Below are positions 1 to 64,000 of a stretch of DNA of 64,000 bases, one piece after another (positions within the stretch are counted from its first letter, which is position 1; the number at the start of each line of letters is the position of its first letter). Below the pieces are notes generated by a model. The model was given only the letters and a program-made list of their open reading frames with translations. It had not been told where the DNA came from and did not search any database. Made by a program: the position numbers and the translations under genes. Source of the DNA: Haloarcula sp. CBA1129. Lineage in GTDB: Archaea; Halobacteriota; Halobacteria; Halobacteriales; Haloarculaceae. The DNA lies in assembly GCF_008729015.1 (NCBI RefSeq), contig NZ_RKSM01000001.1, forward strand, positions 2,480,001 to 2,544,000, written 5' to 3'.

Positions 1-576
1 GTAGAGGTCATGGAGAAGAGTCGTCGCGCGGTCGTCGTCCGTCCCGAAGACGAGCTTGTCCGGATTCAGAAAGTCCGTGACGGCCGTCCCCTCACGCTGG
101 AACTCGGGGTTAGAGGCCACGAGGAAGTCCGTCCCGCGTTCGAGGCCGGCCTCGGCGATCCGGGGAGCGAGTCGGTTCTCGGTCGTGTTCGGGACGACTG
201 TCGACTTCGTGACGACGAGATGCGGGTCCGCTGTCGTGTTCTCAGCGCCAGTCAGCGCTTCGCCGATGGATGCCGCACCGGCCTCCATGAACTGGAGGTC
301 AATGCTCCCGTCGTCGTTCGAGGGCGTCGGGAGCGCCAGCATTGTCAACTCGGTGTCGAGTATCTCCTCGTAGTCGGTACTTGCTCGGAGTCGCCCACCG
401 CCATGCTCGGCGACGAGTTCGTCGAGCCCGGGTTCGTGTATCGGCGACTCGCCGTCGTTGATTGCGTCGACGATGTCTTCGTCGATATCTATCGTTACGA
501 CTTCGTGCCCGAGATCAGCGAGACACGCAGCGACCGTCGTCCCGACGTATCCGCTTCCGACAATACTGACGTTCAT
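1..576 (-). CDS. aglM: UDP-glucose 6-dehydrogenase (AglM-like), C-terminus beyond window
   Basis: Nucleotide-sugar dehydrogenase. The family oxidises UDP-glucose to UDP-glucuronate with two NAD+, in the cytoplasm, for N-glycan assembly. The 192 visible codons begin MNVSIVGSGYVGTT, the N-terminal Rossmann dinucleotide site (G7, G9, G12). An acidic residue in VVTIDID ends the second strand, and the NPEF segment typical of the family follows near residue 165. The gene runs off the left edge, so the catalytic Cys domain is not visible. It is divergent from the AglF-type gene across 88 bp of AT-rich promoter DNA. In Haloferax, AglM and AglF act together in the agl pathway. A GDP-mannose or UDP-ManNAc dehydrogenase of the same superfamily is possible. 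Confidence 0.85.
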   Translation of the reverse strand, partial: MNVSIVGSGYVGTTVAACLADLGHEVVTIDIDEDIVDAINDGESPIHEPGLDELVAEHGGGRLRASTDYEEILDTELTMLALPTPSNDDGSIDLQFMEAGAASIGEALTGAENTTADPHLVVTKSTVVPNTTENRLAPRIAEAGLERGTDFLVASNPEFQREGTAVTDFLNPDKLVFGTDDDRATTLLHDLY

Positions 577-600
577 CGAGCGGCAGTAGTCGAGGAGCGG

Positions 601-640
601 ATATTATAATTCGGGTCTTATAATTCGACAAGAGTTTTAT
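601..640. promoter_or_regulatory. Divergent promoter region between aglM and aglF
   Basis: The 10-mer TTATAATTCG occurs twice in direct orientation, at 604-613 and 618-627. TTATAA is self-complementary and can serve either strand. The left copy is centred about 31 nt before the aglM-like ATG at 576. A further TTTTAT at 635-640 lies about 27 nt before the ATG at 665, which fits a leaderless aglF-like transcript. Inference from spacing only. Confidence 0.5.
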
Positions 641-664
641 CGGATGGTCAATGAATTGAGGAGT

Positions 665-1420
665 ATGAAAGCTGTCGTACTCGCTGCTGGTGAGGGGACC
701 CGTCTCCGCCCGCTGACTGAAAACAAGCCAAAGGGGATGGTAGAAGTCGCTGGAAAACCGATTCTGACCCACTGCTTCGAGCAGTTGATCGAACTGGGTG
801 CTGACGAACTCTTAGTAGTTGTCGGCTACAAGAAGCAAGCTATTATTAATCACTATGAGGACGAATTCGAGGGTGTCCCGATCACCTACACCCATCAGCG
901 CGAGCAGAACGGCCTTGCACACGCACTCCTGACCGTCGAGGAACACGTCGACGACGACTTCATGCTGATGCTCGGCGACAACATTTTCGAAGCGAACCTC
1001 CGAGATGTCGTCAACCGTCAGGCGGAGGAACGTGCTGACGCCGCGTTCCTCGTTGAAGAAGTCCCGTGGGAAGAGGCCGGGCGGTACGGCGTCTGTGACA
1101 CCAACAAGTACGGCGAGATCACCGAAGTCGTCGAGAAGCCAGAGGACCCGCCGTCGAATCTGGTAATGACCGGGTTCTACACGTTCACGCCGGCCATCTT
1201 CCACGCCTGCCATCTGGTCCAGCCCTCGAACCGCGGCGAGTACGAAATCAGTGATGCGATTGACCTCCTGTTGCACTCCGGACGAACGATCGACGCAATC
1301 CGCATGGATGGCTGGCGGAACGATATCGGCTATCCCGAGGACCGCGATCAGGCCGAGAAGCGGCTGCAGGGCGAGATTGATCCGGAGATGGCCGCTGAGA
1401 ACGTCGCTGCAGGCGAGTGA
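665..1420 (+). CDS. aglF: Sugar-1-phosphate nucleotidylyltransferase (AglF-like)
   Basis: Predicted glucose-1-phosphate uridylyl/thymidylyltransferase of 251 aa, making a UDP- or dTDP-sugar. It opens with KAVVLAAGEGTRLRPLT, the glycine-rich nucleotide-binding loop of the GT-A nucleotidyltransferase fold. GDNIF near residue 100 provides the metal-binding Asp, and VEKP follows near residue 157. There is no left-handed beta-helix domain, unlike the GlmU-like enzyme at 3531-4721. ATG 665 was chosen because the family motif begins there; an in-frame ATG at 644 would add seven residues. Divergence from the aglM-like gene suggests consecutive steps to UDP-glucuronate, as for AglF and AglM in Haloferax. 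The sugar and base preferred cannot be read from sequence. Confidence 0.82.
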   Translation: MKAVVLAAGEGTRLRPLTENKPKGMVEVAGKPILTHCFEQLIELGADELLVVVGYKKQAIINHYEDEFEGVPITYTHQREQNGLAHALLTVEEHVDDDFMLMLGDNIFEANLRDVVNRQAEERADAAFLVEEVPWEEAGRYGVCDTNKYGEITEVVEKPEDPPSNLVMTGFYTFTPAIFHACHLVQPSNRGEYEISDAIDLLLHSGRTIDAIRMDGWRNDIGYPEDRDQAEKRLQGEIDPEMAAENVAAGE

Positions 1421-1740
1421 AGAGGGAGACCGGGTAACCGGAATACTCTCCACCGGACGCCGCCAAACGAAGCCGACGCGACGAGAAAACGATGTCGTTG
1501 ACTGGCGGATGGTTGGTGAAAGCCGGGCTAACTGCTCCTGATCAGTCGATGATGTGACTGGGAAGGAGTCGGGTGCAACGTTGCGATACAACTCTGACGA
1601 AATTCCAGCCTCGCCTCAGTGGCCAGTCCACCCAAAGACTCCTCTCGGCTTCAACAACAGCCAAACTAGCGGCAGCGCTGCTCAAGCCGCCGGAGTCGCC
1701 AGAAGACCGTCAGCAACGCAACTGGCCAGCGACGCGCTGT
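1421..1740. other. 320 bp convergent intergenic region, no gene seen
   Basis: The region lies between the ends of the AglF-type gene (plus) and glmS (minus). Open frames crossing it look like shadows. Two short perfect palindromes are visible, GCAACGTTGC (1575-1584) and GCAGCGCTGC (1672-1681). No tRNA-like sequence or clear T-tract terminator was found. Confidence 0.5.
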
Positions 1741-3531
1741 TTACTCTACTGTCACACTTTTGGCCAGATTCCGTGGCTTGTCGATGTTCCGCCCCAGCAA
1801 CGCGGCAGTGTGATACGATACCAACTGCAGGTGCGTATTCGCCAGCACGGCAGCGGCCCGCGGGTGTGTCTCCGGAATGTGAAGCACATGGTCGGCGTAT
1901 CGTTCAACGTCGCTCTGTCCATCCGTAATCGCGACCACCGGGGCGTCCCGCGCTTCGACCTCTTTGACGTTCCCGATAGTCTTCCGGGCGCGCTCGTCGT
2001 CTCCGGTCACGATAGCGAACACTGGCGTATTCTCGGTCACCAGCGCCAACGGGCCGTGTTTCAGCTCGCCGGCGGCAAAGCCCTCGGCGTGCTTGTAGGT
2101 GATTTCCTTCATCTTCAGTGCGCCTTCGAGCGCCACGGGGTTCTGGTACCCACGGCCGATAAAGAAGTAGGCGCTGGCGTCCTGATACAACTCAGCGACT
2201 TCCTGCGCGGCAGATTCATCAAGAACCGCCTGAACGTGGCCGGGGAGGTCACGGAGTGCGCTGATGACCTGCCGGGCGTCGTCGGTCGTGGACGTTCCAA
2301 GCGCAAGCAGGTTCAGCGCGGCCAGTTGTGAGGCGAAGGTCTTGGTCGCGGCGACGCCGATTTCCGGCCCGGCGCGGATGTACAGTGCGTGGTCGCATTC
2401 GCGGGCCGCGGTGGAGCCGACGACGTTTGTCACAGCTAATGTGCGTGCGCCGCGGCGGCGAGCCGCCCGAAGCGCCGATAGCGTGTCCGCGGTTTCGCCG
2501 CTCTGTGTAACCCCGACGACGAGCGCATCGCCGATGGGTGGCGTCGCGGTCGCATATTCGCTGGCGAGGAACGCCTGAGCGGGGATACCCGCTTCGCGGA
2601 ACAGTTGCGCACCGTGCAGGGCGGCGTGATAGGAGGTCCCGCAGGCGACGAACTGGACACCGGTCGGGGAGAGGTCACCGAGGTCACCGATGTCGACCGT
2701 GCCGGCGAGTTCGTCGACGCGGCCCCGCAAGCACTGCCGGAGCGCACGGGGCTGTTCGTGAATCTCCTTGAGCATGAAGTGGTCGTAGCCACTCTTGCCC
2801 GTCTCCTCGGGGTCCCACTGGACGGTGTCGATGTCTTTGTCGATTACTGTGCCGTCGGTGTCGGTGACGGTCCATCCATCACCGTTGAGCCGGGCGAACT
2901 CGCCGTCGGCGAGGTAGACGACTTTGTCGGTGAAATCACGGAAGGCGGGCACGTCACTGGCTAAGTAAGTCGCGTTGTCGTCGATGCCTAACACGAGCGG
3001 CGAGTCGTTTCGCGCGGCAAACACCGAATCACAGCCGGCAACGACGACGGCGACGGCGTAGCTGCCTTCAAGTCGACTGATCGTCTCTCTGACAGCGTCT
3101 TCGGGGTCGGCCCCAGCGTCCAGCGCGTCCTCGATAAGGTGGGGGACGACCTCGGTATCAGTGTCGGACGTGAAGGTGTGGCCGGCGGTGACGAGTTCGT
3201 CTCGTAGGGACTGGTAGTTCTCGATGATCCCGTTGTGGACGACTGCGACATCGCCGGTACAGTCTTGGTGCGGGTGAGCGTTCTCGTCGGTCGGCGGCCC
3301 GTGCGTGCTCCAGCGGGTGTGGCCGATGCCGACTGAGCCCGAGAGCGTCCGGTCGGACAGCGCTTCGCGTAGGTCGGCGATTTTGCCGGAGTGTTTGCAC
3401 AGGTCGATATGACTGTTCGCGAGCGCGACGCCGGCTGAGTCGTAGCCGCGATACTCCAGCTTCGAGAGGCCGTGGACGAGCGTGTCGAGCGTCTCATCGC
3501 CGCGACCGACGCAGCCGATGATCCCACACAT
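1741..3531 (-). CDS. glmS: Glutamine-fructose-6-phosphate aminotransferase (isomerising)
   Basis: Makes glucosamine-6-phosphate from fructose-6-phosphate and glutamine, the committed step to UDP-GlcNAc, in the cytoplasm. It is 596 aa, normal for GlmS. It starts MCGIIGCVG, with Cys2 as the glutaminase nucleophile after Met removal. HTRWSTHGPPTDENAHPH near residue 72 is a glutaminase signature. Two SIS (sugar isomerase) domains follow, with the CGTSYHAAL segment near 295 and TQSGETADT near 340. The C-terminus KPRNLAKSVTVE is the conserved tail. The start overlaps the stop of the upstream GlmU-like gene by one base (TGATG), so the two are probably co-transcribed and translationally coupled. Confidence 0.96.
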   Translation of the reverse strand: MCGIIGCVGRGDETLDTLVHGLSKLEYRGYDSAGVALANSHIDLCKHSGKIADLREALSDRTLSGSVGIGHTRWSTHGPPTDENAHPHQDCTGDVAVVHNGIIENYQSLRDELVTAGHTFTSDTDTEVVPHLIEDALDAGADPEDAVRETISRLEGSYAVAVVVAGCDSVFAARNDSPLVLGIDDNATYLASDVPAFRDFTDKVVYLADGEFARLNGDGWTVTDTDGTVIDKDIDTVQWDPEETGKSGYDHFMLKEIHEQPRALRQCLRGRVDELAGTVDIGDLGDLSPTGVQFVACGTSYHAALHGAQLFREAGIPAQAFLASEYATATPPIGDALVVGVTQSGETADTLSALRAARRRGARTLAVTNVVGSTAARECDHALYIRAGPEIGVAATKTFASQLAALNLLALGTSTTDDARQVISALRDLPGHVQAVLDESAAQEVAELYQDASAYFFIGRGYQNPVALEGALKMKEITYKHAEGFAAGELKHGPLALVTENTPVFAIVTGDDERARKTIGNVKEVEARDAPVVAITDGQSDVERYADHVLHIPETHPRAAAVLANTHLQLVSYHTAALLGRNIDKPRNLAKSVTVE

Positions 3532-4721
3532 CAGCGGACCACCTCCGCGCCTTCACGGACAGTTCCATCGACCGTGACGCCGGTGGTGAGTCGGGCGTTA
3601 GGCCCAACGAGAGACCCAGAGACGAAACTCACGTCACCGAGTGCGACAGCACGGTCGGCAATGACAGCGCCGAGCCGCTGGTCCTCGAACACCTCTGTGC
3701 CGACCTGAACATCTGCCGGGCCGCCGGGGACGACAGTATTGACGCCCAGATTTACGTCTTGACCGGTGACGGTGTCGACGAGGGTCGAACTCGGGTCGAC
3801 GCGCGTGTCGGCGTCGAGGACAGTGTGCTGTATGACGCTATTGGCCCCGATGGTGGTGTTACGGCCAAGCGCGACATTCGGACCGATGACAGCGTCCGGC
3901 CCGACTTCGCAGTCCGGGCCGATGACGACCGGTGACTGGAGGGTCGCCTCGTCGTGGACGCGTGCGGAGTTGTCGACCCAGACCTGCTCGTCGCGGGCCG
4001 ATTCGACGACCCGGCCCCGCGCCAGCACCTCGCGAGCGACGGTTAGCAAGTCCCACGGGTAGGTCGCGTCGACCCACATCCCGTCGACTTCGACAGCTCG
4101 GACGCGGTCAGATTCCAACAGGAGTTCGATTGTGTCGGTCAGTGCCAGCTCGCCGGCGTGACGCGTCGTTTCGTCGATAGCCTCGAAGATGTCACCGTCG
4201 AAGGCGTAGACGCCGCCGTTGATGAGCCTGAACTCGTCATGTTGTGGCTTTTCGACGATGTCGACGATGTCACCGTCCTGTATCTCGACAGCACCGTACC
4301 GGCTGGTGTCCTGTCGTTCGATCACGGCGATGCTCGTGTGCCCAGTCTCAGCGTAGGAGTCATCTACCGCCTCGATAGTGGCTGCGTCGACGAGACGGTC
4401 ACCGTTCATCACCAGAACCGGGCCGTCGACGACGCTCCGGGCCTGAAGGAGCGCGTGCCCGCTACCGAGCTGTTTCGTCTGGCTCACGTAGGAAATAGGG
4501 ACGCCACGGTACGTCGGACCGAAGTGGTCCTGAACGCGGTCGCGCTTGTAGCCGACGACGACAACCAGTTTCTCGATACCTGCCTCGACCAGCGCGTCGA
4601 AGACGTGTTCGAGGATCGGGCGGTTCGCGGCCGGTAACATAGGTTTTGGCCGGTTTCGCGTCAACGGCCGGAGGCGAGTTCCCTCACCCGCGGCGAGGAC
4701 CACAGCCGTATCGATGTACAT
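3531..4721 (-). CDS. glmU: Bifunctional sugar-1-phosphate nucleotidylyltransferase/acetyltransferase (GlmU-like)
   Basis: 396 aa in two parts. Residues 1 to about 230 form a GT-A nucleotidyltransferase domain with LAAGEGTRLRPLT near the start, NGDRLV near 103 and VEKPQ near 140. From about 245, hexapeptide repeats (such as VIGPDCEVGPDAVIGPNV) form a left-handed beta-helix, as in the acetyltransferase half of GlmU. The family makes UDP-GlcNAc from glucosamine-1-phosphate, and coupling to glmS supports that role. Archaeal enzymes of this layout can also act on glucose-1-phosphate, so substrate range is inferred. ATG 4721 has a TATA-like element 29 nt upstream. Confidence 0.85.
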   Translation of the reverse strand: MYIDTAVVLAAGEGTRLRPLTRNRPKPMLPAANRPILEHVFDALVEAGIEKLVVVVGYKRDRVQDHFGPTYRGVPISYVSQTKQLGSGHALLQARSVVDGPVLVMNGDRLVDAATIEAVDDSYAETGHTSIAVIERQDTSRYGAVEIQDGDIVDIVEKPQHDEFRLINGGVYAFDGDIFEAIDETTRHAGELALTDTIELLLESDRVRAVEVDGMWVDATYPWDLLTVAREVLARGRVVESARDEQVWVDNSARVHDEATLQSPVVIGPDCEVGPDAVIGPNVALGRNTTIGANSVIQHTVLDADTRVDPSSTLVDTVTGQDVNLGVNTVVPGGPADVQVGTEVFEDQRLGAVIADRAVALGDVSFVSGSLVGPNARLTTGVTVDGTVREGAEVVR

Positions 4722-4746
4722 ACCTGTTGCAGACGGAGGAGGGGCT

Positions 4747-4754
4747 TCAATATG
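4747..4754 (-). promoter_or_regulatory. TATA-like box for glmU-glmS
   Basis: On the minus strand the element reads CATATTGA and is centred about 29 nt before the ATG at 4721. This is the spacing expected for a leaderless haloarchaeal transcript. Inference. Confidence 0.45.
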
Positions 4755-4868
4755 GCGGCCTTACCGAGATTGGTCGGTGTCTACTCGCCACGCATGTCCA
4801 GTTTATGATGCCAAAATCAGACGAGGCAGGCGTCCGGTCGTCGCAACGCGTCCGGTTCCAGACTGCGA

Positions 4869-5729
4869 CTACTGTTCGCCCATCCGCTCGCCGGCGACCC
4901 GACGCCCCTTCGTCGTCAGATTCACTTCAGTCCGTTCCCGGAGCACGCTGATCACGTCAAGTTCGATCAACCGGTCGAAGATCTCCTCGGTTTTCTCGAC
5001 GTCAATGCCGACAAAATTGGGGATGTCGAACGGCGATACGCCGGAGTGCAGCGCCATTATGACCCGCTTCTCCGTCGAGCTCAGGTCCAGATCGGCTTGA
5101 TTCTGTTCGGCACTCTCTTCGAGCATCGTCCGGAGAACAGTCGCGTGAAACTCCTCGCCCGCGAGATGTGTTTCGACGCTGATGTCGTCCTCGCTGTGCT
5201 CGACCTGAATGACCGTTCGCTCCTCGCCGCTGACCTGTTTCTCTTCGACGGCGAGGTCGCCGATGTCAGCGCGGTCGATGACAACCGCTTGCCCGTCGGC
5301 CATCGCGAGTTTCAGCGCCTCGTCAGTCACTTTGAGTCGGCCTTTCGTCCACTCGGCGGACTGGACGACGCCGCCTTTCAGCGCTGGATGTTGAACCAGC
5401 ACGATTGCACCGTCGAGACTCGCCCGGTAGAAATCGGTCTCGAATGTCCCATGATCCGATGCCGACACGAGAATAACGTCCTCGCCGACATAGAGCGCGA
5501 CGTAGTCTGAGACGCCGGCGCTCTGCTGATTCACGTCGAATCGGTCGGCAATACGGTCGATATCGGTCAATGAGATCTGCCGTTTGTCGTCGCCCAGCAG
5601 GGCGACCCGCTCTGTAGTGAGGACAATACGACAGTTTCGCCACTCGGCGTCGGTGAGGCGCTGGCCCTGTGAGACCGCCTGAAGGAACTTCCCCTTCGTA
5701 TCGGCGATCTTCTTTTCGGTGTCGCTCAT
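4869..5729 (-). CDS. cheF: CheF-family archaeal taxis adaptor, copy 1
   Basis: 286 aa protein of the archaeal CheF family (CheF-arch, formerly DUF439). In Halobacterium, CheF proteins connect the bacterial-type chemotaxis proteins (CheY and others) to the archaellum motor switch. Family marks seen are the W-R-x-C-R segment near residue 27 (EWRNCRIVLTTERV) and a C-terminal winged-helix-like part with the motif ALHSGVSPFDIPNFVG near 240. The ORF remains open upstream to 5933. ATG 5729 was chosen because MSDTEKK matches the N-terminal layout of copy 2 and a TATA-like box (CAATATAA, 5771-5778) lies 46 nt before it. No che, arl or arc gene is in the window. About one third of positions look shared with copy 2 by eye. 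Confidence 0.83.
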   Translation of the reverse strand: MSDTEKKIADTKGKFLQAVSQGQRLTDAEWRNCRIVLTTERVALLGDDKRQISLTDIDRIADRFDVNQQSAGVSDYVALYVGEDVILVSASDHGTFETDFYRASLDGAIVLVQHPALKGGVVQSAEWTKGRLKVTDEALKLAMADGQAVVIDRADIGDLAVEEKQVSGEERTVIQVEHSEDDISVETHLAGEEFHATVLRTMLEESAEQNQADLDLSSTEKRVIMALHSGVSPFDIPNFVGIDVEKTEEIFDRLIELDVISVLRERTEVNLTTKGRRVAGERMGEQ

Positions 5730-5770
5730 ACCCCGTACCGGCCTCTCGTACACTCGTTGTCCGCAGGACT

Positions 5771-5778
5771 CAATATAA
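5771..5778 (-). promoter_or_regulatory. TATA-like box for cheF copy 1
   Basis: The minus strand reads TTATATTG about 46 nt before ATG 5729, implying a leader of roughly 20 nt. Spacing-based inference. Confidence 0.4.
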
Positions 5779-5894
5779 GTTCCGTCGCCAGTGTCGAAAG
5801 TGAGAACGGCCGACCGTGCTGGTAGTTCTCTTACAGCAGAATCGTACACAATTAGATAGGATATTTTTTGCGTGCGGCGATGTACTGTCAATTG

Positions 5895-7838
5895 ATGACA
5901 CGGGGTGACGAACCGGATCGGGGACAGTCCCACACGGGGCGAGAGACAGTCGAACCACCGGACTGGTTCGTCGAACAGGCGAACGTGACGGATCCGGCCG
6001 TCTACGACCGCTTCGAACGGGAGTGGCCCGATTGCTGGCGTGAGGCTGCCGAGTTGCTCGACTGGGAGGAGCCGTTCGAGACGGTGTTCAGTGGCACGGA
6101 CGGCCCGCCGTTCGAATGGTTTCCCGATGGCCGATTAAACGCTGCCTACAACTGCATCGACCGGCACCTCCCCGAACGGAAGAACCAGCTTGCACTGGTC
6201 TGGGAAGGAAACCTCGGCGAGGCACGGACATACACCTACCTCGAACTGTACCGGGAGGTCAACGCCTTCGCCGCGGCGTTGCGCGACCGCGGCGTCGGAC
6301 CGGACGACGTGGTGACGCTGTACCTGCCGATGGTGCCCGAACTCCCGGTCGCGATGCTGGCCTGTGCCCGCTTGGGTGTCCCACACAACGTCGTTTTTGC
6401 AGGGTTCTCAGCGGACGCACTGGCGACGCGCATGGAGCGGGCCGAGTCGGCGTATCTCATCACTTGTGACGGGTACTACCGCCGCGGTAGTGCCGTCGCA
6501 CAAAAGAACAAGGCCGATAACGCGCGCATCGCCGTCGACCACGACGTATCGGTCGTGGTGCTCGACAGACTGGGCCGTGACGTGCACTTAGGCGACGACT
6601 ACGACGACTATCACGACCTGCTGGCAGCACACGATGGAGACGAAGTCGAGCCCGTTCCACGGGCGGCCGACGACCCGCTCTTTCGCATCTACACTTCGGG
6701 AACGACTGGCCAGCCCAAAGCGGTCACGCACACGACGGGTGGGTATCTCGCACACGTCGCTTGGACCGCCCGGTCGGTCCTTGATATCAAGCCCGAAGAC
6801 ACCTACTGGTGTTCGGCCGACATCGGCTGGATTACCGGCCACTCCTACATCGTCTACGGCCCGCTCGCGCTCGGCACGACGACAGTACTGTACAACGGCA
6901 CAGCGGACCATCCCAAGAAGGACCAGCTTTGGGAACTCATTGAAAAGTACGCCGTCGACGTGTTCTACACCGCGCCGACGGCTGTCCGGGCGTTCATGAA
7001 GTGGGGCAAAGAGTACCCCGAGAAGCACGACCTCTCCAGCCTGCGGCTGCTGGGCACCGTCGGCGAGCCAATGGACGCTAGCGCTTGGAAGTGGTATCGC
7101 GAACACATCGGCGGTGGCGAGTGCCCCATCGTCGACACTTGGTGGCAGACCGAAACCGGTGCGGTGCTCGTGTCGACGTTGCCCGGTGTCGACACCATGA
7201 AGCCCGGAGCCGCTGGAACGCCGCTGCCGGGAATCGAGGCGTCCGTCGTCGACCGCGAAGGTGCGGCAGCCGAGCCGAACACAGCCGGTGAACTCGTCGT
7301 GACGCGCCCTTGGCCGGGGATGCCGCGCGCGCTGCTCGACGGAACGGACTGGGGCAGCGTCCCCGACGGTGCCGAAGATTGGCGGTACTACCCGGAGGAC
7401 AGCGTCTCGGCCGACGACGACGGCTACATCACGTTCCTCGGTCGGATCGACGACGCGATCAACGTCGCCGGCCGGCGGTTCAGCACCAAGGAACTGGAGT
7501 CGACAGTCGCCGGCGTCACCGGCGTCGCCGAAGCCGCCGTCGTTGGTGGCGACGACAAGAGGACCGGGACGGCGGTGTACGCGTTCGCATCCCCGGAAGA
7601 CGGCTACACGGACAGCGAACTCCGGACGGCCATCGAAGCGGCTATCGTCGACGCCATCGGCGGTATTGCCCGCCCCAAAGAAATCGTGTTCACGCCGGAT
7701 CTCCCGAAGACACGTTCGGGCAAGGTTATGCGCCGCCTGCTGACCGCAGTGGCAAACGACGAGGAGCTGGGCGACACCAGCGCGCTGCGTAACCCCGAAA
7801 TTCTCGGCGAGATTCAGTCGACGACGAGCAGGAAGTGA
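5895..7838 (+). CDS. acs: Acetyl-CoA synthetase (AMP-forming), copy 1
   Basis: Activates acetate to acetyl-CoA using ATP and CoA. It is 647 aa, the usual Acs length. Visible motifs are the adenylation loop YTSGTTGQPK near residue 270, TWWQTETG near 415 and PKTRSGK with the catalytic lysine at about K610. That lysine is also the residue regulated by acetylation in bacterial Acs. The N-terminal ACAS block is present (PDWFVEQANVTDPAVYDRF). Start choice is open: ATG 5895 (MTRGDEPD) is used, with ATG 5880 in frame, and TATA-like AT-rich DNA lies at 5852-5867. It is the first gene of the acetate island, upstream of the Bat-type regulator. A propionyl-CoA synthetase role cannot be excluded. Confidence 0.92.
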   Translation: MTRGDEPDRGQSHTGRETVEPPDWFVEQANVTDPAVYDRFEREWPDCWREAAELLDWEEPFETVFSGTDGPPFEWFPDGRLNAAYNCIDRHLPERKNQLALVWEGNLGEARTYTYLELYREVNAFAAALRDRGVGPDDVVTLYLPMVPELPVAMLACARLGVPHNVVFAGFSADALATRMERAESAYLITCDGYYRRGSAVAQKNKADNARIAVDHDVSVVVLDRLGRDVHLGDDYDDYHDLLAAHDGDEVEPVPRAADDPLFRIYTSGTTGQPKAVTHTTGGYLAHVAWTARSVLDIKPEDTYWCSADIGWITGHSYIVYGPLALGTTTVLYNGTADHPKKDQLWELIEKYAVDVFYTAPTAVRAFMKWGKEYPEKHDLSSLRLLGTVGEPMDASAWKWYREHIGGGECPIVDTWWQTETGAVLVSTLPGVDTMKPGAAGTPLPGIEASVVDREGAAAEPNTAGELVVTRPWPGMPRALLDGTDWGSVPDGAEDWRYYPEDSVSADDDGYITFLGRIDDAINVAGRRFSTKELESTVAGVTGVAEAAVVGGDDKRTGTAVYAFASPEDGYTDSELRTAIEAAIVDAIGGIARPKEIVFTPDLPKTRSGKVMRRLLTAVANDEELGDTSALRNPEILGEIQSTTSRK

Positions 7839-7839
7839 T

Positions 7840-7871
7840 CTGTTTCGTATAGTCTGGTTTTTCCGAAACAG
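7840..7871. promoter_or_regulatory. Inverted repeat CTGTTTCG/CGAAACAG after acs copy 1
   Basis: Perfect 8-bp arms at 7840-7847 and 7864-7871 flank a 16-nt spacer containing a T-run. The repeat starts two bases after the acs stop and lies about 110 bp before the regulator start. It could be a transcription terminator hairpin or a binding site, since it has the same GTTTC/GAAAC half-sites seen before acs2. Confidence 0.45.
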
Positions 7872-7893
7872 TTGTCGGAGTACTCACCTCCTT

Positions 7894-7908
7894 TGAAACC
7901 CTACTTCG
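7894..7908. promoter_or_regulatory. Putative regulator site TGAAACCCTACTTCG before the Bat-type gene
   Basis: The nine bases TGAAACCCT (7894-7902) recur exactly at 9667-9675 before acs2, followed in both cases by a related pyrimidine-rich segment (ACTTC versus GTTTC). TTGAA at 7893-7897 and TTCAA at 7909-7913 also form an outer inverted repeat. AT-rich TATA candidates follow at 7919-7926 and 7944-7950. The site lies where haloarchaeal upstream activating sequences usually occur. Function is inferred. Confidence 0.4.
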
Positions 7909-7977
7909 TTCAATTAGTACTATATCGCCGCTTTGACCGGAATACTTATTTCGCTATTATTCGATTTCCCGAAATAT

Positions 7978-9669
7978 ATGGACAGCGCAGCGGACCGGAT
8001 CGGTGAACAAGGGTACGAACAGCTCCGGCGCGCGGCTGAGACACATCGGTCCGACCTCGTACTCCGGCTCGGTGCGGAAGTCGGGCTCCGTCCGGCGGAG
8101 ATGACGGGCGTTCGGCTGACCGATATCACCGGGTTCGAGGGCCATCATCTGCTGTCCGTCCGCGAGGACGATGCGGTCGTACGCGAGACGTACCTCCCGG
8201 AGTCAGTCGAGCACGACATACGGAAATACGCGAACGCGGCCGGAAGCGCCGACGACGAACCGCTGTTTTCTGTCTCCCCGCGGCGACTCCAGATGCTCGT
8301 CAGCGAAGTGGCCGACCGCGCCGCCGACGCGGTACCGCAGCTGCGTGAAGTTTCCACTCGCGACCTCCGGTGGCGGTTCGCGGCGAGCCTGCTTGACGAC
8401 GGCGTCCCGCCGGACATCGTCTGCGCGCTCGGCGGCTGGGACCGGCTCGACCGGCTCGATCCCCTGCTCGATGAACCGGACCGGGAAACGATCGTTGGGG
8501 CCGTTGGCGGGTCCGGGAAGCGGGCGGTCTCAAGTGAGTCCCAGCGAGCTGTCGACTGGATTACGACTGTCAGCGAGGCGCTTGCAGCCGCTGCAACTGG
8601 TGAAGCGATTGCGACGACGGTCTGCGATCATCTGACGAAGACAGCAGGATTCGAATTCGCATGGCTCGCCGAACGAACGGGCGACGGACTGACACCGCGT
8701 GCAACGGCAGAAGTCGGTGAGACGGTCGTCGAGCGACAGATCGACGACCACGTCGAGTCGGTCACCGCTCCGCTCGACGTGGGCGACGTTCGCGTCGTCG
8801 ACGACAGCACCGCACCGGTTGTGCTGGCCCCGCTCGTAAGAGAAAACGCCGTTGCCGGTGTCATCGGTATCGGTGCCAGCGAGGGGGTCACAGACGCGGA
8901 CCGCGCCGTCCTGTCCGCGCTCGGCGTTCAGGTCGGCCACGCGCAGGCCGCCGCCGAACGCAAGCGCCTCCTGCTTGCCGACACCGTGACCGAACTGGAG
9001 TTCCACTGTGGGGACGAGCGGACGTTTACCGCCGGAGTATCCGGGGCGTTGGGCTGTACGGTCGAGCTGTCCGGCGTCGTTCCCGTTGCGGACCAGTCGC
9101 TGCTGTACTACCTGATGGTCGACGGTGCCTCGGCCGACGCGATACTCTCATATGCCGACGACGACGACAGCGTGGCTGACGCCAGACTCCTCGAAGAGCA
9201 CAGCGACGGCGCGTTGCTAGAGGTCGTCGTGACCGACACGCCCGCGCTCCAACTGGTCGAGAGCGGCGGCCGCATCCGCTCGGTGACGGCCACCAATGGC
9301 GTCGCGACTATCGCAGTCGAACTCGCCAGTGAAGCCGACATCAGACCGACGGTCAACGCCGTGACTGATGCCTACCCGGAGACATCGTTGGCGGCGAAAC
9401 GAGAGACTGAACGGCCGGCCGAGACCGACAGCGGGTTCCGCGACCGCCTGACTGACACTCTCTCAGACCAGCAGGAGACGGTCCTCCAAGCGGCCTATCA
9501 CAGCGGGTACTTTGAGTGGCCGCGCGGATCGACTGCCGAGGAGCTAGCTGACTCGCTGGACGTGTCGTCCCCGACATTACACAACCACCTCAGGAAAGCC
9601 CAGCAAAAGGTACTGACGGCGTTTTTCGACGACAGGCCGGCGGAGCCACGACAGCCGGCCGACAACTGA
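7978..9669 (+). CDS. Bat/HTH_10 regulator with an inactivated integrase-like N-terminus
   Basis: 563 aa, likely transcription regulator of the acetate island. Residues about 10-165 resemble a tyrosine-recombinase catalytic domain: box I RLGAEVGLRPAE with R38, and box II STRDLRWRFAASLL at 126-139 with R131. The two box II histidines are replaced by Arg and Trp, LGH has become LGG, and no tyrosine occupies the nucleophile position. About 190-325 looks like a GAF domain, 335-480 like the Bat-associated region, and about 490-550 is HTH_10 (DRLTDTLSDQQETVLQAAYHSGYFEWPR). Start ATG 7978 is used; a TTG frame at 7933 is less likely. The position between two acs genes suggests local regulation. Domain boundaries are by eye. 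Confidence 0.83.
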   Translation: MDSAADRIGEQGYEQLRRAAETHRSDLVLRLGAEVGLRPAEMTGVRLTDITGFEGHHLLSVREDDAVVRETYLPESVEHDIRKYANAAGSADDEPLFSVSPRRLQMLVSEVADRAADAVPQLREVSTRDLRWRFAASLLDDGVPPDIVCALGGWDRLDRLDPLLDEPDRETIVGAVGGSGKRAVSSESQRAVDWITTVSEALAAAATGEAIATTVCDHLTKTAGFEFAWLAERTGDGLTPRATAEVGETVVERQIDDHVESVTAPLDVGDVRVVDDSTAPVVLAPLVRENAVAGVIGIGASEGVTDADRAVLSALGVQVGHAQAAAERKRLLLADTVTELEFHCGDERTFTAGVSGALGCTVELSGVVPVADQSLLYYLMVDGASADAILSYADDDDSVADARLLEEHSDGALLEVVVTDTPALQLVESGGRIRSVTATNGVATIAVELASEADIRPTVNAVTDAYPETSLAAKRETERPAETDSGFRDRLTDTLSDQQETVLQAAYHSGYFEWPRGSTAEELADSLDVSSPTLHNHLRKAQQKVLTAFFDDRPAEPRQPADN

Positions 9670-9683
9670 AACCCTGTTTCACG
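9667..9683. promoter_or_regulatory. Inverted repeat TGAAAC-CCT-GTTTCA upstream of acs2
   Basis: 6-bp arms at 9667-9672 and 9676-9681 with a 3-nt centre. The repeat overlaps the stop codon of the Bat-type gene and ends 24 bp before the acs2 TATA box, where an activator would bind. It shares TGAAACCCT with 7894-7902. Function inferred. Confidence 0.45.
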
Positions 9684-9704
9684 TTATCGTAGTTAGACCC
9701 CCCG

Positions 9705-9712
9705 TTTATATG
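9705..9712 (+). promoter_or_regulatory. TATA box of acs2
   Basis: GTTTATAT, centred about 31 nt before ATG 9740, consistent with a leaderless or near-leaderless transcript. Confidence 0.55.
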
Positions 9713-9739
9713 GCCGCTATGAAATATCGATGATAGACC

Positions 9740-11734
9740 ATGTCAGATGAAGATGTCCAGCTAGAAGCGCGGCTCGAAGAGCAGGAGGTTTTCGAGCCAC
9801 CGGAGTCATTCGTCGAGCAGGCAAACGTCACAGACGAGGGAATCTACGACGAGTTTACCGAGAACTGGCCGGAGTGCTGGGAGGGGGCCGCCGACCTCCT
9901 CGACTGGGACGAGGACTACGATCAGGTACTCGACGATTCGAACCCGCCGTTCTACGAGTGGTTCACCGACGGCACACTGAACGCATCGGCGAACTGCCTC
10001 GACCGCCATCTAGAGGAGCGTGGCGACGAGGCCGCTATCGAGTGGGTCGGTGAGCCGGTCGAGGAAGACAACATCACCTACACCTACGAGGAACTCCACC
10101 AGAAGGTCAACGAGTTCGCGGCCGGCCTGCGAGAGATGGGCGTCGGCGAGGACGACGTCGTGACGATGTACATGCCGATGATCCCGCAGCTGCCGATTGC
10201 GATGCTGGCCTGTGCCCGCATCGGCGCGCCCCACTCCGTCGTGTTCGCCGGCTTCTCCGCGGACGCGCTGGCGACGCGGATGAACTCCGCCGATTCGGAG
10301 TATCTGGTCACCTGCGACGGCTACTACCGCCGCGGCGACCCGCTCGACCACCTCGACAAAGCCAACGAGGGGCTGGGCGGTGTCGACCACGAGGTCGAAC
10401 GCGCCATCGTCGCCGAGCGGCTGATGGACGGCGACGGCTTCGACCACGACTACGCGGACAACCAGATCGCCTTCGAGGACGTCGTCGCCGACAACGAGGG
10501 CGAAACGGTCGAACCGGTCGACCGCGACGCCGAGGACATGCTGTTTCTCATGTACACCTCCGGAACGACCGGGAAACCGAAGGGCGTCAAACACTCCACC
10601 GGCGGCTACCTCGCGTGGGCGGCTTGGACCTCGCAGGCAGTGCTCGACATCAAACCCGAAGACACGTACTTCTGCTCGGCCGACATCGGCTGGATTACTG
10701 GCCACTCCTACATCGTCTACGGGCCACTCGCGCTCGGCACGACGACGATGATGTACGAGGGCACGCCGGACTACCCCGACAAGGACCGCCTCTGGGACAT
10801 CGTCGAGGAGTACGAGGCCGACCAGCTGTACACCGCACCGACGGCCATCCGCGCGTTCATGAAGTGGGGCAAGGAGTACCCCGAGCAGCACGACCTCTCC
10901 AGCCTTCGCCTGCTGGGAACGGTCGGCGAGCCAATCAACCCCCGCGCCTGGAAATGGTACTACAAGCACATCGGCAACGAGGAGTGCCCAGTGGTCGACA
11001 CTTGGTGGCAGACCGAGACCGGTGGGATGATGATAACGACGCTGCCGGGCGTCAAGGACATGAAGCCCGGGTCGGCCGGGCCGCCGCTGCCGGGCAACGA
11101 CGTCCGCATCGTCGACACCGAGGGCGAGGAGGTCGAACCCGGCCGCGCCGGCTACCTCACAGTCGATAAGCCGTGGCCCGGTATGCTCCGGACGCTGTAT
11201 AAGAACGACGAGCGATTTATCAACGAGTACTGGGCCGAGTACTCCGACACTGACAGCGACGATTCCGACGACTGGGTGTACTTCCCCGAGGACGGGGCCA
11301 AAATCGACGATGACGGCTACATCACCGTTCTCGGCCGCGTCGATGACGTCATCAACGTCTCCGGGCACCGCCTCGGGACAATGGAGATCGAGAGCGCCAT
11401 CGTCGGCGTCGAGGGCGTCGCCGAGGCCGCCGTCGTCGGCGGCGACCACGATATCAAGGGCGAGGCGGTGTACGCCTACGTCATCACCGAGGACGGCTAC
11501 GAAGAGAACGAGGAGCTCAGCAGTGCGATAATCGAAGGCGTCGAGGACGCTATCGGCCCAATCGCCCGGCCGGAGGCAGTCATCTTCACGCCGGAACTGC
11601 CGAAGACTCGCTCCGGGAAAATCATGCGCCGCCTGCTGGAAGATATCGCCAACGGCGAGGAACTGGGTGATACGAGCACGCTGCGAAACCCCGATGTCGT
11701 GAGCGACATCGAGAAGAAGGTCCAAGGGGACTGA
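9740..11734 (+). CDS. acs: Acetyl-CoA synthetase (AMP-forming), copy 2
   Basis: 664 aa, the same enzyme family and nearly the same motif order as copy 1: YTSGTTGKPKG near residue 272, ADIGWITGHSY near 315, TWWQTETGG near 420, and PKTRSGK with the catalytic lysine at about K627. It differs by an extra acidic stretch (DTDSDDSDDW, near 508) and a longer N-terminus. The two copies look strongly similar through the central region, so they are probably paralogs by tandem duplication around the regulator. It has its own TATA box and the shared upstream motif, so it may be differently controlled from copy 1. The DUF4212/SSS transporter genes follow after 51 bp. Confidence 0.94.
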   Translation: MSDEDVQLEARLEEQEVFEPPESFVEQANVTDEGIYDEFTENWPECWEGAADLLDWDEDYDQVLDDSNPPFYEWFTDGTLNASANCLDRHLEERGDEAAIEWVGEPVEEDNITYTYEELHQKVNEFAAGLREMGVGEDDVVTMYMPMIPQLPIAMLACARIGAPHSVVFAGFSADALATRMNSADSEYLVTCDGYYRRGDPLDHLDKANEGLGGVDHEVERAIVAERLMDGDGFDHDYADNQIAFEDVVADNEGETVEPVDRDAEDMLFLMYTSGTTGKPKGVKHSTGGYLAWAAWTSQAVLDIKPEDTYFCSADIGWITGHSYIVYGPLALGTTTMMYEGTPDYPDKDRLWDIVEEYEADQLYTAPTAIRAFMKWGKEYPEQHDLSSLRLLGTVGEPINPRAWKWYYKHIGNEECPVVDTWWQTETGGMMITTLPGVKDMKPGSAGPPLPGNDVRIVDTEGEEVEPGRAGYLTVDKPWPGMLRTLYKNDERFINEYWAEYSDTDSDDSDDWVYFPEDGAKIDDDGYITVLGRVDDVINVSGHRLGTMEIESAIVGVEGVAEAAVVGGDHDIKGEAVYAYVITEDGYEENEELSSAIIEGVEDAIGPIARPEAVIFTPELPKTRSGKIMRRLLEDIANGEELGDTSTLRNPDVVSDIEKKVQGD

Positions 11735-11785
11735 ACGCGCCCTTTTCGAATTACAATTTAAACATACCAGACTCCGACGCTGACC

Positions 11786-12247
11786 ATGACAGACAACGAC
11801 ATTCACGACGGCAGTAGCGACCGCTCTGTCGCTCCCGACGGCGGGACGGCGACCGATGCGGCACGGAAACACCAGAACACGAACTACCTCGACGAGGAGG
11901 TGAACCTCCTGAACCCCAGTACGGCGTACATGCGCGACCATCTGCGCATCGTCTGGTCCGGTTTCATCGTCTGGGCGCTCATCGTCTTCGGCCCCGTGAC
12001 GCTGACGGCCATCGCACCCGAAACGATGACGTCGATAACGGTGCCGCCGGGCTTCCCGCTGCATTACTTCACAGTGGCCTTGGGCGGCCCGACCGGGGCG
12101 CTGCTACTCGCGTTCTGGTACGCCCGCAAGCGCGACGCGCTCGACGAGAAGTACGGTATCGACCACAGTGGCGTCGGGACTGACACCGCGTCCGACAGCG
12201 GTGAACGGGGCGAGGCGGCGGCCACTGACGGGGGTGTCGAGCAGTGA
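11786..12247 (+). CDS. DUF4212 small subunit of a sodium/solute symporter
   Basis: 153 aa with two predicted membrane segments, at about 54-76 and 88-110, between hydrophilic ends. STAYMRDHLRIVWSGFIVWALIVFG is the DUF4212 family region, proteins called the putative small subunit of solute:sodium symporters and regularly found before an SSS permease. The acidic C-terminal tail after about 120 is probably cytoplasmic and disordered. The stop overlaps the next gene's GTG start by four bases (GTGA), indicating translational coupling with the permease. Confidence 0.87.
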   Translation: MTDNDIHDGSSDRSVAPDGGTATDAARKHQNTNYLDEEVNLLNPSTAYMRDHLRIVWSGFIVWALIVFGPVTLTAIAPETMTSITVPPGFPLHYFTVALGGPTGALLLAFWYARKRDALDEKYGIDHSGVGTDTASDSGERGEAAATDGGVEQ

Positions 12248-13917
12248 CGGTCCCGCTGCAGGCCGAAGCGCTCGATATCTCGTTCAAGCTCGTCCCGGCC
12301 ATCCTCGTCTTCCTGATGATGGCCTCGTTCCTCGTCATCGGCTACGTGTTCAAGGTGGCCGACACCGAGGGGATGTGGGTCGCTGGCCGCGGCATCGGCA
12401 ACATCGAGAACGGGATGGCCATCGGCGCGAACTGGATGTCCGCCGCCTCGTATCTCGGGCTGGCCGGGCTGGTCGCGCTGTCAGGCTTTTACGGTCTGGC
12501 GTTCATCGTCGGCTGGACGACCGGCTACTTCGTGTTGCTCATCTTCCTCGCCGCGCAGATGCGCCGGTTCGGGAAGTACACCGCGCCGGACTTCGTCGGC
12601 GACCGGTTCAATTCGCCGACCGCTCGCGCGTTGGGGGCGTTCACCACGCTGCTCATCGCGTACGTCTACTCCGTCGGGCAGGCCCGCGGCATGGGCCTCG
12701 TCGGCCAGTACGTCTTCGGGCTGGACATCATCCCGATGATCGTCGTGATGATGACGATAACCGTCGGCTATCTGGCGCTCTCGGGGATGCTGGGCGCGAC
12801 GAAGAACATGGCGGTCCAGTACGTCATCCTCATCGTCGCGTTCCTCGCTGGCGTCTACGTCGTCGGCTTCTCGCAGGGGTACTCGACGATTCTGCCACAG
12901 ATCGAGTACGGCGCGCTGTTCAGCGAGCTCGGCCGCCAGTTCTCGGCCCCGTTCCGGAGTAGTTCCTACTACATCTGGGTCGCGACAGCGTTCTCGCTTA
13001 TCTTCGGTACCTGTGGTCTGCCCCACGTCCTCGTGCGGTTCTACACCGTCGAAAACGAGCGGACCGCCCGCTGGTCCTGCGTCTGGGGGATGTTCTTTAT
13101 CCTCCTGCTGTACTGGGCCGCGCCCGCGATGGCGGCCTTCGGCGTCGACCTCTTCGGATCAGTGACCGGCACGAACGCCTACGCCGCACAAGGCGGTATG
13201 TCCGGTGCCGAGGGCGACGTTATCGTCGTGCTCGCCGCGCAGTTCGCGAACCTCCCGACGTGGTTCGTCGGCCTCGTCGCAGCCGGCGCGATGGCCGCGG
13301 CGATTGCGACCACCGCGGGGCTGTTCATTACGGCCTCCTCGGCGGTCGCCCACGACATCTACACCGAGCTTATCAACCCTGACGCGACCCAGCGCCAGCA
13401 GGTGCTCATCGGCCGCGCGACCATCGTCGCCATCGGCGCACTGGTGACCGTGACCGCGTTCAACCCGCCGGCGCTCATCGGTGAACTGGTCGCCTACGCG
13501 TTCTCACTGGCCGGTGTCGTTCTGTTCCCGATGTTCTTCCTCGGACTCTGGTGGGAGAACACCAACCGGGAGGGCGCGCTTGCCGGGATGACGGTCGGCC
13601 TGCTGCTGTGGATCGGCTCCGTCGTCAACAGCGTCCTGCCGAGCTATATCGGCGCACTCGGCGCGGCGACGGGCGAGAGCGGCGCGCTCGTGCCCATCTA
13701 CGCCCAGTACGTCCCGCCGATAGGTGCGGCACTCATCGGCACGCCGCTCGTGTTCCTCGTCACCATCGGCGTGTCGCTGCTGACCGATGAGCCTCCGATG
13801 GAGACCAAGCGGATGGTCCGGCAGTGTCACAGTCCCGAACCGATGGGCCAGCAACAGACCGCCGAAGACATCGTGAGCGAGAGCGGCGGCAGCGGTGGCA
13901 CCCCCGCAGACGACTAA
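12244..13917 (+). CDS. Sodium/solute symporter (SSS), probable acetate permease ActP-like
   Basis: 557 aa multi-pass permease of the SSS family with about 13 hydrophobic segments. Typical marks are the ANWMSAASYLGLAG segment near residue 60, GTCGLPHVLVRFYTV near 255, and a C-terminal hydrophilic tail. It starts at GTG 12244, overlapping the DUF4212 gene; no better start is visible. In bacteria, ActP-type members of this subfamily import acetate with sodium, and the neighbouring acs genes support that substrate here. Pyruvate or other short carboxylates are alternatives. Acts in the cytoplasmic membrane. Confidence 0.88.
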   Translation: MTVPLQAEALDISFKLVPAILVFLMMASFLVIGYVFKVADTEGMWVAGRGIGNIENGMAIGANWMSAASYLGLAGLVALSGFYGLAFIVGWTTGYFVLLIFLAAQMRRFGKYTAPDFVGDRFNSPTARALGAFTTLLIAYVYSVGQARGMGLVGQYVFGLDIIPMIVVMMTITVGYLALSGMLGATKNMAVQYVILIVAFLAGVYVVGFSQGYSTILPQIEYGALFSELGRQFSAPFRSSSYYIWVATAFSLIFGTCGLPHVLVRFYTVENERTARWSCVWGMFFILLLYWAAPAMAAFGVDLFGSVTGTNAYAAQGGMSGAEGDVIVVLAAQFANLPTWFVGLVAAGAMAAAIATTAGLFITASSAVAHDIYTELINPDATQRQQVLIGRATIVAIGALVTVTAFNPPALIGELVAYAFSLAGVVLFPMFFLGLWWENTNREGALAGMTVGLLLWIGSVVNSVLPSYIGALGAATGESGALVPIYAQYVPPIGAALIGTPLVFLVTIGVSLLTDEPPMETKRMVRQCHSPEPMGQQQTAEDIVSESGGSGGTPADD

Positions 13918-13921
13918 ACCA

Positions 13922-14395
13922 ATGTACGAACACATCCTCGTTCCGACGGACGGTAGCGAAACCGCGGAGAACGCGGTCGATCAGGCGATAGACATCGCCT
14001 CGAAGTACGGCGCGACGGTTCACGCGCTCTACGTCGTTGACGTCGACGCCACCAGCTACTCGCTGGGCACGGAGCAAGTCGACCGCATCCGTCAGGGTCA
14101 CCTCGACGAGATGACCGAGGTGAAAGCAGACGCAGACGAAGCGACCGGCTACGTCCGCGACCGGGCCGCCGAACACGGCATCGCCGTCGAGGAGCACGTC
14201 ACCGCCGGCGAGCCGGCTCGGGCCATCCGGAAGTTCGTCGAGGACAACGACATCGACCTCGTCGTAATGGGGTCACACGGCCGTTCGGGCCTCAAACGCG
14301 TCATCCTCGGCAGCGTCACGGAAAAAGTACTCCGACGGACGCGACTCCCGGTGCTCGTCGTTGACGTCCACGGCGAAACGGACGTGGAAGTCTAA
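13922..14395 (+). CDS. Universal stress protein (UspA family)
   Basis: 157 aa single Usp domain. It begins MYEHILVPTDGSETAENA and carries the ATP-binding type signature GSHGRSGLKRVILGSVTEKVL near residue 118, the G-x2-G-x9-G-S/T arrangement that suggests nucleotide binding. ATG 13922 was chosen because it gives the canonical beta-1 start; the frame stays open to 13895. It follows the symporter by four bases and is probably in the same operon. In haloarchaea, Usp proteins commonly sit next to transporters, where a regulatory role is suspected but not proven. Confidence 0.9.
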   Translation: MYEHILVPTDGSETAENAVDQAIDIASKYGATVHALYVVDVDATSYSLGTEQVDRIRQGHLDEMTEVKADADEATGYVRDRAAEHGIAVEEHVTAGEPARAIRKFVEDNDIDLVVMGSHGRSGLKRVILGSVTEKVLRRTRLPVLVVDVHGETDVEV

Positions 14396-14443
14396 CATGG
14401 AACTGAACCGATCACGACCGCGACGGACGGCACGGGACCCCCG

Positions 14444-14659
14444 ATGAGCGTCGTCGACACCCTCCGTGACCACGTGGGCAACCACAAACGAGGGATGTTC
14501 GTCGACCTCGTGTTCGCCATCGCTTGGGTGACCGCCGTGAGTGTCATCTTCGACCTGCTGTCGGCCCCCCAGTGGGCCCACTACCTCACACTCGCCGCCG
14601 GCGTCGTCGCGTACTACGGCTTCTTCTGGTCGCTGGAGATCGCGATGGAACAGCAGTAG
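14444..14659 (+). CDS. Small two-helix membrane protein, end of acetate operon
   Basis: 71 aa, family not recognised. A short charged N-terminus (MSVVDTLRDHVGNHKRG) precedes two hydrophobic helices at about 18-40 and 46-65, and it ends in MEQQ. Coding character is good: GC-rich third positions and no internal stop. It lies 48 bp after uspA on the same strand, so it may be part of the transporter operon. No catalytic residues or known motif are evident. A modulator of the symporter is possible but is only inference from position. Confidence 0.68.
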   Translation: MSVVDTLRDHVGNHKRGMFVDLVFAIAWVTAVSVIFDLLSAPQWAHYLTLAAGVVAYYGFFWSLEIAMEQQ

Positions 14660-14871
14660 TCCACCATCGGTTTGTCGGTGGACTGCAGATTCGCCACCTG
14701 CTCAGTGCGTCTATGTGTAACACCCGCACAGACAGCCAAATCATCGCTTCACCCGGCCTATCCAAGCACCCCTCTATACTCAAGCGCGGCGAATTTCGGT
14801 CCCGCCGGTACTAATAAGACAATGTAGCTCCATTGACTCTTTCGACGGCAGCAGACGCTGTGGAGTCAGCA

Positions 14872-15096
14872 ATGATATACGAAAGTTCGACGGGAGAGTA
14901 CTACAGTGGTCTCGACATCTGGATGCGCTTCGAGTCGGGGTTCTGGGAACCACACGATTGGAGTCAAGCGACCGGACAGGAGTGGGTGCAGACTGAGGCG
15001 GGTGAAGTCCTCACCCTGACGCCGGTCCCGGAGTCCGACCTCCCGGACGGAGTGTCGGTGACGGAGGCTGCGGACGTTGCGTACCTGAGTGAGTGA
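14872..15096 (+). CDS. Hypothetical acidic small protein
   Basis: 74 aa from ATG 14872 (MIYESSTGEYYSG). The frame is open back to a TTG at 14833. The protein is acidic, with three Trp in FWEPHDWSQATGQEW, and has no membrane segment or metal motif. Third positions are GC-rich, which supports coding. A TAATAAG element at about 14810-14816 could be a promoter. No family recognised. The 212 bp before it contain nothing else identifiable. Confidence 0.5.
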   Translation: MIYESSTGEYYSGLDIWMRFESGFWEPHDWSQATGQEWVQTEAGEVLTLTPVPESDLPDGVSVTEAADVAYLSE

Positions 15097-15465
15097 TGGG
15101 GATTCGCGGAAGCCGGATTCCGTGGGCCACGCCGCATGAACCGAGCACCGCTACCGTGAGCCGCGTCACTGTGGGTGGCATCAAACTGCCGCCGGCGGCA
15201 GCACGCTCCACCGTTCGCCGGTCGGTCTCGGTCTCTACCTGTTAAAGTCAGAGTGAAACGAGATCGGTCACAGTGGCGCAGCGTCACGTTACTGGTCACG
15301 GGTCGCTACCGCTCCCCGCTCGCTGTTCGAGGGCCTCTCACTACGTTCGCGTCCCTCGCTACTCACGGCTTCGCCGTTCGTTCGTGGCGCGGAACGCCAC
15401 GCTGCTCACGAGTCACTACGTTCCTCGTTCGTGTTTCGAGACCCTTCGCTTCGCTCAGGCTCTCG
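15097..15465. repeat. Stem-loop island downstream of cheF copy 2
   Basis: 369 bp without a credible gene. From about 15290 to 15465 it is a chain of short hairpins: ACGGC-TTC-GCCGT (15365-15377), GTGGCG-CGGAA-CGCCAC (15384-15400), and a longer one from CGAGA (15437) to TCTCG (15461-15465) that touches the cheF stop codon. Units such as CTCACTACGTTCG recur with small changes. This is non-coding imperfect palindromic DNA, like the island at 62130-62330. A terminator role for cheF is plausible for the nearest hairpin. Confidence 0.6.
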
Positions 15466-16332
15466 CTACTTCTCACTCATCGCTTCACTCGCCATATTCC
15501 GGCCCTGCGCGTTCAGCGCGACTTCGGTGCGGACCCGGACCTCGTCGACGGCCCCGATATCGAGCAATTTCTGGTAGATTTCCTCGACCTCGTCCGGACT
15601 GGTTCCGACGAAATCAGACATCTCGAAGGGTGAGACGCCGGAGTACAGCGCCATCAGCACCTGACTCTCCATCTCCGAAAGCTCGTAATCGTCCTCGCGA
15701 CCCTCGATAACACGAGTGAACAGCGTCTTCAGCGCCCGCGTGTGGTGGTCCATCCCCGAAACGTGGGTTTCGACGCTGCGGCCCTGCTCGTCGGTGTGTT
15801 CGACCTCGATGACCTCCCGCTCCTGACCCATCACGGTGCTGGTCCCGGTCTCGATAGTTCCGACATCCTCGATTTCGAAGGACGTGCTCTTGCCTCCGGG
15901 GAACTGGAGGCGGATGATGTCATCGTCCAGTTGAAACCGAGCCTTGCTCCACTCGGCGTCCTCTTGCACGACGCCGCCGACGACCGCCTGCTGTCGCGCA
16001 AGGATGACCTCACCCTGTAGCGTCGCGCGGACGTACTCCGTCTCAAAGTCGTCCATGTTCGGCGTGTCGACGAGCAGGACGTTGTTGCCTACCTCAAGCG
16101 CCGTCGCGCCGCCGGTGCCACCGTCAGGAATCAGGTCGTCTGGGTTCGACGGGAGGGTAATGTTAGAATGTGGAATGGGCTGTTTCGAGCCGTTCGTCGC
16201 GAGAATGAGCCGCTTGTTGGTGACGATGAGTCGACAGGAGCGCCACTTCGGGTCGGACACCTGATTGCCATCGCGGACGACGTACTGGAAGTCCCCCGAC
16301 GTGTCGACTAGCTTGCGTTCGTCACCACTCAT
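15466..16332 (-). CDS. cheF: CheF-family archaeal taxis adaptor, copy 2
   Basis: 288 aa, second CheF-arch (DUF439) protein of the window. It shares the layout of copy 1: DPKWRSCRLIVTNKR near residue 28, and ALYSGVSPFEMSDFVG near 242 in a C-terminal winged-helix-like part. The family links the Che signalling proteins to the archaellum motor. ATG 16332 (MSGDERK) is used; the open frame to 16431 has no family similarity, and a TATA-like TTATTT lies about 37 nt upstream. The last ten codons look like the GAGTGAAGCGA-type repeat that continues beyond the stop. It is downstream of uppP on the same strand with a 55 bp gap. Confidence 0.83.
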   Translation of the reverse strand: MSGDERKLVDTSGDFQYVVRDGNQVSDPKWRSCRLIVTNKRLILATNGSKQPIPHSNITLPSNPDDLIPDGGTGGATALEVGNNVLLVDTPNMDDFETEYVRATLQGEVILARQQAVVGGVVQEDAEWSKARFQLDDDIIRLQFPGGKSTSFEIEDVGTIETGTSTVMGQEREVIEVEHTDEQGRSVETHVSGMDHHTRALKTLFTRVIEGREDDYELSEMESQVLMALYSGVSPFEMSDFVGTSPDEVEEIYQKLLDIGAVDEVRVRTEVALNAQGRNMASEAMSEK

Positions 16333-16387
16333 GGCCGCTGATAGTAGAGATTTGACGCCGAAGGGTAAATAAGTTCCAGCACCGTTC

Positions 16388-17200
16388 TCACAGCGCGACG
16401 AGCAGCCCGCCGACGACGCCAAGACCGCCAAACACCGTACAGACCGCCCAAAACGGGACCTGCCGCACCAGTCGGACCAGCGCGTCGACGGTGAGATAGC
16501 CGACGACGGCGCTCACGACGAGGGCGACGACGGCCGGTAGCGGGTCAATCGCCGGCACGCCGTCGTCGATGAGGACCAGTGCGTTTGCGGCGAGTGCGGC
16601 TGGAATCGACAGCAGAAACGAGAGCCGAAGCGACGACTCGCCCTCGTGGCCCCGGAGCAACAGCGCACTCACTGTCGTCCCGGACCGGGAGACACCGGGA
16701 AGAATAGCCAGTCCCTGCAACACCCCGACGAGAACGGCGTCAAGCCAGTCGGGAACCTCGCGCTCGCCCAGCGACAGCGCCGAGGCGAAGCGCTGGAGCA
16801 GGCCAGTGATGACGAGGAGCCCACCGACCAGCGCCAGAAAGAGCCCGCCCTCTAGCCCCGAAACGGCTGCGTCGAGCACCAGATATGCAGGGAGACCGGT
16901 GACAGCGGTCGCCGCCGTCGCGATGACGATAAAGGAGAGGTCTGCCGTCTCGTCGGCGAACGGGCGGCGCGAGAGTTGCCGAATCGAACGGAGGATGGTT
17001 CGGACCTCGGTTCGGTAGTAAGCCGTCGCCGCGACGGCCGTCCCGGCGTGGAGAAAGAGCGCGAGGCGAGTCGCGGCGGCGGGCGAGACGCCCGTGACTA
17101 CTGTCGAGGCGAGCGCGACGCCGCCCTCGCTAGAGACCGGAATCCACTCCAGCACCCCTTGCAGCAGGCCCAGCAGGATAGCGACGAGAATCGGGTTCAT
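16388..17200 (-). CDS. uppP: UppP/BacA-family polyprenyl-diphosphatase
   Basis: 270 aa integral membrane protein of the BacA/UppP family, which removes a phosphate from polyprenyl pyrophosphate. In an archaeon the likely substrate is a dolichyl or similar diphosphate released during glycosylation. Both family active-site motifs are present: LEWIPVSSEG at 17-26 and PGVSRSGTT in the second half. ATG 17200 (MNPILVAILLGLLQG) is the family start; the open frame to 17281 overlaps the divergent mscS promoter. It is divergent from mscS. Biological role in archaea is inferred from the bacterial enzyme. Confidence 0.9.
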   Translation of the reverse strand: MNPILVAILLGLLQGVLEWIPVSSEGGVALASTVVTGVSPAAATRLALFLHAGTAVAATAYYRTEVRTILRSIRQLSRRPFADETADLSFIVIATAATAVTGLPAYLVLDAAVSGLEGGLFLALVGGLLVITGLLQRFASALSLGEREVPDWLDAVLVGVLQGLAILPGVSRSGTTVSALLLRGHEGESSLRLSFLLSIPAALAANALVLIDDGVPAIDPLPAVVALVVSAVVGYLTVDALVRLVRQVPFWAVCTVFGGLGVVGGLLVAL

Positions 17201-17259
17201 ACCCACGGAGCGGACGCCGCGGGACAAAGGCCGTTCGGTTCGACCCGTCGACGCTGGAG

Positions 17260-17267
17260 TATATATA
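17260..17267 (+). promoter_or_regulatory. TATA box of mscS
   Basis: TATATATA centred 26-27 nt before ATG 17290; a clear leaderless haloarchaeal promoter geometry. Confidence 0.65.
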
Positions 17268-17289
17268 GCACCGGTGTCCAAGCGGGGGT

Positions 17290-18402
17290 ATGCAACTGGG
17301 AAGTGGGGTGCTGGACCTGCTGTCGGGGCTGCCGGCTTGGCAAGGGTTTCTCGTGCTCGTCGGCAGTGGGATAGCGCTCGCGCTGGTCATCCGTGTCTTC
17401 GGTGACCGACTGCTCAGACGGGTCACACCACACATCGAGGGCGACATCGACGACATCGTCTTCCGCGGGATCCACACCGCCGTGTACGTCACGGTCGGCC
17501 TCGGCGGCGCGTACGCCGGCGCACAGATATACGACATCCGCCCAGCCGTCGCTGTCTCGCTGGAAGCCGGGACGCTCTCGCTGGTCGTCATCGTCTGGAT
17601 GGTGATTTTGCTGCGTATCGGCCGCCGGGCGTCTACTATCGCGACGGATTCAGCGTACATCGACCGGCAGATGGTCCCCATCCTCCAGAACGTCTGGAGC
17701 GCGCTCATCTCCGGCGGTGGTATCCTGCTCCTGCTGCTACTCTGGGATATCGACGTGACGCCGCTGCTGGCCTCCGCGGGGATTATGGGCATCATCGTTG
17801 GGCTGGCGGCCCGGGATACGCTGGCGAACTTCTTCGGCTCGCTGTCGCTGTATCTCGACGGGACGTACGCAGTCGGCGATTTCGTCGTGCTGGAGACCGG
17901 CGAACGCGGCCGCGTCGAGGACATCTCCGTCCGCTCGACAGTCATCCGTACCCGCGACGATATCCGCGTCACCGTCCCGAACTCGAAGCTCAACAACGCC
18001 GCCATCATCAACGAGTCGACGCCGAGACGCAAGCGCCGAATCCGCGTCCCTGTCGGCGTCGCCTACGGGACGGACATCGACCGCGTCGAAGAGATCCTCC
18101 TAGAACTGGCTGAAGCCGAGGATCTCGTTCAGGACCGGCCGAATCCGCGGGTCCGGTTCCGGGAATTCGGCGACTCCGCGCTGAACTTCGAACTCCTGTG
18201 CTGGGTCAGCAATCCGGCCCTGACAGCCCGTGCGACGCACGAACTCAACAGCGCGATTTACAAGCGGTTCCAGACAGAGGACATCGAGATCCCGTTTCCC
18301 CAGCGGTCGGTTTCCATCTCGGCCGCGGAGGTTCCGGGCGAACTGTTCGAGCAAGCGCAGTCGAAGGGCAAGGGCACAGACGACGGCGTGACTGGTGAGT
18401 GA
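17290..18402 (+). CDS. mscS: Small-conductance mechanosensitive channel (MscS family)
   Basis: 370 aa. It has hydrophobic segments at about 18-36, 62-80, 95-112 and 138-155, then the pore helix and beta domain: ASAGIMGIIVGLAARDTLANFFGSL near 160-185 corresponds to the conserved MscS TM3 region. The soluble domain contains the VPNSKL motif near 233. The family opens under membrane tension to release solutes during osmotic downshock, important for a high-salt organism. Extra N-terminal helices make it larger than E. coli MscS. The stop overlaps no real gene; pus10 begins 84 bp later. Confidence 0.92.
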   Translation: MQLGSGVLDLLSGLPAWQGFLVLVGSGIALALVIRVFGDRLLRRVTPHIEGDIDDIVFRGIHTAVYVTVGLGGAYAGAQIYDIRPAVAVSLEAGTLSLVVIVWMVILLRIGRRASTIATDSAYIDRQMVPILQNVWSALISGGGILLLLLLWDIDVTPLLASAGIMGIIVGLAARDTLANFFGSLSLYLDGTYAVGDFVVLETGERGRVEDISVRSTVIRTRDDIRVTVPNSKLNNAAIINESTPRRKRRIRVPVGVAYGTDIDRVEEILLELAEAEDLVQDRPNPRVRFREFGDSALNFELLCWVSNPALTARATHELNSAIYKRFQTEDIEIPFPQRSVSISAAEVPGELFEQAQSKGKGTDDGVTGE

Positions 18403-18485
18403 GTACGAGCAGGGTCGCGAGAGTGACGACCCGGGTGACCGAGAGGTCGAAACTGAGTTACGGGGCCGACGCGTCGGCTCAGGCA

Positions 18486-19763
18486 ATGAGCATACTCGAG
18501 GACGCCCGTGCGGCGCTTGCCACCGGGCCGCTATGTGATTCCTGTCTCGGCCGACTCTTCGCCGACCGGAGTTTCGGGCTGGCCAACGCCGAACGGGGCC
18601 ACGCCCTGCGGGTGACGGTTGCACTCGCAGACGACGATCCCTTCGAGGAGAGCGAAGACTGCTGGGTCTGTGAAAACGAGTGCGACCGGTTCGACTGGTG
18701 GGCCGAACAGGCCGCAAGCGCCGTCCGCGGCTACGAGTTCGACACCTACCAAGTCGGGACGAAAGTGCCGCCGCTGCTGGAGGAGAACGACGAACTGCTC
18801 CGGGAGGACGTTGGGCTTGAACCCGATGCTGGCGAGGCGCTGAAGACCGAACTCAACCGCGAAGTCGGCAAGCGGATCGGTGACCTGACCGGCGCGGAGG
18901 TGGAGTTCGGTCGCCCGGCGGTCCAGCTCACGCTCAATCTCTCGACGGACGAGGTGGAGACACACGTCAATTCGGCGTTCGTCTACGGCCGCTACCGGAA
19001 GCTCGAACGCGACATCCCCCAGACGAAGTGGCCCTGCAACGACTGCAACGGAACTGGGCTGTGGCAGGGCGAGCCCTGTGACGGCTGTGACGGCAGCGGC
19101 TACCGCTACGACGAGAGCGTCGAGCAACTGTCCGCACCCGTCGTGCTAGAGGCGATGGACGGCGAGGAGGCGGTGTTCCACGGTGCCGGCCGCGAGGACG
19201 TGGACGCCCTGATGCTCGATTCGGGTCGGCCGTTCGTCATCGAGGTGCTGGAGCCGCGCAAACGCGACGTGGCTGCCGACGAACTCGAAGCCGACATCAA
19301 CGCCTTCGCCGACGGGAAGGTCGAAGTGACGGACCTCCACCTGGCGACACACGATATGGTCGAACGCGTCAAGGAACTGGACGCTTCGAAAACCTACCGG
19401 ATGGACGTTGAGTTCGGAGACGTGGTCGACGCCGACGCCCTGCAGGACGCGCTATCGGAACTGGATGGGGCGACCATCCAGCAGGAGACGCCCCAGCGGG
19501 TGACCCACCGCCGGGCCGACATCACCCGGACGCGGACGGTGTACGACGCCGAGGGAGAACTGACCGACGACCGCCACGCCGAACTCCGCATTCACGGCGA
19601 GGGCGGTCTGTACGTGAAGGAACTCGTCTCCAGCGACGAAGGCCGCACCGAGCCGAGCTTGGCCGGCCTGCTGGACACCGACGCCGTGGTGACGGCGCTC
19701 GACGTAATCGACGTACAGGGCGAGGACGAACCGTTCGCGAAAGCCGAGTATCTCAAAGAGTAG
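18486..19763 (+). CDS. pus10: tRNA pseudouridine synthase Pus10
   Basis: 425 aa archaeal Pus10, which makes pseudouridine at positions 54 and 55 of tRNA. An N-terminal metal-binding region has CDSC at 17-20 and CWVC at 59-62. Two CxxCxGxG motifs follow (about 184-191 and 198-205), giving a DnaJ-like zinc segment. The catalytic motif GREDVDALML holds the presumed nucleophile D238. The C-terminus has the RADITRTRTVY and GEGGLYVKELVSSDEGRT segments. ATG 18486 was chosen; the upstream open frame to 18399 lacks family sequence. rnhB follows. Confidence 0.92.
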   Translation: MSILEDARAALATGPLCDSCLGRLFADRSFGLANAERGHALRVTVALADDDPFEESEDCWVCENECDRFDWWAEQAASAVRGYEFDTYQVGTKVPPLLEENDELLREDVGLEPDAGEALKTELNREVGKRIGDLTGAEVEFGRPAVQLTLNLSTDEVETHVNSAFVYGRYRKLERDIPQTKWPCNDCNGTGLWQGEPCDGCDGSGYRYDESVEQLSAPVVLEAMDGEEAVFHGAGREDVDALMLDSGRPFVIEVLEPRKRDVAADELEADINAFADGKVEVTDLHLATHDMVERVKELDASKTYRMDVEFGDVVDADALQDALSELDGATIQQETPQRVTHRRADITRTRTVYDAEGELTDDRHAELRIHGEGGLYVKELVSSDEGRTEPSLAGLLDTDAVVTALDVIDVQGEDEPFAKAEYLKE

Positions 19764-19821
19764 CGCGCAGGGTCGCCGCCCAACCGGAAGCTGTTTTTGC
19801 AGTGCCACCCAGAAGACAGCC

Positions 19822-20457
19822 ATGCGATTTGGCGTCGACGAAGCCGGGAAAGGACCAGTTCTGGGGTCGATGTTCGCCGCCGCCGTCCGAGCCGACCCCG
19901 TGGCCCTGCCTGATGGCGTCGGTGACTCGAAGGACATCAAGCCGGAGCGCCGTGAGCGACTCGCCGGCGAAATCCGTGAGTCGGCCGACGCTGTCGGCCT
20001 TGCCGAGATTCCGGTCGACCGCATCGACGCCGACGGGACGGACATGAACACGCTGACCGTCGACGCGCAGGCAACGGCGCTCTCGGCGGTGGCCCGTGAC
20101 GGCCTGTCGGGCACGGTCGACGCCGGCGACACGGACGCAGAGCGGTTCGGCCGGCGGGTCGCGGACGCGGTCGACACCGACCTGACAGTGACCGCGGAGC
20201 ACGGGGCCGACGAGACGAACCCGCTGGTCGGTGCGGCCTCAATTATCGCGAAGGTCGCCCGCGACGCACACGTCAGGGAACTGGCCGACGAATACGGCGA
20301 CGTTGGGTCGGGCTACCCCAGCGATCCGACGACGCGGGCGTTTCTCGCGGACTACGTCGACCATCACGGCGAATTGCCGGCGTGTGCTCGCCGGTCGTGG
20401 TCGACGTGTGACGACGTCTTGGCGGCGGCGTCACAGGCGACGCTGGGCGATTTTTAG
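19822..20457 (+). CDS. rnhB: Ribonuclease HII
   Basis: 211 aa enzyme that removes RNA from RNA/DNA hybrids, including single ribonucleotides in DNA. It starts MRFGVDEAGKGPVLGSM, giving catalytic D6 and E7. The EHGADETNPLVGAASIIAKVARD block contains further family residues, and SGYPSDPTTRAF follows near 165. Length is typical. The gene lies 58 bp after pus10 on the same strand, an order familiar from haloarchaea. Confidence 0.95.
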   Translation: MRFGVDEAGKGPVLGSMFAAAVRADPVALPDGVGDSKDIKPERRERLAGEIRESADAVGLAEIPVDRIDADGTDMNTLTVDAQATALSAVARDGLSGTVDAGDTDAERFGRRVADAVDTDLTVTAEHGADETNPLVGAASIIAKVARDAHVRELADEYGDVGSGYPSDPTTRAFLADYVDHHGELPACARRSWSTCDDVLAAASQATLGDF

Positions 20458-20490
20458 TCCGCGTAAGTCTCGGAAACGGCGACCGACAGT

Positions 20491-22125
20491 TCAGTCCTCG
20501 TCCAGTACGAGGTTCCGAAGGATGTCACCGTAGGCCGGGCGCGTCACGAGCACGCCGATGAGGACGCCCACGATGGTGATGATAGCGAACCCGGAGAGGT
20601 CGCCGAGCGGGAGGACCATTAGCGGACTCATCGCCATGATAGTCGTCGCCGCGGCCGCTCCAATGACCCAGAACGCCTTGCGGAAGCGGCTCTGGAACAC
20701 GCGACCCGTCTCGACTTCTCCCTGCTGGAGGATTTCGTCGGCGATGATGATGAGGTCGTCGACCCCCGTGCCGATGACCGCAATGAACCCGGCCAGATGT
20801 GAGAGGTTCAGCGGATACTGCACGAAGGCGACGAACCCGAGGAGGATGAACACCTCCGACAGCGCCGTGACGACCATCGGGACGACGACCTCAACCCGTT
20901 TGTATCGCACATAGACCACAAGACTGACCGCAAGGACTGCCAGTAGTCCGGTCAGTAGCGAATTCTGCTTGAACTGTTCGGCAAGCGCCGGGTCGAGCGA
21001 TGAACCGGAGTCTTCGGAGAGGTCAAGGGGCGCTGGAAGCTGCCCGGCTCGAAGGTTCAGTTCGATTTCATTGGCCGTTGCAGCGGGGTCTTCCGAGCTT
21101 CCGGTTTGCATCACGTACACGGGGTCGTTGGCGAACTCGCCGTTAGCGAAGCTCTGACCGAGATCCGGCGTCACGCCCCGGGCCGTAACAACCTCGCCGT
21201 TTAACGTATGGACCAGACAGCCGGGTTCGTCGTTGGAAAATGCAGGGTCGGCTGATCCACTGGCGGTCGTTTGCTGAATATCCGAATGGTTGTAGTTTCC
21301 ACACGGAGCTCCGTCACCGAATCCGGCATCGACCATTCGCTGTGCGAACTCGTCGGCAGCATCCGGGCTGACTGTGATATACACTGCCCAGCCGATTCCC
21401 TCTCTATCAGCAGCTGATATGTCACTCATCTGAGAGCGCTTGAGCACTTCCTCGCGGACGAAGGTCCCGTTTTCACCGCCGGGATACACAGCGTATATTT
21501 TGACAGTCCCACGCTCGTTCAGTAGGTCGACGAGTTCCTCTCGATCCCGGTCCGGGGCAGTAATACTGATGAAATGTTGGCCACCGGGAACGTTCACTAT
21601 TTGAACTGACGCACCGCTGAGCGCTGAGGTCCGGAGCTTCTCATCAACGGCGTCAACCATTTGTTGGCGCGTCTCCGGGGTCACGCCGTCACGGACGTTG
21701 GTCGGCTGATACCCGTTGTTCTCAAGTGCCGTTCGGAGTTCTTGGTGCGTGACGTCTTTTGTAACAACCTCGACAGCCCCCGCGCTTCGTTCAGAGGTGA
21801 TCGGTCGGACCCGGACGTCTACCGTGTCGAGGTCAAGTTCGTCGGCCACTGTTTGCTCAAGCTGGGTCGAATCCGCCTGTGTCACGTTGACGTTCTCGGC
21901 AGTGATGCCGACGATGGGGGCGCGAAGACGGGTCCCACCGCTGAGCTGAATACCGTAGTTGAGGTTCGTCAACGGTTCGGATCCACTCGCTGCTGGACCA
22001 GATTCGCCGGTCGGTCCATCGGCACTCGTTCCCGGCGGGACACCGGGAACGAACAGCGCGATAGCACTGGTCAAGAGAAGCACGACCAGCAAAGCGACTC
22101 GCCAATTTTCTCGAAGGGTGCTCAT
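20491..22125 (-). CDS. secD: Protein translocase subunit SecD
   Basis: 544 aa. Part of the SecDF complex that assists export through SecYE, using ion flow. A first membrane helix at about 9-27 is followed by a large extracytoplasmic region beginning with the conserved LNYGIQLSGGTRLRAPI (D in bacterial GLDLxGG is replaced by Q). Five further helices lie in the C-terminal part from about 390, with the LAGFIAVIGTGVDDLIIIADE motif that bears the key Asp. The start overlaps the stop of secF by four bases, so secF-secD is one operon. It is convergent with rnhB. Confidence 0.93.
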   Translation of the reverse strand: MSTLRENWRVALLVVLLLTSAIALFVPGVPPGTSADGPTGESGPAASGSEPLTNLNYGIQLSGGTRLRAPIVGITAENVNVTQADSTQLEQTVADELDLDTVDVRVRPITSERSAGAVEVVTKDVTHQELRTALENNGYQPTNVRDGVTPETRQQMVDAVDEKLRTSALSGASVQIVNVPGGQHFISITAPDRDREELVDLLNERGTVKIYAVYPGGENGTFVREEVLKRSQMSDISAADREGIGWAVYITVSPDAADEFAQRMVDAGFGDGAPCGNYNHSDIQQTTASGSADPAFSNDEPGCLVHTLNGEVVTARGVTPDLGQSFANGEFANDPVYVMQTGSSEDPAATANEIELNLRAGQLPAPLDLSEDSGSSLDPALAEQFKQNSLLTGLLAVLAVSLVVYVRYKRVEVVVPMVVTALSEVFILLGFVAFVQYPLNLSHLAGFIAVIGTGVDDLIIIADEILQQGEVETGRVFQSRFRKAFWVIGAAAATTIMAMSPLMVLPLGDLSGFAIITIVGVLIGVLVTRPAYGDILRNLVLDED

Positions 22126-23009
22126 CGGTTTACCCCCTCGTACTTGTACCAGCGAAGCAACGTAACGTTAAGCAAGTACGTGTTCATTAGGTCTGCTGTC
22201 AGTCCAAGAACTAGTATCAGGCCAATGTCGGCCATCAGGCCGATCCCGAATAGTGTGGCTGCAACCGCCATCACTGTCATCGCTGCAATAGAGGTCAACG
22301 TCATCGTCACACCGGTTCGCATCGCACGATACGTCGATTCGTAAAAGCCACCGGAACGTCTGAGAACGTGATTGTTCAACAGAATATCCGAGTCAACGGA
22401 GTATCCGATCAGCATGAGAAATGCTGCGACGATTCCCAGTGAGAGCTTGATTCCAAGGAGGTTCATTATCGCGAGCGGAATCATGATGTCCGAAAACGCC
22501 GAGATAACAATGGCGATACTCGGGATGAATGTGCGGAAGAAGGCGAAGGCGAGCAGGCTCATCCCGAGGAATGCGACCCCGATACCGATGACTGCAAGAC
22601 GCTGGTTTTGTCCGCCAAACAGCGGTGATGTCGTTCCGCTCCCCAGCAGTGACAGTTGCTCTGCCGACTGGACAGAGGACCGAACCGAAGTCACGTTGGT
22701 CGAATTGTCGAAGGTAACGACGTACTGGTTCTCGTACGTGGACTCCGAAGTCGTCGTGATACCCTGCACCGAAACCACCGGCTCATCGAATGTGGCTTCG
22801 ATTTCCTCGTTTGTGAGCGTCGCGTTTGTCCCGATCGTTAATTCCGTCCCGCCAGTGAAGTCGATGCCCCGGTCGACTGGTGCCCCGGTGACCGCCCACC
22901 ATCCACCGATGATTGCGAGCGAAAGCACAAGCACCACCAGCGGAACCGCCACCAGCTGGCGGTTCGAGTACTGGGTGTAATCGACTTCCGGGACCTCGAA
23001 CTCGAACAT
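22122..23009 (-). CDS. secF: Protein translocase subunit SecF
   Basis: 295 aa partner of SecD with six membrane helices. It has the first helix at about 20-41, then RGIDFTGGTELTI, the conserved SecF motif, and LMLIGYSVDSDILLNNHVLR in the membrane part. GC-rich codons dominate, but the gene contains more AT-rich codons than its neighbours. It is placed before secD, the common archaeal order. ATG 23009 (MFEFEVPEVDYTQYSNRQ) is clear. Confidence 0.93.
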   Translation of the reverse strand: MFEFEVPEVDYTQYSNRQLVAVPLVVLVLSLAIIGGWWAVTGAPVDRGIDFTGGTELTIGTNATLTNEEIEATFDEPVVSVQGITTTSESTYENQYVVTFDNSTNVTSVRSSVQSAEQLSLLGSGTTSPLFGGQNQRLAVIGIGVAFLGMSLLAFAFFRTFIPSIAIVISAFSDIMIPLAIMNLLGIKLSLGIVAAFLMLIGYSVDSDILLNNHVLRRSGGFYESTYRAMRTGVTMTLTSIAAMTVMAVAATLFGIGLMADIGLILVLGLTADLMNTYLLNVTLLRWYKYEGVNR

Positions 23010-23110
23010 GACGGAACGGTGTGAGACGGGGGCGAATAAGCCTTCTCAATCACTGTCGCTGACACCCGCTATAGCGTACATCTATGGCAGTTTATCACGT
23101 ATATCCAGCT

Positions 23111-23425
23111 ATGCCCGAGAGCGCAACACGAATCGAACTCTCCTATCCGGCGGACCTCAGCGGCTGGGGTCGCGACAAGATCGACGGCTCGCCGTTCCGT
23201 GCGTACCTCCGGAAGACACACGACACCGCCGCGGCAGGCGACGTGTGGACGGAGTTCGTCGGCGTCGGCTGCTGTGGCGACACGCTTGATTTCCCGCTGC
23301 GAGTCGAATCCGTCGAGGGCGGGTCCGCGGTGACCGAAGACACCGCGTTCGTCTACACCGAGCGCGAGGCCTGCGGGATCGCCGGTGGCTGGCAGGTCCA
23401 GAGCGCCGCCGGACCGACCGAATAA
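23111..23425 (+). CDS. Hypothetical small haloarchaeal protein
   Basis: 104 aa from ATG 23111 (MPESATRIELSYP). An earlier in-frame ATG at 23084 is disfavoured because the codons between the two are AT-rich at the third position, unlike the rest of the gene. Two adjacent cysteines in VGVGCCGDTLDFPL and an ACGIAGGWQV segment near the end are distinctive; paired Cys could bind metal. No membrane segment. No function known to me. It is divergent from secF and convergent with the DUF5812-type gene. Confidence 0.72.
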   Translation: MPESATRIELSYPADLSGWGRDKIDGSPFRAYLRKTHDTAAAGDVWTEFVGVGCCGDTLDFPLRVESVEGGSAVTEDTAFVYTEREACGIAGGWQVQSAAGPTE

Positions 23426-23451
23426 GAAGCGGGGGCGTATGAGAGAGCGCG

Positions 23452-23919
23452 TCAGTCCGGCAGATAGCGCACACTGACGACGCCCTCTGCGGTCCGAACC
23501 TCGACGCGGTCGACGCCGAGCCTAGCCGCCCGCGAGAGGGTCGCCTCGTCCTCGACGACCTCGGTCGCAGCCTCGGCCGTCTCATCCTCCGGGACGGTCA
23601 AGACATGGACTTCGCCCTCGCCGGCGCGTTCGACGGTCGTTAGCTCTCCTGAGGCCTGCTCGGCCGCGATTTCCGTCGTCTGCGCTGTCGGCGCGAGGTC
23701 GACCGTCTCGACAGGAATCCGTCGCCGCTCGGCAACCTCGGTGACGGTGTAGGTGACCTCCATCGGCGGCTCTGGTTCGACCGTTCCCTCAACTACCTCG
23801 CCGGCCTCGACGCCGGGGTTGTCCGACAGTGTCAGTACCTGCGAGTCCGCGACGTTCCGAAGCGTCGCCGATGCATCGTCGGCGTTCGTGACCAGAAACG
23901 TTCCTTCGATCTCTGTCAT
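23452..23919 (-). CDS. DUF5812-type haloarchaeal protein
   Basis: 155 aa acidic protein. The pattern TFLVTNADDASATLRNV near the start, PEPPMEVTYTV near 50 and GEGEVHVLTVPEDETAEA near 105, ending in EGVVSVRYLPD, matches my memory of the DUF5812 family. No membrane segment or catalytic motif. The first 60 residues could form a small beta-barrel. Function unknown. It is followed by a separate membrane-protein gene upstream on the same strand (24015-24557). Confidence 0.75.
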   Translation of the reverse strand: MTEIEGTFLVTNADDASATLRNVADSQVLTLSDNPGVEAGEVVEGTVEPEPPMEVTYTVTEVAERRRIPVETVDLAPTAQTTEIAAEQASGELTTVERAGEGEVHVLTVPEDETAEAATEVVEDEATLSRAARLGVDRVEVRTAEGVVSVRYLPD

Positions 23920-24014
23920 AGACGCACATTCGTGACGGGCGTTCTTGCCCGTTTCGACCCGGGAACGGCTTCCAGTGTCGTCCCGCGGGACCTGACAGCT
24001 GTGGGCCTGCAGCG

Positions 24015-24557
24015 CTACTTCAGCAGCCGGTGGGTCAGATAAATCCCCAGCGTCGCGAGCAGCGGCGGGACGATGCCGGCAAGCGGTGGCAGCGAGTAGA
24101 AGAACCCGACGACGGCACTCTGTGTCGGCTCGCGAAGCTCCGCCGGTGCAGAGGTCAACAGTGCGAGGTATATCGACCCGATGAACAGGAACGCGGAGAG
24201 GCCGATGGCACGGTCATAAGCGACCGAAGATTCAGTCCGTCGGTGGCGGCGTGCGACAGAAAGGACCGGAGCCAGAAGCGGTGCGACGAGTAACAGTCCG
24301 ATGAACAGGAAGAAGCTCCGGGAGAAGGTGAACGTCCCGCCGCGGACGCTCCCAGTTTCGGCGAGTTGCGTGATCAGGCCGAACGAGAATACGAGTGTAA
24401 TCGCCACAGACAGCAACAGCGCGACCGGGACGTAGGCCTTGAACAGCAGCGAGTCGCTGGCCCGGAACGCGTAGGGGAACGCACCGGGGAGCCCGTTGTA
24501 CGGTTCGGGCCGGTCGTCGTCGGCTGTGACGGACTGCTCTGCCGTCGCGTCTGTCAT
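24015..24557 (-). CDS. Hypothetical four-helix membrane protein
   Basis: 180 aa. A hydrophilic N-terminus of about 38 residues precedes hydrophobic stretches at about 40-64, 84-102, 120-138 and 150-178. RRHRRTESSVAYDRA forms a positively charged loop, probably cytoplasmic. No known family or catalytic motif was recognised. ATG 24557 (MTDATAEQSV) gives a typical acidic haloarchaeal start. It is divergent from pgi. Confidence 0.72.
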   Translation of the reverse strand: MTDATAEQSVTADDDRPEPYNGLPGAFPYAFRASDSLLFKAYVPVALLLSVAITLVFSFGLITQLAETGSVRGGTFTFSRSFFLFIGLLLVAPLLAPVLSVARRHRRTESSVAYDRAIGLSAFLFIGSIYLALLTSAPAELREPTQSAVVGFFYSLPPLAGIVPPLLATLGIYLTHRLLK

Positions 24558-24682
24558 ACCGGTGGGTTAGGCGAGCGCGTGGTTAAGCGCGGTGTTGTCC
24601 GGCCAGTAGCGACGGCGGACTCCTTCCGCGGCCCGCCATGCCCTCCGGGAGTTGTTTGTACCCGCCCGCCGACACCACCAGT

Positions 24683-25993
24683 ATGCACGTCGATATCGGA
24701 GCCGCGCTTGCCAGTGCTGCCGACCCGGGCGTCGAACGGGCGACACTCGATGACCTAGACGACCGAGTGGCCGCGGCCCACGACCGAATCGAACAGGGGC
24801 GGGACGACGACGAGTTCGGCTACGCGTCGCTGAACCTCCCCGAAGCAACTGACGCCGAGACCATCCGGGACGCTGTCGCCCCGGTCGCCGACGCCGAGTC
24901 GGTCATCACCGTCGGTATCGGTGGCTCCGCGCTGGGGGCGAAAACCATCACCGAGGCGCTGGCCGACGACCCGGGCAGTCACGTCGTGCTGGACAACGTC
25001 GACCCGGAGCACGTCCGGCGGACGCTCGACGGCCTCTCGCTCGCCGACACAGCCATCAACGTCGTCTCGCGTTCGGGGACGACGGCGGAGACGCTGGCGA
25101 ACTTCCTCGTCGTCCGCGAGGCCTACGAGGACCGCGGCGTCGACTGGACCGAGCGTATCGTCGTGACGACGGGCGAGTCCGGCCCGCTCCGGGCGCTCGC
25201 CGACCAGCACGACCTACCGACGCTGCCGGTGCCGAAGGGCGTCCCGGGCCGTTTCAGCGCGCTCTCGTCGGTCGGGCTCGTCCCGCCGGCTATCCTCGGC
25301 ATCGACATCGAGGGACTGCTTGCCGGCGGCCGGGCAGCGGCCGACGACCTCGCACCATCGCTGTACGACTCGCCGGCCTACGCCTACGGCGCGATGGCCT
25401 ATGCACTCGAAGAGGAGGGCGCGATAGTCAACGCTGTCATGCCCTACGCCGAGCGACTGGAGTCCTTCGGCGAGTGGTTCGCACAGCTCTGGGCCGAGAG
25501 TCTGGGCAAGGACGGCCGGGGCCAGACACCGGCGCGGGCGCTGGGCGCGACTGACCAGCACTCCCAGCTCCAGCTGTACCGCGCCGGCCACCGCGACAAG
25601 GTCGTCACGTTCGTCCGGCCGCGCGAGCGGGCCGACGTGGCGATTCCCGACCCGGACCACGAGGACCTGTCGTATCTCGCCGGGACCGACCTCGGCGGCC
25701 TCATCGACGCGGAGTACGAGGCGACAGTGGCGAGCCTGCCCGCGGCCGACCGGCCGGCGCTGGAAGTGGAAATCGACCGGCTCGACGCCGAGAACCTCGG
25801 CGAGCTGCTGTACGCGATGGAGGCCGCCTGCGTCCTCGTCGGCGAACTCGCGGAGGTGGAGACGTTTACGCAGCCGGCCGTCGAGTGGGGCAAAAACGCC
25901 ACGCGAGCGCTCATCCGCGGCGAAGACACCGAGGAGACGGCAGTTATCGACGACCGTGAGCGGCTGCGGATCGGTGAAACGGAGTCCCTTTAG
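24683..25993 (+). CDS. pgi: Glucose-6-phosphate isomerase
   Basis: 436 aa, interconverts glucose-6-phosphate and fructose-6-phosphate for gluconeogenesis and glycan precursors. SIS-fold marks are VGIGGSALGAKTI near residue 76, SRSGTTAETLANF near 126, and ATDQHSQLQLY near 290 (the family PGI segment). The C-terminal QPAVEWGKNATRALI matches the conserved lysine-bearing end. ATG 24683 (MHVDIGAALASA) is used because the frame before it has no family similarity. It supplies the substrate that GlmS uses, though the genes are far apart. Confidence 0.94.
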   Translation: MHVDIGAALASAADPGVERATLDDLDDRVAAAHDRIEQGRDDDEFGYASLNLPEATDAETIRDAVAPVADAESVITVGIGGSALGAKTITEALADDPGSHVVLDNVDPEHVRRTLDGLSLADTAINVVSRSGTTAETLANFLVVREAYEDRGVDWTERIVVTTGESGPLRALADQHDLPTLPVPKGVPGRFSALSSVGLVPPAILGIDIEGLLAGGRAAADDLAPSLYDSPAYAYGAMAYALEEEGAIVNAVMPYAERLESFGEWFAQLWAESLGKDGRGQTPARALGATDQHSQLQLYRAGHRDKVVTFVRPRERADVAIPDPDHEDLSYLAGTDLGGLIDAEYEATVASLPAADRPALEVEIDRLDAENLGELLYAMEAACVLVGELAEVETFTQPAVEWGKNATRALIRGEDTEETAVIDDRERLRIGETESL

Positions 25994-26016
25994 GCCGGCA
26001 CAACGGACTGCCGATA

Positions 26017-27159
26017 ATGGACGACACTGCCGCGAACTGGGGTGTCCTCGCCGCTGGCATCGGTCTCGTCGTACTCGTCGCCACGGAAACCGGCGTCGTT
26101 AGCTGGATGACACCGGGGACGACGGTCGGCCCGGTCACCGCTCGACAGATCGCTGCCGCCGGGTTCGTCATCGCCGCGCTTGCCTTCTCACTTGTCCGTC
26201 ACGGCGCTCTCGACCGACGGCAGGCAGGTCTCGGCGCGGTCGGAGCAAGCGCCATCGCGATGCTCGCGACGCTCGTCGCTTTCTTCGGACCTGAGTTCCG
26301 TCCCGGCGTCGAGGCGACCGTCGGAATCGCCGTGTATCTCACAGTGCTGGCCGGGGGCGTGACGGTCGCGCTGGGCTGGGCGCTTTCGACTGGCGTCCCG
26401 AACGACCGGCTGTACACGGTCGCCAGAGCGCTCTCGGTCGCGACTGGCATCGGTCTGGCCGGCTTTCTCGTCGGCACGCTGTTTGCCCAGTTCGTCGTGC
26501 TCGGAGCCGCGCTTGCGGGGCTCGTCAGCGCCGGGGCGCTTGACGGCGGGACCGTCACCGGGCCGGCATACGTCACGCTCACTATCGGTATCGGTGTCGG
26601 CTTCGTCGGCTTCGGAGCAGCCGTCGCCGGCCGGCTAGGTCGGAGCTGGGACGACCTCGACCTCCGTCGACCCGGACTCCGCGACATCGGCTACAGCGTC
26701 GGCGGCGTCGTCGTCCTCATGGTCGCGCTCTTTGGTTTCAGTTACATCATTCAGGCCCTCGGCCTCGAAGCCGCCCGGAGCAGCGTCGAAGAACTGGCCC
26801 GCGAGGACCCGTCGTTCCTGCTCGTGATGATTCCACTGGCGTTTCTCACTATCGCGCCAAGCGAGGAGTTCATCTACCGGAATATCATTCAGAAGTACCT
26901 CTACGACGATTTCAGCGAGATTCGGGCAATCGTGCTCACCAGCGCCGTCTTCGGCGTCGTCCACTTCGGGCAGTACGCTGCCGGGACGCCGACACAGACT
27001 GTCCTCTCCCTGCTGCTGGTGTTCGTCCTCTCGACGCTGCTGGGCCTGAGCTATCTCAAGACTGAGAATCTCCTCGTTCCGATCTTTATTCACGGAGCGT
27101 TCAACGCAATTCAGTTCCTCACATTGTACATCGAGATTACAGGAAATCCGGCAATTTGA
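26017..27159 (+). CDS. CPBP-family intramembrane metalloprotease
   Basis: 380 aa multi-pass membrane protein. The C-terminal third has the three CPBP/Abi motifs: EEFIYR (EExxxR) near residue 286, FGVVH (FxxxH) near 312, and HGAFN (HxxxN) near 362. Family members are Rce1-like glutamate intramembrane proteases; others serve in bacteriocin immunity. The N-terminal 200 residues contain six or so extra helices. Substrate unknown. It is 23 bp after pgi on the same strand. Confidence 0.87.
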   Translation: MDDTAANWGVLAAGIGLVVLVATETGVVSWMTPGTTVGPVTARQIAAAGFVIAALAFSLVRHGALDRRQAGLGAVGASAIAMLATLVAFFGPEFRPGVEATVGIAVYLTVLAGGVTVALGWALSTGVPNDRLYTVARALSVATGIGLAGFLVGTLFAQFVVLGAALAGLVSAGALDGGTVTGPAYVTLTIGIGVGFVGFGAAVAGRLGRSWDDLDLRRPGLRDIGYSVGGVVVLMVALFGFSYIIQALGLEAARSSVEELAREDPSFLLVMIPLAFLTIAPSEEFIYRNIIQKYLYDDFSEIRAIVLTSAVFGVVHFGQYAAGTPTQTVLSLLLVFVLSTLLGLSYLKTENLLVPIFIHGAFNAIQFLTLYIEITGNPAI

Positions 27160-27182
27160 GCCGTCTGACTGCTGTCTGACGG

Positions 27183-27190
27183 GTATTTAT
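27183..27190 (+). promoter_or_regulatory. TATA-like box for the 48-aa RHH-like gene
   Basis: GTATTTAT centred about 29 nt before ATG 27216. It supports that ATG over the in-frame ATG at 27189, which would sit inside the promoter. Confidence 0.5.
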
Positions 27191-27215
27191 GCGAACTACC
27201 GCTGTAGGCGATGGC

Positions 27216-27362
27216 ATGGGCCGGCGGTTCACCATCGTCTGTGATGACGACCAAGCGCGGATTATCGAAACGCTTGCGCGGCGCTACGGCATCACGGAGG
27301 AAGAAGTACTGTCACAGCTGGTCGATCTCGGGCTCGAAGCCCGGGACGAACAGACCGTTTAA
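27216..27362 (+). CDS. 48-aa ribbon-helix-helix-like small protein
   Basis: Short gene: MGRRFTIVCDDDQARII, then a helix ETLARRYG, a turn, and TEEEVLSQLVDLGLEARDEQTV. A short beta-strand followed by two helices is the CopG/Arc ribbon-helix-helix pattern, so DNA binding as a dimer is likely but not shown. The start at 27216 is supported by the TATA spacing. Its stop overlaps the stop of nob1 on the opposite strand within TTTAA, a four-base convergent overlap. An upstream ATG at 27189 would give 57 aa. Confidence 0.66.
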   Translation: MGRRFTIVCDDDQARIIETLARRYGITEEEVLSQLVDLGLEARDEQTV

Positions 27363-27817
27363 GCTGGGTTTTTCCGCGATAGCGAGCTACCGCAGATAGG
27401 ACAGCGGTCGCGGTTCTCGTCGAACTCACGCCCACAGCCAGCACACTGGAACAGCCACTCGCGCTGTTCTGAGATTCCCTCGCGGGCGATGACTTCGACC
27501 GCCACGTCGAGTTTCTCCGCGACGTTTTGCATCGCGTAGTCGTCAGTGACGAGTCGGCTGTCGAGTTCGAACGCGGCCGCAATCAGCCGGATATCGGTTT
27601 CCGAGAGCTCCGCGAGGTCGCCGGTTTCGCTGGCGGCGCGCTCGATGCGCTCGACGGTGTTGTCCTCTGGAATGTGAAGGTGCATCCCCGAGCCTTCGAG
27701 GGCGTCGAAGCGGTAGGCTGCCTCGTCCTCCAGTTCCTCTCTGACGAGTGGAATCGTCGCTATCTGCTCGTCAGTGTGATACTCGTTGATAAATGCCGAA
27801 GAGTCAAGAACGTACAT
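27359..27817 (-). CDS. nob1: rRNA-processing endonuclease NOB1
   Basis: 152 aa. An N-terminal PIN domain has acidic residues at D5 (MYVLDSSAFI), E28 and the later LSETDIRLIAAA and LVTDDYAMQ segments. A zinc ribbon at the C-terminus holds CAGC and CPIC pairs. In archaea, Nob1 cleaves the 3' end of 16S rRNA during small-subunit maturation. It abuts the upstream PRC-barrel gene with no gap (27817/27818), so the two are co-transcribed. Confidence 0.93.
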   Translation of the reverse strand: MYVLDSSAFINEYHTDEQIATIPLVREELEDEAAYRFDALEGSGMHLHIPEDNTVERIERAASETGDLAELSETDIRLIAAAFELDSRLVTDDYAMQNVAEKLDVAVEVIAREGISEQREWLFQCAGCGREFDENRDRCPICGSSLSRKNPA

Positions 27818-28057
27818 CTAGCGTTTGACGATCATGTGGTCTTTCACCGCCTTGACCCGCTCAACCGGGACAAGCAGGCGGCCTTGGTCGCTGTACTCGA
27901 AGTTCGTGTTGCGGAGCGACTCCGCGGGGTCGATGACGAGGTTGTGCAGCGCGCCCGAGGAGAAGTCCATCGTGATGTTGTAGAGACTGCCGATCTCCGC
28001 GCCGTCAGTCCCCATCACGTCTTTCCCCGACAGGTTTTCTGCGAGTATTGCAGCCAT
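27818..28057 (-). CDS. PRC-barrel domain protein, CdpB-like candidate
   Basis: 79 aa, essentially one PRC-barrel domain: LAENLSGKDVMGTDGAEIGSLYNI followed by a second strand set ending PVERVKAVKDHMIVKR. It lies between nob1 and, farther on, aIF5B. Stand-alone PRC-barrel proteins CdpB1 and CdpB2 of Haloferax volcanii take part in FtsZ-based cell division with SepF, and as I recall CdpB2 has the same neighbourhood (infB and nob1). Orthology is therefore plausible but unproven; a RimM-like ribosome role is the alternative. TATA-like TTTATGT is centred 28 nt before ATG 28057. Confidence 0.85.
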   Translation of the reverse strand: MAAILAENLSGKDVMGTDGAEIGSLYNITMDFSSGALHNLVIDPAESLRNTNFEYSDQGRLLVPVERVKAVKDHMIVKR

Positions 28058-28079
28058 ACCCCCTTGTTCCGAACGAGGT

Positions 28080-28088
28080 TACATAAAC
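28080..28088 (-). promoter_or_regulatory. TATA-like box for PRC-barrel/nob1
   Basis: The minus strand reads CGTTTATGT, centred about 28 nt before ATG 28057; leaderless geometry. Confidence 0.5.
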
Positions 28089-28255
28089 GCCACGGGGATG
28101 TCCGGCGAGAGAACAGTGGTCGCCGACGGCGACGGCCACGGATAGAGACCATGCGTCAACAACTGCTGAAACCACCGGTAGAGCCGTCCCGTGACTGGGA
28201 TCGGTCCATTCACAGCAGGCAGCAGCCCTAAGCGACAGGCCCCCAACAGGTACGC

Positions 28256-28792
28256 ATGGACCGGAACAGGCGTCAGTTTCTCGGCACACTCACGGCCGCC
28301 GTCACCGGAGTCGTTGCGGGCTGTAGTGGTGGCGATAGCGGTGGGTCGACCCAAACAGAGACAGCCACCACGACGCGAGCACCGACCCGTACTGCGACAG
28401 CGACACCGACTGACTCGGTGACGGCACCAGCGGAGACGGCCACTCCGACCGAAACGCCGACACCGACTGCCACACCGACACCCACCGGAACGCCAGTCGA
28501 TGCCGACCAGCAAGTCGCCGTCGCGCCGGGAAGCTTCAGTTTCGAGCCGGAATCGTTCGAAGTCCCGGTCAGAAGCACCGTGCTGTGGGTCTGGGAAGCC
28601 GGCGGCCACAACGTCAAACCGACCGCGACGCCGGAAGACAGCGACTGGTCGGGGACGCCCGGAGATGAGGGAACGACGTACAGTTCGGGATACGAGTACG
28701 CCTATACGTTCGAGGCCGTCGGCGAGTACGAGTACCACTGTGTCCCCCACCAGAGCGTCGGCATGACGGGGTCGTTCACTGTAACCGAGTGA
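28256..28792 (+). CDS. Halocyanin-type blue copper lipoprotein
   Basis: 178 aa secreted electron carrier. A Tat signal (RNRRQFLGTL) is followed by a lipobox with Cys23 (VVAGC), so it is probably exported folded and lipid-anchored outside. Residues 31-80 form a Thr/Pro-rich linker that is probably glycosylated. The cupredoxin domain (about 85-178) has the four copper ligands H118, C162, H165 and M170. Halocyanins carry electrons in haloarchaeal respiration. Its partner oxidase is not in the window. Confidence 0.93.
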   Translation: MDRNRRQFLGTLTAAVTGVVAGCSGGDSGGSTQTETATTTRAPTRTATATPTDSVTAPAETATPTETPTPTATPTPTGTPVDADQQVAVAPGSFSFEPESFEVPVRSTVLWVWEAGGHNVKPTATPEDSDWSGTPGDEGTTYSSGYEYAYTFEAVGEYEYHCVPHQSVGMTGSFTVTE

Positions 28793-28886
28793 TGCCCGCT
28801 TAGCCCCGCGCTCGGTCATGTGCGTCCCATGACGACGAACTTAACTGCCACCGCCGACTCGGTTCTGACAACTTCTGGAGTCATTT

Positions 28887-30692
28887 ATGTCTGACACGGA
28901 CCCCACCACAGCCACCGACGACACCCTGCGGACGCCCATCGTCGCCGTTCTGGGCCACGTCGACCACGGGAAGACAAGCCTGCTCGACAAGATCCGCGGG
29001 TCGGCCGTCACCGCCGGCGAATCGGGCGCGATCACCCAGCACATCGGCGCGACAGCCGTCCCACTGGACGTAATTTCGGAGATTGCCGGTGATCTCGTCG
29101 ACCCGACAGACTTCGACCTGCCGGGCCTGCTGTTCATCGACACGCCGGGCCACCACTCCTTCTCGACGCTTCGCTCCCGGGGTGGCGCGCTCGCCGACAT
29201 CGCCATCCTCGTCGTCGACGTCAACGACGGCTTCCAGCCACAGACGCTGGAGGCCATCGACATACTCAAGCGAACGCAGACGCCGTTTATCGTCGCCGCG
29301 AACAAGATCGATACGGTTCCGGGCTGGAACCCCAACGAGGGCCAGCCGGTCCAGCAGACGATGGACGCCCAGTCCGACCGCGTGCAGTCCGACCTCAACG
29401 AGAAACTGTACGAGATCATCGGCGAACTCTCCGATAACGGCTTCTCGGCGGACATGTACTGGCGCGTCCAGAACTTCCAGGCCAACATCGGCGTCGTGCC
29501 GGTCTCGGCCGAGACCAGCGAGGGTATCCCGGACCTACTGACCGTGATGATGGGACTGTCCCAGCGGTACATGAAAGAGGAGATGGAGATCGACACCACC
29601 GGCCCCGGTGTCGGGACTGTCCTCGAAGTGAAAGACACCCAAGGGTTCGGGACAACGCTCGACGCAATCATCTACGACGGGACCATCCGCAACGACGACA
29701 CCATCGTCGTCGGCGGCCTGCAGGGGTCGATCGTCACCGACGTGCGCGCGCTGCTTCGCCCCCGCCCGCTCGAAGAGATCCGGACCGAACAGGAGTTCGA
29801 ACAGGTCGAGCAGGTCGCCGCCGCCGACGGCGTCAAAATCGCCGCTCCGGACCTCGGTGACGCGATGGCCGGCGCACCGATCCGCGTCGTCCGCGACCGC
29901 GACCGCAGCGAGGTCATCGCCGAAGTCGAGGAGGAACTCGCAGAAATCGAGGTGACGACCCAAGAAGAAGGGGTCGTCATCAAGGCCGACACGCTCGGCT
30001 CGCTGGAAGCGCTCTCCAGCACGCTCGAAGAGGAAGAGATCCCGGTCATGCGCGCCGAGGTCGGCGCGGTCGCGCCGCGGGACGTTCGGGTCGCTGAGAC
30101 GGCTGGCGAGCCGACGAATCAGGCGATTCTGGCCTTCAGCGTCGAGGTGCTCGACGACGCACGCGACCTCGCCGAACAGGAGGACGTGGAGCTGTTCGAA
30201 GACGACGTTATCTACCAGCTCGTCGAGTCCTACGACGACCACGTCACCGCCATCGAGGAGGCCCAGCAGGAGCAGATTCTGGAGAACATCACCCGACCCG
30301 CGAAGTTCCGGATTCTGCAGGACCACACGTTCCGCCAGTCTGACCCCGCCGTCGTCGGCGTCGAAATCCTCTCGGGCGAACTCCGCCGGAACGTCAACGT
30401 CGTCAGATGGGAGAACGGCGAGGCAAACCGCGTCGGGACCCTCAAGACGATTCAAGACGAGGGAGAGGATGTCGACTCGGCCCGCGCCGGCGAGCGCATG
30501 GCCGTCTCGATTCAGGGACCGACCGTCGGCCGCCAGATCGAGGAAGGCGACGACCTCTGGGTCGAAATCCCGGAGAAGCACGCGAAGATTCTGGAGCAGG
30601 AACTCAAAGAAGACATCTCCGTCGACGAGCGCGAGGCGCTGTCGATGTATCTGGAGAAGCACCGAAACCGCGACCCCTTCTGGGGGAAGTAG
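28887..30692 (+). CDS. infB: Translation initiation factor aIF5B (IF-2 family)
   Basis: 601 aa GTPase that promotes ribosomal subunit joining with initiator tRNA. G motifs are GHVDHGKT (23-30), DTPGH (85-89) and NKID (139-142). QGFGTTLDAIIYDG and the helical linker lead to a C-terminal domain ending DPFWGK. No intein. The length matches archaeal aIF5B. Its 95 bp upstream gap contains an AACTTAACT element about 44 nt before the ATG. Confidence 0.96.
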   Translation: MSDTDPTTATDDTLRTPIVAVLGHVDHGKTSLLDKIRGSAVTAGESGAITQHIGATAVPLDVISEIAGDLVDPTDFDLPGLLFIDTPGHHSFSTLRSRGGALADIAILVVDVNDGFQPQTLEAIDILKRTQTPFIVAANKIDTVPGWNPNEGQPVQQTMDAQSDRVQSDLNEKLYEIIGELSDNGFSADMYWRVQNFQANIGVVPVSAETSEGIPDLLTVMMGLSQRYMKEEMEIDTTGPGVGTVLEVKDTQGFGTTLDAIIYDGTIRNDDTIVVGGLQGSIVTDVRALLRPRPLEEIRTEQEFEQVEQVAAADGVKIAAPDLGDAMAGAPIRVVRDRDRSEVIAEVEEELAEIEVTTQEEGVVIKADTLGSLEALSSTLEEEEIPVMRAEVGAVAPRDVRVAETAGEPTNQAILAFSVEVLDDARDLAEQEDVELFEDDVIYQLVESYDDHVTAIEEAQQEQILENITRPAKFRILQDHTFRQSDPAVVGVEILSGELRRNVNVVRWENGEANRVGTLKTIQDEGEDVDSARAGERMAVSIQGPTVGRQIEEGDDLWVEIPEKHAKILEQELKEDISVDEREALSMYLEKHRNRDPFWGK

Positions 30693-30719
30693 GCGGGTAT
30701 CAGTGCACCGTTTGTGCGA

Positions 30720-30759
30720 GTAATAATATTTAATTAGTAGGCATGTCTCTGTAGAGACA
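30720..30759 (+). promoter_or_regulatory. TATA region plus TGTCTCT-GT-AGAGACA inverted repeat
   Basis: AT-rich TAATAATATTTAATTA (30721-30736) is a strong TATA candidate. It is followed by a perfect 7-bp inverted repeat with a 2-nt centre at 30744-30759, three bases before ATG 30763 and over the expected transcription start. It could be an operator or a 5' hairpin. Function inferred. Confidence 0.5.
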
Positions 30760-30762
30760 CGA

Positions 30763-30957
30763 ATGTCCGGCCCGCCGTCGATGCCCGACCTCGTGCTCGC
30801 CAGTATTGCCCTCTCAATGCTGCTGGCGTTCCTCGGCGCGGTTGTCACGTCCGTTAGCTTCGTGACTGCGCTGAGTGCCGGCAGTCTCCCGGCCAGCGGC
30901 TCCATCGGCTATGCGCTGTTCTATAATCCGCCAGTCTCCAGCGGTGGCCACGCCTGA
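30763..30957 (+). CDS. 64-aa small membrane protein
   Basis: MSGPPSMPDLVLASIAL then one long hydrophobic helix at about 10-40, possibly two, ending in an SSGGHA tail with no charged residues after the N-terminal Asp. No family recognised. GC-rich third positions and a well-placed promoter support it as a real gene. It lies after aIF5B and is convergent with the DUF5811-type gene. Confidence 0.62.
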   Translation: MSGPPSMPDLVLASIALSMLLAFLGAVVTSVSFVTALSAGSLPASGSIGYALFYNPPVSSGGHA

Positions 30958-31012
30958 TCTCGGCAGTCAGCGATCACCGAACGATACCGACGAAAACTGA
31001 GAGCGGCGACTG

Positions 31013-31366
31013 TTACTGCGCTGTCGGCGACGTGTCGTCGCCCATCACCTGCTTGACCTGCAGGGCGGCGGAGGCGGCGATGCCCTGCGCGAGGTCGTCG
31101 CGTTCGGCATCGGAGATGCTCGCGCTTTCCGGGTCCTCGGGCGTGTAGTCGGCGCTGACGACCGACCCGACGGGGGGCTGGACAGCAATTGTGGCCCGCG
31201 GCCCCGTCGTACTGTTGCTGATTTCTGACCCGACGACGAACTCGCCGGGCAGGAGTTCGCGGGTCCGGGCGGCGACGCTTGAGAGGTCCCGTCGGAGTTC
31301 CTCGCGCTGTTCCGTGGTCAGCGTCACTTCTTCCGTCTCCCCACCAAACGACGTATTACCGTACAT
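31013..31366 (-). CDS. DUF5811-type haloarchaeal protein
   Basis: 117 aa. LTTEQREELRRDLSSVAARTRELLP near 16-40 is a long amphipathic helix, followed by GEFVVGSEI and GPRATIAVQPPVGSVVSADYTP strands, then AQGIAASAALQVKQVMGDD. This matches my recollection of DUF5811. No catalytic motif; function unknown. A GTTTTTAG element lies about 33 nt before ATG 31366. Confidence 0.75.
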   Translation of the reverse strand: MYGNTSFGGETEEVTLTTEQREELRRDLSSVAARTRELLPGEFVVGSEISNSTTGPRATIAVQPPVGSVVSADYTPEDPESASISDAERDDLAQGIAASAALQVKQVMGDDTSPTAQ

Positions 31367-31450
31367 GAACGTTCTCTGTTTCTATGCGGGGGAGGACTAA
31401 AAACCCGTGGGCCAGCACACATCTGTCCGGGACTGGTCGAAGCGCGTGGC

Positions 31451-31921
31451 TTACACGACGGGGTGGCTCTCGCCGTACGTAGCAAGGACGACAGCGCTGG
31501 CGTACTCGGCGTCATCGGACGCCGACTCGACGGACACGTTCTCCTCGACGAACTCCCAGTCCCGAAGGTCCCGGCCAGCGGCCAGTCCCTCGCGGATTTC
31601 CATCCGAACCGCGTCCTCGCTGGTCCCGTCGACCTCGTAGAAGATACCCGGCCCGTCCTCGCTACGGGCCCAGCCGATACCCGCCGCACCGCGCTCGCCC
31701 GGCGGGACAGTCGCCGAAGACTGGACGACCTCCAGCGCTTCGCCGGGCGGCCCCAGATCCGGCGCTGTCCCGGTCACCTCGATGGCCGGTCCATCGGGGA
31801 TGACCGACGAGAGCGAGATGAGGTTGTAGTTGTGGACGCCCGCCTCGGCGAGTGCCGCGTCGTACGCGGCCAGCGCAGTCGGGCCGGTCGCAGTCCCCCA
31901 TACGACCCGGATGGTACTCAT
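31451..31921 (-). CDS. pdaD: Pyruvoyl-dependent arginine decarboxylase
   Basis: 156 aa proenzyme that decarboxylates arginine to agmatine. The LISLSSVIP segment holds Ser38-Ser39, the site where the family self-cleaves to form the pyruvoyl cofactor on the second serine. The GIFYEVDG and YASAVVLATY segments are typical. In haloarchaea, which have little polyamine, agmatine is mainly needed for agmatidine in tRNA-Ile2 (made by TiaS), a role known from archaeal biochemistry. Other pathway genes are not nearby. Confidence 0.9.
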   Translation of the reverse strand: MSTIRVVWGTATGPTALAAYDAALAEAGVHNYNLISLSSVIPDGPAIEVTGTAPDLGPPGEALEVVQSSATVPPGERGAAGIGWARSEDGPGIFYEVDGTSEDAVRMEIREGLAAGRDLRDWEFVEENVSVESASDDAEYASAVVLATYGESHPVV

Positions 31922-31963
31922 AGCCGACAGTCGACGGTCCGCGGGGTAAGGGGTTTCGTTTCG

Positions 31964-33178
31964 CTACGTCGGGGTGAGTTTGTACAGCATCCCCGGTCGG
32001 TTCGGGTCGCCGCCGACTGCACGCTCCGCGTAGTAGATACCGTCAGCGGTCACCAGTGGCGCGCTCGTCACGTGGCCGCGGTTTTCCGTGGTCCACGCTA
32101 CCGCACCGGTGTCCCGCTCCAGTGCGTACAGTCGGCCGTCGTAAGACCCGACGAGTACGTGGTCCCGAGTGGCGACGACGCTCCCGATAATCCAGCCGCC
32201 GGTGTCGTACCGCCACTGTTCCTCGCCGCTGGCGAGGTCGATTGCGTACACTCGGTCGTCGTGGCTCCCGACGTAGACAGTGCCGTCGTGGACCGCCGGC
32301 GCGCACATCACGTCGGCGTCGGCCTCGAACGTCCACTGTTCTGTGCCGTCAGTTACGTCGACGCCGGTGACTGTCTCGGCCCACGACGGGACGATAGCGG
32401 TCCCGTCAGCGACGGCGATAGGGGACTTCACGTCGCCAGCGGTGTCGTAGCGCCAGACCCGCTCTAGGCCCGGGAACGACCACGCGTAGCAGTAGCCGTC
32501 GTTGGAGCCAAACAGCAGGCGACCGTGTTCGCGGTCCAGTGCCACTGTCGAATGAGGGTGGTCGGTCGGCCGACTGTCGCGCCACTGCACGTCCCCGGTG
32601 GCGGCGTTGACGGCGACGACACTCCCGCTCGGGGCGGCGTGCTCGACAGCGACGTACAACGATCCGTTGTAGTAGGTCGGACTCGCGCCGATGGCATCGC
32701 CCAGTTCCGTCCGCCAGCGCCGCTTCCCGGTTTCGAGGTCCAGCGCCGACAGCGCGCCGTCGTAGGCCCCGATGTAGATGGTGTCGTTGGCGATGGCCGG
32801 CGTCCCGTGGCTCCCGCGCGTCGCCTGCGTAATCGCCGTCGACCACTGGATGTCGCCGTCCGGTGCGATGGCTCGCACGCGGCCGGTATCGTCCGCCAGA
32901 ATCAGGTCACCCGTCGGTGCCAGCACGGGACTTCCCTTTGCCGCAGTGTGGTCCCCGCGATTGGTCGATAGTTCCCAGACCCGTTCGACAGCGTCCGGAA
33001 TCGAGGCGTCCTGATACCCATGGTTCAGGAGCCCCCGCCGGAACTGCGTCGCGGCGTGTTCGTCCAAGGCCGTCGATGCGAGCGGATCGAACTGCGACTG
33101 ACACCCCGCGACCGACCCGACCGTCGTCGCCGCGAGCGTCCCCAGAAACGCTCGCCGCGTCCGTCCGCGTTCTGTCAC
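31964..33178 (-). CDS. PQQ/WD40-type beta-propeller lipoprotein
   Basis: 404 aa secreted protein. A Tat signal (GRTRRAFLGTL) and lipobox GSVAGC near residue 26 suggest export and lipid anchoring. Residues 85-400 contain at least six repeats of the PQQ-like type with the pattern A-x-D-x-x-T-G-x-x-x-W (such as SALDLETGKRRWRTEL and AIDLASGEEQWRYDT). These build an eight- or seven-blade propeller, usually a scaffold for protein contacts like BamB. Start: GTG 33178 is chosen because a TATA-like TTTAAG is centred 27 nt upstream; GTG 33184 is also possible. The ATG at 33235 would put the Tat signal too deep. Confidence 0.8.
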   Translation of the reverse strand: MTERGRTRRAFLGTLAATTVGSVAGCQSQFDPLASTALDEHAATQFRRGLLNHGYQDASIPDAVERVWELSTNRGDHTAAKGSPVLAPTGDLILADDTGRVRAIAPDGDIQWSTAITQATRGSHGTPAIANDTIYIGAYDGALSALDLETGKRRWRTELGDAIGASPTYYNGSLYVAVEHAAPSGSVVAVNAATGDVQWRDSRPTDHPHSTVALDREHGRLLFGSNDGYCYAWSFPGLERVWRYDTAGDVKSPIAVADGTAIVPSWAETVTGVDVTDGTEQWTFEADADVMCAPAVHDGTVYVGSHDDRVYAIDLASGEEQWRYDTGGWIIGSVVATRDHVLVGSYDGRLYALERDTGAVAWTTENRGHVTSAPLVTADGIYYAERAVGGDPNRPGMLYKLTPT

Positions 33179-33201
33179 GCACACCGATACCGGGCCGGGT
33201 G

Positions 33202-33210
33202 GCTTAAATC
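33202..33210 (-). promoter_or_regulatory. TATA-like box for the beta-propeller gene
   Basis: The minus strand reads GATTTAAGC, centred about 27 nt before the GTG at 33178. It is the main argument for that start. Confidence 0.45.
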
Positions 33211-33340
33211 GGGCGGGCCATGCGGGCCAAGACAAACGTCGGGCATCTCGATACCGAGTGACTGAAGTCCGACTCAGTCCGGTCGGTGAGTCTGCACGAT
33301 TCGGTGAACGGGTCGTTCAAAACGCACCCAAATTCAGATT

Positions 33341-33360
33341 TGTGATTGAAATCAATCACA
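33341..33360. promoter_or_regulatory. Palindromic operator candidate TGTGATTGA-AA-TCAATCACA
   Basis: Perfect 9-bp arms with a 2-base centre, 195 bp before the substrate-binding protein start and just before an AT-rich promoter-like stretch. The symmetry suggests a dimeric regulator; the DeoR/GlpR-type protein encoded at 38271 is one candidate. Confidence 0.5.
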
Positions 33361-33500
33361 GGAAAGTGAGTGTTTTTATACATAAATTATAGTATATGAG
33401 TGTTCTTAGTGTCTCAAAATCGCCTACAATCTTTCAAAATAGTTCTCAGCCGCCTATTTTACTTCTTATGAGATGATTCTTCATTTTTAATTACCCCCAT

Positions 33501-33510
33501 AATTTATAAT
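33501..33510 (+). promoter_or_regulatory. TATA box of the sugar ABC operon
   Basis: AATTTATAAT centred about 30 nt before ATG 33536. It supports ATG 33536 over the in-frame GTG at 33524. Confidence 0.55.
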
Positions 33511-33535
33511 CCATGGCTGTCTCGTGAGCGTTTGT

Positions 33536-34876
33536 ATGCAGGAAAACTCAAAGCGCACTCGTCGAACGTTTATTAAAAGCGCCGGTGTCATCGGGACAGC
33601 AGCGCTCGCTGGCTGCAGCGGCGACTCCAATTCAAGTACGGATGGTAGCTCCGGCGGCGAGAGCTCCGACGGAGAGAGTGCAGACGGTGCCACGACCGGG
33701 ACGGGCTCGGAGACAATGGCAGACGAAATCGTGTTTTACAACGCAGGGTCGTTGGAGTTCGACCCCGGAACGGAAGCCAACATCGAGCGGTTCGAGGAGG
33801 AGACGGGCATCTCCGTGGAGGTCAACGAGGTCCCGTGGAGCAACCTCAAGACCAGTCTGACGACGATTTGGCGGAACCAAGACAGCACCGTCGACGCGTT
33901 CAACGGACCGACATGGTGGCTGGCCGACTTCGTCAGCTCCGACTGGCTCGAACCGCTCGGTCTCGGGAGTGACCACATGGGGAAGTTCCCCAGCGCACTG
34001 ACCGATCTCGTCCAGTTCGACGGGCAGACCTACATGGCTCCCGAGTTCGGGAAGTGGGGGAGCTACCTCTACGACCAGCAGTACCTGAACGAACAGGGCT
34101 TCGACGCGCCGCCGGACACGTGGGACGAGGTGCTTAGCCAAGGCGAGCAGCTCTCACAGGGCGAGAAGTCCGGCTTCGCGTTCACGTGGTCCGGCAAGTC
34201 GGTGTTCAGTTTCAAGCAGTTCCTCTATCAAGCAGGCGGCCAACTGTTCAACGACAGCTACGAGCCCGTGTTCGTCGAGGAGGGTATGGAAGTGCTGGAG
34301 TTCTTCAACGGACTCCGCGAGCGCGGCATCACACCTGACGGAATGTCCAGTCTGGGTGAGGGCGGTATCGGTGACAACTTCATCGCCGGCCAGTACGCGA
34401 CCGTCGAGTCCTGGACGCCGCTCGGGGCACGCGCCATCGACGAATGGGACGAGAACCGCATCGGCAGTGCCAAGCCGCCGAAGGGGCCGGAGAGCCGCGC
34501 AACCTTCCAAGACACGAACGGCATCAGCGTCTCCGCGTTCTCAGAGCGCAAGGACGCGGCCAAGGAGTTCGCCCGCTTCATGACGACCCGCGCGTCGTCG
34601 AAGAACAACATGCTCGTCGAGGGGAACCCAGCTGTCGTCCCCGAGGTGTACGAAGACGACGAGGTCCAGAGCGAGTACCCGTCATGGCTGCTCGAAGATA
34701 TGCGGTTCAACCTCGAAAACGCACAGAGCGAGACCTACATGGCACAGCCACAGGTCGACGACTACCTGAACGAACAGCTCACGCCGGCGCTGCTCGGGAA
34801 CAAGGACCCTGAGGCAGCACTCAACGACGCCTACAACAACATCGAGCGCCTCTATCAGGATATCGGCCTGCTCTGA
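33536..34876 (+). CDS. Sugar ABC transporter substrate-binding lipoprotein
   Basis: 446 aa family 1 extracellular solute-binding protein. Tat signal RRTFIKSAGV and lipobox LAGC with Cys27 show export and lipid anchoring. A Ser/Gly-rich acidic linker (28-58) precedes the binding fold beginning EIVFYNAGSLEFDPG. AFTWSGKSVFSFKQFLYQAGG and the TNGISVSAFSERKDAAKEF segment fit carbohydrate-binding members. First gene of a four-gene transporter operon with an upstream palindrome. The sugar is unknown; maltose, trehalose, glucose and glycerol-3-phosphate types share this architecture. Confidence 0.9.
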   Translation: MQENSKRTRRTFIKSAGVIGTAALAGCSGDSNSSTDGSSGGESSDGESADGATTGTGSETMADEIVFYNAGSLEFDPGTEANIERFEEETGISVEVNEVPWSNLKTSLTTIWRNQDSTVDAFNGPTWWLADFVSSDWLEPLGLGSDHMGKFPSALTDLVQFDGQTYMAPEFGKWGSYLYDQQYLNEQGFDAPPDTWDEVLSQGEQLSQGEKSGFAFTWSGKSVFSFKQFLYQAGGQLFNDSYEPVFVEEGMEVLEFFNGLRERGITPDGMSSLGEGGIGDNFIAGQYATVESWTPLGARAIDEWDENRIGSAKPPKGPESRATFQDTNGISVSAFSERKDAAKEFARFMTTRASSKNNMLVEGNPAVVPEVYEDDEVQSEYPSWLLEDMRFNLENAQSETYMAQPQVDDYLNEQLTPALLGNKDPEAALNDAYNNIERLYQDIGLL

Positions 34877-34902
34877 TCGACGCGGCTCAATATTCACATA
34901 TT

Positions 34903-35841
34903 ATGTCAATCGAAAAGAGCCCACTGCGTCGCAAACTCGACAAACTGTTCGTCCCGTTAACTGTCGGGCCGACGCTGCTGTGGATCGCCGCCATAATCGT
35001 CTATCCGACTGCGAAGTTGCTTTTCAGCAGCCTCCAGTTCCGGAACCCGATAACGAACGAGATGGAGTTTGTCGGCCTGCGGAACTTCCGGCGGTTGATT
35101 TTCGCGCGTGAAGGGAGCGAGGCCGCTCTCGGCGTGTTCAACCCCAGTTTCGTTTCGATCACGACAAATACGGTCATTTACGTCGGTTTCAGCGTCTCTA
35201 TTTCGTTCCTGCTGGGGCTGGGCATCGCGCTGTTGCTCGATAAGGACCTGAAAGGGCGGGGCTGGTTCCGAACGGCGGTCATCGTCCCGTGGATTCTCCC
35301 GTACGTGATGAGCGGACTGATGTGGCGCTGGATGTTCCAGTCCGATTTCGGCGCAATCAACGGCGCACTCCAACGACTCGGAATCATCTCGGGGAACATT
35401 CCGTTCCTCTCGGACGGCGCACTCGCGATGATGGCGCTTATCATCGCCGACGTCTGGGTGTTCACTCCCTTCATTATCATCATCCTGCTCGCGGGCCTCC
35501 AGAACGTCCCCGAGCAACTGTACGACGCCGCCGAAGTCGACGGCGCGAGTCGGTGGTCCCGGTTCTGGAACGTCACGTATCCGTTCCTGAAACCGTCGAT
35601 ACTGGTCGCACTGACCATCCGTATCATCTTCGACATCCGAGCACTGGACCTAGTCTGGGTGATGACCCAAGGCGGCCCCGGGAAGTCGACTGAAGTGTGG
35701 GCCTCGTGGCTGTACCGGACCGCACAGGTGTTCAACGAACCCGGCTCCGGCGCTGCGCTCGGAGTCGTCCTGCTGGCCGTGACCTTCGCCATCGTGGCCA
35801 GTCTGTACAAGATATTCGGCGAATCACCCTACGAAGCATGA
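34903..35841 (+). CDS. Sugar ABC transporter permease, MalF/UgpA type
   Basis: 312 aa with six membrane helices. The ABC permease signature EQLYDAAEVDGASRWSRFWNVTYPFL near residue 207 fits the EAA loop (EAA-x3-G-x9-I-x-LP) where the ATPase binds. TQGGPGKSTEVW is common in MalF/UgpA-type subunits. Its stop overlaps the next permease start by ATGA. The gap from the binding protein is 26 bp. Confidence 0.92.
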   Translation: MSIEKSPLRRKLDKLFVPLTVGPTLLWIAAIIVYPTAKLLFSSLQFRNPITNEMEFVGLRNFRRLIFAREGSEAALGVFNPSFVSITTNTVIYVGFSVSISFLLGLGIALLLDKDLKGRGWFRTAVIVPWILPYVMSGLMWRWMFQSDFGAINGALQRLGIISGNIPFLSDGALAMMALIIADVWVFTPFIIIILLAGLQNVPEQLYDAAEVDGASRWSRFWNVTYPFLKPSILVALTIRIIFDIRALDLVWVMTQGGPGKSTEVWASWLYRTAQVFNEPGSGAALGVVLLAVTFAIVASLYKIFGESPYEA

Positions 35842-36758
35842 GCACGAAGAAATCACCACTCAACCGACTGCGTCGGTCGCTGGGACTGGAGACACAGAAC
35901 GAGTGGCCGTCCGTCGCCCGCGAGCGACTGCTGGCCTACGGACTGCTTGCCGCGTACGTCCTCATCATCTGGTTCCCGATCTACTACATCTTCATCACGA
36001 GCATCAAACCGTCGAGTGAAGTGTTGTCGCTACCGATCACGTTCCTTCCACAGAACCCGACGGCACAGAACTACGTCGACATCTTCACGAACCGACCGTT
36101 CGACAGCTACACCTTCAACAGCATGATTGTCGCGACGACGACGACGCTCATCTGTATCACCTTGGGGACGGTTACCGGGTACAGTTTCTCCCGCTTTGAC
36201 TTCATGGGGAACAAGTCGCTGCTGCTGTCGATTGTCGGGGCGCGGATGATTCCCCCCATCGCGCTCATCGTTCCGTTCTTCCAGATTATGTCGAACCCAC
36301 CGCTCATCGGCGGGTTCACCGGAAGTCTGTACGATACGCGTATCACGCTTATCCTCACGTACACGTTCTTCAACCTCCCGTTTGCCGTCTGGATCATGAA
36401 GAACTACTTCGACGGCATCCCCGAATCGTTGGACGAACAGGCCCGAATCGACGGCTGTTCCCGCTGGGAGGGGTTCGTCAAAATAATCCTGCCGATGGCG
36501 AAGCCGGGCATCGCAGCCACCGCCATCCTCGCCTTTATTTTCTCGTGGAACGAGTTCGTCTTCGCGCTCGTTCTCACGTCCTCGGAACAGGCCCAGACGC
36601 TGCCGATTGCCGTCTCGCTGTTCGTGGCTGACGACTTCGTGGACTGGGCACACCTTGCAGCCGGCGGCATGATCGCCGCGTTGCCCGGCATCCTGTTCGG
36701 CCTGTTCTTCCAGCAGTACATCGTGAGCGGACTCACACAAGGAGCAGTCAAGGAGTAA
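35838..36758 (+). CDS. Sugar ABC transporter permease, MalG/UgpE type
   Basis: 306 aa with six membrane helices. EAA-type loop: PESLDEQARIDGCSRWEGFVKIILPMAKPG near residue 196. The helix pattern and the ending LTQGAVKE match MalG/UgpE proteins. ATG 35838 overlaps the previous stop by four bases. An extended frame to 35697 is the shadow of the upstream gene. Confidence 0.92.
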   Translation: MSTKKSPLNRLRRSLGLETQNEWPSVARERLLAYGLLAAYVLIIWFPIYYIFITSIKPSSEVLSLPITFLPQNPTAQNYVDIFTNRPFDSYTFNSMIVATTTTLICITLGTVTGYSFSRFDFMGNKSLLLSIVGARMIPPIALIVPFFQIMSNPPLIGGFTGSLYDTRITLILTYTFFNLPFAVWIMKNYFDGIPESLDEQARIDGCSRWEGFVKIILPMAKPGIAATAILAFIFSWNEFVFALVLTSSEQAQTLPIAVSLFVADDFVDWAHLAAGGMIAALPGILFGLFFQQYIVSGLTQGAVKE

Positions 36759-36764
36759 CTAACT

Positions 36765-37895
36765 ATGGCACACGTAGAACTCACCGACCTCGTAAAGGAA
36801 TTCGACGACGTCACCGCAGTCGACGGCATCTCACTCGACATCCCCGACGAAAGCTTCACCGTCCTCGTCGGCCCGTCAGGATGTGGCAAGACCACGACCC
36901 TGCGCCTCATCGCGGGACTCGAACGGGCGACCGACGGCGAAATCCGCATCGGCGAGAACATCGTCAACGACGCCCGCGCGTACGAGCGCGACATCGCGAT
37001 GGTGTTCCAGAACTACGCGCTGTATCCGCACAAGACGGTGCGAGACAATATGCGGTTCGGGCTGGAGCAACACGACACGGATGAGGAGATCATCACCGAA
37101 CGGGTACAGGAGACCGCGGAGCTGTTACAGATCGAAGAGCTGCTGGAGCGCCGACCATCGGAACTGTCCGGCGGACAGCAACAACGGGTGGCGCTCGGCC
37201 GCGCAATCGTTCGCGACCCCGCAGTGTTCCTGATGGACGAACCGCTGTCGAATCTCGACGCGAAGCTCCGCGTCCAGATGCGCGCCGAACTGAACAAACT
37301 CCACGAGGAACTGTCGACGACGACGGTCTACGTCACCCACGACCAAGTAGAGGCGATGACGCTGGCCGACCAGATCGCGGTCATGGACAACGGCCAAATC
37401 CAGCAGGTCGGCGAACCGACACACGTGTACTCGAACCCGCGAAACATGTTCGTCGCCGGGTTCCTCGGCTCGCCAAGCATGAACTTCCTCGAAGGCACGC
37501 TCGAAGAGTCCTCTGCCGGCAAGTTCGAACTGGACCTCGGCGGCGCGATCCACAACGTCCCCGACGAGTTCACCGACGCGCTCGAACCGTATCTCGGCGA
37601 CCGGGTGACGCTGGGCATCCGCCCGGAGAACATTGCACTCAATCAGGACGGCGTCCCGGCGAACGTCCACCCGGCGGCGGTGGAAGTCGTCGAACCGCAG
37701 GGCGAAAAGACCGTGCTCGAACTCGAACTCGACACCGGCCAGAGCATCAAGGCCGCGGTCGACCCGGACACGACGGTCGAGATGGGCGATTCGGTGAACC
37801 TCCGGTTCGACAGGGACTCGCTCCAGTACTTCGACCCAGCCACGGGCGAATCACTGACGTACGATGCGAAGATCGAACAGCAGGCGACAATCTGA
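36765..37895 (+). CDS. Sugar ABC transporter ATPase, MalK/UgpC type
   Basis: 376 aa. Walker A GPSGCGKTT at 36-44, Q-loop in FQNYALYPH, signature LSGGQQQR near 140, Walker B VFLMDEPLSNLD and the H-loop in VTHDQVEAM. The C-terminal TOBE/OB region (about 235-370) is the MalK-type regulatory domain. Powers sugar import with the two permeases. Gap from the permease is six bases. A single ATPase can serve several transporters in haloarchaea. Confidence 0.94.
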   Translation: MAHVELTDLVKEFDDVTAVDGISLDIPDESFTVLVGPSGCGKTTTLRLIAGLERATDGEIRIGENIVNDARAYERDIAMVFQNYALYPHKTVRDNMRFGLEQHDTDEEIITERVQETAELLQIEELLERRPSELSGGQQQRVALGRAIVRDPAVFLMDEPLSNLDAKLRVQMRAELNKLHEELSTTTVYVTHDQVEAMTLADQIAVMDNGQIQQVGEPTHVYSNPRNMFVAGFLGSPSMNFLEGTLEESSAGKFELDLGGAIHNVPDEFTDALEPYLGDRVTLGIRPENIALNQDGVPANVHPAAVEVVEPQGEKTVLELELDTGQSIKAAVDPDTTVEMGDSVNLRFDRDSLQYFDPATGESLTYDAKIEQQATI

Positions 37896-37897
37896 CG

Positions 37898-38071
37898 ATG
37901 GCAACTGGAATTACCGACAGAATGACACCCGCCGGCCTGCTCGCGTTCGGAGTTGCATTCGGATTAGCAGGGCTGGCAGCAGTCAACTACGCGACCGGCG
38001 TCTACGGCGGTGCAATCGTTAGCAGTGTCGGGACGGTCGTTGCGACGCTGTTTGGCGTCTTCAGCGAATAG
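37898..38071 (+). CDS. 57-aa small membrane protein after the sugar ABC operon
   Basis: MATGITDRMTPAGLLAFGVA then two hydrophobic helices (about 11-28 and 34-53), ending VFGVFSE. It begins two bases after the ATPase stop, so it is very likely in the same operon. No known family. GC-rich codons support coding. A role in transporter assembly or control is only inferred from position. Confidence 0.58.
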   Translation: MATGITDRMTPAGLLAFGVAFGLAGLAAVNYATGVYGGAIVSSVGTVVATLFGVFSE

Positions 38072-38090
38072 TATTAGGAGAGAGTTTTTC

Positions 38091-38213
38091 ATGAACGTCT
38101 GCATACGAAGTGATATACCACTGAACGCCATCGAGCAATCTCGCAAATCACTAGACTGCGACGCCGGCCCTGAGAACGGGGCCGATTCTATCGAGAGTGA
38201 TGACACCAACTAG
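38091..38213 (+). CDS. Possible 40-aa protein before glpR-type gene
   Basis: MNVCIRSDIPLNAIEQSRKSL then an acidic tail ending ESDDTN. A GGAG-type sequence (TTAGGAGAGAG, 38073-38083) lies 7-13 nt before the ATG, a good Shine-Dalgarno position. The third-codon GC is lower than for neighbouring genes (about 60% by eye), and no family is recognised. It may be a real small protein or chance; two Cys residues are the only notable ones. Confidence 0.28.
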   Translation: MNVCIRSDIPLNAIEQSRKSLDCDAGPENGADSIESDDTN

Positions 38214-38270
38214 AATACATCAGTCGGAGGCCACACTCACTCGTAGGGTCTGGGCCTGCTGTAATAGAAC

Positions 38271-39044
38271 ATGATACCTGATGAACGACGGAAGGAAATC
38301 GTTCGACAAGTAAACAAATCAGATCGGGTCACGGTCGAAGAGCTCACCGAAGAGTTCGGCGTCTCCGAGGCGACAATCCGGCGAGACCTCTCCTCGCTTG
38401 CGGAGGACGGGCTCATCGAACGGTTTCACGGCGGTGCCCTCCCGGCGTCGAAAGAAGAGGCCAACGGGTCCAGCACAGCCGATAGTATCGACAACCCGAG
38501 CGGGAAGCAGGCAATCGCTGAGCGGGCCGTCGACGAGCTGAGTGACGGCGACGCCGTCTTCTTCGATACGGGGCCGACAGCACGCGAAGTGGCGAAAGCG
38601 ATCCCGGAGCAGGTGTCGCTGCTCGCCGCGACGAACTCACCGGAAAGCGCATTCGAACTTCGCAAGACCTGCGGCGAAGTCAAGGTCGTCGGCGACTCGC
38701 TGCGCCAGACATCGGACGCGCTTGTCGGACCCAGTGCCGAGTCGTACCTCCGGAAGACGAACTTCGACATCGTGTTTCTCGAAACTGACGCGGTCCAGAG
38801 CGACGGCGGCCTCTCCGTCTCGAACGAAGACGAAGCGCGCATCAAGACACTGCTCTGTGAAGGCGGTCGACACGTCATCCTAGTGGCTGACGGCAGCAAA
38901 CTGGACAGTCAGAGCTTCAGAGAGTTCGCGACTGTCGACGACGTTGATATGCTCATCACAGACGTGTCGCTGAGCGACGAGATGCGGAGGGTGTTCGAAC
39001 AGGCCAACGTCATCGTGGTCGACAATCTACTGGCCGTCCCGTAA
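38271..39044 (+). CDS. glpR: DeoR/GlpR-family transcription regulator
   Basis: 257 aa. An N-terminal winged helix (1-56) with VTVEELTEEFGVSEATIRRDL is the DeoR signature, followed by a DeoR C-terminal sugar-phosphate-sensing domain beginning FHGGALP. The AVFFDTGPTAREVAK and GPSAESYLRKTNFDIVFLETDAV segments correspond to the DeoR sensor. Haloferax GlpR of this family represses sugar-kinase genes. Position next to the ABC operon suggests it controls sugar uptake or metabolism, perhaps through the palindrome at 33341-33360. The exact GlpR orthology is not certain. Confidence 0.88.
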   Translation: MIPDERRKEIVRQVNKSDRVTVEELTEEFGVSEATIRRDLSSLAEDGLIERFHGGALPASKEEANGSSTADSIDNPSGKQAIAERAVDELSDGDAVFFDTGPTAREVAKAIPEQVSLLAATNSPESAFELRKTCGEVKVVGDSLRQTSDALVGPSAESYLRKTNFDIVFLETDAVQSDGGLSVSNEDEARIKTLLCEGGRHVILVADGSKLDSQSFREFATVDDVDMLITDVSLSDEMRRVFEQANVIVVDNLLAVP

Positions 39045-39074
39045 GTCCTCTAAAATCGCCTTTCCGTGCCGACG

Positions 39075-40295
39075 CTACGCGAACGCGACCGGCACGCTAC
39101 TTGCGTCGTCGTCGGCTTCGATCTTCTCTAGAGCGTCGTGGAGGTCCGACTGCTGGACCGTCGTTCGGCCGTCGCGGATGGCGAACATGCCGGCTTCGGT
39201 CGCCAGTGACGCCAGTTCCGCGCCGGAGAGGCCGTCGGTCTCGGTGGCAAACGCACCCAGATCCACGTCGTCGTCGAGGTTCATCTCCTGCGTGTGGATT
39301 TCGAGGATGCGCTCGCGGCCCGCAACGTCGGGGTTCGGGACTTCGATGAGGCGGTCGAAGCGGCCGGGACGGAGGATGGCGCGGTCGAGCATGTCGAAGC
39401 GGTTCGTCGCCGCGATGATGCGGATTTCGCCGCGCTCGTCGAAGCCGTCCATCTCCGACAGCAGTTGCATCATCGTCCGCTGGACCTCGGCGTCGCCCGA
39501 AGTCTTTGATTCCGTTCGCTTAGCCGCGATAGCGTCGATTTCGTCGATGAAGATGATAGCCGGTTCGCGCTCGGCGGCGAGTTCGAACAGGTCCCGGACC
39601 AGTCGCGCCCCCTCGCCGATGAACTTCCGGACCAGTTCGGAGCCGGCCATCTTGATGAACGTCGCGTCGGTCTCGTTGGCGACGGCCTTCGCCAGCATCG
39701 TTTTCCCGGTGCCGGGCGGCCCGTGTAGCAGGACGCCGCTCGGCGGTTCGATACCGACCTCGCGGAACTGGTCGGCGTTGACGAGCGGCTCCTCGACGGC
39801 CTCCCTGACCTCGCGGATCTGCTCTTCGAGGCCGCCGATGTCCGAGTATGAAACATCGGGCGAGCCGTCGACCTGCATCGCCTGCGCGCGAGCGTCGGTC
39901 TCTGGGTCGAGAATCTGCTTGACGCCGAAGGAGTCGTTGATCGCGACGCGGTCACCGGCCTCCAGATTGTCACGGATAGACGGCGAGACTTCGGTCAGGA
40001 CTTCCTGATTGTTGCCGTGCTGTTTGACGACAACGCCGTCGTCGGTCAGCTCCTCGGCCGTCGCGATGTACAGCGACGAGGTCTTGAGCGTCTCGTTTTC
40101 CCGTTCCAACTGGTCGACCTCGTCCGTGAGGTCGTGCTGTCGGTCACGGGCGGCGTCCAGTTGCTCGGTCAGCTGTTCGTTGACCTGTACTATCTCCTTG
40201 AAATGTTCCCGGAGTGCCTCCAGACGCTCGTCAGGCGTCATATCGGGATCAAGTTCCAACCGTGGTCGTTCCGGAAGCGAGGGACTGCGCGACAT
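39075..40295 (-). CDS. pan: Proteasome-activating nucleotidase (PAN)
   Basis: 406 aa AAA ATPase that unfolds substrates for the 20S proteasome. A coiled coil at about 22-73 precedes an OB domain and the ATPase module: Walker A GPPGTGKT (192-199), Walker B IIFIDE (247-252), then NRFDMLDRAILRPGRFDR. The C-terminus ends AFA, which fits the hydrophobic-Tyr/Phe-any gate-opening tail (HbYX-like) with Phe in place of Tyr. ATG 40295 (MSRSPSLPER) was chosen; the frame to 40328 adds no family sequence. A GTATAGTA element lies near 40308-40315. Confidence 0.95.
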   Translation of the reverse strand: MSRSPSLPERPRLELDPDMTPDERLEALREHFKEIVQVNEQLTEQLDAARDRQHDLTDEVDQLERENETLKTSSLYIATAEELTDDGVVVKQHGNNQEVLTEVSPSIRDNLEAGDRVAINDSFGVKQILDPETDARAQAMQVDGSPDVSYSDIGGLEEQIREVREAVEEPLVNADQFREVGIEPPSGVLLHGPPGTGKTMLAKAVANETDATFIKMAGSELVRKFIGEGARLVRDLFELAAEREPAIIFIDEIDAIAAKRTESKTSGDAEVQRTMMQLLSEMDGFDERGEIRIIAATNRFDMLDRAILRPGRFDRLIEVPNPDVAGRERILEIHTQEMNLDDDVDLGAFATETDGLSGAELASLATEAGMFAIRDGRTTVQQSDLHDALEKIEADDDASSVPVAFA

Positions 40296-40434
40296 TTGGA
40301 TGGTCGGTACTATACGGTTGAGACACAAAGTGCCTTCGGGTCACAGGGGGTGAAAGGGTTATCCGTGTCGAGACGGGGCTGTAGCGTTCGGTTAGACAGG
40401 GGACACACAGCCAGACAGATAGCGACTGGCCAGC

Positions 40435-42225
40435 CTACAGCAGCTCGGCGAACTCGTCGAGGTACTCACCGTACGTCGAAAGGGCGGACTCAACCGGGTC
40501 CGGGCTGGCCATATCGACACCAGCGTCGCGAAGCAGTTCCAGTGGATACTGGCGCGACCCGCTCCGGAGGAAGTCGATGTACCGCTGTGCGGCTGGTTCG
40601 CCCTCTTCGAGGATACCATCGACGAGCGCGACGGCCGCCGAGATGCCGGTCGCATACTGGTAGACGTAAAAGGCCCGGTAGAAGTGTGGAATACGCATCC
40701 ACTCGCGGGCGATGCGGTCGTCTAGCACTGCCGGCTCGTAGTAGTCGCCCTTGAGGTCGGCGTAGAGGTCGTCTAGCCGGTCCGGCGTCAGCGGCTCGCC
40801 GGCCTCTGACATCTCGTGGGTCCGGTGCTCGAACTCGGCAAACATCGTCTGCCGATAGAGAGTCGACCGGAACCGTTCGAGGTACTCGTTGAGGATGTGT
40901 CGGCGCAGGGTAGCGTCCTCGACAGTGTCCAGCAGGTGGTGGGTCAGCAGCGTCTCGTTGACGGTGCTTGCGACCTCGGCGACGAATATCTCGTAGCCGG
41001 AGTAGACGAAGGGCTGCTCCTCGCTGGTGTACTCGGAATGCATCGAGTGGCCGAGTTCGTGAGCCAGCGTGTACATCGACTCCACGTCGTCTTGGTAGTT
41101 CATCAGAATGAACGGCTGGGAGTCGTAGGTGCCACCGGAGTACGCGCCCGATTGCTTGTGCTCGGTTTCGTAGACGTCGACCCAGCGAGAGTCCAGCCCT
41201 TCAGCGAGCCGGGACTGGTAGTCCTCGCCCAGCGGGGCAACGGCCTCGGTGACGTACTCGCAGGCCTGTTCGTACTCGATTTCGGGGGATTCCTCTTGGA
41301 CGAGCGGGACGTAGAGGTCCCACATACGGAGGTCGTCGGCCCCGATAGACTGGCGCTTGAGGTCGGCGTGGCGGTGCAACGTGTCGAGGTTGTCGTGGAC
41401 GGTGTCGACGAGCGTATCGTACACCTCGACGGGGACGTTGGGGCCGTCAAGCGCGGCCTCGCGGGCGGTGTCGTAGTTCCGGGCGCTGGCCATCTTCACG
41501 TCCGTCTTGACGGCGTTCTTGTAGGCCGTCCCAACCGCATTTCGGACGGTCCCCCACTCGTCGTAGAAGGCCTCGTAGACGCGCTGGCGGAAGTCGCGGT
41601 CGGGGTGTTTCTGCAGCGTCGTGAAGTTGTTGAGCGTGATCGGCTGCTGGTCGCCGTCGGGGTCCTCGACGGTCGGGAACTCCATGTCGGCGTTGGCCAG
41701 CATGTTGTACACCTCGCCGGGCGCGCCGGTGACCTCGCCGAGTTCGGCAAGCAGGTTCTCTACCTCGGCCGAGCGGGTGTGGTCTTTCATCCGGAGCACG
41801 TCGTCGAAGTAGTGCTCGTACGGTTCCAGCCCCGGCTCCTCGTCGATCATGGCCTCGATGTCGTCGTAGTCCAAGTCCTGCAGTTCCGGGTCGAGGAACG
41901 AGGCGGCCGAACTGGCCTCCGAGGAGAGGGACTGCGAGCGAGCGGTCAGCGCCTGATAGGTGTCGTCGGTCGTGTCCTCGTCCCGGCGCATCCGGGCGTA
42001 GGCGGCGACGTTCGACACCGTCCGCATCAGTTCCTCGTAGGTCTCTAGTGTCTCTAGCAGGGTCGCGGCGTCCTCGGTGGCCCGCCCCTCGTAGGCGGAC
42101 AGGTCCTCGATTAGCGCCTCTGCCTCCTCGTAGGCGGCTTCCCAGTCCTCGTCACTGGCATAGAGGGAGTCGAGGTCCCACTTGTACGCCTCGTCGATGT
42201 CGCTCCGTGCGGGTACCGAACTCAT
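40435..42225 (-). CDS. pepF: Oligoendopeptidase F (M3B metallopeptidase)
   Basis: 596 aa cytoplasmic zinc peptidase that degrades short peptides. HELGH near residue 383 binds zinc, with a downstream Glu in FVAEVASTVNE as third ligand. The SGAYSGGTYDSQPFILMNY segment precedes the metal site, as in PepF. ATG 42225 (MSSVPARSDIDEAYKWDL) gives the usual length; the extended frame to 42360 is not supported. It may process peptides released by the proteasome encoded-nearby PAN, but the genes are separate. Confidence 0.95.
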   Translation of the reverse strand: MSSVPARSDIDEAYKWDLDSLYASDEDWEAAYEEAEALIEDLSAYEGRATEDAATLLETLETYEELMRTVSNVAAYARMRRDEDTTDDTYQALTARSQSLSSEASSAASFLDPELQDLDYDDIEAMIDEEPGLEPYEHYFDDVLRMKDHTRSAEVENLLAELGEVTGAPGEVYNMLANADMEFPTVEDPDGDQQPITLNNFTTLQKHPDRDFRQRVYEAFYDEWGTVRNAVGTAYKNAVKTDVKMASARNYDTAREAALDGPNVPVEVYDTLVDTVHDNLDTLHRHADLKRQSIGADDLRMWDLYVPLVQEESPEIEYEQACEYVTEAVAPLGEDYQSRLAEGLDSRWVDVYETEHKQSGAYSGGTYDSQPFILMNYQDDVESMYTLAHELGHSMHSEYTSEEQPFVYSGYEIFVAEVASTVNETLLTHHLLDTVEDATLRRHILNEYLERFRSTLYRQTMFAEFEHRTHEMSEAGEPLTPDRLDDLYADLKGDYYEPAVLDDRIAREWMRIPHFYRAFYVYQYATGISAAVALVDGILEEGEPAAQRYIDFLRSGSRQYPLELLRDAGVDMASPDPVESALSTYGEYLDEFAELL

Positions 42226-42277
42226 AGCCCGCTCTTGGAACGGGGCCGAAGTAAGCCTTCGTTTCAGCGACGGGGAA

Positions 42278-43105
42278 CTACAGCCCGTCGGTGATGTGGC
42301 CGGCCACCCGCGCAGTTGTTCGGGCGTTCGCGCGTCGGTGCTCGAAGACCGTCCGCGCATCTGCGGCGGCGTCCTCGTCCCGGGTGAAGGTCACGTCCGG
42401 GTAGCAGACATCAGTCAGTACCAGCGGTTCGGGTGGGGCCGGTGGGACCCCGTCAGGGCCGCTTACGGGCTCCGGCGAGAGGACACGGTCGACCTTCGAC
42501 AGCGGGGCCGACCCATCCGCAACAGCCGACGCAAGCGAGACGAGCCGACGGACCAGCTGGCGGCAGAATCCACCAGCCGTGAACTTGACGACGAGGAACT
42601 GCCCGTCCCGCGTCCAGTCGATATCGACGGTCCGCTCAGTGCCGGTGTCGTCGGACGTGAGATTGTGGTAGTCGTGGGTACCAGCGAGCGCGTCGACAAT
42701 GTCGGCCCACCGCGTGTCGTCGACGGGGTCGCGTCCGGGCCGGTCTGTGTCCGTCGGCGCGTACAGATAGTAGGTGTATGTGCGTTCGGCGGCGTCGTGG
42801 GTCGCGTGGAAGCTGTCGGGGACATCGGCGCTGGCCCACACGCGAACGGCAGCCGGGAGTTCGCCGTTGAACGCCGTCGGTGAGAGCCACGGCGGCGCGT
42901 CGAAGGCCACGGTCTGTGACCGCGCGGACACGCCGGCGTCGGTCCGGCCGGCAGCCGCGTACCGCTCCGGCAGGCCGTCGCCCCGCTCGCAGACGCCGAG
43001 GCGGACGAGCGCCGAGCGCAGTCGCCCCTCGACAGTGTCGACATCGGGCTGGCGCTGGAACCCGTGATACGGTCGGCCGTCGTAGGCCACTCGATAGGCG
43101 CGCAT
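42278..43105 (-). CDS. truA: tRNA pseudouridine synthase A
   Basis: 275 aa. TruA makes pseudouridine at positions 38-40 of the tRNA anticodon arm. It starts MRAYRVAYDGRPYHGFQRQP, and the catalytic Asp is D56 in GRTDAGVSA. FTAGGFCRQLVRRLVSL is the second family motif. ATG 43105 is used, the classic start; a frame to 43129 is not needed. It is divergent from the GNAT gene. Confidence 0.94.
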   Translation of the reverse strand: MRAYRVAYDGRPYHGFQRQPDVDTVEGRLRSALVRLGVCERGDGLPERYAAAGRTDAGVSARSQTVAFDAPPWLSPTAFNGELPAAVRVWASADVPDSFHATHDAAERTYTYYLYAPTDTDRPGRDPVDDTRWADIVDALAGTHDYHNLTSDDTGTERTVDIDWTRDGQFLVVKFTAGGFCRQLVRRLVSLASAVADGSAPLSKVDRVLSPEPVSGPDGVPPAPPEPLVLTDVCYPDVTFTRDEDAAADARTVFEHRRANARTTARVAGHITDGL

Positions 43106-43200
43106 ACCGATTTCTCGACTGCGAGCCACTTGTCTCGCCCGAATCTCAATTGCTGGGAAGGATAGACGAACTTAGGCGTCCTGAGGACAAAGAAGGGAGT

Positions 43201-43707
43201 ATGTCCAATGCCGCCGCGGCGGATCACGACTTCCCCCGCCCGCCCGAAACGGTCACCGACCACGACGGGCGGACGGTGACAATCGAGGACTATGACGGCG
43301 ACATCGACCCACTGGTGGAGATGTATGCTGACTTCGGGCCCGATTCCCGATCACAGGGGGTCCCACCCCGGACCGAAGCGGACATCCGCGACTGGCTGCC
43401 AAACCTTGTCGAAAACGGTCTGAACGTCGTTGTCTGGCACGAAGAACAAGCCGTCGGCCACGCCGTCCTCGTTCCGTATCAGGACACCTCGGAACTGGCG
43501 ATTTTCGTCCATCCGGACTACCAGCACGCCGGGATCGGCTCACAGCTCATTCGCGTACTCCTTGGCTACGGACAGGAAAACGGGCTCGACCGCGTCTGGC
43601 TCTCCGTCTCGAACACGAACCACGTCGCCCGAGCGCTGTACGAGTCGGTCGGCTTCGAGACCATCGCCAAAGAGCGCGTGGAGATGGAGATGGAGCGGGC
43701 GCTCTGA
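43201..43707 (+). CDS. GNAT-family N-acetyltransferase
   Basis: 168 aa. The GNAT motif A is HPDYQHAGIGSQLIRVLLGY near residue 102, the acetyl-CoA pyrophosphate loop (Q/R-x-x-G-x-G/A). VTIEDYDGDIDPLVEMYADF near 26 is the fold's first helix pair. Substrate unknown; the RimI-like layout could acetylate a protein, aminoglycoside or small amine. ATG 43201 has a CTTAGG element about 28 nt upstream. One other haloarchaeal role is regulation of Acs by acetylation, but nothing here links it to that. Confidence 0.87.
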   Translation: MSNAAAADHDFPRPPETVTDHDGRTVTIEDYDGDIDPLVEMYADFGPDSRSQGVPPRTEADIRDWLPNLVENGLNVVVWHEEQAVGHAVLVPYQDTSELAIFVHPDYQHAGIGSQLIRVLLGYGQENGLDRVWLSVSNTNHVARALYESVGFETIAKERVEMEMERAL

Positions 43708-43851
43708 CCGCAGAGATATCGCCCGACAGTCGAGAATATGTGCCACCTGCTGACGGTAACAGTGGGATAGTGTCGCAAAAATGTAGTCGCTGAGAGCGGG
43801 TCCCACCAGTCGTACCCTAACGGAGAGAAGTCAACCGCCGTTGGAGGGGGT

Positions 43852-44268
43852 TCATTCGGTTTCGAGATTGAGCTCACGACCGCGCTCGCTATCCACGGGT
43901 TCGTTGTTCGCCGAAAGGGACTCTGTCTCCAGCAAGCGGTCCAGTCGCTGCTCGAACTCGCTGTCCGTCAGTTCACCGCGAGCGTAGCGTTCTCTGAGAT
44001 GATCAACGGGGTCCACCGTCGACTCCGGGGCCGTAGTGGTCTCGGATTCATCCAGATCGGAGTCGGTCTCCGGTGGCTCGATCATCGGTAACTTCGAACC
44101 CAACAGGGCGACGAGCGGGGCCAGAATAAACCAGCCGAGGATGATCGAAATCGGTGCAATCACATTGCCGAGACCGGCCGCACCCGAGAGCATTGCAAGA
44201 CCCGTCGACAGTATCGCAATGGTCGCGACGAGCTTCCACCTCGGGAGGGCGATGGAGGGGAGCTGCAT
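43852..44268 (-). CDS. Two-helix membrane protein with C-terminal SHOCT domain
   Basis: 138 aa. Hydrophobic helices at about 13-31 and 36-58 lead to an acidic linker and then DPVDHLRERYARGELTDSEFEQRLDRLLE, a SHOCT (short C-terminal) domain at about 88-116. SHOCT domains often assist oligomerisation or DNA/protein contacts and are common in haloarchaeal membrane proteins. Function unknown. It is the last gene before hisS on the minus strand. The 145 bp to the GNAT gene contain nothing recognisable. Confidence 0.82.
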   Translation of the reverse strand: MQLPSIALPRWKLVATIAILSTGLAMLSGAAGLGNVIAPISIILGWFILAPLVALLGSKLPMIEPPETDSDLDESETTTAPESTVDPVDHLRERYARGELTDSEFEQRLDRLLETESLSANNEPVDSERGRELNLETE

Positions 44269-44329
44269 GTCGGCTACTCAACACGCTGGTCGCAAAAAGC
44301 TACTGTCGCGGGCCGCCCGCTCGGCCGTG

Positions 44330-45637
44330 TTACTCCGCGAAGTCCTCGAACGTCGGCCGGTCGTAGTCGCCGGGGAACGCCGAGAGCGGGACGCTGACCT
44401 GCTCACCGTCGTCCATCTCCTTGAGCGTCACCTCGTCGTTTTCCAGGTCCTGCTCGCCGACGATGACGACCGTCTCGGCGTTGATGCCGTCGGCGTAGCC
44501 CATCTGTGCGCCGAACGAGCGGTCGGCGACGTCGCTCTCGACGACGTGGCCGCGCTCGCGCAGGTCCCGGGCGATGCGGGCCGCGGTCGGGCGTGTGTCG
44601 CCGACCTGCAGGACGTAGTAGTCCGTCGACAGCTCCTCGGCGGGCCAGACGCCGGCCCGCTGACAGAGGAGTTGGAGTGTGGCGTGGCCGGGCGCAAAGC
44701 CGACGGCCGGCGTCGGCTGGCCGCCAAAGCCCTCGATGAGGTCGTCGTAGCGGCCGCCGCCGAACACCGACCGGGAGACCTCGCCCGTCGAGTCGAAGCA
44801 CTCGAAGACGACGCCGGTGTAATAGTCAAGCCCGCGGGCGGTCGTCAGCGAGACGGTGAGGTGGTCGCGGACGCCGAAGTCCTCGGCCGCATCGAGCACT
44901 GCCTGAAGGTTGTCAGTTGCTGCGCGGACATCTTCGGAGCCGGTGAGGTCCGCGAGCGTATCGATCTCGGCGGCGTCAATCTGTAGCATCTCGTCGAACG
45001 TGTCGGCCTGTCCGTAGTTGAGTCCCGCGTCGACGAGGGCATCGAGGTAGTCGTCGTGGTCGACTTTTGCCCGCTTGTCGACCGCTCGGATCGCCTCGGG
45101 CACGTCCACATCAGCCCCGAAGGACTCCAGCACGCCCGCGAGGATGTCCCGGTGGGAGACGCGGATCTCGAAGTCCTCGGCCGTCAGCCCAAGGTCGGTG
45201 AGCATGTCCACGGCGACGGCCAGAATCTCGGCGTCAGCTGTCGGCTCCGCCGACCCGAAGATGTCGACGTTGGTCTGGTAGAACTCGCGGAACCGGCCCT
45301 GCTGGGGCTCCTCGTAGCGCCAGAACGGTCGCGTCGACACCCACTTGATGGGCTTTGAGAGTTCCTGTTGCTTGGCGACGAACATCCGCGCGACGGTCGG
45401 CGTCAGTTCCGGCGTCAGCGCGACCTCGCGGCCACCCTTATCCTCGAAGCTGTACAGTTCCTCGACGATCTCCTCGCCGCTCTTGTCGACATACATCTCG
45501 GTCGGCTCGATGGCCGGCGTGCCGATCTCCCGGAAGCCGTAGCGCTGTGCAACGTCTTCCAGCGTATCCATGGCCCACCGCCGAGCCTGCATCTCCTCGG
45601 GGTAGAAATCGCGAAAGCCCTTGACGGAGTCGTACAT
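44330..45637 (-). CDS. hisS: Histidyl-tRNA synthetase
   Basis: 435 aa class II synthetase. Motif 1 and 2 region STRPFWRYEEPQQGRFREFYQTNVDIFG near 105-130, histidine A-motif LTTARGLDYYTGVVFECF near 263, and motif 3 in AVGFAPGHATLQLL. The C-terminal anticodon-binding domain starts near 340. Length is typical for archaeal HisRS. ATG 45637 (MYDSVKGFRDFYPEE) is the standard start. Confidence 0.95.
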   Translation of the reverse strand: MYDSVKGFRDFYPEEMQARRWAMDTLEDVAQRYGFREIGTPAIEPTEMYVDKSGEEIVEELYSFEDKGGREVALTPELTPTVARMFVAKQQELSKPIKWVSTRPFWRYEEPQQGRFREFYQTNVDIFGSAEPTADAEILAVAVDMLTDLGLTAEDFEIRVSHRDILAGVLESFGADVDVPEAIRAVDKRAKVDHDDYLDALVDAGLNYGQADTFDEMLQIDAAEIDTLADLTGSEDVRAATDNLQAVLDAAEDFGVRDHLTVSLTTARGLDYYTGVVFECFDSTGEVSRSVFGGGRYDDLIEGFGGQPTPAVGFAPGHATLQLLCQRAGVWPAEELSTDYYVLQVGDTRPTAARIARDLRERGHVVESDVADRSFGAQMGYADGINAETVVIVGEQDLENDEVTLKEMDDGEQVSVPLSAFPGDYDRPTFEDFAE

Positions 45638-45892
45638 ACCCGCGTCTACAGCGAGGGCGCGCTTGAACCTGTTCGTTCACGCTGACCAGAGCCGCAAACT
45701 ATGGACCGGTACCGACCGGTAGAGACTCGCTAAGATGGGGTGCGCTACTACGTTTGCCAGCGATCTATCGATGACGGGCGGACGTGCCAGCAGACGCTGG
45801 CAGTACGAGGGCTAGAGACTGACTACGTGGGAAACAGCCCGTATTAGAGAGGTGACAACAAAGATTCACCCGACCGAGGGTGGCTGTATGGG
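45638..45892. other. Intergenic region with hairpin between hisS and the RecA-like gene
   Basis: The region has no gene. TGCCAGC-AGAC-GCTGGCA at 45785-45802 is a perfect 7-bp stem with a 4-nt loop, preceded by another TTGCCAGCG at 45754-45762. GACCGGTA appears twice near 45706-45721 (ACCGGTACCGACCGGTA). A GTATTAG element at 45841-45847 may serve the plus-strand gene. Confidence 0.4.
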
Positions 45893-46558
45893 ATGGGCAG
45901 TGAATCGGTGGACGCACCGTGGGGTGGGACAGTGACACAGCGATTCGAGACAGGGGTTCGAGCGCTCGACCGGAAGCTCAACGGCGGCATCCCGGCCGGA
46001 AGCCTCGTCACGCTGCTCGCCGAGCCGGCGAGTCAGGCGGAGCTGTTTCTCTCCGAGTTCGTCGCCCGACAGGAGACGGTGTATCTCTCCGGCGAACAGG
46101 CACCGACGACGGTCACATCGGCGCTGCGGTCCCAGCGGGGGACCTACGACGACCTCGCTGTCAGCCAACTGGACCGCGAAGCCCCAGTCAGTGATGCGCT
46201 CGCCCACGTCGAGAGCTTGACGGCGGAGTCGCTTCTCGTCGTTGACCCGGTCGAGCCGCTTGAGCGCGCCGACACAGGGGAGTTTCGGGCCTTCCTCGAA
46301 ACGCTGCAATCCAGACTCACACAGACCGACAGCGTCGCGGTTCTGTACGCGCTCAAACACAGCGCCACGCCGTCACAGCGCCACCGGACGGAGTACACGA
46401 GCGACATTGTGTTCGATCTCGAAACGGAGCGAAACGACGACGCCATCGAAAACAGGCTCTTCGTCCCGAAGGTTCGTGGCGGCCGAGCACTCACCGAACC
46501 GATTTGCCTCGACCTCACTGACCGCATCAGCGTCGACACCAGTCGGGACATCGCCTAG
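45893..46558 (+). CDS. RecA/RadA-superfamily protein (HTR-like) without Walker A
   Basis: 221 aa. It opens like KaiC/RadA proteins: VRALDRKLNGGIPAGSLVTLLAEPASQAELFLSEFV. The Walker A consensus GxxGxGKT is replaced by AEPASQAE, so ATP binding by the P-loop is doubtful. A Walker B-like segment SLLVVDPVEPL is present near 118. This is the type often called HTR-like or RAD55-like in haloarchaea, of unknown function. ATG 45893 (MGSESVDAPWGG) is used; ATG 45888 is in another frame. Confidence 0.75.
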   Translation: MGSESVDAPWGGTVTQRFETGVRALDRKLNGGIPAGSLVTLLAEPASQAELFLSEFVARQETVYLSGEQAPTTVTSALRSQRGTYDDLAVSQLDREAPVSDALAHVESLTAESLLVVDPVEPLERADTGEFRAFLETLQSRLTQTDSVAVLYALKHSATPSQRHRTEYTSDIVFDLETERNDDAIENRLFVPKVRGGRALTEPICLDLTDRISVDTSRDIA

Positions 46559-46595
46559 CCAGACAGGACGCGCCCGGGACCCGCACCACCGACGG

Positions 46596-47213
46596 CTACC
46601 GAAGCCCACGCACGCGGGATTGCGTGTGTTCAGGGAAGATATCGGCCACAGCGCCCTCGCCGTAGCGCTCCCGCAGGAGCGCACGGAGTTCGACCTCGTA
46701 GTCGGCCTTCGGAACGTCGGCGCTCGGGCCGCTCTCGACGACGAGCCGGTCGGCGGCCATCGCGTCGATAGCGCCGCGGCCGATACCCGCAAGCGGAGCC
46801 AAATAGTCCACGCCGAAGCGGTCCTCGACGCTCTGGGCGAGCGGCCGTTCGATGGTGGGAACCCGGTCATCGCGTCGGGTACCGTCAGCCACGGCGTCGA
46901 AAGTATCGATACCGTCGGCATTCGCGACCCAGTCACCGCGAGCGACGGTTTCGACAGCGTGCTCGTGAACCTGCTGGATACCGTTGCGGGGGTAACCATC
47001 GTCGTGCATCTGATCGACGGCGTCGTGGGCCACGTCTGGGTCCAGATCGACCGTCACGTGGTCGAAGCCGACGGCCGACGCGCTCTCCCGGGCGGGGTCG
47101 GTGTCACAGACGCCGAAGGAGCCGCTGACGAGCGTCACGTCGTAAAAAGGGTCGAGCAAGAGCGCCGCCAGCGTCGAGTCCTTGCCCCCGCTGTACAACA
47201 GGGCACAACGCAT
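46596..47213 (-). CDS. PP-loop superfamily ATPase
   Basis: 205 aa. SGGKDS at 8-13 is the PP-loop (ATP pyrophosphatase) motif, used by enzymes that adenylate a carbonyl or tRNA base, such as asparagine synthetase, TilS or diphthamide synthetase relatives. The VTVDLDPDVAHDAV and RPLAQSVEDRFGVDYLAPL segments do not identify a tRNA enzyme. Its ATG begins directly after the PDCD5-type stop (47213/47214), so the two are translated from one message. Substrate unknown. Confidence 0.82.
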   Translation of the reverse strand: MRCALLYSGGKDSTLAALLLDPFYDVTLVSGSFGVCDTDPARESASAVGFDHVTVDLDPDVAHDAVDQMHDDGYPRNGIQQVHEHAVETVARGDWVANADGIDTFDAVADGTRRDDRVPTIERPLAQSVEDRFGVDYLAPLAGIGRGAIDAMAADRLVVESGPSADVPKADYEVELRALLRERYGEGAVADIFPEHTQSRVRGLR

Positions 47214-47558
47214 CTACCGACGCTTGATGTCGAAGCTCTTGGAGTCCGGCGTCAGCTCCGAGAGGAGTTCCTTCATCTGGTCCTCGTCGATCTGGCCCTG
47301 TACGCGGCCGCTCTGGGCGAGCGCAACGACCTGCTGTTCGATCTGTTCACCGACCTGCGGCTTCGACATCTTGACCGTGTTGAGCCGCTTGCGTGCGCCG
47401 TCAGTGAGGTTCTGCTTCAGCACGGCCTGTTTCTGGGCGTCGGCCTGCTGCTGGGCCGCCTCTTGGGCCTCGCCCTCGCCGCCTTGCTGTTCCTTGAGCT
47501 GCTCCATCTTCTTTTTGCGGAGTTCTTCGAGTTCCTCCTCGCTGGGGTCGCCACTCAT
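47214..47558 (-). CDS. PDCD5-family DNA-binding protein
   Basis: 114 aa, mostly helical and basic near its end. The N-terminus [19 protein letters not shown] and the core [52 protein letters not shown] match the PDCD5/TFAR19 family, found in archaea and eukaryotes. DNA or ribosome-linked roles have been proposed. It sits between eS19 and the PP-loop gene on the minus strand. ATG 47558 (MSGDPSEEE). Confidence 0.93.
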
Positions 47559-47645
47559 AGTTGCATGAAAGTACTGGAGTCGGTCGGAAAACGATTTCGG
47601 AGCAGGAGCTACGGGCCAACTGAAAAACAGCGAAAAAGGCGTCAG

Positions 47646-48107
47646 TTACGCGTAGCGTTCGAGTTCCGGACGGTCGAGTTCCGTCAGGAGGTCGCCTGCA
47701 GTGTCGTCGAGGAGGCTGCGGCCCTCGCCGGTGACGCGGCGGCCGTCGTTCTCGCTGGTCTCGACGTAGCCGGCGTCTTCGAGCTGCTGGAGCGCCGTCC
47801 GGATGATGTTGCCCGAGCCCTTGGTCTTCTGGTGGGGGCGGACGCGGTAGCGGGTCGTGCCCTGTTTTGAGGTGCCGTACTCGGAGCGGAGCGCGTTGAC
47901 GCCGACGGGGCCGTCGACGGCGACCTTTCGGAGGAGGCTGGCCGCGCGCCGCGCCCAGAAGTCCTCCTGCTCGGGTGGGAGTTCACGGTCGACGCCGGTC
48001 TTGGTGTACTCTGCCCAGTCCGGCGCTTCGATGTCGTCTTCGTCTGCGAGCGTCTCCGTGAGTGCCTCGATGAGTTCCTCGGGGGGAACGTCGTAGAGTG
48101 TAGCCAT
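47646..48107 (-). CDS. rps19e: Ribosomal protein eS19
   Basis: 153 aa small-subunit protein. TLYDVPPEELIEAL, then EDFWARRAASLLRKVAVDGPVGVNALRSEYG and VRPHQKTKGSGNIIRTALQQLEDAGYV are the family's winged-helix core. A leaderless promoter (TTTAAA, 48132-48139) lies 28 nt before ATG 48107. Followed by the PDCD5-type gene after 87 bp, a familiar archaeal neighbour pair. Confidence 0.95.
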   Translation of the reverse strand: MATLYDVPPEELIEALTETLADEDDIEAPDWAEYTKTGVDRELPPEQEDFWARRAASLLRKVAVDGPVGVNALRSEYGTSKQGTTRYRVRPHQKTKGSGNIIRTALQQLEDAGYVETSENDGRRVTGEGRSLLDDTAGDLLTELDRPELERYA

Positions 48108-48131
48108 TGCAGATTTCTTTCCGTCGCCGTC

Positions 48132-48139
48132 ATTTAAAC
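48132..48139 (-). promoter_or_regulatory. TATA box of rps19e
   Basis: The minus strand reads GTTTAAAT, centred about 28 nt before ATG 48107; clear leaderless spacing. Confidence 0.6.
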
Positions 48140-48221
48140 GCGTCGTTCGCAGTCGGCGGGCGTGAACCGTTCACTCGCCTGTAGGGCAGCGATGCTCCCT
48201 CCAATCGAGAACCACAAGGTG

Positions 48222-49256
48222 TCACTCCTCGGGCGATGCGGCCCGGTCGACACTGAGCGCAGCGGCGACGCCGCCGCCGATAACCGTCGGCAACAGGTAA
48301 CTTCCGACACGGTGGATCAGCACCGCCGACGTGGCGACAGCGGCCGAAATCGGAGCTGTCGAGACCAGCAGCGTTACGAGCACCGTCTCGATAGCGCCGG
48401 ACCCGCCGGGGAGCGGCACGACGCTTGCGATGCTCGCGACGGGGACGACGAGCAAAACGACCTCGGCCGACACCGGCGTCCCAACGGCGTACAGCGACGT
48501 CCACAGCGACGCCGACAGACAGGCCCAGCCGAACGCTGAGAGGCCGAAGGTCTGGAGGACAGTCCGCCGGTCGGTCGCGATGCGCTCGATAGCCGAAAAG
48601 AATCCCCCGATTCGCGCCTCGATGTTTTCGGCAGACGGCGGTGACCACCGGGGAACGACGTTCGACAGCGCAGCGAGGGCCGGTACGACACCGCGAATGA
48701 CCGCCGCCTGAACGCGGTCCCGGTGTCGCCAGCCAAGGACGGCGACAGTGGGGATGCCAACAGCGAGCACCGCGACAGCACCGGCGGCAAACGCCAGATT
48801 CCGGGTCAACTGGACCGCACCGGCGGCGACAAACGTGAAGCCGACGATGGCATACCCGACCGACGGCAGGAAGTGGACCGTGTCGACGGTGGCGATGGCC
48901 GCTAGCCCGGTCTCGTACTCAGTGTCGGCGGCAGTCGATATCAACAGCGCACTCAGTGGCTCGCCGCCGGCCTGCCCGAACGGCGTGACGTTGTTCGAGA
49001 ACACGGCGGCGACGAACACGAGAACAGCAGTGTGTGGCGCCATCGGCGCGCCGAGCGCTTGCAGGACCGTCCACAGCGCCAGCCCCCACGCGGCGAGCCA
49101 GAGCATGGCGATGCCCGCGACGGCGAGAAGCGCCCACGGGTCCGCCGTCGTGAGCGCGTCCAGCGTCTCGCCGATGCCCACAAGCCACACTAGCCCCGCG
49201 AGGACGGCCAGTGCCGCTGTGAACCCGACGACCGTCGCCATCCGGTTCCCATCCAT
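48222..49256 (-). CDS. Flippase-like integral membrane protein (LPG_synthase_TM / UPF0104)
   Basis: 344 aa with about eight hydrophobic helices. VFSNNVTPFGQAGGEPLSALLI near residue 88 and VPLPGGSGAIETVLV near 288 are the conserved motifs of the LPG_synthase_TM/UPF0104 family, related to MprF flippase domains and to AglD-linked membrane regions. Likely moves or exposes a lipid-linked molecule. ATG 49256 (MDGNRMATVVGF) is chosen over 49286 because the family region starts there and the divergent thiL promoter lies beyond. Substrate unknown. Confidence 0.83.
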   Translation of the reverse strand: MDGNRMATVVGFTAALAVLAGLVWLVGIGETLDALTTADPWALLAVAGIAMLWLAAWGLALWTVLQALGAPMAPHTAVLVFVAAVFSNNVTPFGQAGGEPLSALLISTAADTEYETGLAAIATVDTVHFLPSVGYAIVGFTFVAAGAVQLTRNLAFAAGAVAVLAVGIPTVAVLGWRHRDRVQAAVIRGVVPALAALSNVVPRWSPPSAENIEARIGGFFSAIERIATDRRTVLQTFGLSAFGWACLSASLWTSLYAVGTPVSAEVVLLVVPVASIASVVPLPGGSGAIETVLVTLLVSTAPISAAVATSAVLIHRVGSYLLPTVIGGGVAAALSVDRAASPEE

Positions 49257-49352
49257 GTGGATTGGATTGGCGGTCTCCGGTTTCAACCCACCGACCCTGT
49301 CCTGCCGGCCGATATCCCCGAGGGTTTAGCCCCGGGGCCCCGACGGCCGGGT

Positions 49353-50219
49353 ATGGACGAGCGGGCTGCACTCGCCGACCTCGCCGACCGGCTACCCGAC
49401 GCGGGCGACGACTGCGCCGTCGTGGACGGGCAGGTCATCACGACCGACATGCTCCACGAGCGGACGGACTTCCCACCGGGGACGACCCGCTATACGGCCG
49501 GCTGGCGGGCTGTCGCCGCCTCGCTGTCAGACGTGGCCGCCATGGGAGCCGACGCGACAGCCGCGGTGGCCGCGTACGGCGCACCATCGTTTGAGGCGGA
49601 TGAACTCGCGGCGTTCGTCGACGGCGCACAGGACGTGTGTCGCGCGGTCGACGCGGAGTACGTCGGCGGGGATCTGGACAGCCACGACGAGTTCACCGTC
49701 GCGACGACGGCCATCGGGTCGGCCACGGACCCGGTCCGGCGCTCGGGCGCTTCACCCGGTGACGCAGTCTGTGTCACCGGCACGCTCGGCCGGTCAGCCG
49801 CCGCCATCGAACTGTTCGACCGGGGTGATATTGGCCGGGCAAACGAGCTGTTTCAGTTCCAACCTCGCGTGCGCGAGGGTATCGCGCTCCGACCACATGC
49901 GACGGCGATGATGGATTCGAGCGACGGGCTGGCTCGCTCACTTCACCAGCTTGCCGAGGCCAGCGGCTGTGGCTTCGCTGTCGAGGAACCGCTCCCGATA
50001 GACCCGCAGGTCGACGAGCTCGCGGAGACCGAGCAGGAACGCAAAGAGTTGGGCGTCTTCTTCGGGGAGGACTTCGAGTTAGTGTGTACGCTGCCCGAAT
50101 CCGACGTTTCCGCGGTCAGAGAAGCCGTTCCGTGCCCGCTCCACCGGATCGGAACGGTCACTGAAGGCGGCGTCACGCTCGACGGCGAGGCGCTGCCTGA
50201 CCGAGGCTACTCACACTGA
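49353..50219 (+). CDS. thiL: Thiamine-monophosphate kinase
   Basis: 288 aa. ThiL phosphorylates TMP to thiamine pyrophosphate with ATP. It starts MDERAALADLADRLPDAGDDCAVVDG, with the ATP/Mg-binding GDD(C/A) aspartates at about 16-18. TDMLHERTDFPP, SLSDVAAMGA, and ATAMMDSSDGLARSLHQLAEASGCG are family motifs. ATG 49353 is the family start; an extra N-terminal frame from 49257 is not. Divergent from the flippase-like gene, convergent with the S2P protease. Confidence 0.93.
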   Translation: MDERAALADLADRLPDAGDDCAVVDGQVITTDMLHERTDFPPGTTRYTAGWRAVAASLSDVAAMGADATAAVAAYGAPSFEADELAAFVDGAQDVCRAVDAEYVGGDLDSHDEFTVATTAIGSATDPVRRSGASPGDAVCVTGTLGRSAAAIELFDRGDIGRANELFQFQPRVREGIALRPHATAMMDSSDGLARSLHQLAEASGCGFAVEEPLPIDPQVDELAETEQERKELGVFFGEDFELVCTLPESDVSAVREAVPCPLHRIGTVTEGGVTLDGEALPDRGYSH

Positions 50220-50246
50220 AAGCGGGTCGGCGCGACGCGGAAGCTA

Positions 50247-51473
50247 TTAGACCGCGCTGATCTCGAACGGGACCGGCGTGAAACAGGCCAGCCCCAGCAG
50301 GAACGTGAACAGGCCAAGCAGCGTCCGCCGTCGGTCAAGCGCCGCGTCCACGGTCGGGCGGGCCGGACCGGCGTACGCAAGCCCGGTAGCGAACAGGCCC
50401 CAGAACACCCACAGCCCCCAGACGCCGAAGCCGACCGGCGGCGGGTCGCGAGTGAAATACAGGTAGCCGGCGAGTGCAAACAGCGCACCGGGAACGGCGG
50501 CAGCGATGGTTTCCTGACGCTGTCCAGCGATGGACCGCACGATGTGGCCACCGTCGAGTTGCCCCACCGGGAGCAGATTCAGGAACGTGAAGAACATCCC
50601 AGCCCAGCCTGCAAATACAATGGGGTGCACTGACTCGCCGGGGCCGATCTCAGATCCGAGCCCCAGCGCGTTCACCAGAGCGTCCAGCGCCTGAAACAGG
50701 AGTGGATAGTTGAAGGTGATGAGAACACCGGTGTCGCTGTTCGCCACGCGTTCCGGAACGGTAATCGGGTCTATCGAGAGACCGATGACCGTGACGATTG
50801 TCGTCGCGACGAGTCCGGCGAGCGGGCCGGCGACGCCGATATCGAACAGCGCCGTCCGGTCGGGGATGCGCCCGCGGATGTTGATGACCGCCCCCATCGT
50901 TCCGAGAAACGACGGGAACGGAATGAAGTACGGAAGCGTCACGTCGACGCCGTGGTAGCGGGCCGCGGCGTAGTGGCCCAGTTCGTGGATGCCGAGCACG
51001 CCGAGCATCGCGACCACGAACGGCCAAGCTTCGAACACACGAAGCGGGTCTTCGGCAACTGGGATGTAGTACCAAGCGGTCGCGCCGACGTAGAGGGTCG
51101 ACGCGATGGTCGCGAAGAGAAGCCCGATGTTGAGCCACGGGATGCCGCCAGTGTCCGTGTCGGCAGGCTCAGCTACCAGTGCATATTGGTTCGGGCGCGC
51201 GTTCGACGCGCCACCGGTGGCGGCAATCGAGTCATCGACGCCCGGACCGCCGACAACAGTAGTGCCGCCGTTGCTCGCAGGGCCGAGTTCTTCGAGCCGA
51301 ACGTCGTAGCCCCGCTGTCGGAACACCGGCCTGAGTTGCTCAGCGACGGCGGCTGGTGGCACTAGCGGGTCGCCGATATACCGAACGGTTCCATCTGTCC
51401 GCCGCACTGACGAGACGGAGAATACGCCGGCCAGTCGATCAGGCGACGGCGGGTCGGCGGCGGAGCCACTCAT
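50247..51473 (-). CDS. Site-2 protease-type membrane metalloprotease (M50)
   Basis: 408 aa. HELGH at 163-167 in a membrane helix and NLLPVGQLDGGHIVRSI near 302-318 provide zinc ligands and the catalytic Glu. A 110-residue cytoplasmic N-terminus, including a VFRQRGYDVRLEEL segment, precedes the first helix. M50 proteases cut transmembrane regulatory proteins. No partner anti-sigma-like substrate is adjacent (archaea have no sigma factors). Minus strand, convergent with thiL. Confidence 0.91.
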   Translation of the reverse strand: MSGSAADPPSPDRLAGVFSVSSVRRTDGTVRYIGDPLVPPAAVAEQLRPVFRQRGYDVRLEELGPASNGGTTVVGGPGVDDSIAATGGASNARPNQYALVAEPADTDTGGIPWLNIGLLFATIASTLYVGATAWYYIPVAEDPLRVFEAWPFVVAMLGVLGIHELGHYAAARYHGVDVTLPYFIPFPSFLGTMGAVINIRGRIPDRTALFDIGVAGPLAGLVATTIVTVIGLSIDPITVPERVANSDTGVLITFNYPLLFQALDALVNALGLGSEIGPGESVHPIVFAGWAGMFFTFLNLLPVGQLDGGHIVRSIAGQRQETIAAAVPGALFALAGYLYFTRDPPPVGFGVWGLWVFWGLFATGLAYAGPARPTVDAALDRRRTLLGLFTFLLGLACFTPVPFEISAV

Positions 51474-51569
51474 CAGCTACTCGTAAACGATGCGGGCACA
51501 AATACTCCGCGAACGATCACACCGCTGGCAGGTATGGTCAGCCGAGAACTGTACGCGGGGACCAGTCAC

Positions 51570-51818
51570 CTACGCCGGCTCGATACGCCAAGTGGTCGCG
51601 CTCGTGTACGACCACTTTTCGACATTGATCTCGGACGCGCTGTCCTTGAGCTTGACCATCAGGGCACCGATCTCTTTTGGGGAGAGACCGACTTCATCAG
51701 CGATGAACTTGCTCTTGAAATACATCTCGCCGTCACTTGCCTTCTCTGCGAGGAACGATTTCAGTCGCTCTTCTTTGGAGGGCTCTTCCTCGCCGGAGGG
51801 CGTTGCGGTAGCGCTCAT
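51570..51818 (-). CDS. DUF7123-type small haloarchaeal protein
   Basis: 82 aa acidic protein. ERLKSFLAEKASDGEMYFKSKFIADEVGLSPKEIGALMVKL near 17-57 looks like a small winged-helix core, with VEKWSYTSATTWRIEPA at the end. Matches my memory of DUF7123. It has both an SD-like GAGGTGA (51824-51830) 6 nt before ATG 51818 and a TATA-like TTTATATA farther upstream, so the transcript has a short leader. DNA binding is possible. Confidence 0.78.
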   Translation of the reverse strand: MSATATPSGEEEPSKEERLKSFLAEKASDGEMYFKSKFIADEVGLSPKEIGALMVKLKDSASEINVEKWSYTSATTWRIEPA

Positions 51819-52236
51819 CTTTGTCACCTCACTCAATCGTAACCCCGCCGGGAGTATATAAAGGGAGGAACCTTCAGGTCACTTCGGTCACTTTCAGGAC
51901 AAATCGAGCTAAAACGCATTTTTTACGACGGTTCCAGATTCTTTTAGACGTTTTACAAAGCATTCTTAGCCCATAGATAGGGTCTGGTTCCGCGGTGTTT
52001 TGAACGGTCTGTGAAAGAGAGATATCACCTTCTGGGACGCCAATAAACGGCATATTTCGCTGGTAGAGTGACAGAATCGTCAGACACGCGTCAGCACATC
52101 GGGCGCACGTCAGACGGACGGTCTCCGGGGTATGCGACCAACAGCAGAAGCTGTGGGGAACAAAAAGTCTGACTAGAGAGACAGCGATCAGTGGCCTTGA
52201 CAACCCTTAAGAGTGCATCGCGGTTACGGCGGGCTA
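51819..52236. other. 418 bp gap before the uridylate-kinase gene
   Basis: TTTATATA at 51856-51863 (minus strand) and SD at 51824-51830 serve the DUF7123-type gene. Between 51880 and 52200 I see no credible gene; the 109-aa minus frame is basic and AT-rich. The CAGGTCACTT motif is repeated with small change near 51876-51897 and CGTCAGAC-type words recur near 52078-52122. A CTTAAGA element (52206-52212) serves the next gene. Confidence 0.5.
52206..52212 (+). promoter_or_regulatory. TATA-like box for the uridylate-kinase gene
   Basis: CTTAAGA centred about 28 nt before ATG 52237; leaderless geometry. Confidence 0.45.
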
Positions 52237-52923
52237 ATGAAAGTCGTCGTCTCCATTGGCGGAAGCGTACTGGCCCCGGACCTCGACGCGGACCGGGTCG
52301 CCGACTACGCTGACGCCATCCAGTCGCTCGATGCACAGGGGCACACGCTTGGGACCGTCGTCGGCGGCGGACCGACCGCACGGGATTACATCGGCAGCGC
52401 CCGAGACCTCGGCGCGAACGAGATCGAACTCGACCAACTCGGCATCGCCGTCACGCGGCTGAACGGTCGGCTGCTGATCGCCGCGCTGGACGACCGCGCG
52501 GCACCCACGCCCGCCGAGAGCTACGACGAGGGCCGAGAAGCCATCCGTCGCGGGGACATCCCAGTCCTCGGTGGCATCGTCGCCGCACAGACCACCGACG
52601 CTGTGGCGGCCGCTTTTGCAGAGTATGTCGGCGCGGACCTACTCGTGTACGCCACGTCAGTCCCGGGCGTCTACGACGCCGACCCGAACGAGGACGACGA
52701 CGCGACGCGGTTCGACGAACTGAGCGCGAGCGAACTCGTCGACGTTATCGCCGACATCGAGATGGACGCTGGCAGCAGCGCACCTGTCGACCTGTTGGCC
52801 GCGAAAATCATCCAGCGGTCCGGCATCCGGACGATGGTGCTCGACGGCACCGACCCCGAACGCGTCGTGCGTGCGGTCGAAGACGGTGAGTTCGACGGGT
52901 CCGAAATCCTGCCGGAGGCATAG
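52237..52923 (+). CDS. pyrH: UMP kinase (amino-acid-kinase family)
   Basis: 228 aa, phosphorylates UMP to UDP with ATP. KVVVSIGGSVLAPD at the start, GGGPTARDY near 48, LGGIVAAQTTDAVAA and YATSVPGVYDADPNEDDDA are archaeal UMP-kinase motifs. Archaeal PyrH is shorter than bacterial ones, as here. Its stop is directly followed by lysS (52923/52924), so the pair is one transcript. ATG 52237 is chosen by the leaderless TATA and the family start. Confidence 0.93.
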   Translation: MKVVVSIGGSVLAPDLDADRVADYADAIQSLDAQGHTLGTVVGGGPTARDYIGSARDLGANEIELDQLGIAVTRLNGRLLIAALDDRAAPTPAESYDEGREAIRRGDIPVLGGIVAAQTTDAVAAAFAEYVGADLLVYATSVPGVYDADPNEDDDATRFDELSASELVDVIADIEMDAGSSAPVDLLAAKIIQRSGIRTMVLDGTDPERVVRAVEDGEFDGSEILPEA

Positions 52924-54561
52924 ATGGCGGAAGATCCCTACGAGGTCGGTCGCGGCGGTAGCCGAGCGTTCTGGGCCGATTCCGTCGCCGACGCTATCGA
53001 AGCGCGGGACCCGGACGAACCGGTCGTCATCAAAGGCGGCGTCTCCCCCTCGGGTGTGCCCCATATCGGCCACTTCAACGAGATAATGCGGGGCTACTAC
53101 GTCGCCGAGGCGCTTCGGGACCGGGGCCACGAAGTCCGGCAGGTGTTCACCGCCGACGACAAGGACCGGCTGCGGGCGGTCCCCCGCCAGCTCGCCGACC
53201 TCGACTGGAACGTCGTCGGCCTCGGTGAGGTCGACGCCGGCGCGCTCGGCCGGAACCTCGGGAAACCGTACACCGACATCCCGGACCCCTTCGGCTGCTG
53301 TGACTCCTACGGTGCCCACTTCACGACGCTCCTGCGGAAAAGCGCCGAACTGGTCGGCGTCGACGTGGAGTTCGTCTCGAACACCGAGCTGTACGCCGAC
53401 GGCGAGTTCGAACCCGTGACCCGTCGCGTGCTCGAACGCGCCGACCGGGCCCGCGACGTGCTCGCGGAGTACCAGAACAAGGTCGACGACGACTACGTCC
53501 CGTTCCTCCCCCAGTGCGAGGAGTGCGGGAAGCTCACGGAGGGCGTCACGTCGGTCGACCTCGACGCCGGCGAACTCACCTACGTCTGTGAAGACGTCGA
53601 GGCCGGCGACCAGACCATCGAGGGCTGTGGCCACGAGGGGACGGCGTCGCTCCGGGACGGAAAGCTCCCGTGGCGCTTCGAGTGGCCCGCCCAGTGGGAG
53701 ATTCTGGGCGTCGACTTCGAGCCGTTCGGCAAGGACCACGCCGAGGGCTCCTGGCCCTCTGGCGAGGACGTGGCCGAGAACGTACTGGACATCCAGCCGC
53801 CGGTCCCGATGGTGTACGAGTGGTTCACGCTCGACGGCGAACCGCTCTCCTCTTCTTCCGGGAACGTCATCACCGTCGACGAGGTGCTTGATATCCTCGA
53901 ACCGGAGGTGTTCAAGTACTTCTTCGTGAAGGACCCGCGGAAACAGCGGGACTTCTCCATCGAGAACGTCGACCAGCTCGTCGACGAGTTCGACCGGTTC
54001 GAGCGACGCTACTTCGGTGAGGCAGACGGGAGCAAAGACGAGATGGAACTCGCAGAGCGGGCCTACCCGATGGTCGTGGACGAACCGCGCGAACAGCGGG
54101 TTCGGATTCCCTACACGTTCGCGGCAGTCCTTGGCATGACCGACGACCCCGAGCTCCGGGAAGAAATCGCCCGCAGGGAAGGGCACATTCCCGACGACGC
54201 ACCGGAGTGGGCCGTCGAGGGGGCGCTCGCCCGCGTCGAGCGCGCCCAAGAGTGGGCCAGTCTGACAAACAATGAGTTCAACTATGAGCTCAAGCGCGCC
54301 GAGATCCCCGACGTGTCCTTCGACGACGCGACGGCGGCCGCGCTGGACGAACTCGCCGATTTCATCGCAGAGGGCCACGACGGCGAGGCGATTCAGGCCG
54401 AGATCTACGAGACGGCGAAACGCAACGACATCGACATCGGCGAGTTCTTCTCGGCCGGCTACCGGCTCCTGTTCGACGACACCGAAGGCCCCCAGCTCGG
54501 GACGTTCGTCGCGAAACTTGACCGAGAGTTCGTCGTGGAGCGCTTCCGTCGGAACGAGTAG
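52924..54561 (+). CDS. lysS: Lysyl-tRNA synthetase, class I
   Basis: 545 aa class I LysRS, the archaeal-type enzyme unlike the class II bacterial one. HIGH at 47-50 (GVPHIGH) and LSSSSGN near 302, in the role of KMSKS. A zinc-type segment with CEEC and C-x-G pairs lies near 200-236. Charges tRNA-Lys. Abuts pyrH without a gap. It is a distinctive archaeal gene and a good domain marker. Confidence 0.95.
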   Translation: MAEDPYEVGRGGSRAFWADSVADAIEARDPDEPVVIKGGVSPSGVPHIGHFNEIMRGYYVAEALRDRGHEVRQVFTADDKDRLRAVPRQLADLDWNVVGLGEVDAGALGRNLGKPYTDIPDPFGCCDSYGAHFTTLLRKSAELVGVDVEFVSNTELYADGEFEPVTRRVLERADRARDVLAEYQNKVDDDYVPFLPQCEECGKLTEGVTSVDLDAGELTYVCEDVEAGDQTIEGCGHEGTASLRDGKLPWRFEWPAQWEILGVDFEPFGKDHAEGSWPSGEDVAENVLDIQPPVPMVYEWFTLDGEPLSSSSGNVITVDEVLDILEPEVFKYFFVKDPRKQRDFSIENVDQLVDEFDRFERRYFGEADGSKDEMELAERAYPMVVDEPREQRVRIPYTFAAVLGMTDDPELREEIARREGHIPDDAPEWAVEGALARVERAQEWASLTNNEFNYELKRAEIPDVSFDDATAAALDELADFIAEGHDGEAIQAEIYETAKRNDIDIGEFFSAGYRLLFDDTEGPQLGTFVAKLDREFVVERFRRNE

Positions 54562-54612
54562 CCGGGGTAGGAAGTCCCTACCTGTCCGTAGCAGCCTGTT
54601 GGAAGAGCAGCT

Positions 54613-54789
54613 TCATGGCGACTGTTCCTGCGTCTCGGCCCGCTCAAATATGGGCCCGAGGCGCTCGTCGTAGCAGTCCTGACAGACGTACACGTCGATG
54701 ACGCCCGTCTCGCTATGAGTGTGAATCATCGCGTGAACCGTAGCGTCGAACGGAACCGTCTCGCCACAGATACCACAGGTTTCTGGCAT
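54613..54789 (-). CDS. 58-aa zinc-finger microprotein
   Basis: MPETCGICGETVPFDATVH, then HTHSETGVIDVYVCQDCY, then an acidic tail ending QEQSP. The two pairs, CGIC (5-8) and CQDC (36-39), are a CPxCG-like zinc motif as in haloarchaeal zinc-finger microproteins. HAMIHTH adds histidines. GC-rich codons and this pattern support a real gene. No specific partner known. It is convergent with lysS. Confidence 0.75.
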   Translation of the reverse strand: MPETCGICGETVPFDATVHAMIHTHSETGVIDVYVCQDCYDERLGPIFERAETQEQSP

Positions 54790-54850
54790 TGCCGGACACT
54801 TGTTTGCGATACGTTCTCACAGAACATAGAACGGGTGGTTCGTACACCTA

Positions 54851-55747
54851 TCAGGTCGGCCGGGGCGTCACTAGCACGGGCACATCGATAGTTCGGAGCA
54901 ATTGCGAGGTGACGCTGCCGAGCAACTGGCGTTTCAGGTTCGAACGGCCGTGGGAACCCATGACGACGAGATCGATGTCGTGGGTAGCGGCATACTCGCG
55001 AATCCCGGCAGCGACGCCGTTGAGCGTGTCTGCTCGTGTCACTGCCGTTTCAACCGATGAGTCTGGGGCCGACGTCTGGAAGGCGTCAGCAGTTGCTGCG
55101 ACGGCGTCACGCCCGTTGTCCTCCAGTCGTTCGATGAACGTCTCGTTCAGCCCACCGGCGTTGAACGCCCCGCCAGCTGCCTGAATATCCACGACGTTGA
55201 GGACGTGTACTGTGGCGTCGTAACAGTCTGCAACCGCCGCGCCGTGTCGTGTCGCCGTGTTGGCGTTCTCGCTACCATCAGTCGGAACGAGTATCCGCGA
55301 GTAATCGAATCCGTTCGTTCCTGTCCCCTCCGCTCCCGGAACGACGAGCACAGGTACTGCAGTTCGATGCAGGACCTGCTCGGTGATGCCGCCGAGGAGT
55401 CGCTTCCCGAGACCGGTCATCCCCTGTCGGCCGAGGACGATGAGCCCTGCATCGGTTTCGCGAGCGTACTCGTCTATCCGCGCGCTCGGTTTCCCTTCCA
55501 GCAACTCTGTCGTGACGGACTGGCCGATATCGGCAGCGAGTGACTCGATGTCCGCGAGGACAGACTCGCCGTGTTCCCGGAGGTGTCCGCTCTCGCGGTC
55601 CGTTCGGGTGAGTGAGAGTGCGCGCTGTTCGACGACGTGGACTGCCTCGGCAGTCGCGTCGAAGTCCTTTGCCAGTGCGAGACCGCGCCGTGCGGCCGCC
55701 GTGGATTCGTCGCTTCCGTCGACGGGAATGAGAATGTGGTCGTACAT
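54851..55747 (-). CDS. Tandem universal stress protein (two UspA domains)
   Basis: 298 aa. Domain 1 starts YDHILIPVDGSDESTAAA and ends with GRQGMTGLGKRLLGGITEQVLH near 111; domain 2 starts YSRILVPTDGSENANTAT near 149 and has GSHGRSNLKRQLLGSVTSQLL near 265. Both have the nucleotide-binding G-x2-G-x9-G-S/T pattern. Larger than the single-domain UspA at 13922. Divergent from the PDZ-S2P gene. Stress or energy sensing is likely but not specified. Confidence 0.92.
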   Translation of the reverse strand: MYDHILIPVDGSDESTAAARRGLALAKDFDATAEAVHVVEQRALSLTRTDRESGHLREHGESVLADIESLAADIGQSVTTELLEGKPSARIDEYARETDAGLIVLGRQGMTGLGKRLLGGITEQVLHRTAVPVLVVPGAEGTGTNGFDYSRILVPTDGSENANTATRHGAAVADCYDATVHVLNVVDIQAAGGAFNAGGLNETFIERLEDNGRDAVAATADAFQTSAPDSSVETAVTRADTLNGVAAGIREYAATHDIDLVVMGSHGRSNLKRQLLGSVTSQLLRTIDVPVLVTPRPT

Positions 55748-55850
55748 TGTGTGGCTGTTTGCGACGCGGTCACTTCACCGTTGGCTGCTATGTGCCAGCA
55801 GTGTGTCCCAAACCAAACCCTCTTGATTGGCTAAACCCATTTTCTGATAA

Positions 55851-57617
55851 ATGGTGAGTACGCTGACGTGGGTCCTCGCGGGCCTTGTCGCTTACACCCT
55901 CCTCGCGATGGCGCTACGGACCCGCGGCGTTATCCCCGAATATATCCGGTTTAGCGGCCCGATTACGACGATTCACACACAGAAGGGCAAGGCGGTGCTC
56001 GACTGGCTCGCACGGCCAAAGCGGTTCTGGCGAGCCTGGGGGAACCTCGGCGTCGGGTTCGGTCTCGTGGTGATGGTCGGCTCGTTCCTCCTCGTTGCGC
56101 TCGGTGCCTACCAAGCGCTCGTCAATCCCCAGCCTTCCGCACTGAACGAACCGCGGAACGCGCTGGCGATTCCCGGCGTCAACGACTTCCTCCCCCTGTC
56201 GGTCGCGCCCGAAATCGTACTCGGGTTGTTACTCGGCCTCATCGTCCACGAGGGCGGGCACGGACTGTTCTGTCGCGTCGAGGACATCGACATCGAGTCG
56301 ATGGGGCTTGCCCTGCTGGCGATTATCCCGATTGGGGCATTCGTCGAACCCGACGAAGACGAACTCCTGCGGTCCGACCGCGGCGCGCAGGCCCGGATGT
56401 ACACGGCCGGCGTGACCAACAACTTCGCGCTGGCGATCATCACGCTGCTGTTGCTGTTCGGGCCGGTCGCCGGTGCTGTCGCCGTCGTCGACGGCGTTCC
56501 GGTCGGGAGCCCAGTCAACGGGACGCCTGCGGCCGAGGCGGGTATCGTCTCTGGCGATGTCATCACGGCGGTCGACGGCCAGTCCGTCGAGAACCAGCAG
56601 GAACTCGAAGCGGTGCTCGCCGAGAGTGATGCTCAGACTGTCGAGGTGGCACGGAAGGACGCAGAGACCGTCACCGTCGAGCGGTCCGTCGTCGTCTCGG
56701 CGGCCCTCCAGAGCGCACCACTTGGCACCGGCGAGACGATTGTCTCCGTCAACGGGACTGCCGTAGCTACCAGCAGTGAGTTCGAACAGACGGCCAGCGA
56801 GCATCCCGTCGCGACGCTCGAAACCGAGTCCGGGGAGACAGTCACGACCCCGCTCGGTGCATACGTCTTGGTCGCGGAGGACGGCCCGCTCGCAGCAGAG
56901 GGGGCACCAGACGGCGACGGCATGATAATCACCGAAGTCAACGGCGAGCGAACGCACAGCGGGACCGCGCTGATGCAGGCGCTTGAGGGTGGCGAACCCG
57001 GTGACCGCGTGACTCTCATCGGCTACGTCGACGGCTCCCGCGAGACCTACGAGGTGACGATGGCCGAGAGCGAACAGGTGGACAACGGCATCATCGGCGT
57101 CAGTATCCAGCAGGGCATCAGCGGCATTCAAGTCAGTGACTTCGGCATCGACGCCTACCCCGCCGCCGCGTTCCTCGAATTCCTCGGCGGATCGCCAGAC
57201 ACGCCCACGTCAGTCTCTGAGTTCTCGTTTGCGCAACGGATTTTCAGCACGCTCTTGCTCCCGTTCATCGGCGTCGCCGGTGGCTTTGGCTACAACTTCG
57301 CCGGCTTCACCGGAATCGCGACGAACTTCTACACTGTGCAGGGCCCGCTCGGCGCACTCGGAACGACGCCGGTGTTCCTGCTCGCGAACGTCCTGTTCTG
57401 GACCGGCTGGATCAACCTCGTCATCGGCCAGTTCAACCTCATCCCGACGTTCCCGCTCGACGGCGGCCACATTCTTCGGGCGTCGACCGAGTCGTTCGTC
57501 TCGCGGCTACCGGTCTCGGACGGCCGGCGGGTGACGACAGCCGTCTCCATCGCCATCACGGTCTCGATGATCGGCGGCCTCCTGTTGATGGTGTTCGGGC
57601 CGCGGCTGCTGACCTGA
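55851..57617 (+). CDS. Site-2 protease with PDZ domains (M50B)
   Basis: 588 aa. Zinc motif HEGGH at 133-137 instead of HELGH, in a membrane helix; second motif FPLDGGHILRAS near 535. Two PDZ-like domains lie between (about 210-285 with GIVSGDVITAVDG and about 290-420). HxxGH is seen in archaeal M50 members. It should cut transmembrane substrates near the membrane, with PDZ modules controlling access. Divergent from the tandem Usp gene. Its substrate is unknown. Confidence 0.9.
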   Translation: MVSTLTWVLAGLVAYTLLAMALRTRGVIPEYIRFSGPITTIHTQKGKAVLDWLARPKRFWRAWGNLGVGFGLVVMVGSFLLVALGAYQALVNPQPSALNEPRNALAIPGVNDFLPLSVAPEIVLGLLLGLIVHEGGHGLFCRVEDIDIESMGLALLAIIPIGAFVEPDEDELLRSDRGAQARMYTAGVTNNFALAIITLLLLFGPVAGAVAVVDGVPVGSPVNGTPAAEAGIVSGDVITAVDGQSVENQQELEAVLAESDAQTVEVARKDAETVTVERSVVVSAALQSAPLGTGETIVSVNGTAVATSSEFEQTASEHPVATLETESGETVTTPLGAYVLVAEDGPLAAEGAPDGDGMIITEVNGERTHSGTALMQALEGGEPGDRVTLIGYVDGSRETYEVTMAESEQVDNGIIGVSIQQGISGIQVSDFGIDAYPAAAFLEFLGGSPDTPTSVSEFSFAQRIFSTLLLPFIGVAGGFGYNFAGFTGIATNFYTVQGPLGALGTTPVFLLANVLFWTGWINLVIGQFNLIPTFPLDGGHILRASTESFVSRLPVSDGRRVTTAVSIAITVSMIGGLLLMVFGPRLLT

Positions 57618-57751
57618 GACGGACTGATATCACTGTTTCGCCCGACGACCGCCCGGCTCGCGGCGGTCGACGTGGACACGACGTACAGGAGTCCGTCTGA
57701 CACGGCCGGGGTTTCGTTACCCATTTACTCCCCGCCGCGAAAGCCCGGCGT

Positions 57752-59491
57752 ATGTTCCTGCAGCTCCGTGCGGAGGTCGAGGACGCCCTCGCCGACGCAC
57801 TCACAGCCCTCGACCTGCCGGCCGAGGACCTCGGTATCGAGGAACCTCCGGAGGACGTCGACGCCGTGCTCGCATCGAGCGTCGCCTTCCGGCTGGCCGG
57901 CGAGGTCGGTACCGCGCCGCCGAACGTCGCCGGTGACATCGCCGACGCGATTGACGCCGACGAGCTCACCTACGTCCGCGACGCGACGACACAGGGGCCC
58001 TACGTCAACTTCCTCCCGAGCGAGGCGTATTTCGCCGAGACCCTGCAGTCAGTCACGGACGACACGTTCGGCCGACTCCCCGACCGCGACACGAGCGTGG
58101 TCGTCGAACACACCTCCGCGAACCCGACCGGACCGGTCCACGTCGGGCGAGCGCGCAACCCCATTATCGGCGATGCTGTCGCCCGTGTCCTCGATTACGC
58201 CGGCTACGACGTGGACCGCCATTACTACGTCAACGACGCAGGCCGCCAGATTGCGGTGTTCACTTGGGCCTACGAAACCTTCGACGAGGCCGACCTGCCC
58301 GAACCCGAGCGCGAGTCCCCGGAGTACGAGATGGTCCGGTACTACCGCAAGGGCAACACCGTTCTCGAAGAGGGCGACCCCGAGGAAGTCGAGGACGCTG
58401 AGGCCGAAGTCCAGTCGATTCTGCAGGGCCTCGAAGACGGCGACGAGGAGACCTACGAGCGGGTCGCTGAAGTGGTCGACACCGTCCTCGGTGGGATGCA
58501 GACCACGCTCGAACGCCTCCCAGCCGAGTTCGACGAGTTCGTCAAGGAGACGCGGTTCATGCGCAACGGCGACACAGACGACTTAGTCGACCGGCTGAAG
58601 GAACTCGACTGCGCTGTCTACGAGGAAGACGCTTGGCAGTTGGATCTGCCCGACTTCGAGAAGAACCTCGTCTTCCTGCGTTCGGACGGCACGTCGCTGT
58701 ACACCACCCGGGATCTGGCCCACCACGAGTGGAAGTTCGACACCTACGACCGCGCCGTCACGGTGCTGGGCGAGGACCACAAGCTCCAAGCCGACCAGCT
58801 CGACGCCGCGCTGGGCCTGCTCGGCAACGACACCGACCAGCTCCGGCAGGTGTTTTACTCTTGGGTGAACCTCCCCGAAGGTGGGATGAGTACACGCGAG
58901 GGGACCGGTATCGACCTCGACGACCTGCTCGACGAAGCCATCGACCGCGCGCGTGAGGAGGTCGAATCCCGACTTGACGACCGGACCCGCGGCGACCTCG
59001 ACGAGGACGACATCGACCGCATCGCGCGCCAAGTCGGCATCGGCGCGGTCCGCTACGACATCGTCTCGAAACAGCCGACCAAGGGCATCACCTTCGAGTG
59101 GGACCGCGCGCTGGACTTCGAGGCGCAGTCTGCCCCGTACGTCCAGTACGTCCATGCGCGCTGCTGTGGCATCCTGAACGACGTGGAAGCCGACATCCCC
59201 GACGAACCCGACCTCGACCCGCTGTCGGAACCGGAAGAGCGCGCGCTGCTCCGCGAACTGGCCCGGTTCCCCGCGGTCATCGAGGCAGCCGCGGATGATT
59301 TGACGCCACACACCGTCGCGACCTACACCCGCGACCTCGCCGAGACGTTCAACGCCTTCTACCGGGAGTGTCCGGTTCTCGACGCTGACGACGAGACCCG
59401 CGCGGCACGGCTGGCGCTCGTCGATGGGACCCGGACCGCGATTGCGAACGCGCTCGACGCGCTAGGTGTCGAAGCGCCGACCTCGATGTAG
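57752..59491 (+). CDS. argS: Arginyl-tRNA synthetase
   Basis: 579 aa class I synthetase. The HIGH-like motif is in [15 protein letters not shown] near residue 130. The DALR anticodon-binding domain starts near 455, with the [11 protein letters not shown] segment in the catalytic C-terminal part. Length and the ending EAPTSM are typical. ATG 57752 ([17 protein letters not shown]). A C-terminal KMSKS-like loop is reduced to MSTREGT, as in many ArgRS. Confidence 0.95.
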
Positions 59492-59535
59492 GTTCGGGGT
59501 ATGACAGGCTGTCGCTATTAGTTTGCCCGAACAGC

Positions 59536-60327
59536 CTATTTCTGCAGGAACGTGTCGACTTCCGCCGAGACTAGTTCTGGTGTCTCTGCGGGGCCGCTGT
59601 GGCTGACACCATCGAACTCGACGAACCGGCTGTGTGGCAGTGCGTCGTGTACGTTTCGAGCACTCCGCCGAAGGAAGTCCGGACCGTTGGTGCCGGACAG
59701 GACGAGAGTGGGCGCGTCGACATCGAGGCGGTCTGGGAGCCGGTACTGTTCGACAGACCGGTTCATCCGGACGACCTCTTCGGCGAGGTCCACGCAGTCG
59801 GGCCAGACGGGCCACTCCGCCAGCCAAGCGTCGAGGTCGTCGATACCGTCTGGGTGGAGGACCTGCTCGACGTAGCGTTTCACCGCCGCTTTGCGTTCCC
59901 CGTTCTGTACGAGCGACGCCATACGGTCGGCAAGGTCGGCCTCCGTTCGGTACGTGTCGGGCAGTACTGCCGGTTCGTAGGCGATGACGGCTTCGACCGG
60001 TGTCTCTGTCGCGGCCTCAATAGCGGTGAGCGCCCCGTAAGAGTGTCCGAAAAGGACCGGGTCACCGTCGACGGCGTCGGTAAGCGCTCGGACGTAGCTG
60101 GCCTCGCGGTCCAGCACCTCACCAGCGCTCGTTTCCGCGGGGGAATCGAGGCAGGTCCCGAACCCCGGACGCTGTGGGACAACAGCGCCGTATCCTTCGA
60201 ACTGTGGAATGACTGGCTCCCAGTACGCCGTGGGTGCCATCCCGCCATGTAAGAACAGCAGCGGCTGGCCGTCACCGTAGCGTTCGAACTCGACTTCAAT
60301 CTCGTCTGCAGACTGTGTCGGCTGCAT
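59536..60327 (-). CDS. Alpha/beta hydrolase
   Basis: 263 aa. Oxyanion strand LLFLHGGM near 24, nucleophile S96 in GHSYG, acid in the third quarter, and catalytic His in GVSHSG near 245. Substrate unknown; esterases and haloperoxidase-like members share this fold. Convergent with argS after 44 bp. A CTTAGCC element centred 28 nt before ATG 60327 may be its promoter. Confidence 0.9.
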   Translation of the reverse strand: MQPTQSADEIEVEFERYGDGQPLLFLHGGMAPTAYWEPVIPQFEGYGAVVPQRPGFGTCLDSPAETSAGEVLDREASYVRALTDAVDGDPVLFGHSYGALTAIEAATETPVEAVIAYEPAVLPDTYRTEADLADRMASLVQNGERKAAVKRYVEQVLHPDGIDDLDAWLAEWPVWPDCVDLAEEVVRMNRSVEQYRLPDRLDVDAPTLVLSGTNGPDFLRRSARNVHDALPHSRFVEFDGVSHSGPAETPELVSAEVDTFLQK

Positions 60328-60462
60328 ACAATATGACGGTCGGGTGCAGTCGGGCTAAGCCGTTCTCTCAGTGCTTGGGCCGTTTAATAGGGGTCGAAAG
60401 TGGACGCCCAACCGACTCGCTGTTCCGACAGGTGCTTCAGCATCGGCGGAGAGCGGTACCCC

Positions 60463-61149
60463 ATGGGGCTTATCGCAGAGTTTCAGATCGAGTGTGAAGC
60501 GCTGCCGCTCGTATCGGTCGCGCACGCGGTTCCCGAAGCGTCGATTTCACTCTCGCTCCAGTACAACCACGGTCGCCGCCCGCTGTTTATTGCAACCGTG
60601 ACGGGCGGTTCGAAGCGGGCTATCGAGCAGGCACTCACCGATGCCGACGACGTGCAGGAGTGGACGCGTATCGGGACGGCCGGCGACACCCGCCGGTATC
60701 AGGCAGTGCCAGCGCTGAGCTTCGAAGAGCAACTCGGTGGCCAAATCGACGACCTCGACGGGCTCGAAGCGCTCGCCACTGCAGACGCCATCATCGAACA
60801 GATAACCGTGACTGTGGACGGATGGCAACAGATGGGCTGGTTTGCCGACCGAGCGGCATTCACCGAGTTCACCTCGTTCTGGCAGCAAAACGCCGGCTTC
60901 GGATTGGACCGGCTGACCCGCGAGACGGAACCAAAACCGCCCGGAAACGGGCTCACCGACCGCCAACTGGAAGCGCTACGGACGGCGTACGAAATGGGGT
61001 ATTTCGAAATTCCGCGACGTGCATCACTGGAGGCCGTGGCCCAAGAACTGGACATCTCTGCGTCGTCGCTCTCCGAGCGACTGCGCCGGGCACAGACCCA
61101 ACTCATCCAAGAAACAGTCGCAACACTGTGGCCGCCGCTTCCGGAGTGA
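60463..61149 (+). CDS. HTH_10 (Bat-type) transcription regulator, short form
   Basis: 228 aa. Residues about 1-160 match the Bat-associated N-terminal type (LIAEFQIECEALPLV..., ending near GFGLDRLTRE), and the C-terminal LTDRQLEALRTAYEMGYFEIPRRASLEAVAQELDIS near 168-202 is HTH_10. It lacks GAF, PAS and integrase-like parts present in the 7978 regulator. Start ATG 60463 is best; the frame is open to 60400. A GTTTAATA element near 60380 gives a leader of about 50 nt. Target unknown. Confidence 0.86.
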   Translation: MGLIAEFQIECEALPLVSVAHAVPEASISLSLQYNHGRRPLFIATVTGGSKRAIEQALTDADDVQEWTRIGTAGDTRRYQAVPALSFEEQLGGQIDDLDGLEALATADAIIEQITVTVDGWQQMGWFADRAAFTEFTSFWQQNAGFGLDRLTRETEPKPPGNGLTDRQLEALRTAYEMGYFEIPRRASLEAVAQELDISASSLSERLRRAQTQLIQETVATLWPPLPE

Positions 61150-61176
61150 GCCAGCACGCCAGCGACGGCAGTAAAA

Positions 61177-61995
61177 TCAGTTAAACAGGCCGAACACGCC
61201 GCCAGAGTCTTCATCTTCGTCGACATCAGAATGGTCCTCGGTGTCTTCGAGGAACCACTCGTCGTCAAGTATTGTCTCGATATCAGCGTCGGGGCTCTCA
61301 CCACGGAAGAACACACCCTCCAGCGCCTCTGTCAGCCGCTGATAGGCGTCTGCAGCCGTGCTCTCGGGGGCGTTGAGTACGAGTGGTTCCTCGGTTGTCG
61401 CCTGCGGGTCGTCCGGGATGACCGCAAGCAGCGGGAACTCCATCTGCTCGGCGATGGACGCGACATCCGTATGGCGGGTCGCGCGGTTGATTATCGCGCC
61501 CAGAACGGTCCCGTCGATGCGGTTCGCTAGCTGGGCTGTTTTAACGGTATCGCCCACCGCAACGTCGTCAGGAGTCGTGACGAGGACGATACCGTCAGCC
61601 AGTCCCAGCGGCACAGCGACCTCATGGCTTAGTCCAGCGCCGGTGTCGATCAACACCACGTCGTAGGCATTTCGGAGCGTCTTGATGACTTTCCTGAGCT
61701 TTGCGGGGTCAGCGTCCGCGAACGCCTCCAGCGACTGTTCACCCGGAATCACTGTGAGCCCACCCGGCGCATCAGTCAACGCCTCACTCACGGCAGCCTC
61801 GCCGGCCAGAATCTCGTGCAGGCTCTTTTCTGGCTCTACAGAGAGCATCGAGCCGAGGTTCGCCATCCCAAGATCTGCGTCGACGACGGCGACATCGTAG
61901 TCCATCTCCTGAAGCACAGCCCCGAGATTTACCGCGGTCGTCGTCTTTCCGACGCCGCCCTTGCCGCCCGCAATCGTACACACATACCCCGCCAT
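61177..61995 (-). CDS. minD: MinD/ParA-family ATPase
   Basis: 272 aa. Deviant Walker A GKGGVGKTT at 11-19, then DADLGMANLG near 41 and LIDTGAGLSHEV near 117. MinD-type proteins place cell-division or polar structures in archaea. The C-terminal 40 residues are acidic and end GVFGLFN, a hydrophobic end that could bind membrane. ATG 61995 (MAGYVCTIAGG) is used. Four or more MinD paralogs exist in haloarchaea, and which one this is cannot be told. Confidence 0.9.
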   Translation of the reverse strand: MAGYVCTIAGGKGGVGKTTTAVNLGAVLQEMDYDVAVVDADLGMANLGSMLSVEPEKSLHEILAGEAAVSEALTDAPGGLTVIPGEQSLEAFADADPAKLRKVIKTLRNAYDVVLIDTGAGLSHEVAVPLGLADGIVLVTTPDDVAVGDTVKTAQLANRIDGTVLGAIINRATRHTDVASIAEQMEFPLLAVIPDDPQATTEEPLVLNAPESTAADAYQRLTEALEGVFFRGESPDADIETILDDEWFLEDTEDHSDVDEDEDSGGVFGLFN

Positions 61996-62356
61996 AGTCT
62001 GATTGCTTGGGTACAATGCAGGCAGTCATATAAATGCGACTGTCATTTGTTGGACCACCACGAACCAGACGCACCCGAGAGCCGTCGGTTCTACGGCCAA
62101 TCTGAGTACCCGATTATCACATCTGCCGTCACGGCCGTACGACTCTGTTGTTCGGGCACAACGCCCACTCTATTCGTCTCCCTCGCTGCTCGCGGGACGG
62201 TCCTCCCCGCTCGCAATTCCGAACCCCTTCGTTTCACTCAGGGTTTCGCTGCTCGCGGCTCATTTCATTCGCCGCTCACTCGTCCTGCGATTCTCGCTCT
62301 GCTCGAATCGCACAGCTGTCAACAGGTTCTTACGCCACCTCGGCCAAAGTAGAGTA
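61996..62356. repeat. Stem-loop island upstream of aRF1
   Basis: 361 bp between the divergent minD and aRF1 genes. A CATTTATATG element (62024-62033, minus sense) is about 33 nt before ATG 61995 and likely the minD promoter. From about 62130 to 62330 the DNA is a chain of hairpins: TGCGATTC (62286-62293) pairs with GAATCGCA (62305-62312) around an 11-nt loop; others pair GCGGG with CCCGC and AACCC with GGGTT. The frame of aRF1 remains open through it, but no coding signal is evident. Confidence 0.6.
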
Positions 62357-63613
62357 ATGAGCGAGCAGCAGGAACAGGAGCAGTCGGACAAACAAAAATA
62401 CGAGTTCCGGAAGGTAATCGAGGAGCTCAAGGACTATCAGGGCTCGGGGACCCAACTCGTCTCTATCTACGTGCCCGAGGACAAGCAGATCAGCGACGTC
62501 GTCGCCCACGTCACCCAAGAGCACTCCGAAGCCTCGAACATCAAATCGAAGGACACCCGCACCGCGGTCCAAGACGCGCTCACCTCTATCAAGGACCGAC
62601 TCCGATACTACGACGTGCGGCCACCCGACAACGGACTGGTCGTGTTCTCGGGCGCGTTCGACACCGGCGGCGGCCGGACCGACATGGTGACCAAAGTCCT
62701 CGAATCACCACCGGACCCCATCGAGTCGTTCCGCTATCACTGTGACTCGGAGTTCCTCACCGAGCCGCTGGAGCACATGCTGGCCGACAAAGGGCTGTTC
62801 GGCCTCGTCGTGCTCGACCGGCGCGAGGCCAACGTCGGCTGGCTGAAAGGGAAACGAGTCGAGCCCGTCAAATCCGCCTCCTCGTTGGTACCGGGCAAGC
62901 AGCGAAAAGGTGGCCAGTCAGCCCAGCGATTCGCCCGCCTCCGGCTGGAAGCTATCGACAACTTCTATCAGGAGGTCGCCGGCATGGCGAACGACCTGTT
63001 CGTCGCCGACCGCCACGAAATAGACGGCATCCTCGTCGGCGGCCCCTCGCCGACGAAAGACGAGTTCCTCGACGGCGATTACCTCCACCACGAACTACAG
63101 GATATGGTGCTCGGGAAGTTCGACGTGGCGTACACGGACGAGTCAGGGCTGTACGACCTCGTGGACGCGGCCGACGAGGTGCTGGCCGAACACGAGATGC
63201 TCCGGGACAAGGAGCTCATGGAGGACTTCTTCAAGCAGCTCCACAACGGGGACAAGGCCACCTACGGCTTCGACCAGACGCGCCAGAATCTCAACATGGG
63301 CGCGGTCGAACAGCTACTCATCTCCGAGGACCTCCGGAAGGACGTGGTCGCCTACACCTGCGAGAACGGCCACGACGAGTACGACCTGATCAACAGCAAC
63401 GCCGAAACTGACGACCACGAGTGCTCTCGCTGTAGCGCTACCGTCGACGCCGCGGACGGTGAGCGCGAGGACGCCATCGACCATCTGATGGAACTGGCCG
63501 ACCAGCGCGGCACCGAGACGGTGTTCATCTCGACAGACTTCGAGAAGGGCGAACAGCTGCTGACCGCCTTCGGCGGCGTCGCCGGCCTGCTGCGGTACTC
63601 GACTGGCGTCTAA
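62357..63613 (+). CDS. prf1: Peptide chain release factor aRF1
   Basis: 418 aa. Reads all three stop codons. The NIKS motif at 61-64 recognises stops and GGQ at 185-187 triggers hydrolysis of peptidyl-tRNA. A C-terminal zinc-type segment holds CENGHDEYD and CSRC. Length matches haloarchaeal aRF1. ATG 62357 (MSEQQEQEQSDK) is chosen: the open frame to 62003 runs through the hairpin island and has no family sequence. Confidence 0.96.
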   Translation: MSEQQEQEQSDKQKYEFRKVIEELKDYQGSGTQLVSIYVPEDKQISDVVAHVTQEHSEASNIKSKDTRTAVQDALTSIKDRLRYYDVRPPDNGLVVFSGAFDTGGGRTDMVTKVLESPPDPIESFRYHCDSEFLTEPLEHMLADKGLFGLVVLDRREANVGWLKGKRVEPVKSASSLVPGKQRKGGQSAQRFARLRLEAIDNFYQEVAGMANDLFVADRHEIDGILVGGPSPTKDEFLDGDYLHHELQDMVLGKFDVAYTDESGLYDLVDAADEVLAEHEMLRDKELMEDFFKQLHNGDKATYGFDQTRQNLNMGAVEQLLISEDLRKDVVAYTCENGHDEYDLINSNAETDDHECSRCSATVDAADGEREDAIDHLMELADQRGTETVFISTDFEKGEQLLTAFGGVAGLLRYSTGV

Positions 63614-63735
63614 CGCACGTCGTTCGCTCTCGTATCTCCAGCAACTCTTCGGCGTAGACGACGACACAGTTAGTTTCGCTGAGACCACAGCAGCTCTGTC
63701 TATTGCGGTTCGAGGAGAATAGGCGATCCAGCCGC

Positions 63736-64000
63736 TCACAGCAACTGTTCGAGCTGCCGACGACGACGGCCGAGGTCAACGTGGGCCGCCTCCCCATAGC
63801 TGGAGTCGAGGCGGTCTAGTACCAGTAGCGGGTCGACGCCCTCGCGCTCGACTCGCTCCAGCAACGCGGTGATTTCCTCGCGGTGCATCGCAAGCGAATC
63901 GAGCAGCCCGACGAGCAACAGCAGCGGGACGGCTGCGCCGTCGTCGTCTGGAATCGCGTCACTGAGCCCGAAATCCGGAACAGCCTCCGGAGGGGCCGTC
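63736..64000 (-). CDS. Partial hypothetical protein, 5' end beyond window
   Basis: 88 codons visible, ending LGRRRRQLEQLL and stop at 63736; the start lies off the right edge. The part is helical, with LLLLVGLLDSLAMHREEITALLERVEREG and two acidic-basic helices. No family recognised. The open frame and GC-rich codons support a real gene. Nothing else can be said. Confidence 0.55.
   Translation of the reverse strand, partial: TAPPEAVPDFGLSDAIPDDDGAAVPLLLLVGLLDSLAMHREEITALLERVEREGVDPLLVLDRLDSSYGEAAHVDLGRRRRQLEQLL

Follow-up and report, generated by a model that had tools for sequence, protein, structure and literature searches.

In the genome of Haloarcula sp. CBA1129, two acetate–CoA ligase genes, acs1 and acs2, stand on either side of a gene for a putative transcriptional regulator, and the question raised by this locus is through which DNA sites that regulator acts on its own gene and on acs2. 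A preliminary description had proposed a single motif, TGAAACCCT, shared by both promoters. From comparison of the window (the whole stretch of 64,000 nucleotides analysed here) with related genomes, we consider it moderately probable that a local regulator of the Bat family activates the acs2 operon via a separate box and represses itself via a pair of dyads, with TGAAACCCT not serving as a shared operator.

The features discussed are collected in Table 1. Synteny of acs1, regulator, acs2 and symporter is maintained across the order, and acs1 adjoins the regulator in nearly all loci (for acs1, the tblastn and family queries used the sequence from 5904 onward). Synteny with Haloferax alexandrinus identified acs2 as the acs7 orthologue. 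The complete order in the window (acs, regulator, acs, DUF4212, symporter, usp) is that of the Haloferax operon, and the acs–DUF4212–symporter–usp order, found both in the window and on the Haloferax plasmid, matches that of the Haloferax-type acs–actP operon. In Haloferax volcanii, the acs7–HVO_A0155–actP–uspA28 operon is transcribed on acetate and not on glucose or casamino acids, as determined by Northern blot (PMC7746861), and the corresponding acs genes of H. mediterranei are up about 3-fold on acetate (PMC11784441). Neither of these two papers names a regulator for the acetate-induced acs genes. The gene flanked by acs8 (HVO_A0158) and acs7 (HVO_A0156) should, from the locus numbering, be HVO_A0157, and a search of the open-licence literature found no paper that mentions it. 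Flanking the acetate cluster in the window are two similar one-family proteins (4869–5729 and 15466–16431, both on the minus strand), which by eye resemble the archaeal taxis protein CheF.

Table 1. Features of the acetate locus, in positions of the window.
Feature	Position	Strand	Basis or remark
acs1, AMP-forming acetate–CoA ligase	5895–7838	+	TIGR02188, 729 bits, above cut-off; upstream of regulator
Dyad 1, GTTTCG-N16-CGAAAC	7842–7869	.	Directly 3' of acs1 stop; intergenic in own genome
TGAAACCCT, first copy of the preliminary description	7894–7902	+	Seen in no other locus examined and in no other close Haloarcula
TATA-like element ACTTATTT, regulator promoter	7944–7951	+	Overlaps left half of dyad 2; placed by distance to ATG
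Dyad 2, ATTTCG-N16-CGAAAT	7948–7975	.	From regulator TATA box to start codon; conserved across order
Regulator, 563 amino acids	7978–9669	+	Tyrosine-recombinase-like domain (about 10–175), GAF, BAT, HTH_10
TGAAACCCTGTTTCA inverted repeat, second copy of the preliminary description	9667–9681	.	Overlaps regulator stop codon
acs2 box TTATCGTAGTTAG, consensus TTNNNRTARTTAG	9684–9696	+	8 bp upstream of TATA box
acs2 TATA box TTTATA	9705–9710	+	Sequence and position; conserved in orthologues
acs2, acetate–CoA ligase	9740–11734	+	TIGR02188, 846 bits; Haloferax acs7 orthologue by position
Small symporter subunit (DUF4212)	11786–12247	+	PF13937, TIGR03647
Sodium:solute symporter, ActP-like	12244–13917	+	PF00474, TIGR03648
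Universal stress protein, last gene of likely operon	13922–14395	+	PF00582; Haloferax order identical

At the promoter of the regulator itself, two dyads of the consensus RTTTCG-N16-CGAAAY, with an A/T-rich interior, bracket the promoter, and CTTATTTCG at the TATA-like element is conserved in congeners. A survey of 86 loci, representing some ten families, allowed one mismatch per dyad and found one dyad or more in 73 loci and two in 57. Their gap is rigid: in 46 loci, a gap of 16 accounted for 77 pairs and no other gap for more than 4, and the second commonest gap over the 86 loci is 15, found in most members of one family. Some regulator loci (e.g. L088 and L090–L092) carry degenerate dyads or none. 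The CBA1129 genome contains eight perfect dyads, six of them inside open reading frames, which for two of the six measure about 198 codons, and the remaining two being dyads 1 and 2; with one mismatch, the dyad occurs at 81 places, too many for interpretation. Across loci, dyads are practically missing from the acs1 and acs2 promoters, as an autoregulatory site predicts. Distances between the two dyads peak, over many loci, at 95–97 and 105–109 bp, one helical turn apart; this phasing signal was not significant after related values and clusters had been collapsed.

Because the intergenic copies occur only at the regulator's own promoter, where one covers the core promoter, the dyads are best read as autoregulatory, and since dyad 2 spans the stretch from the TATA box to the start codon, its occupancy should repress, so that the effect is probably negative. 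Alternatively, the dyads could be true operators at which another, unlinked transcription factor exerts control over the regulator. We regard this as unlikely but worth serious consideration, given that the dyads differ in sequence from the box at acs2 described below; the confinement of intergenic dyads in this genome to the regulator promoter fits a local autoregulator better, and the dyads track the regulator gene through the families and on Haloferax plasmids.

At the acs2 promoter, the second copy of TGAAACCCT (9667–9675) does belong to the inverted repeat that the preliminary description had recognized, TGAAAC-CCT-GTTTCA, which ends 23 bp, rather than the reported 24 bp, upstream of the TATA box. 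The repeat opens with the TGA codon (9667–9669) that terminates the regulator gene. Of the 14 closest Haloarcula genomes (CBA1129 included; regulator identity 84% or higher), 11 carry the complete repeat and 3 a changed version, and the acs2-side copy accounts for five distinct sequences among the 86 loci, every one from close Haloarcula. Retention on this scale, while the middle of the acs1–regulator stretch diverged freely, would suit a genuine extra site restricted to Haloarcula sensu stricto and serving this or another regulator. Such a site seems rather unlikely, however, as part of the left arm is made up by the stop codon, the repeat is not invariant even among close relatives, and it is missing from all other genera, where the adjoining box persists.

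That box lies in the 23 bp between repeat and TATA box, a stretch which had been left blank and which contains GTTATCGTAGTTAGACCCCCCG. The box, TTNNNRTARTTAG followed 7–9 bp on by a TATA box, recurs throughout the order, with the variant TTTTGCACAACTAGAG in one family. Using a strict pattern ([CT]TAG 7–9 bp before YTTW), this candidate site, directly upstream of the target TATA box as in the Bat family, was found in 114 of the 129 acs promoters that immediately follow a regulator gene and in 1 of the 29 acs2 orthologues (identity 74% or higher) that have no regulator next to them (Fisher p = 4e-19), although the loci are related by descent and not phylogenetically independent, so that p overstates independence, genome sampling is uneven and start codons are predicted. 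Included in the 129 are promoters of upstream acs paralogues of 58–61% identity, several of them without a recognizable box. Most of the 15 promoters missed keep the box at other TATA spacing, and the rest are mainly those of more distant acs paralogues or of genes with doubtful start codons. The sole positive among the 29 (L089) has its box further upstream, and a regulator is present more than 600 bp upstream; in L186 and L188, which have no nearby regulator, TTAG lies 10–11 bp from the TATA box.

Losses follow the same association. Two Haloarcula genomes (G023 and G028) have no regulator and have kept acs2 with a core promoter that aligns with those of relatives but in which the box is replaced; in two further genera (two genomes and one genome, respectively), acs2 likewise stands without regulator and box. 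Where the regulator was kept and acs2 lost, the box is found upstream of the symporter genes instead. In Haloferax alexandrinus and H. gibbonsii, both box and dyads occupy the corresponding place. The box might in principle belong to the acs2 core promoter in general, as a BRE or as start-site context, rather than being a regulator site, and its nearly constant distance from the adjoining TATA box is in keeping with this; its absence from orthologues that lack the regulator and share this core promoter makes this improbable. Because a TATA-adjacent box comes and goes with an adjacent HTH_10 gene, it is best read, by analogy with Bat at bop, as an activator site of the HTH_10 protein.

The box was also considered as the mark of a multi-gene regulon, which was rejected: TTNNNRTARTTAG has 9 genome matches compared with 10 for the control, and acs2 alone when the TATA box is included. 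Similarly, the only genome match of RTARTTAG-N7-9-YTTAW is acs2. At acs1 the box is not general, occurring in 16 of 89 promoters across the order. The acs1 promoters of close Haloarcula contain a nearly invariant ACACAATTAGATAGGATATTTTTT (5846–5870 in the window), whose core and TATA spacing resemble those of the acs2 box. A second TTAG-type sequence in reverse orientation (CTAACTGTTTAGTG or CTAACTATCTAG) was seen near the regulator stop in loci of two genera (L047, L049, L050 and L052–L055).

Bat, the bacterio-opsin activator of Halobacterium, works via a site in the bop promoter (PMC1502140, PMC3184054). The regulator has the BAT and HTH_10 families in common with Bat (GAF/PAS-BAT-HTH_10) and differs from it in its N-terminal tyrosine-recombinase-like domain, its location in the acetate cluster and the other sequence of the dyads at its own promoter. 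The rhodopsin promoters scanned have ACCnnACTAGnTnGGT-like sites, a pattern that also agrees with the published Bat UAS. This bop-UAS-type operator, a feature of Bat itself and not of every family member, is not matched by the acs2 box: the Bat UAS is an ACC..GGT palindrome and the box is not, an ACTAG-like core alone being common to both, with the same ACTAG core in the box variant of one family, ACAACTAGAG. By sequence, the acs2 box is thus related to the Bat UAS, yet a distinct site.

As for TGAAACCCT itself, the exact copies upstream of the regulator and acs2 are present as first reported, and the motif is indeed not found upstream of acs1 or the symporter; the regulator-side copy (TGAAACCCTACTTCG) forms no proper inverted repeat. 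A scan of the 4.05-Mb genome with the extended motif TGAAACCCTRYTTC, as had been suggested, returned two places without mismatch, both at the acetate locus, a count that is partly circular in that the pattern was derived from the same two sites; relaxed to one or two mismatches, it has matches scattered genome-wide. When the two intergenic stretches were Markov-shuffled, an exact 9-mer in common arose in 9.5% of shuffles and a 9-mer with a 12/14 match in 2.5%, rising to 38 and 7%, respectively, over the six promoter pairs open to comparison. The repeat is genuine, yet weakly surprising, because equally good shared words are obtained in 2.5–10% of shuffles for one pair and 7–38% for six. Lack of conservation upstream of orthologous genes, which the preliminary description had named as refuting its proposal, is what genome comparison gave: the regulator-side copy was found in 0 of the 13 other close Haloarcula, and the only one of the 86 order-wide loci to carry it is that of CBA1129 itself. 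Since the motif fails this comparison, with one copy private to its own genome and the other limited to close Haloarcula, TGAAACCCT was rejected as a shared operator. An operator common to both promoters is very improbable despite the exact repeat in adjacent intergenic regions, the presence of just two exact extended copies genome-wide and the dyad symmetry of the acs2 copy. The wider idea of a regulator that controls both its own gene and acs2 probably holds; it is the route via TGAAACCCT that is unsupported, other elements being the conserved ones. Hardly credible, finally, is that the dyads are RNA hairpins or acs1 terminators, for although the acs1 stop directly precedes dyad 1, pairing is limited to about 6 bp around a constant 16-base gap and most of dyad 2 precedes the start expected for a leaderless transcript.

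For the regulator protein, matches to BAT (PF15915, 153.9 bits; cut-off 25.8) and HTH_10 (PF04967, 73.1 bits; cut-off 23.1) were well above threshold; the GAF match fell under the Pfam cut-off, and GAF structures were among the structural matches. A profile match to XerA (E = 4e-16) assigned the N-terminal 175 residues to a tyrosine-recombinase domain, and the predicted structure of this block (pLDDT about 95) has the recombinase fold, with Cre and XerA as best structural matches. The domain is homologous to archaeal XerA and shares its fold with XerA and phage Cre; compared with Cre, both catalytic arginines (Arg38 and Arg131) and Trp154 are retained. Unlike XerA and Cre, the regulator has no separate core-binding domain, lacks the catalytic Tyr and His of the R-K-HxxR-H/W-Y set and is fused to a sensor and HTH_10. 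Recombinase catalysis appears unlikely because His is replaced by Arg128 and the nucleophilic Tyr by Leu163, a position at which Tyr occurs in just 12 of 39 regulators in the family alignment. As these two catalytic residues are replaced, the regulator is classed as a member of the Bat/HTH_10 family, outside the tyrosine recombinases; loss of the catalytic set may have been gradual or repeated. Natural loss of the N-terminal domain might have served to tell the two DNA-binding domains apart, but no acs-linked regulators without it were found, variants merely inserting PAS-like stretches behind it. In other genera (L143–L149 and L193–L212), a long, apparently PAS-like insertion lies between the recombinase-like and GAF domains, with locus, dyads and box kept. 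Arg102 is invariant in the 39 regulators and aligns with Arg259 of Cre, a residue whose base contacts lie towards the outside of the lox arm. This would fit a reading of the outer TTTCG by the recombinase-like domain.

Taking these elements together, we infer that the regulator most likely binds the TTNNNRTARTTAG box that immediately precedes the acs2 TATA box, where it would aid binding of TBP/TFB and so activate the acs2–DUF4212–symporter–usp operon. Most likely it also binds both TTTCG-N16-CGAAA dyads around its own promoter, and occupancy of dyad 2 would shut that promoter, giving negative autoregulation. The GAF/BAT part would have a sensory role, responding to redox or to a signal related to acetate. 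A counterpoint is that box and dyad differ in sequence, so that a single protein would need two recognition modes. One tentative solution, which we hold to be possible rather than probable, is a two-headed regulator in which the dead recombinase domain reads the dyads for autorepression and HTH_10 reads the TTAG box for acs2 activation; the RTTTCG-N16-CGAAAY dyad, at 28 bp, is as long as a recombinase core site.

Acetate-specific induction of acs–actP genes was already known in haloarchaea, and what is added here is one candidate regulator gene together with two exact candidate operators. Species in which regulator and box are both missing are natural knock-outs. The protein suggests the recruitment of a recombinase domain into an archaeal transcription factor; if the two-headed reading is true, such a domain would, across an archaeal order, have been turned into a transcription factor that responds to acetate.
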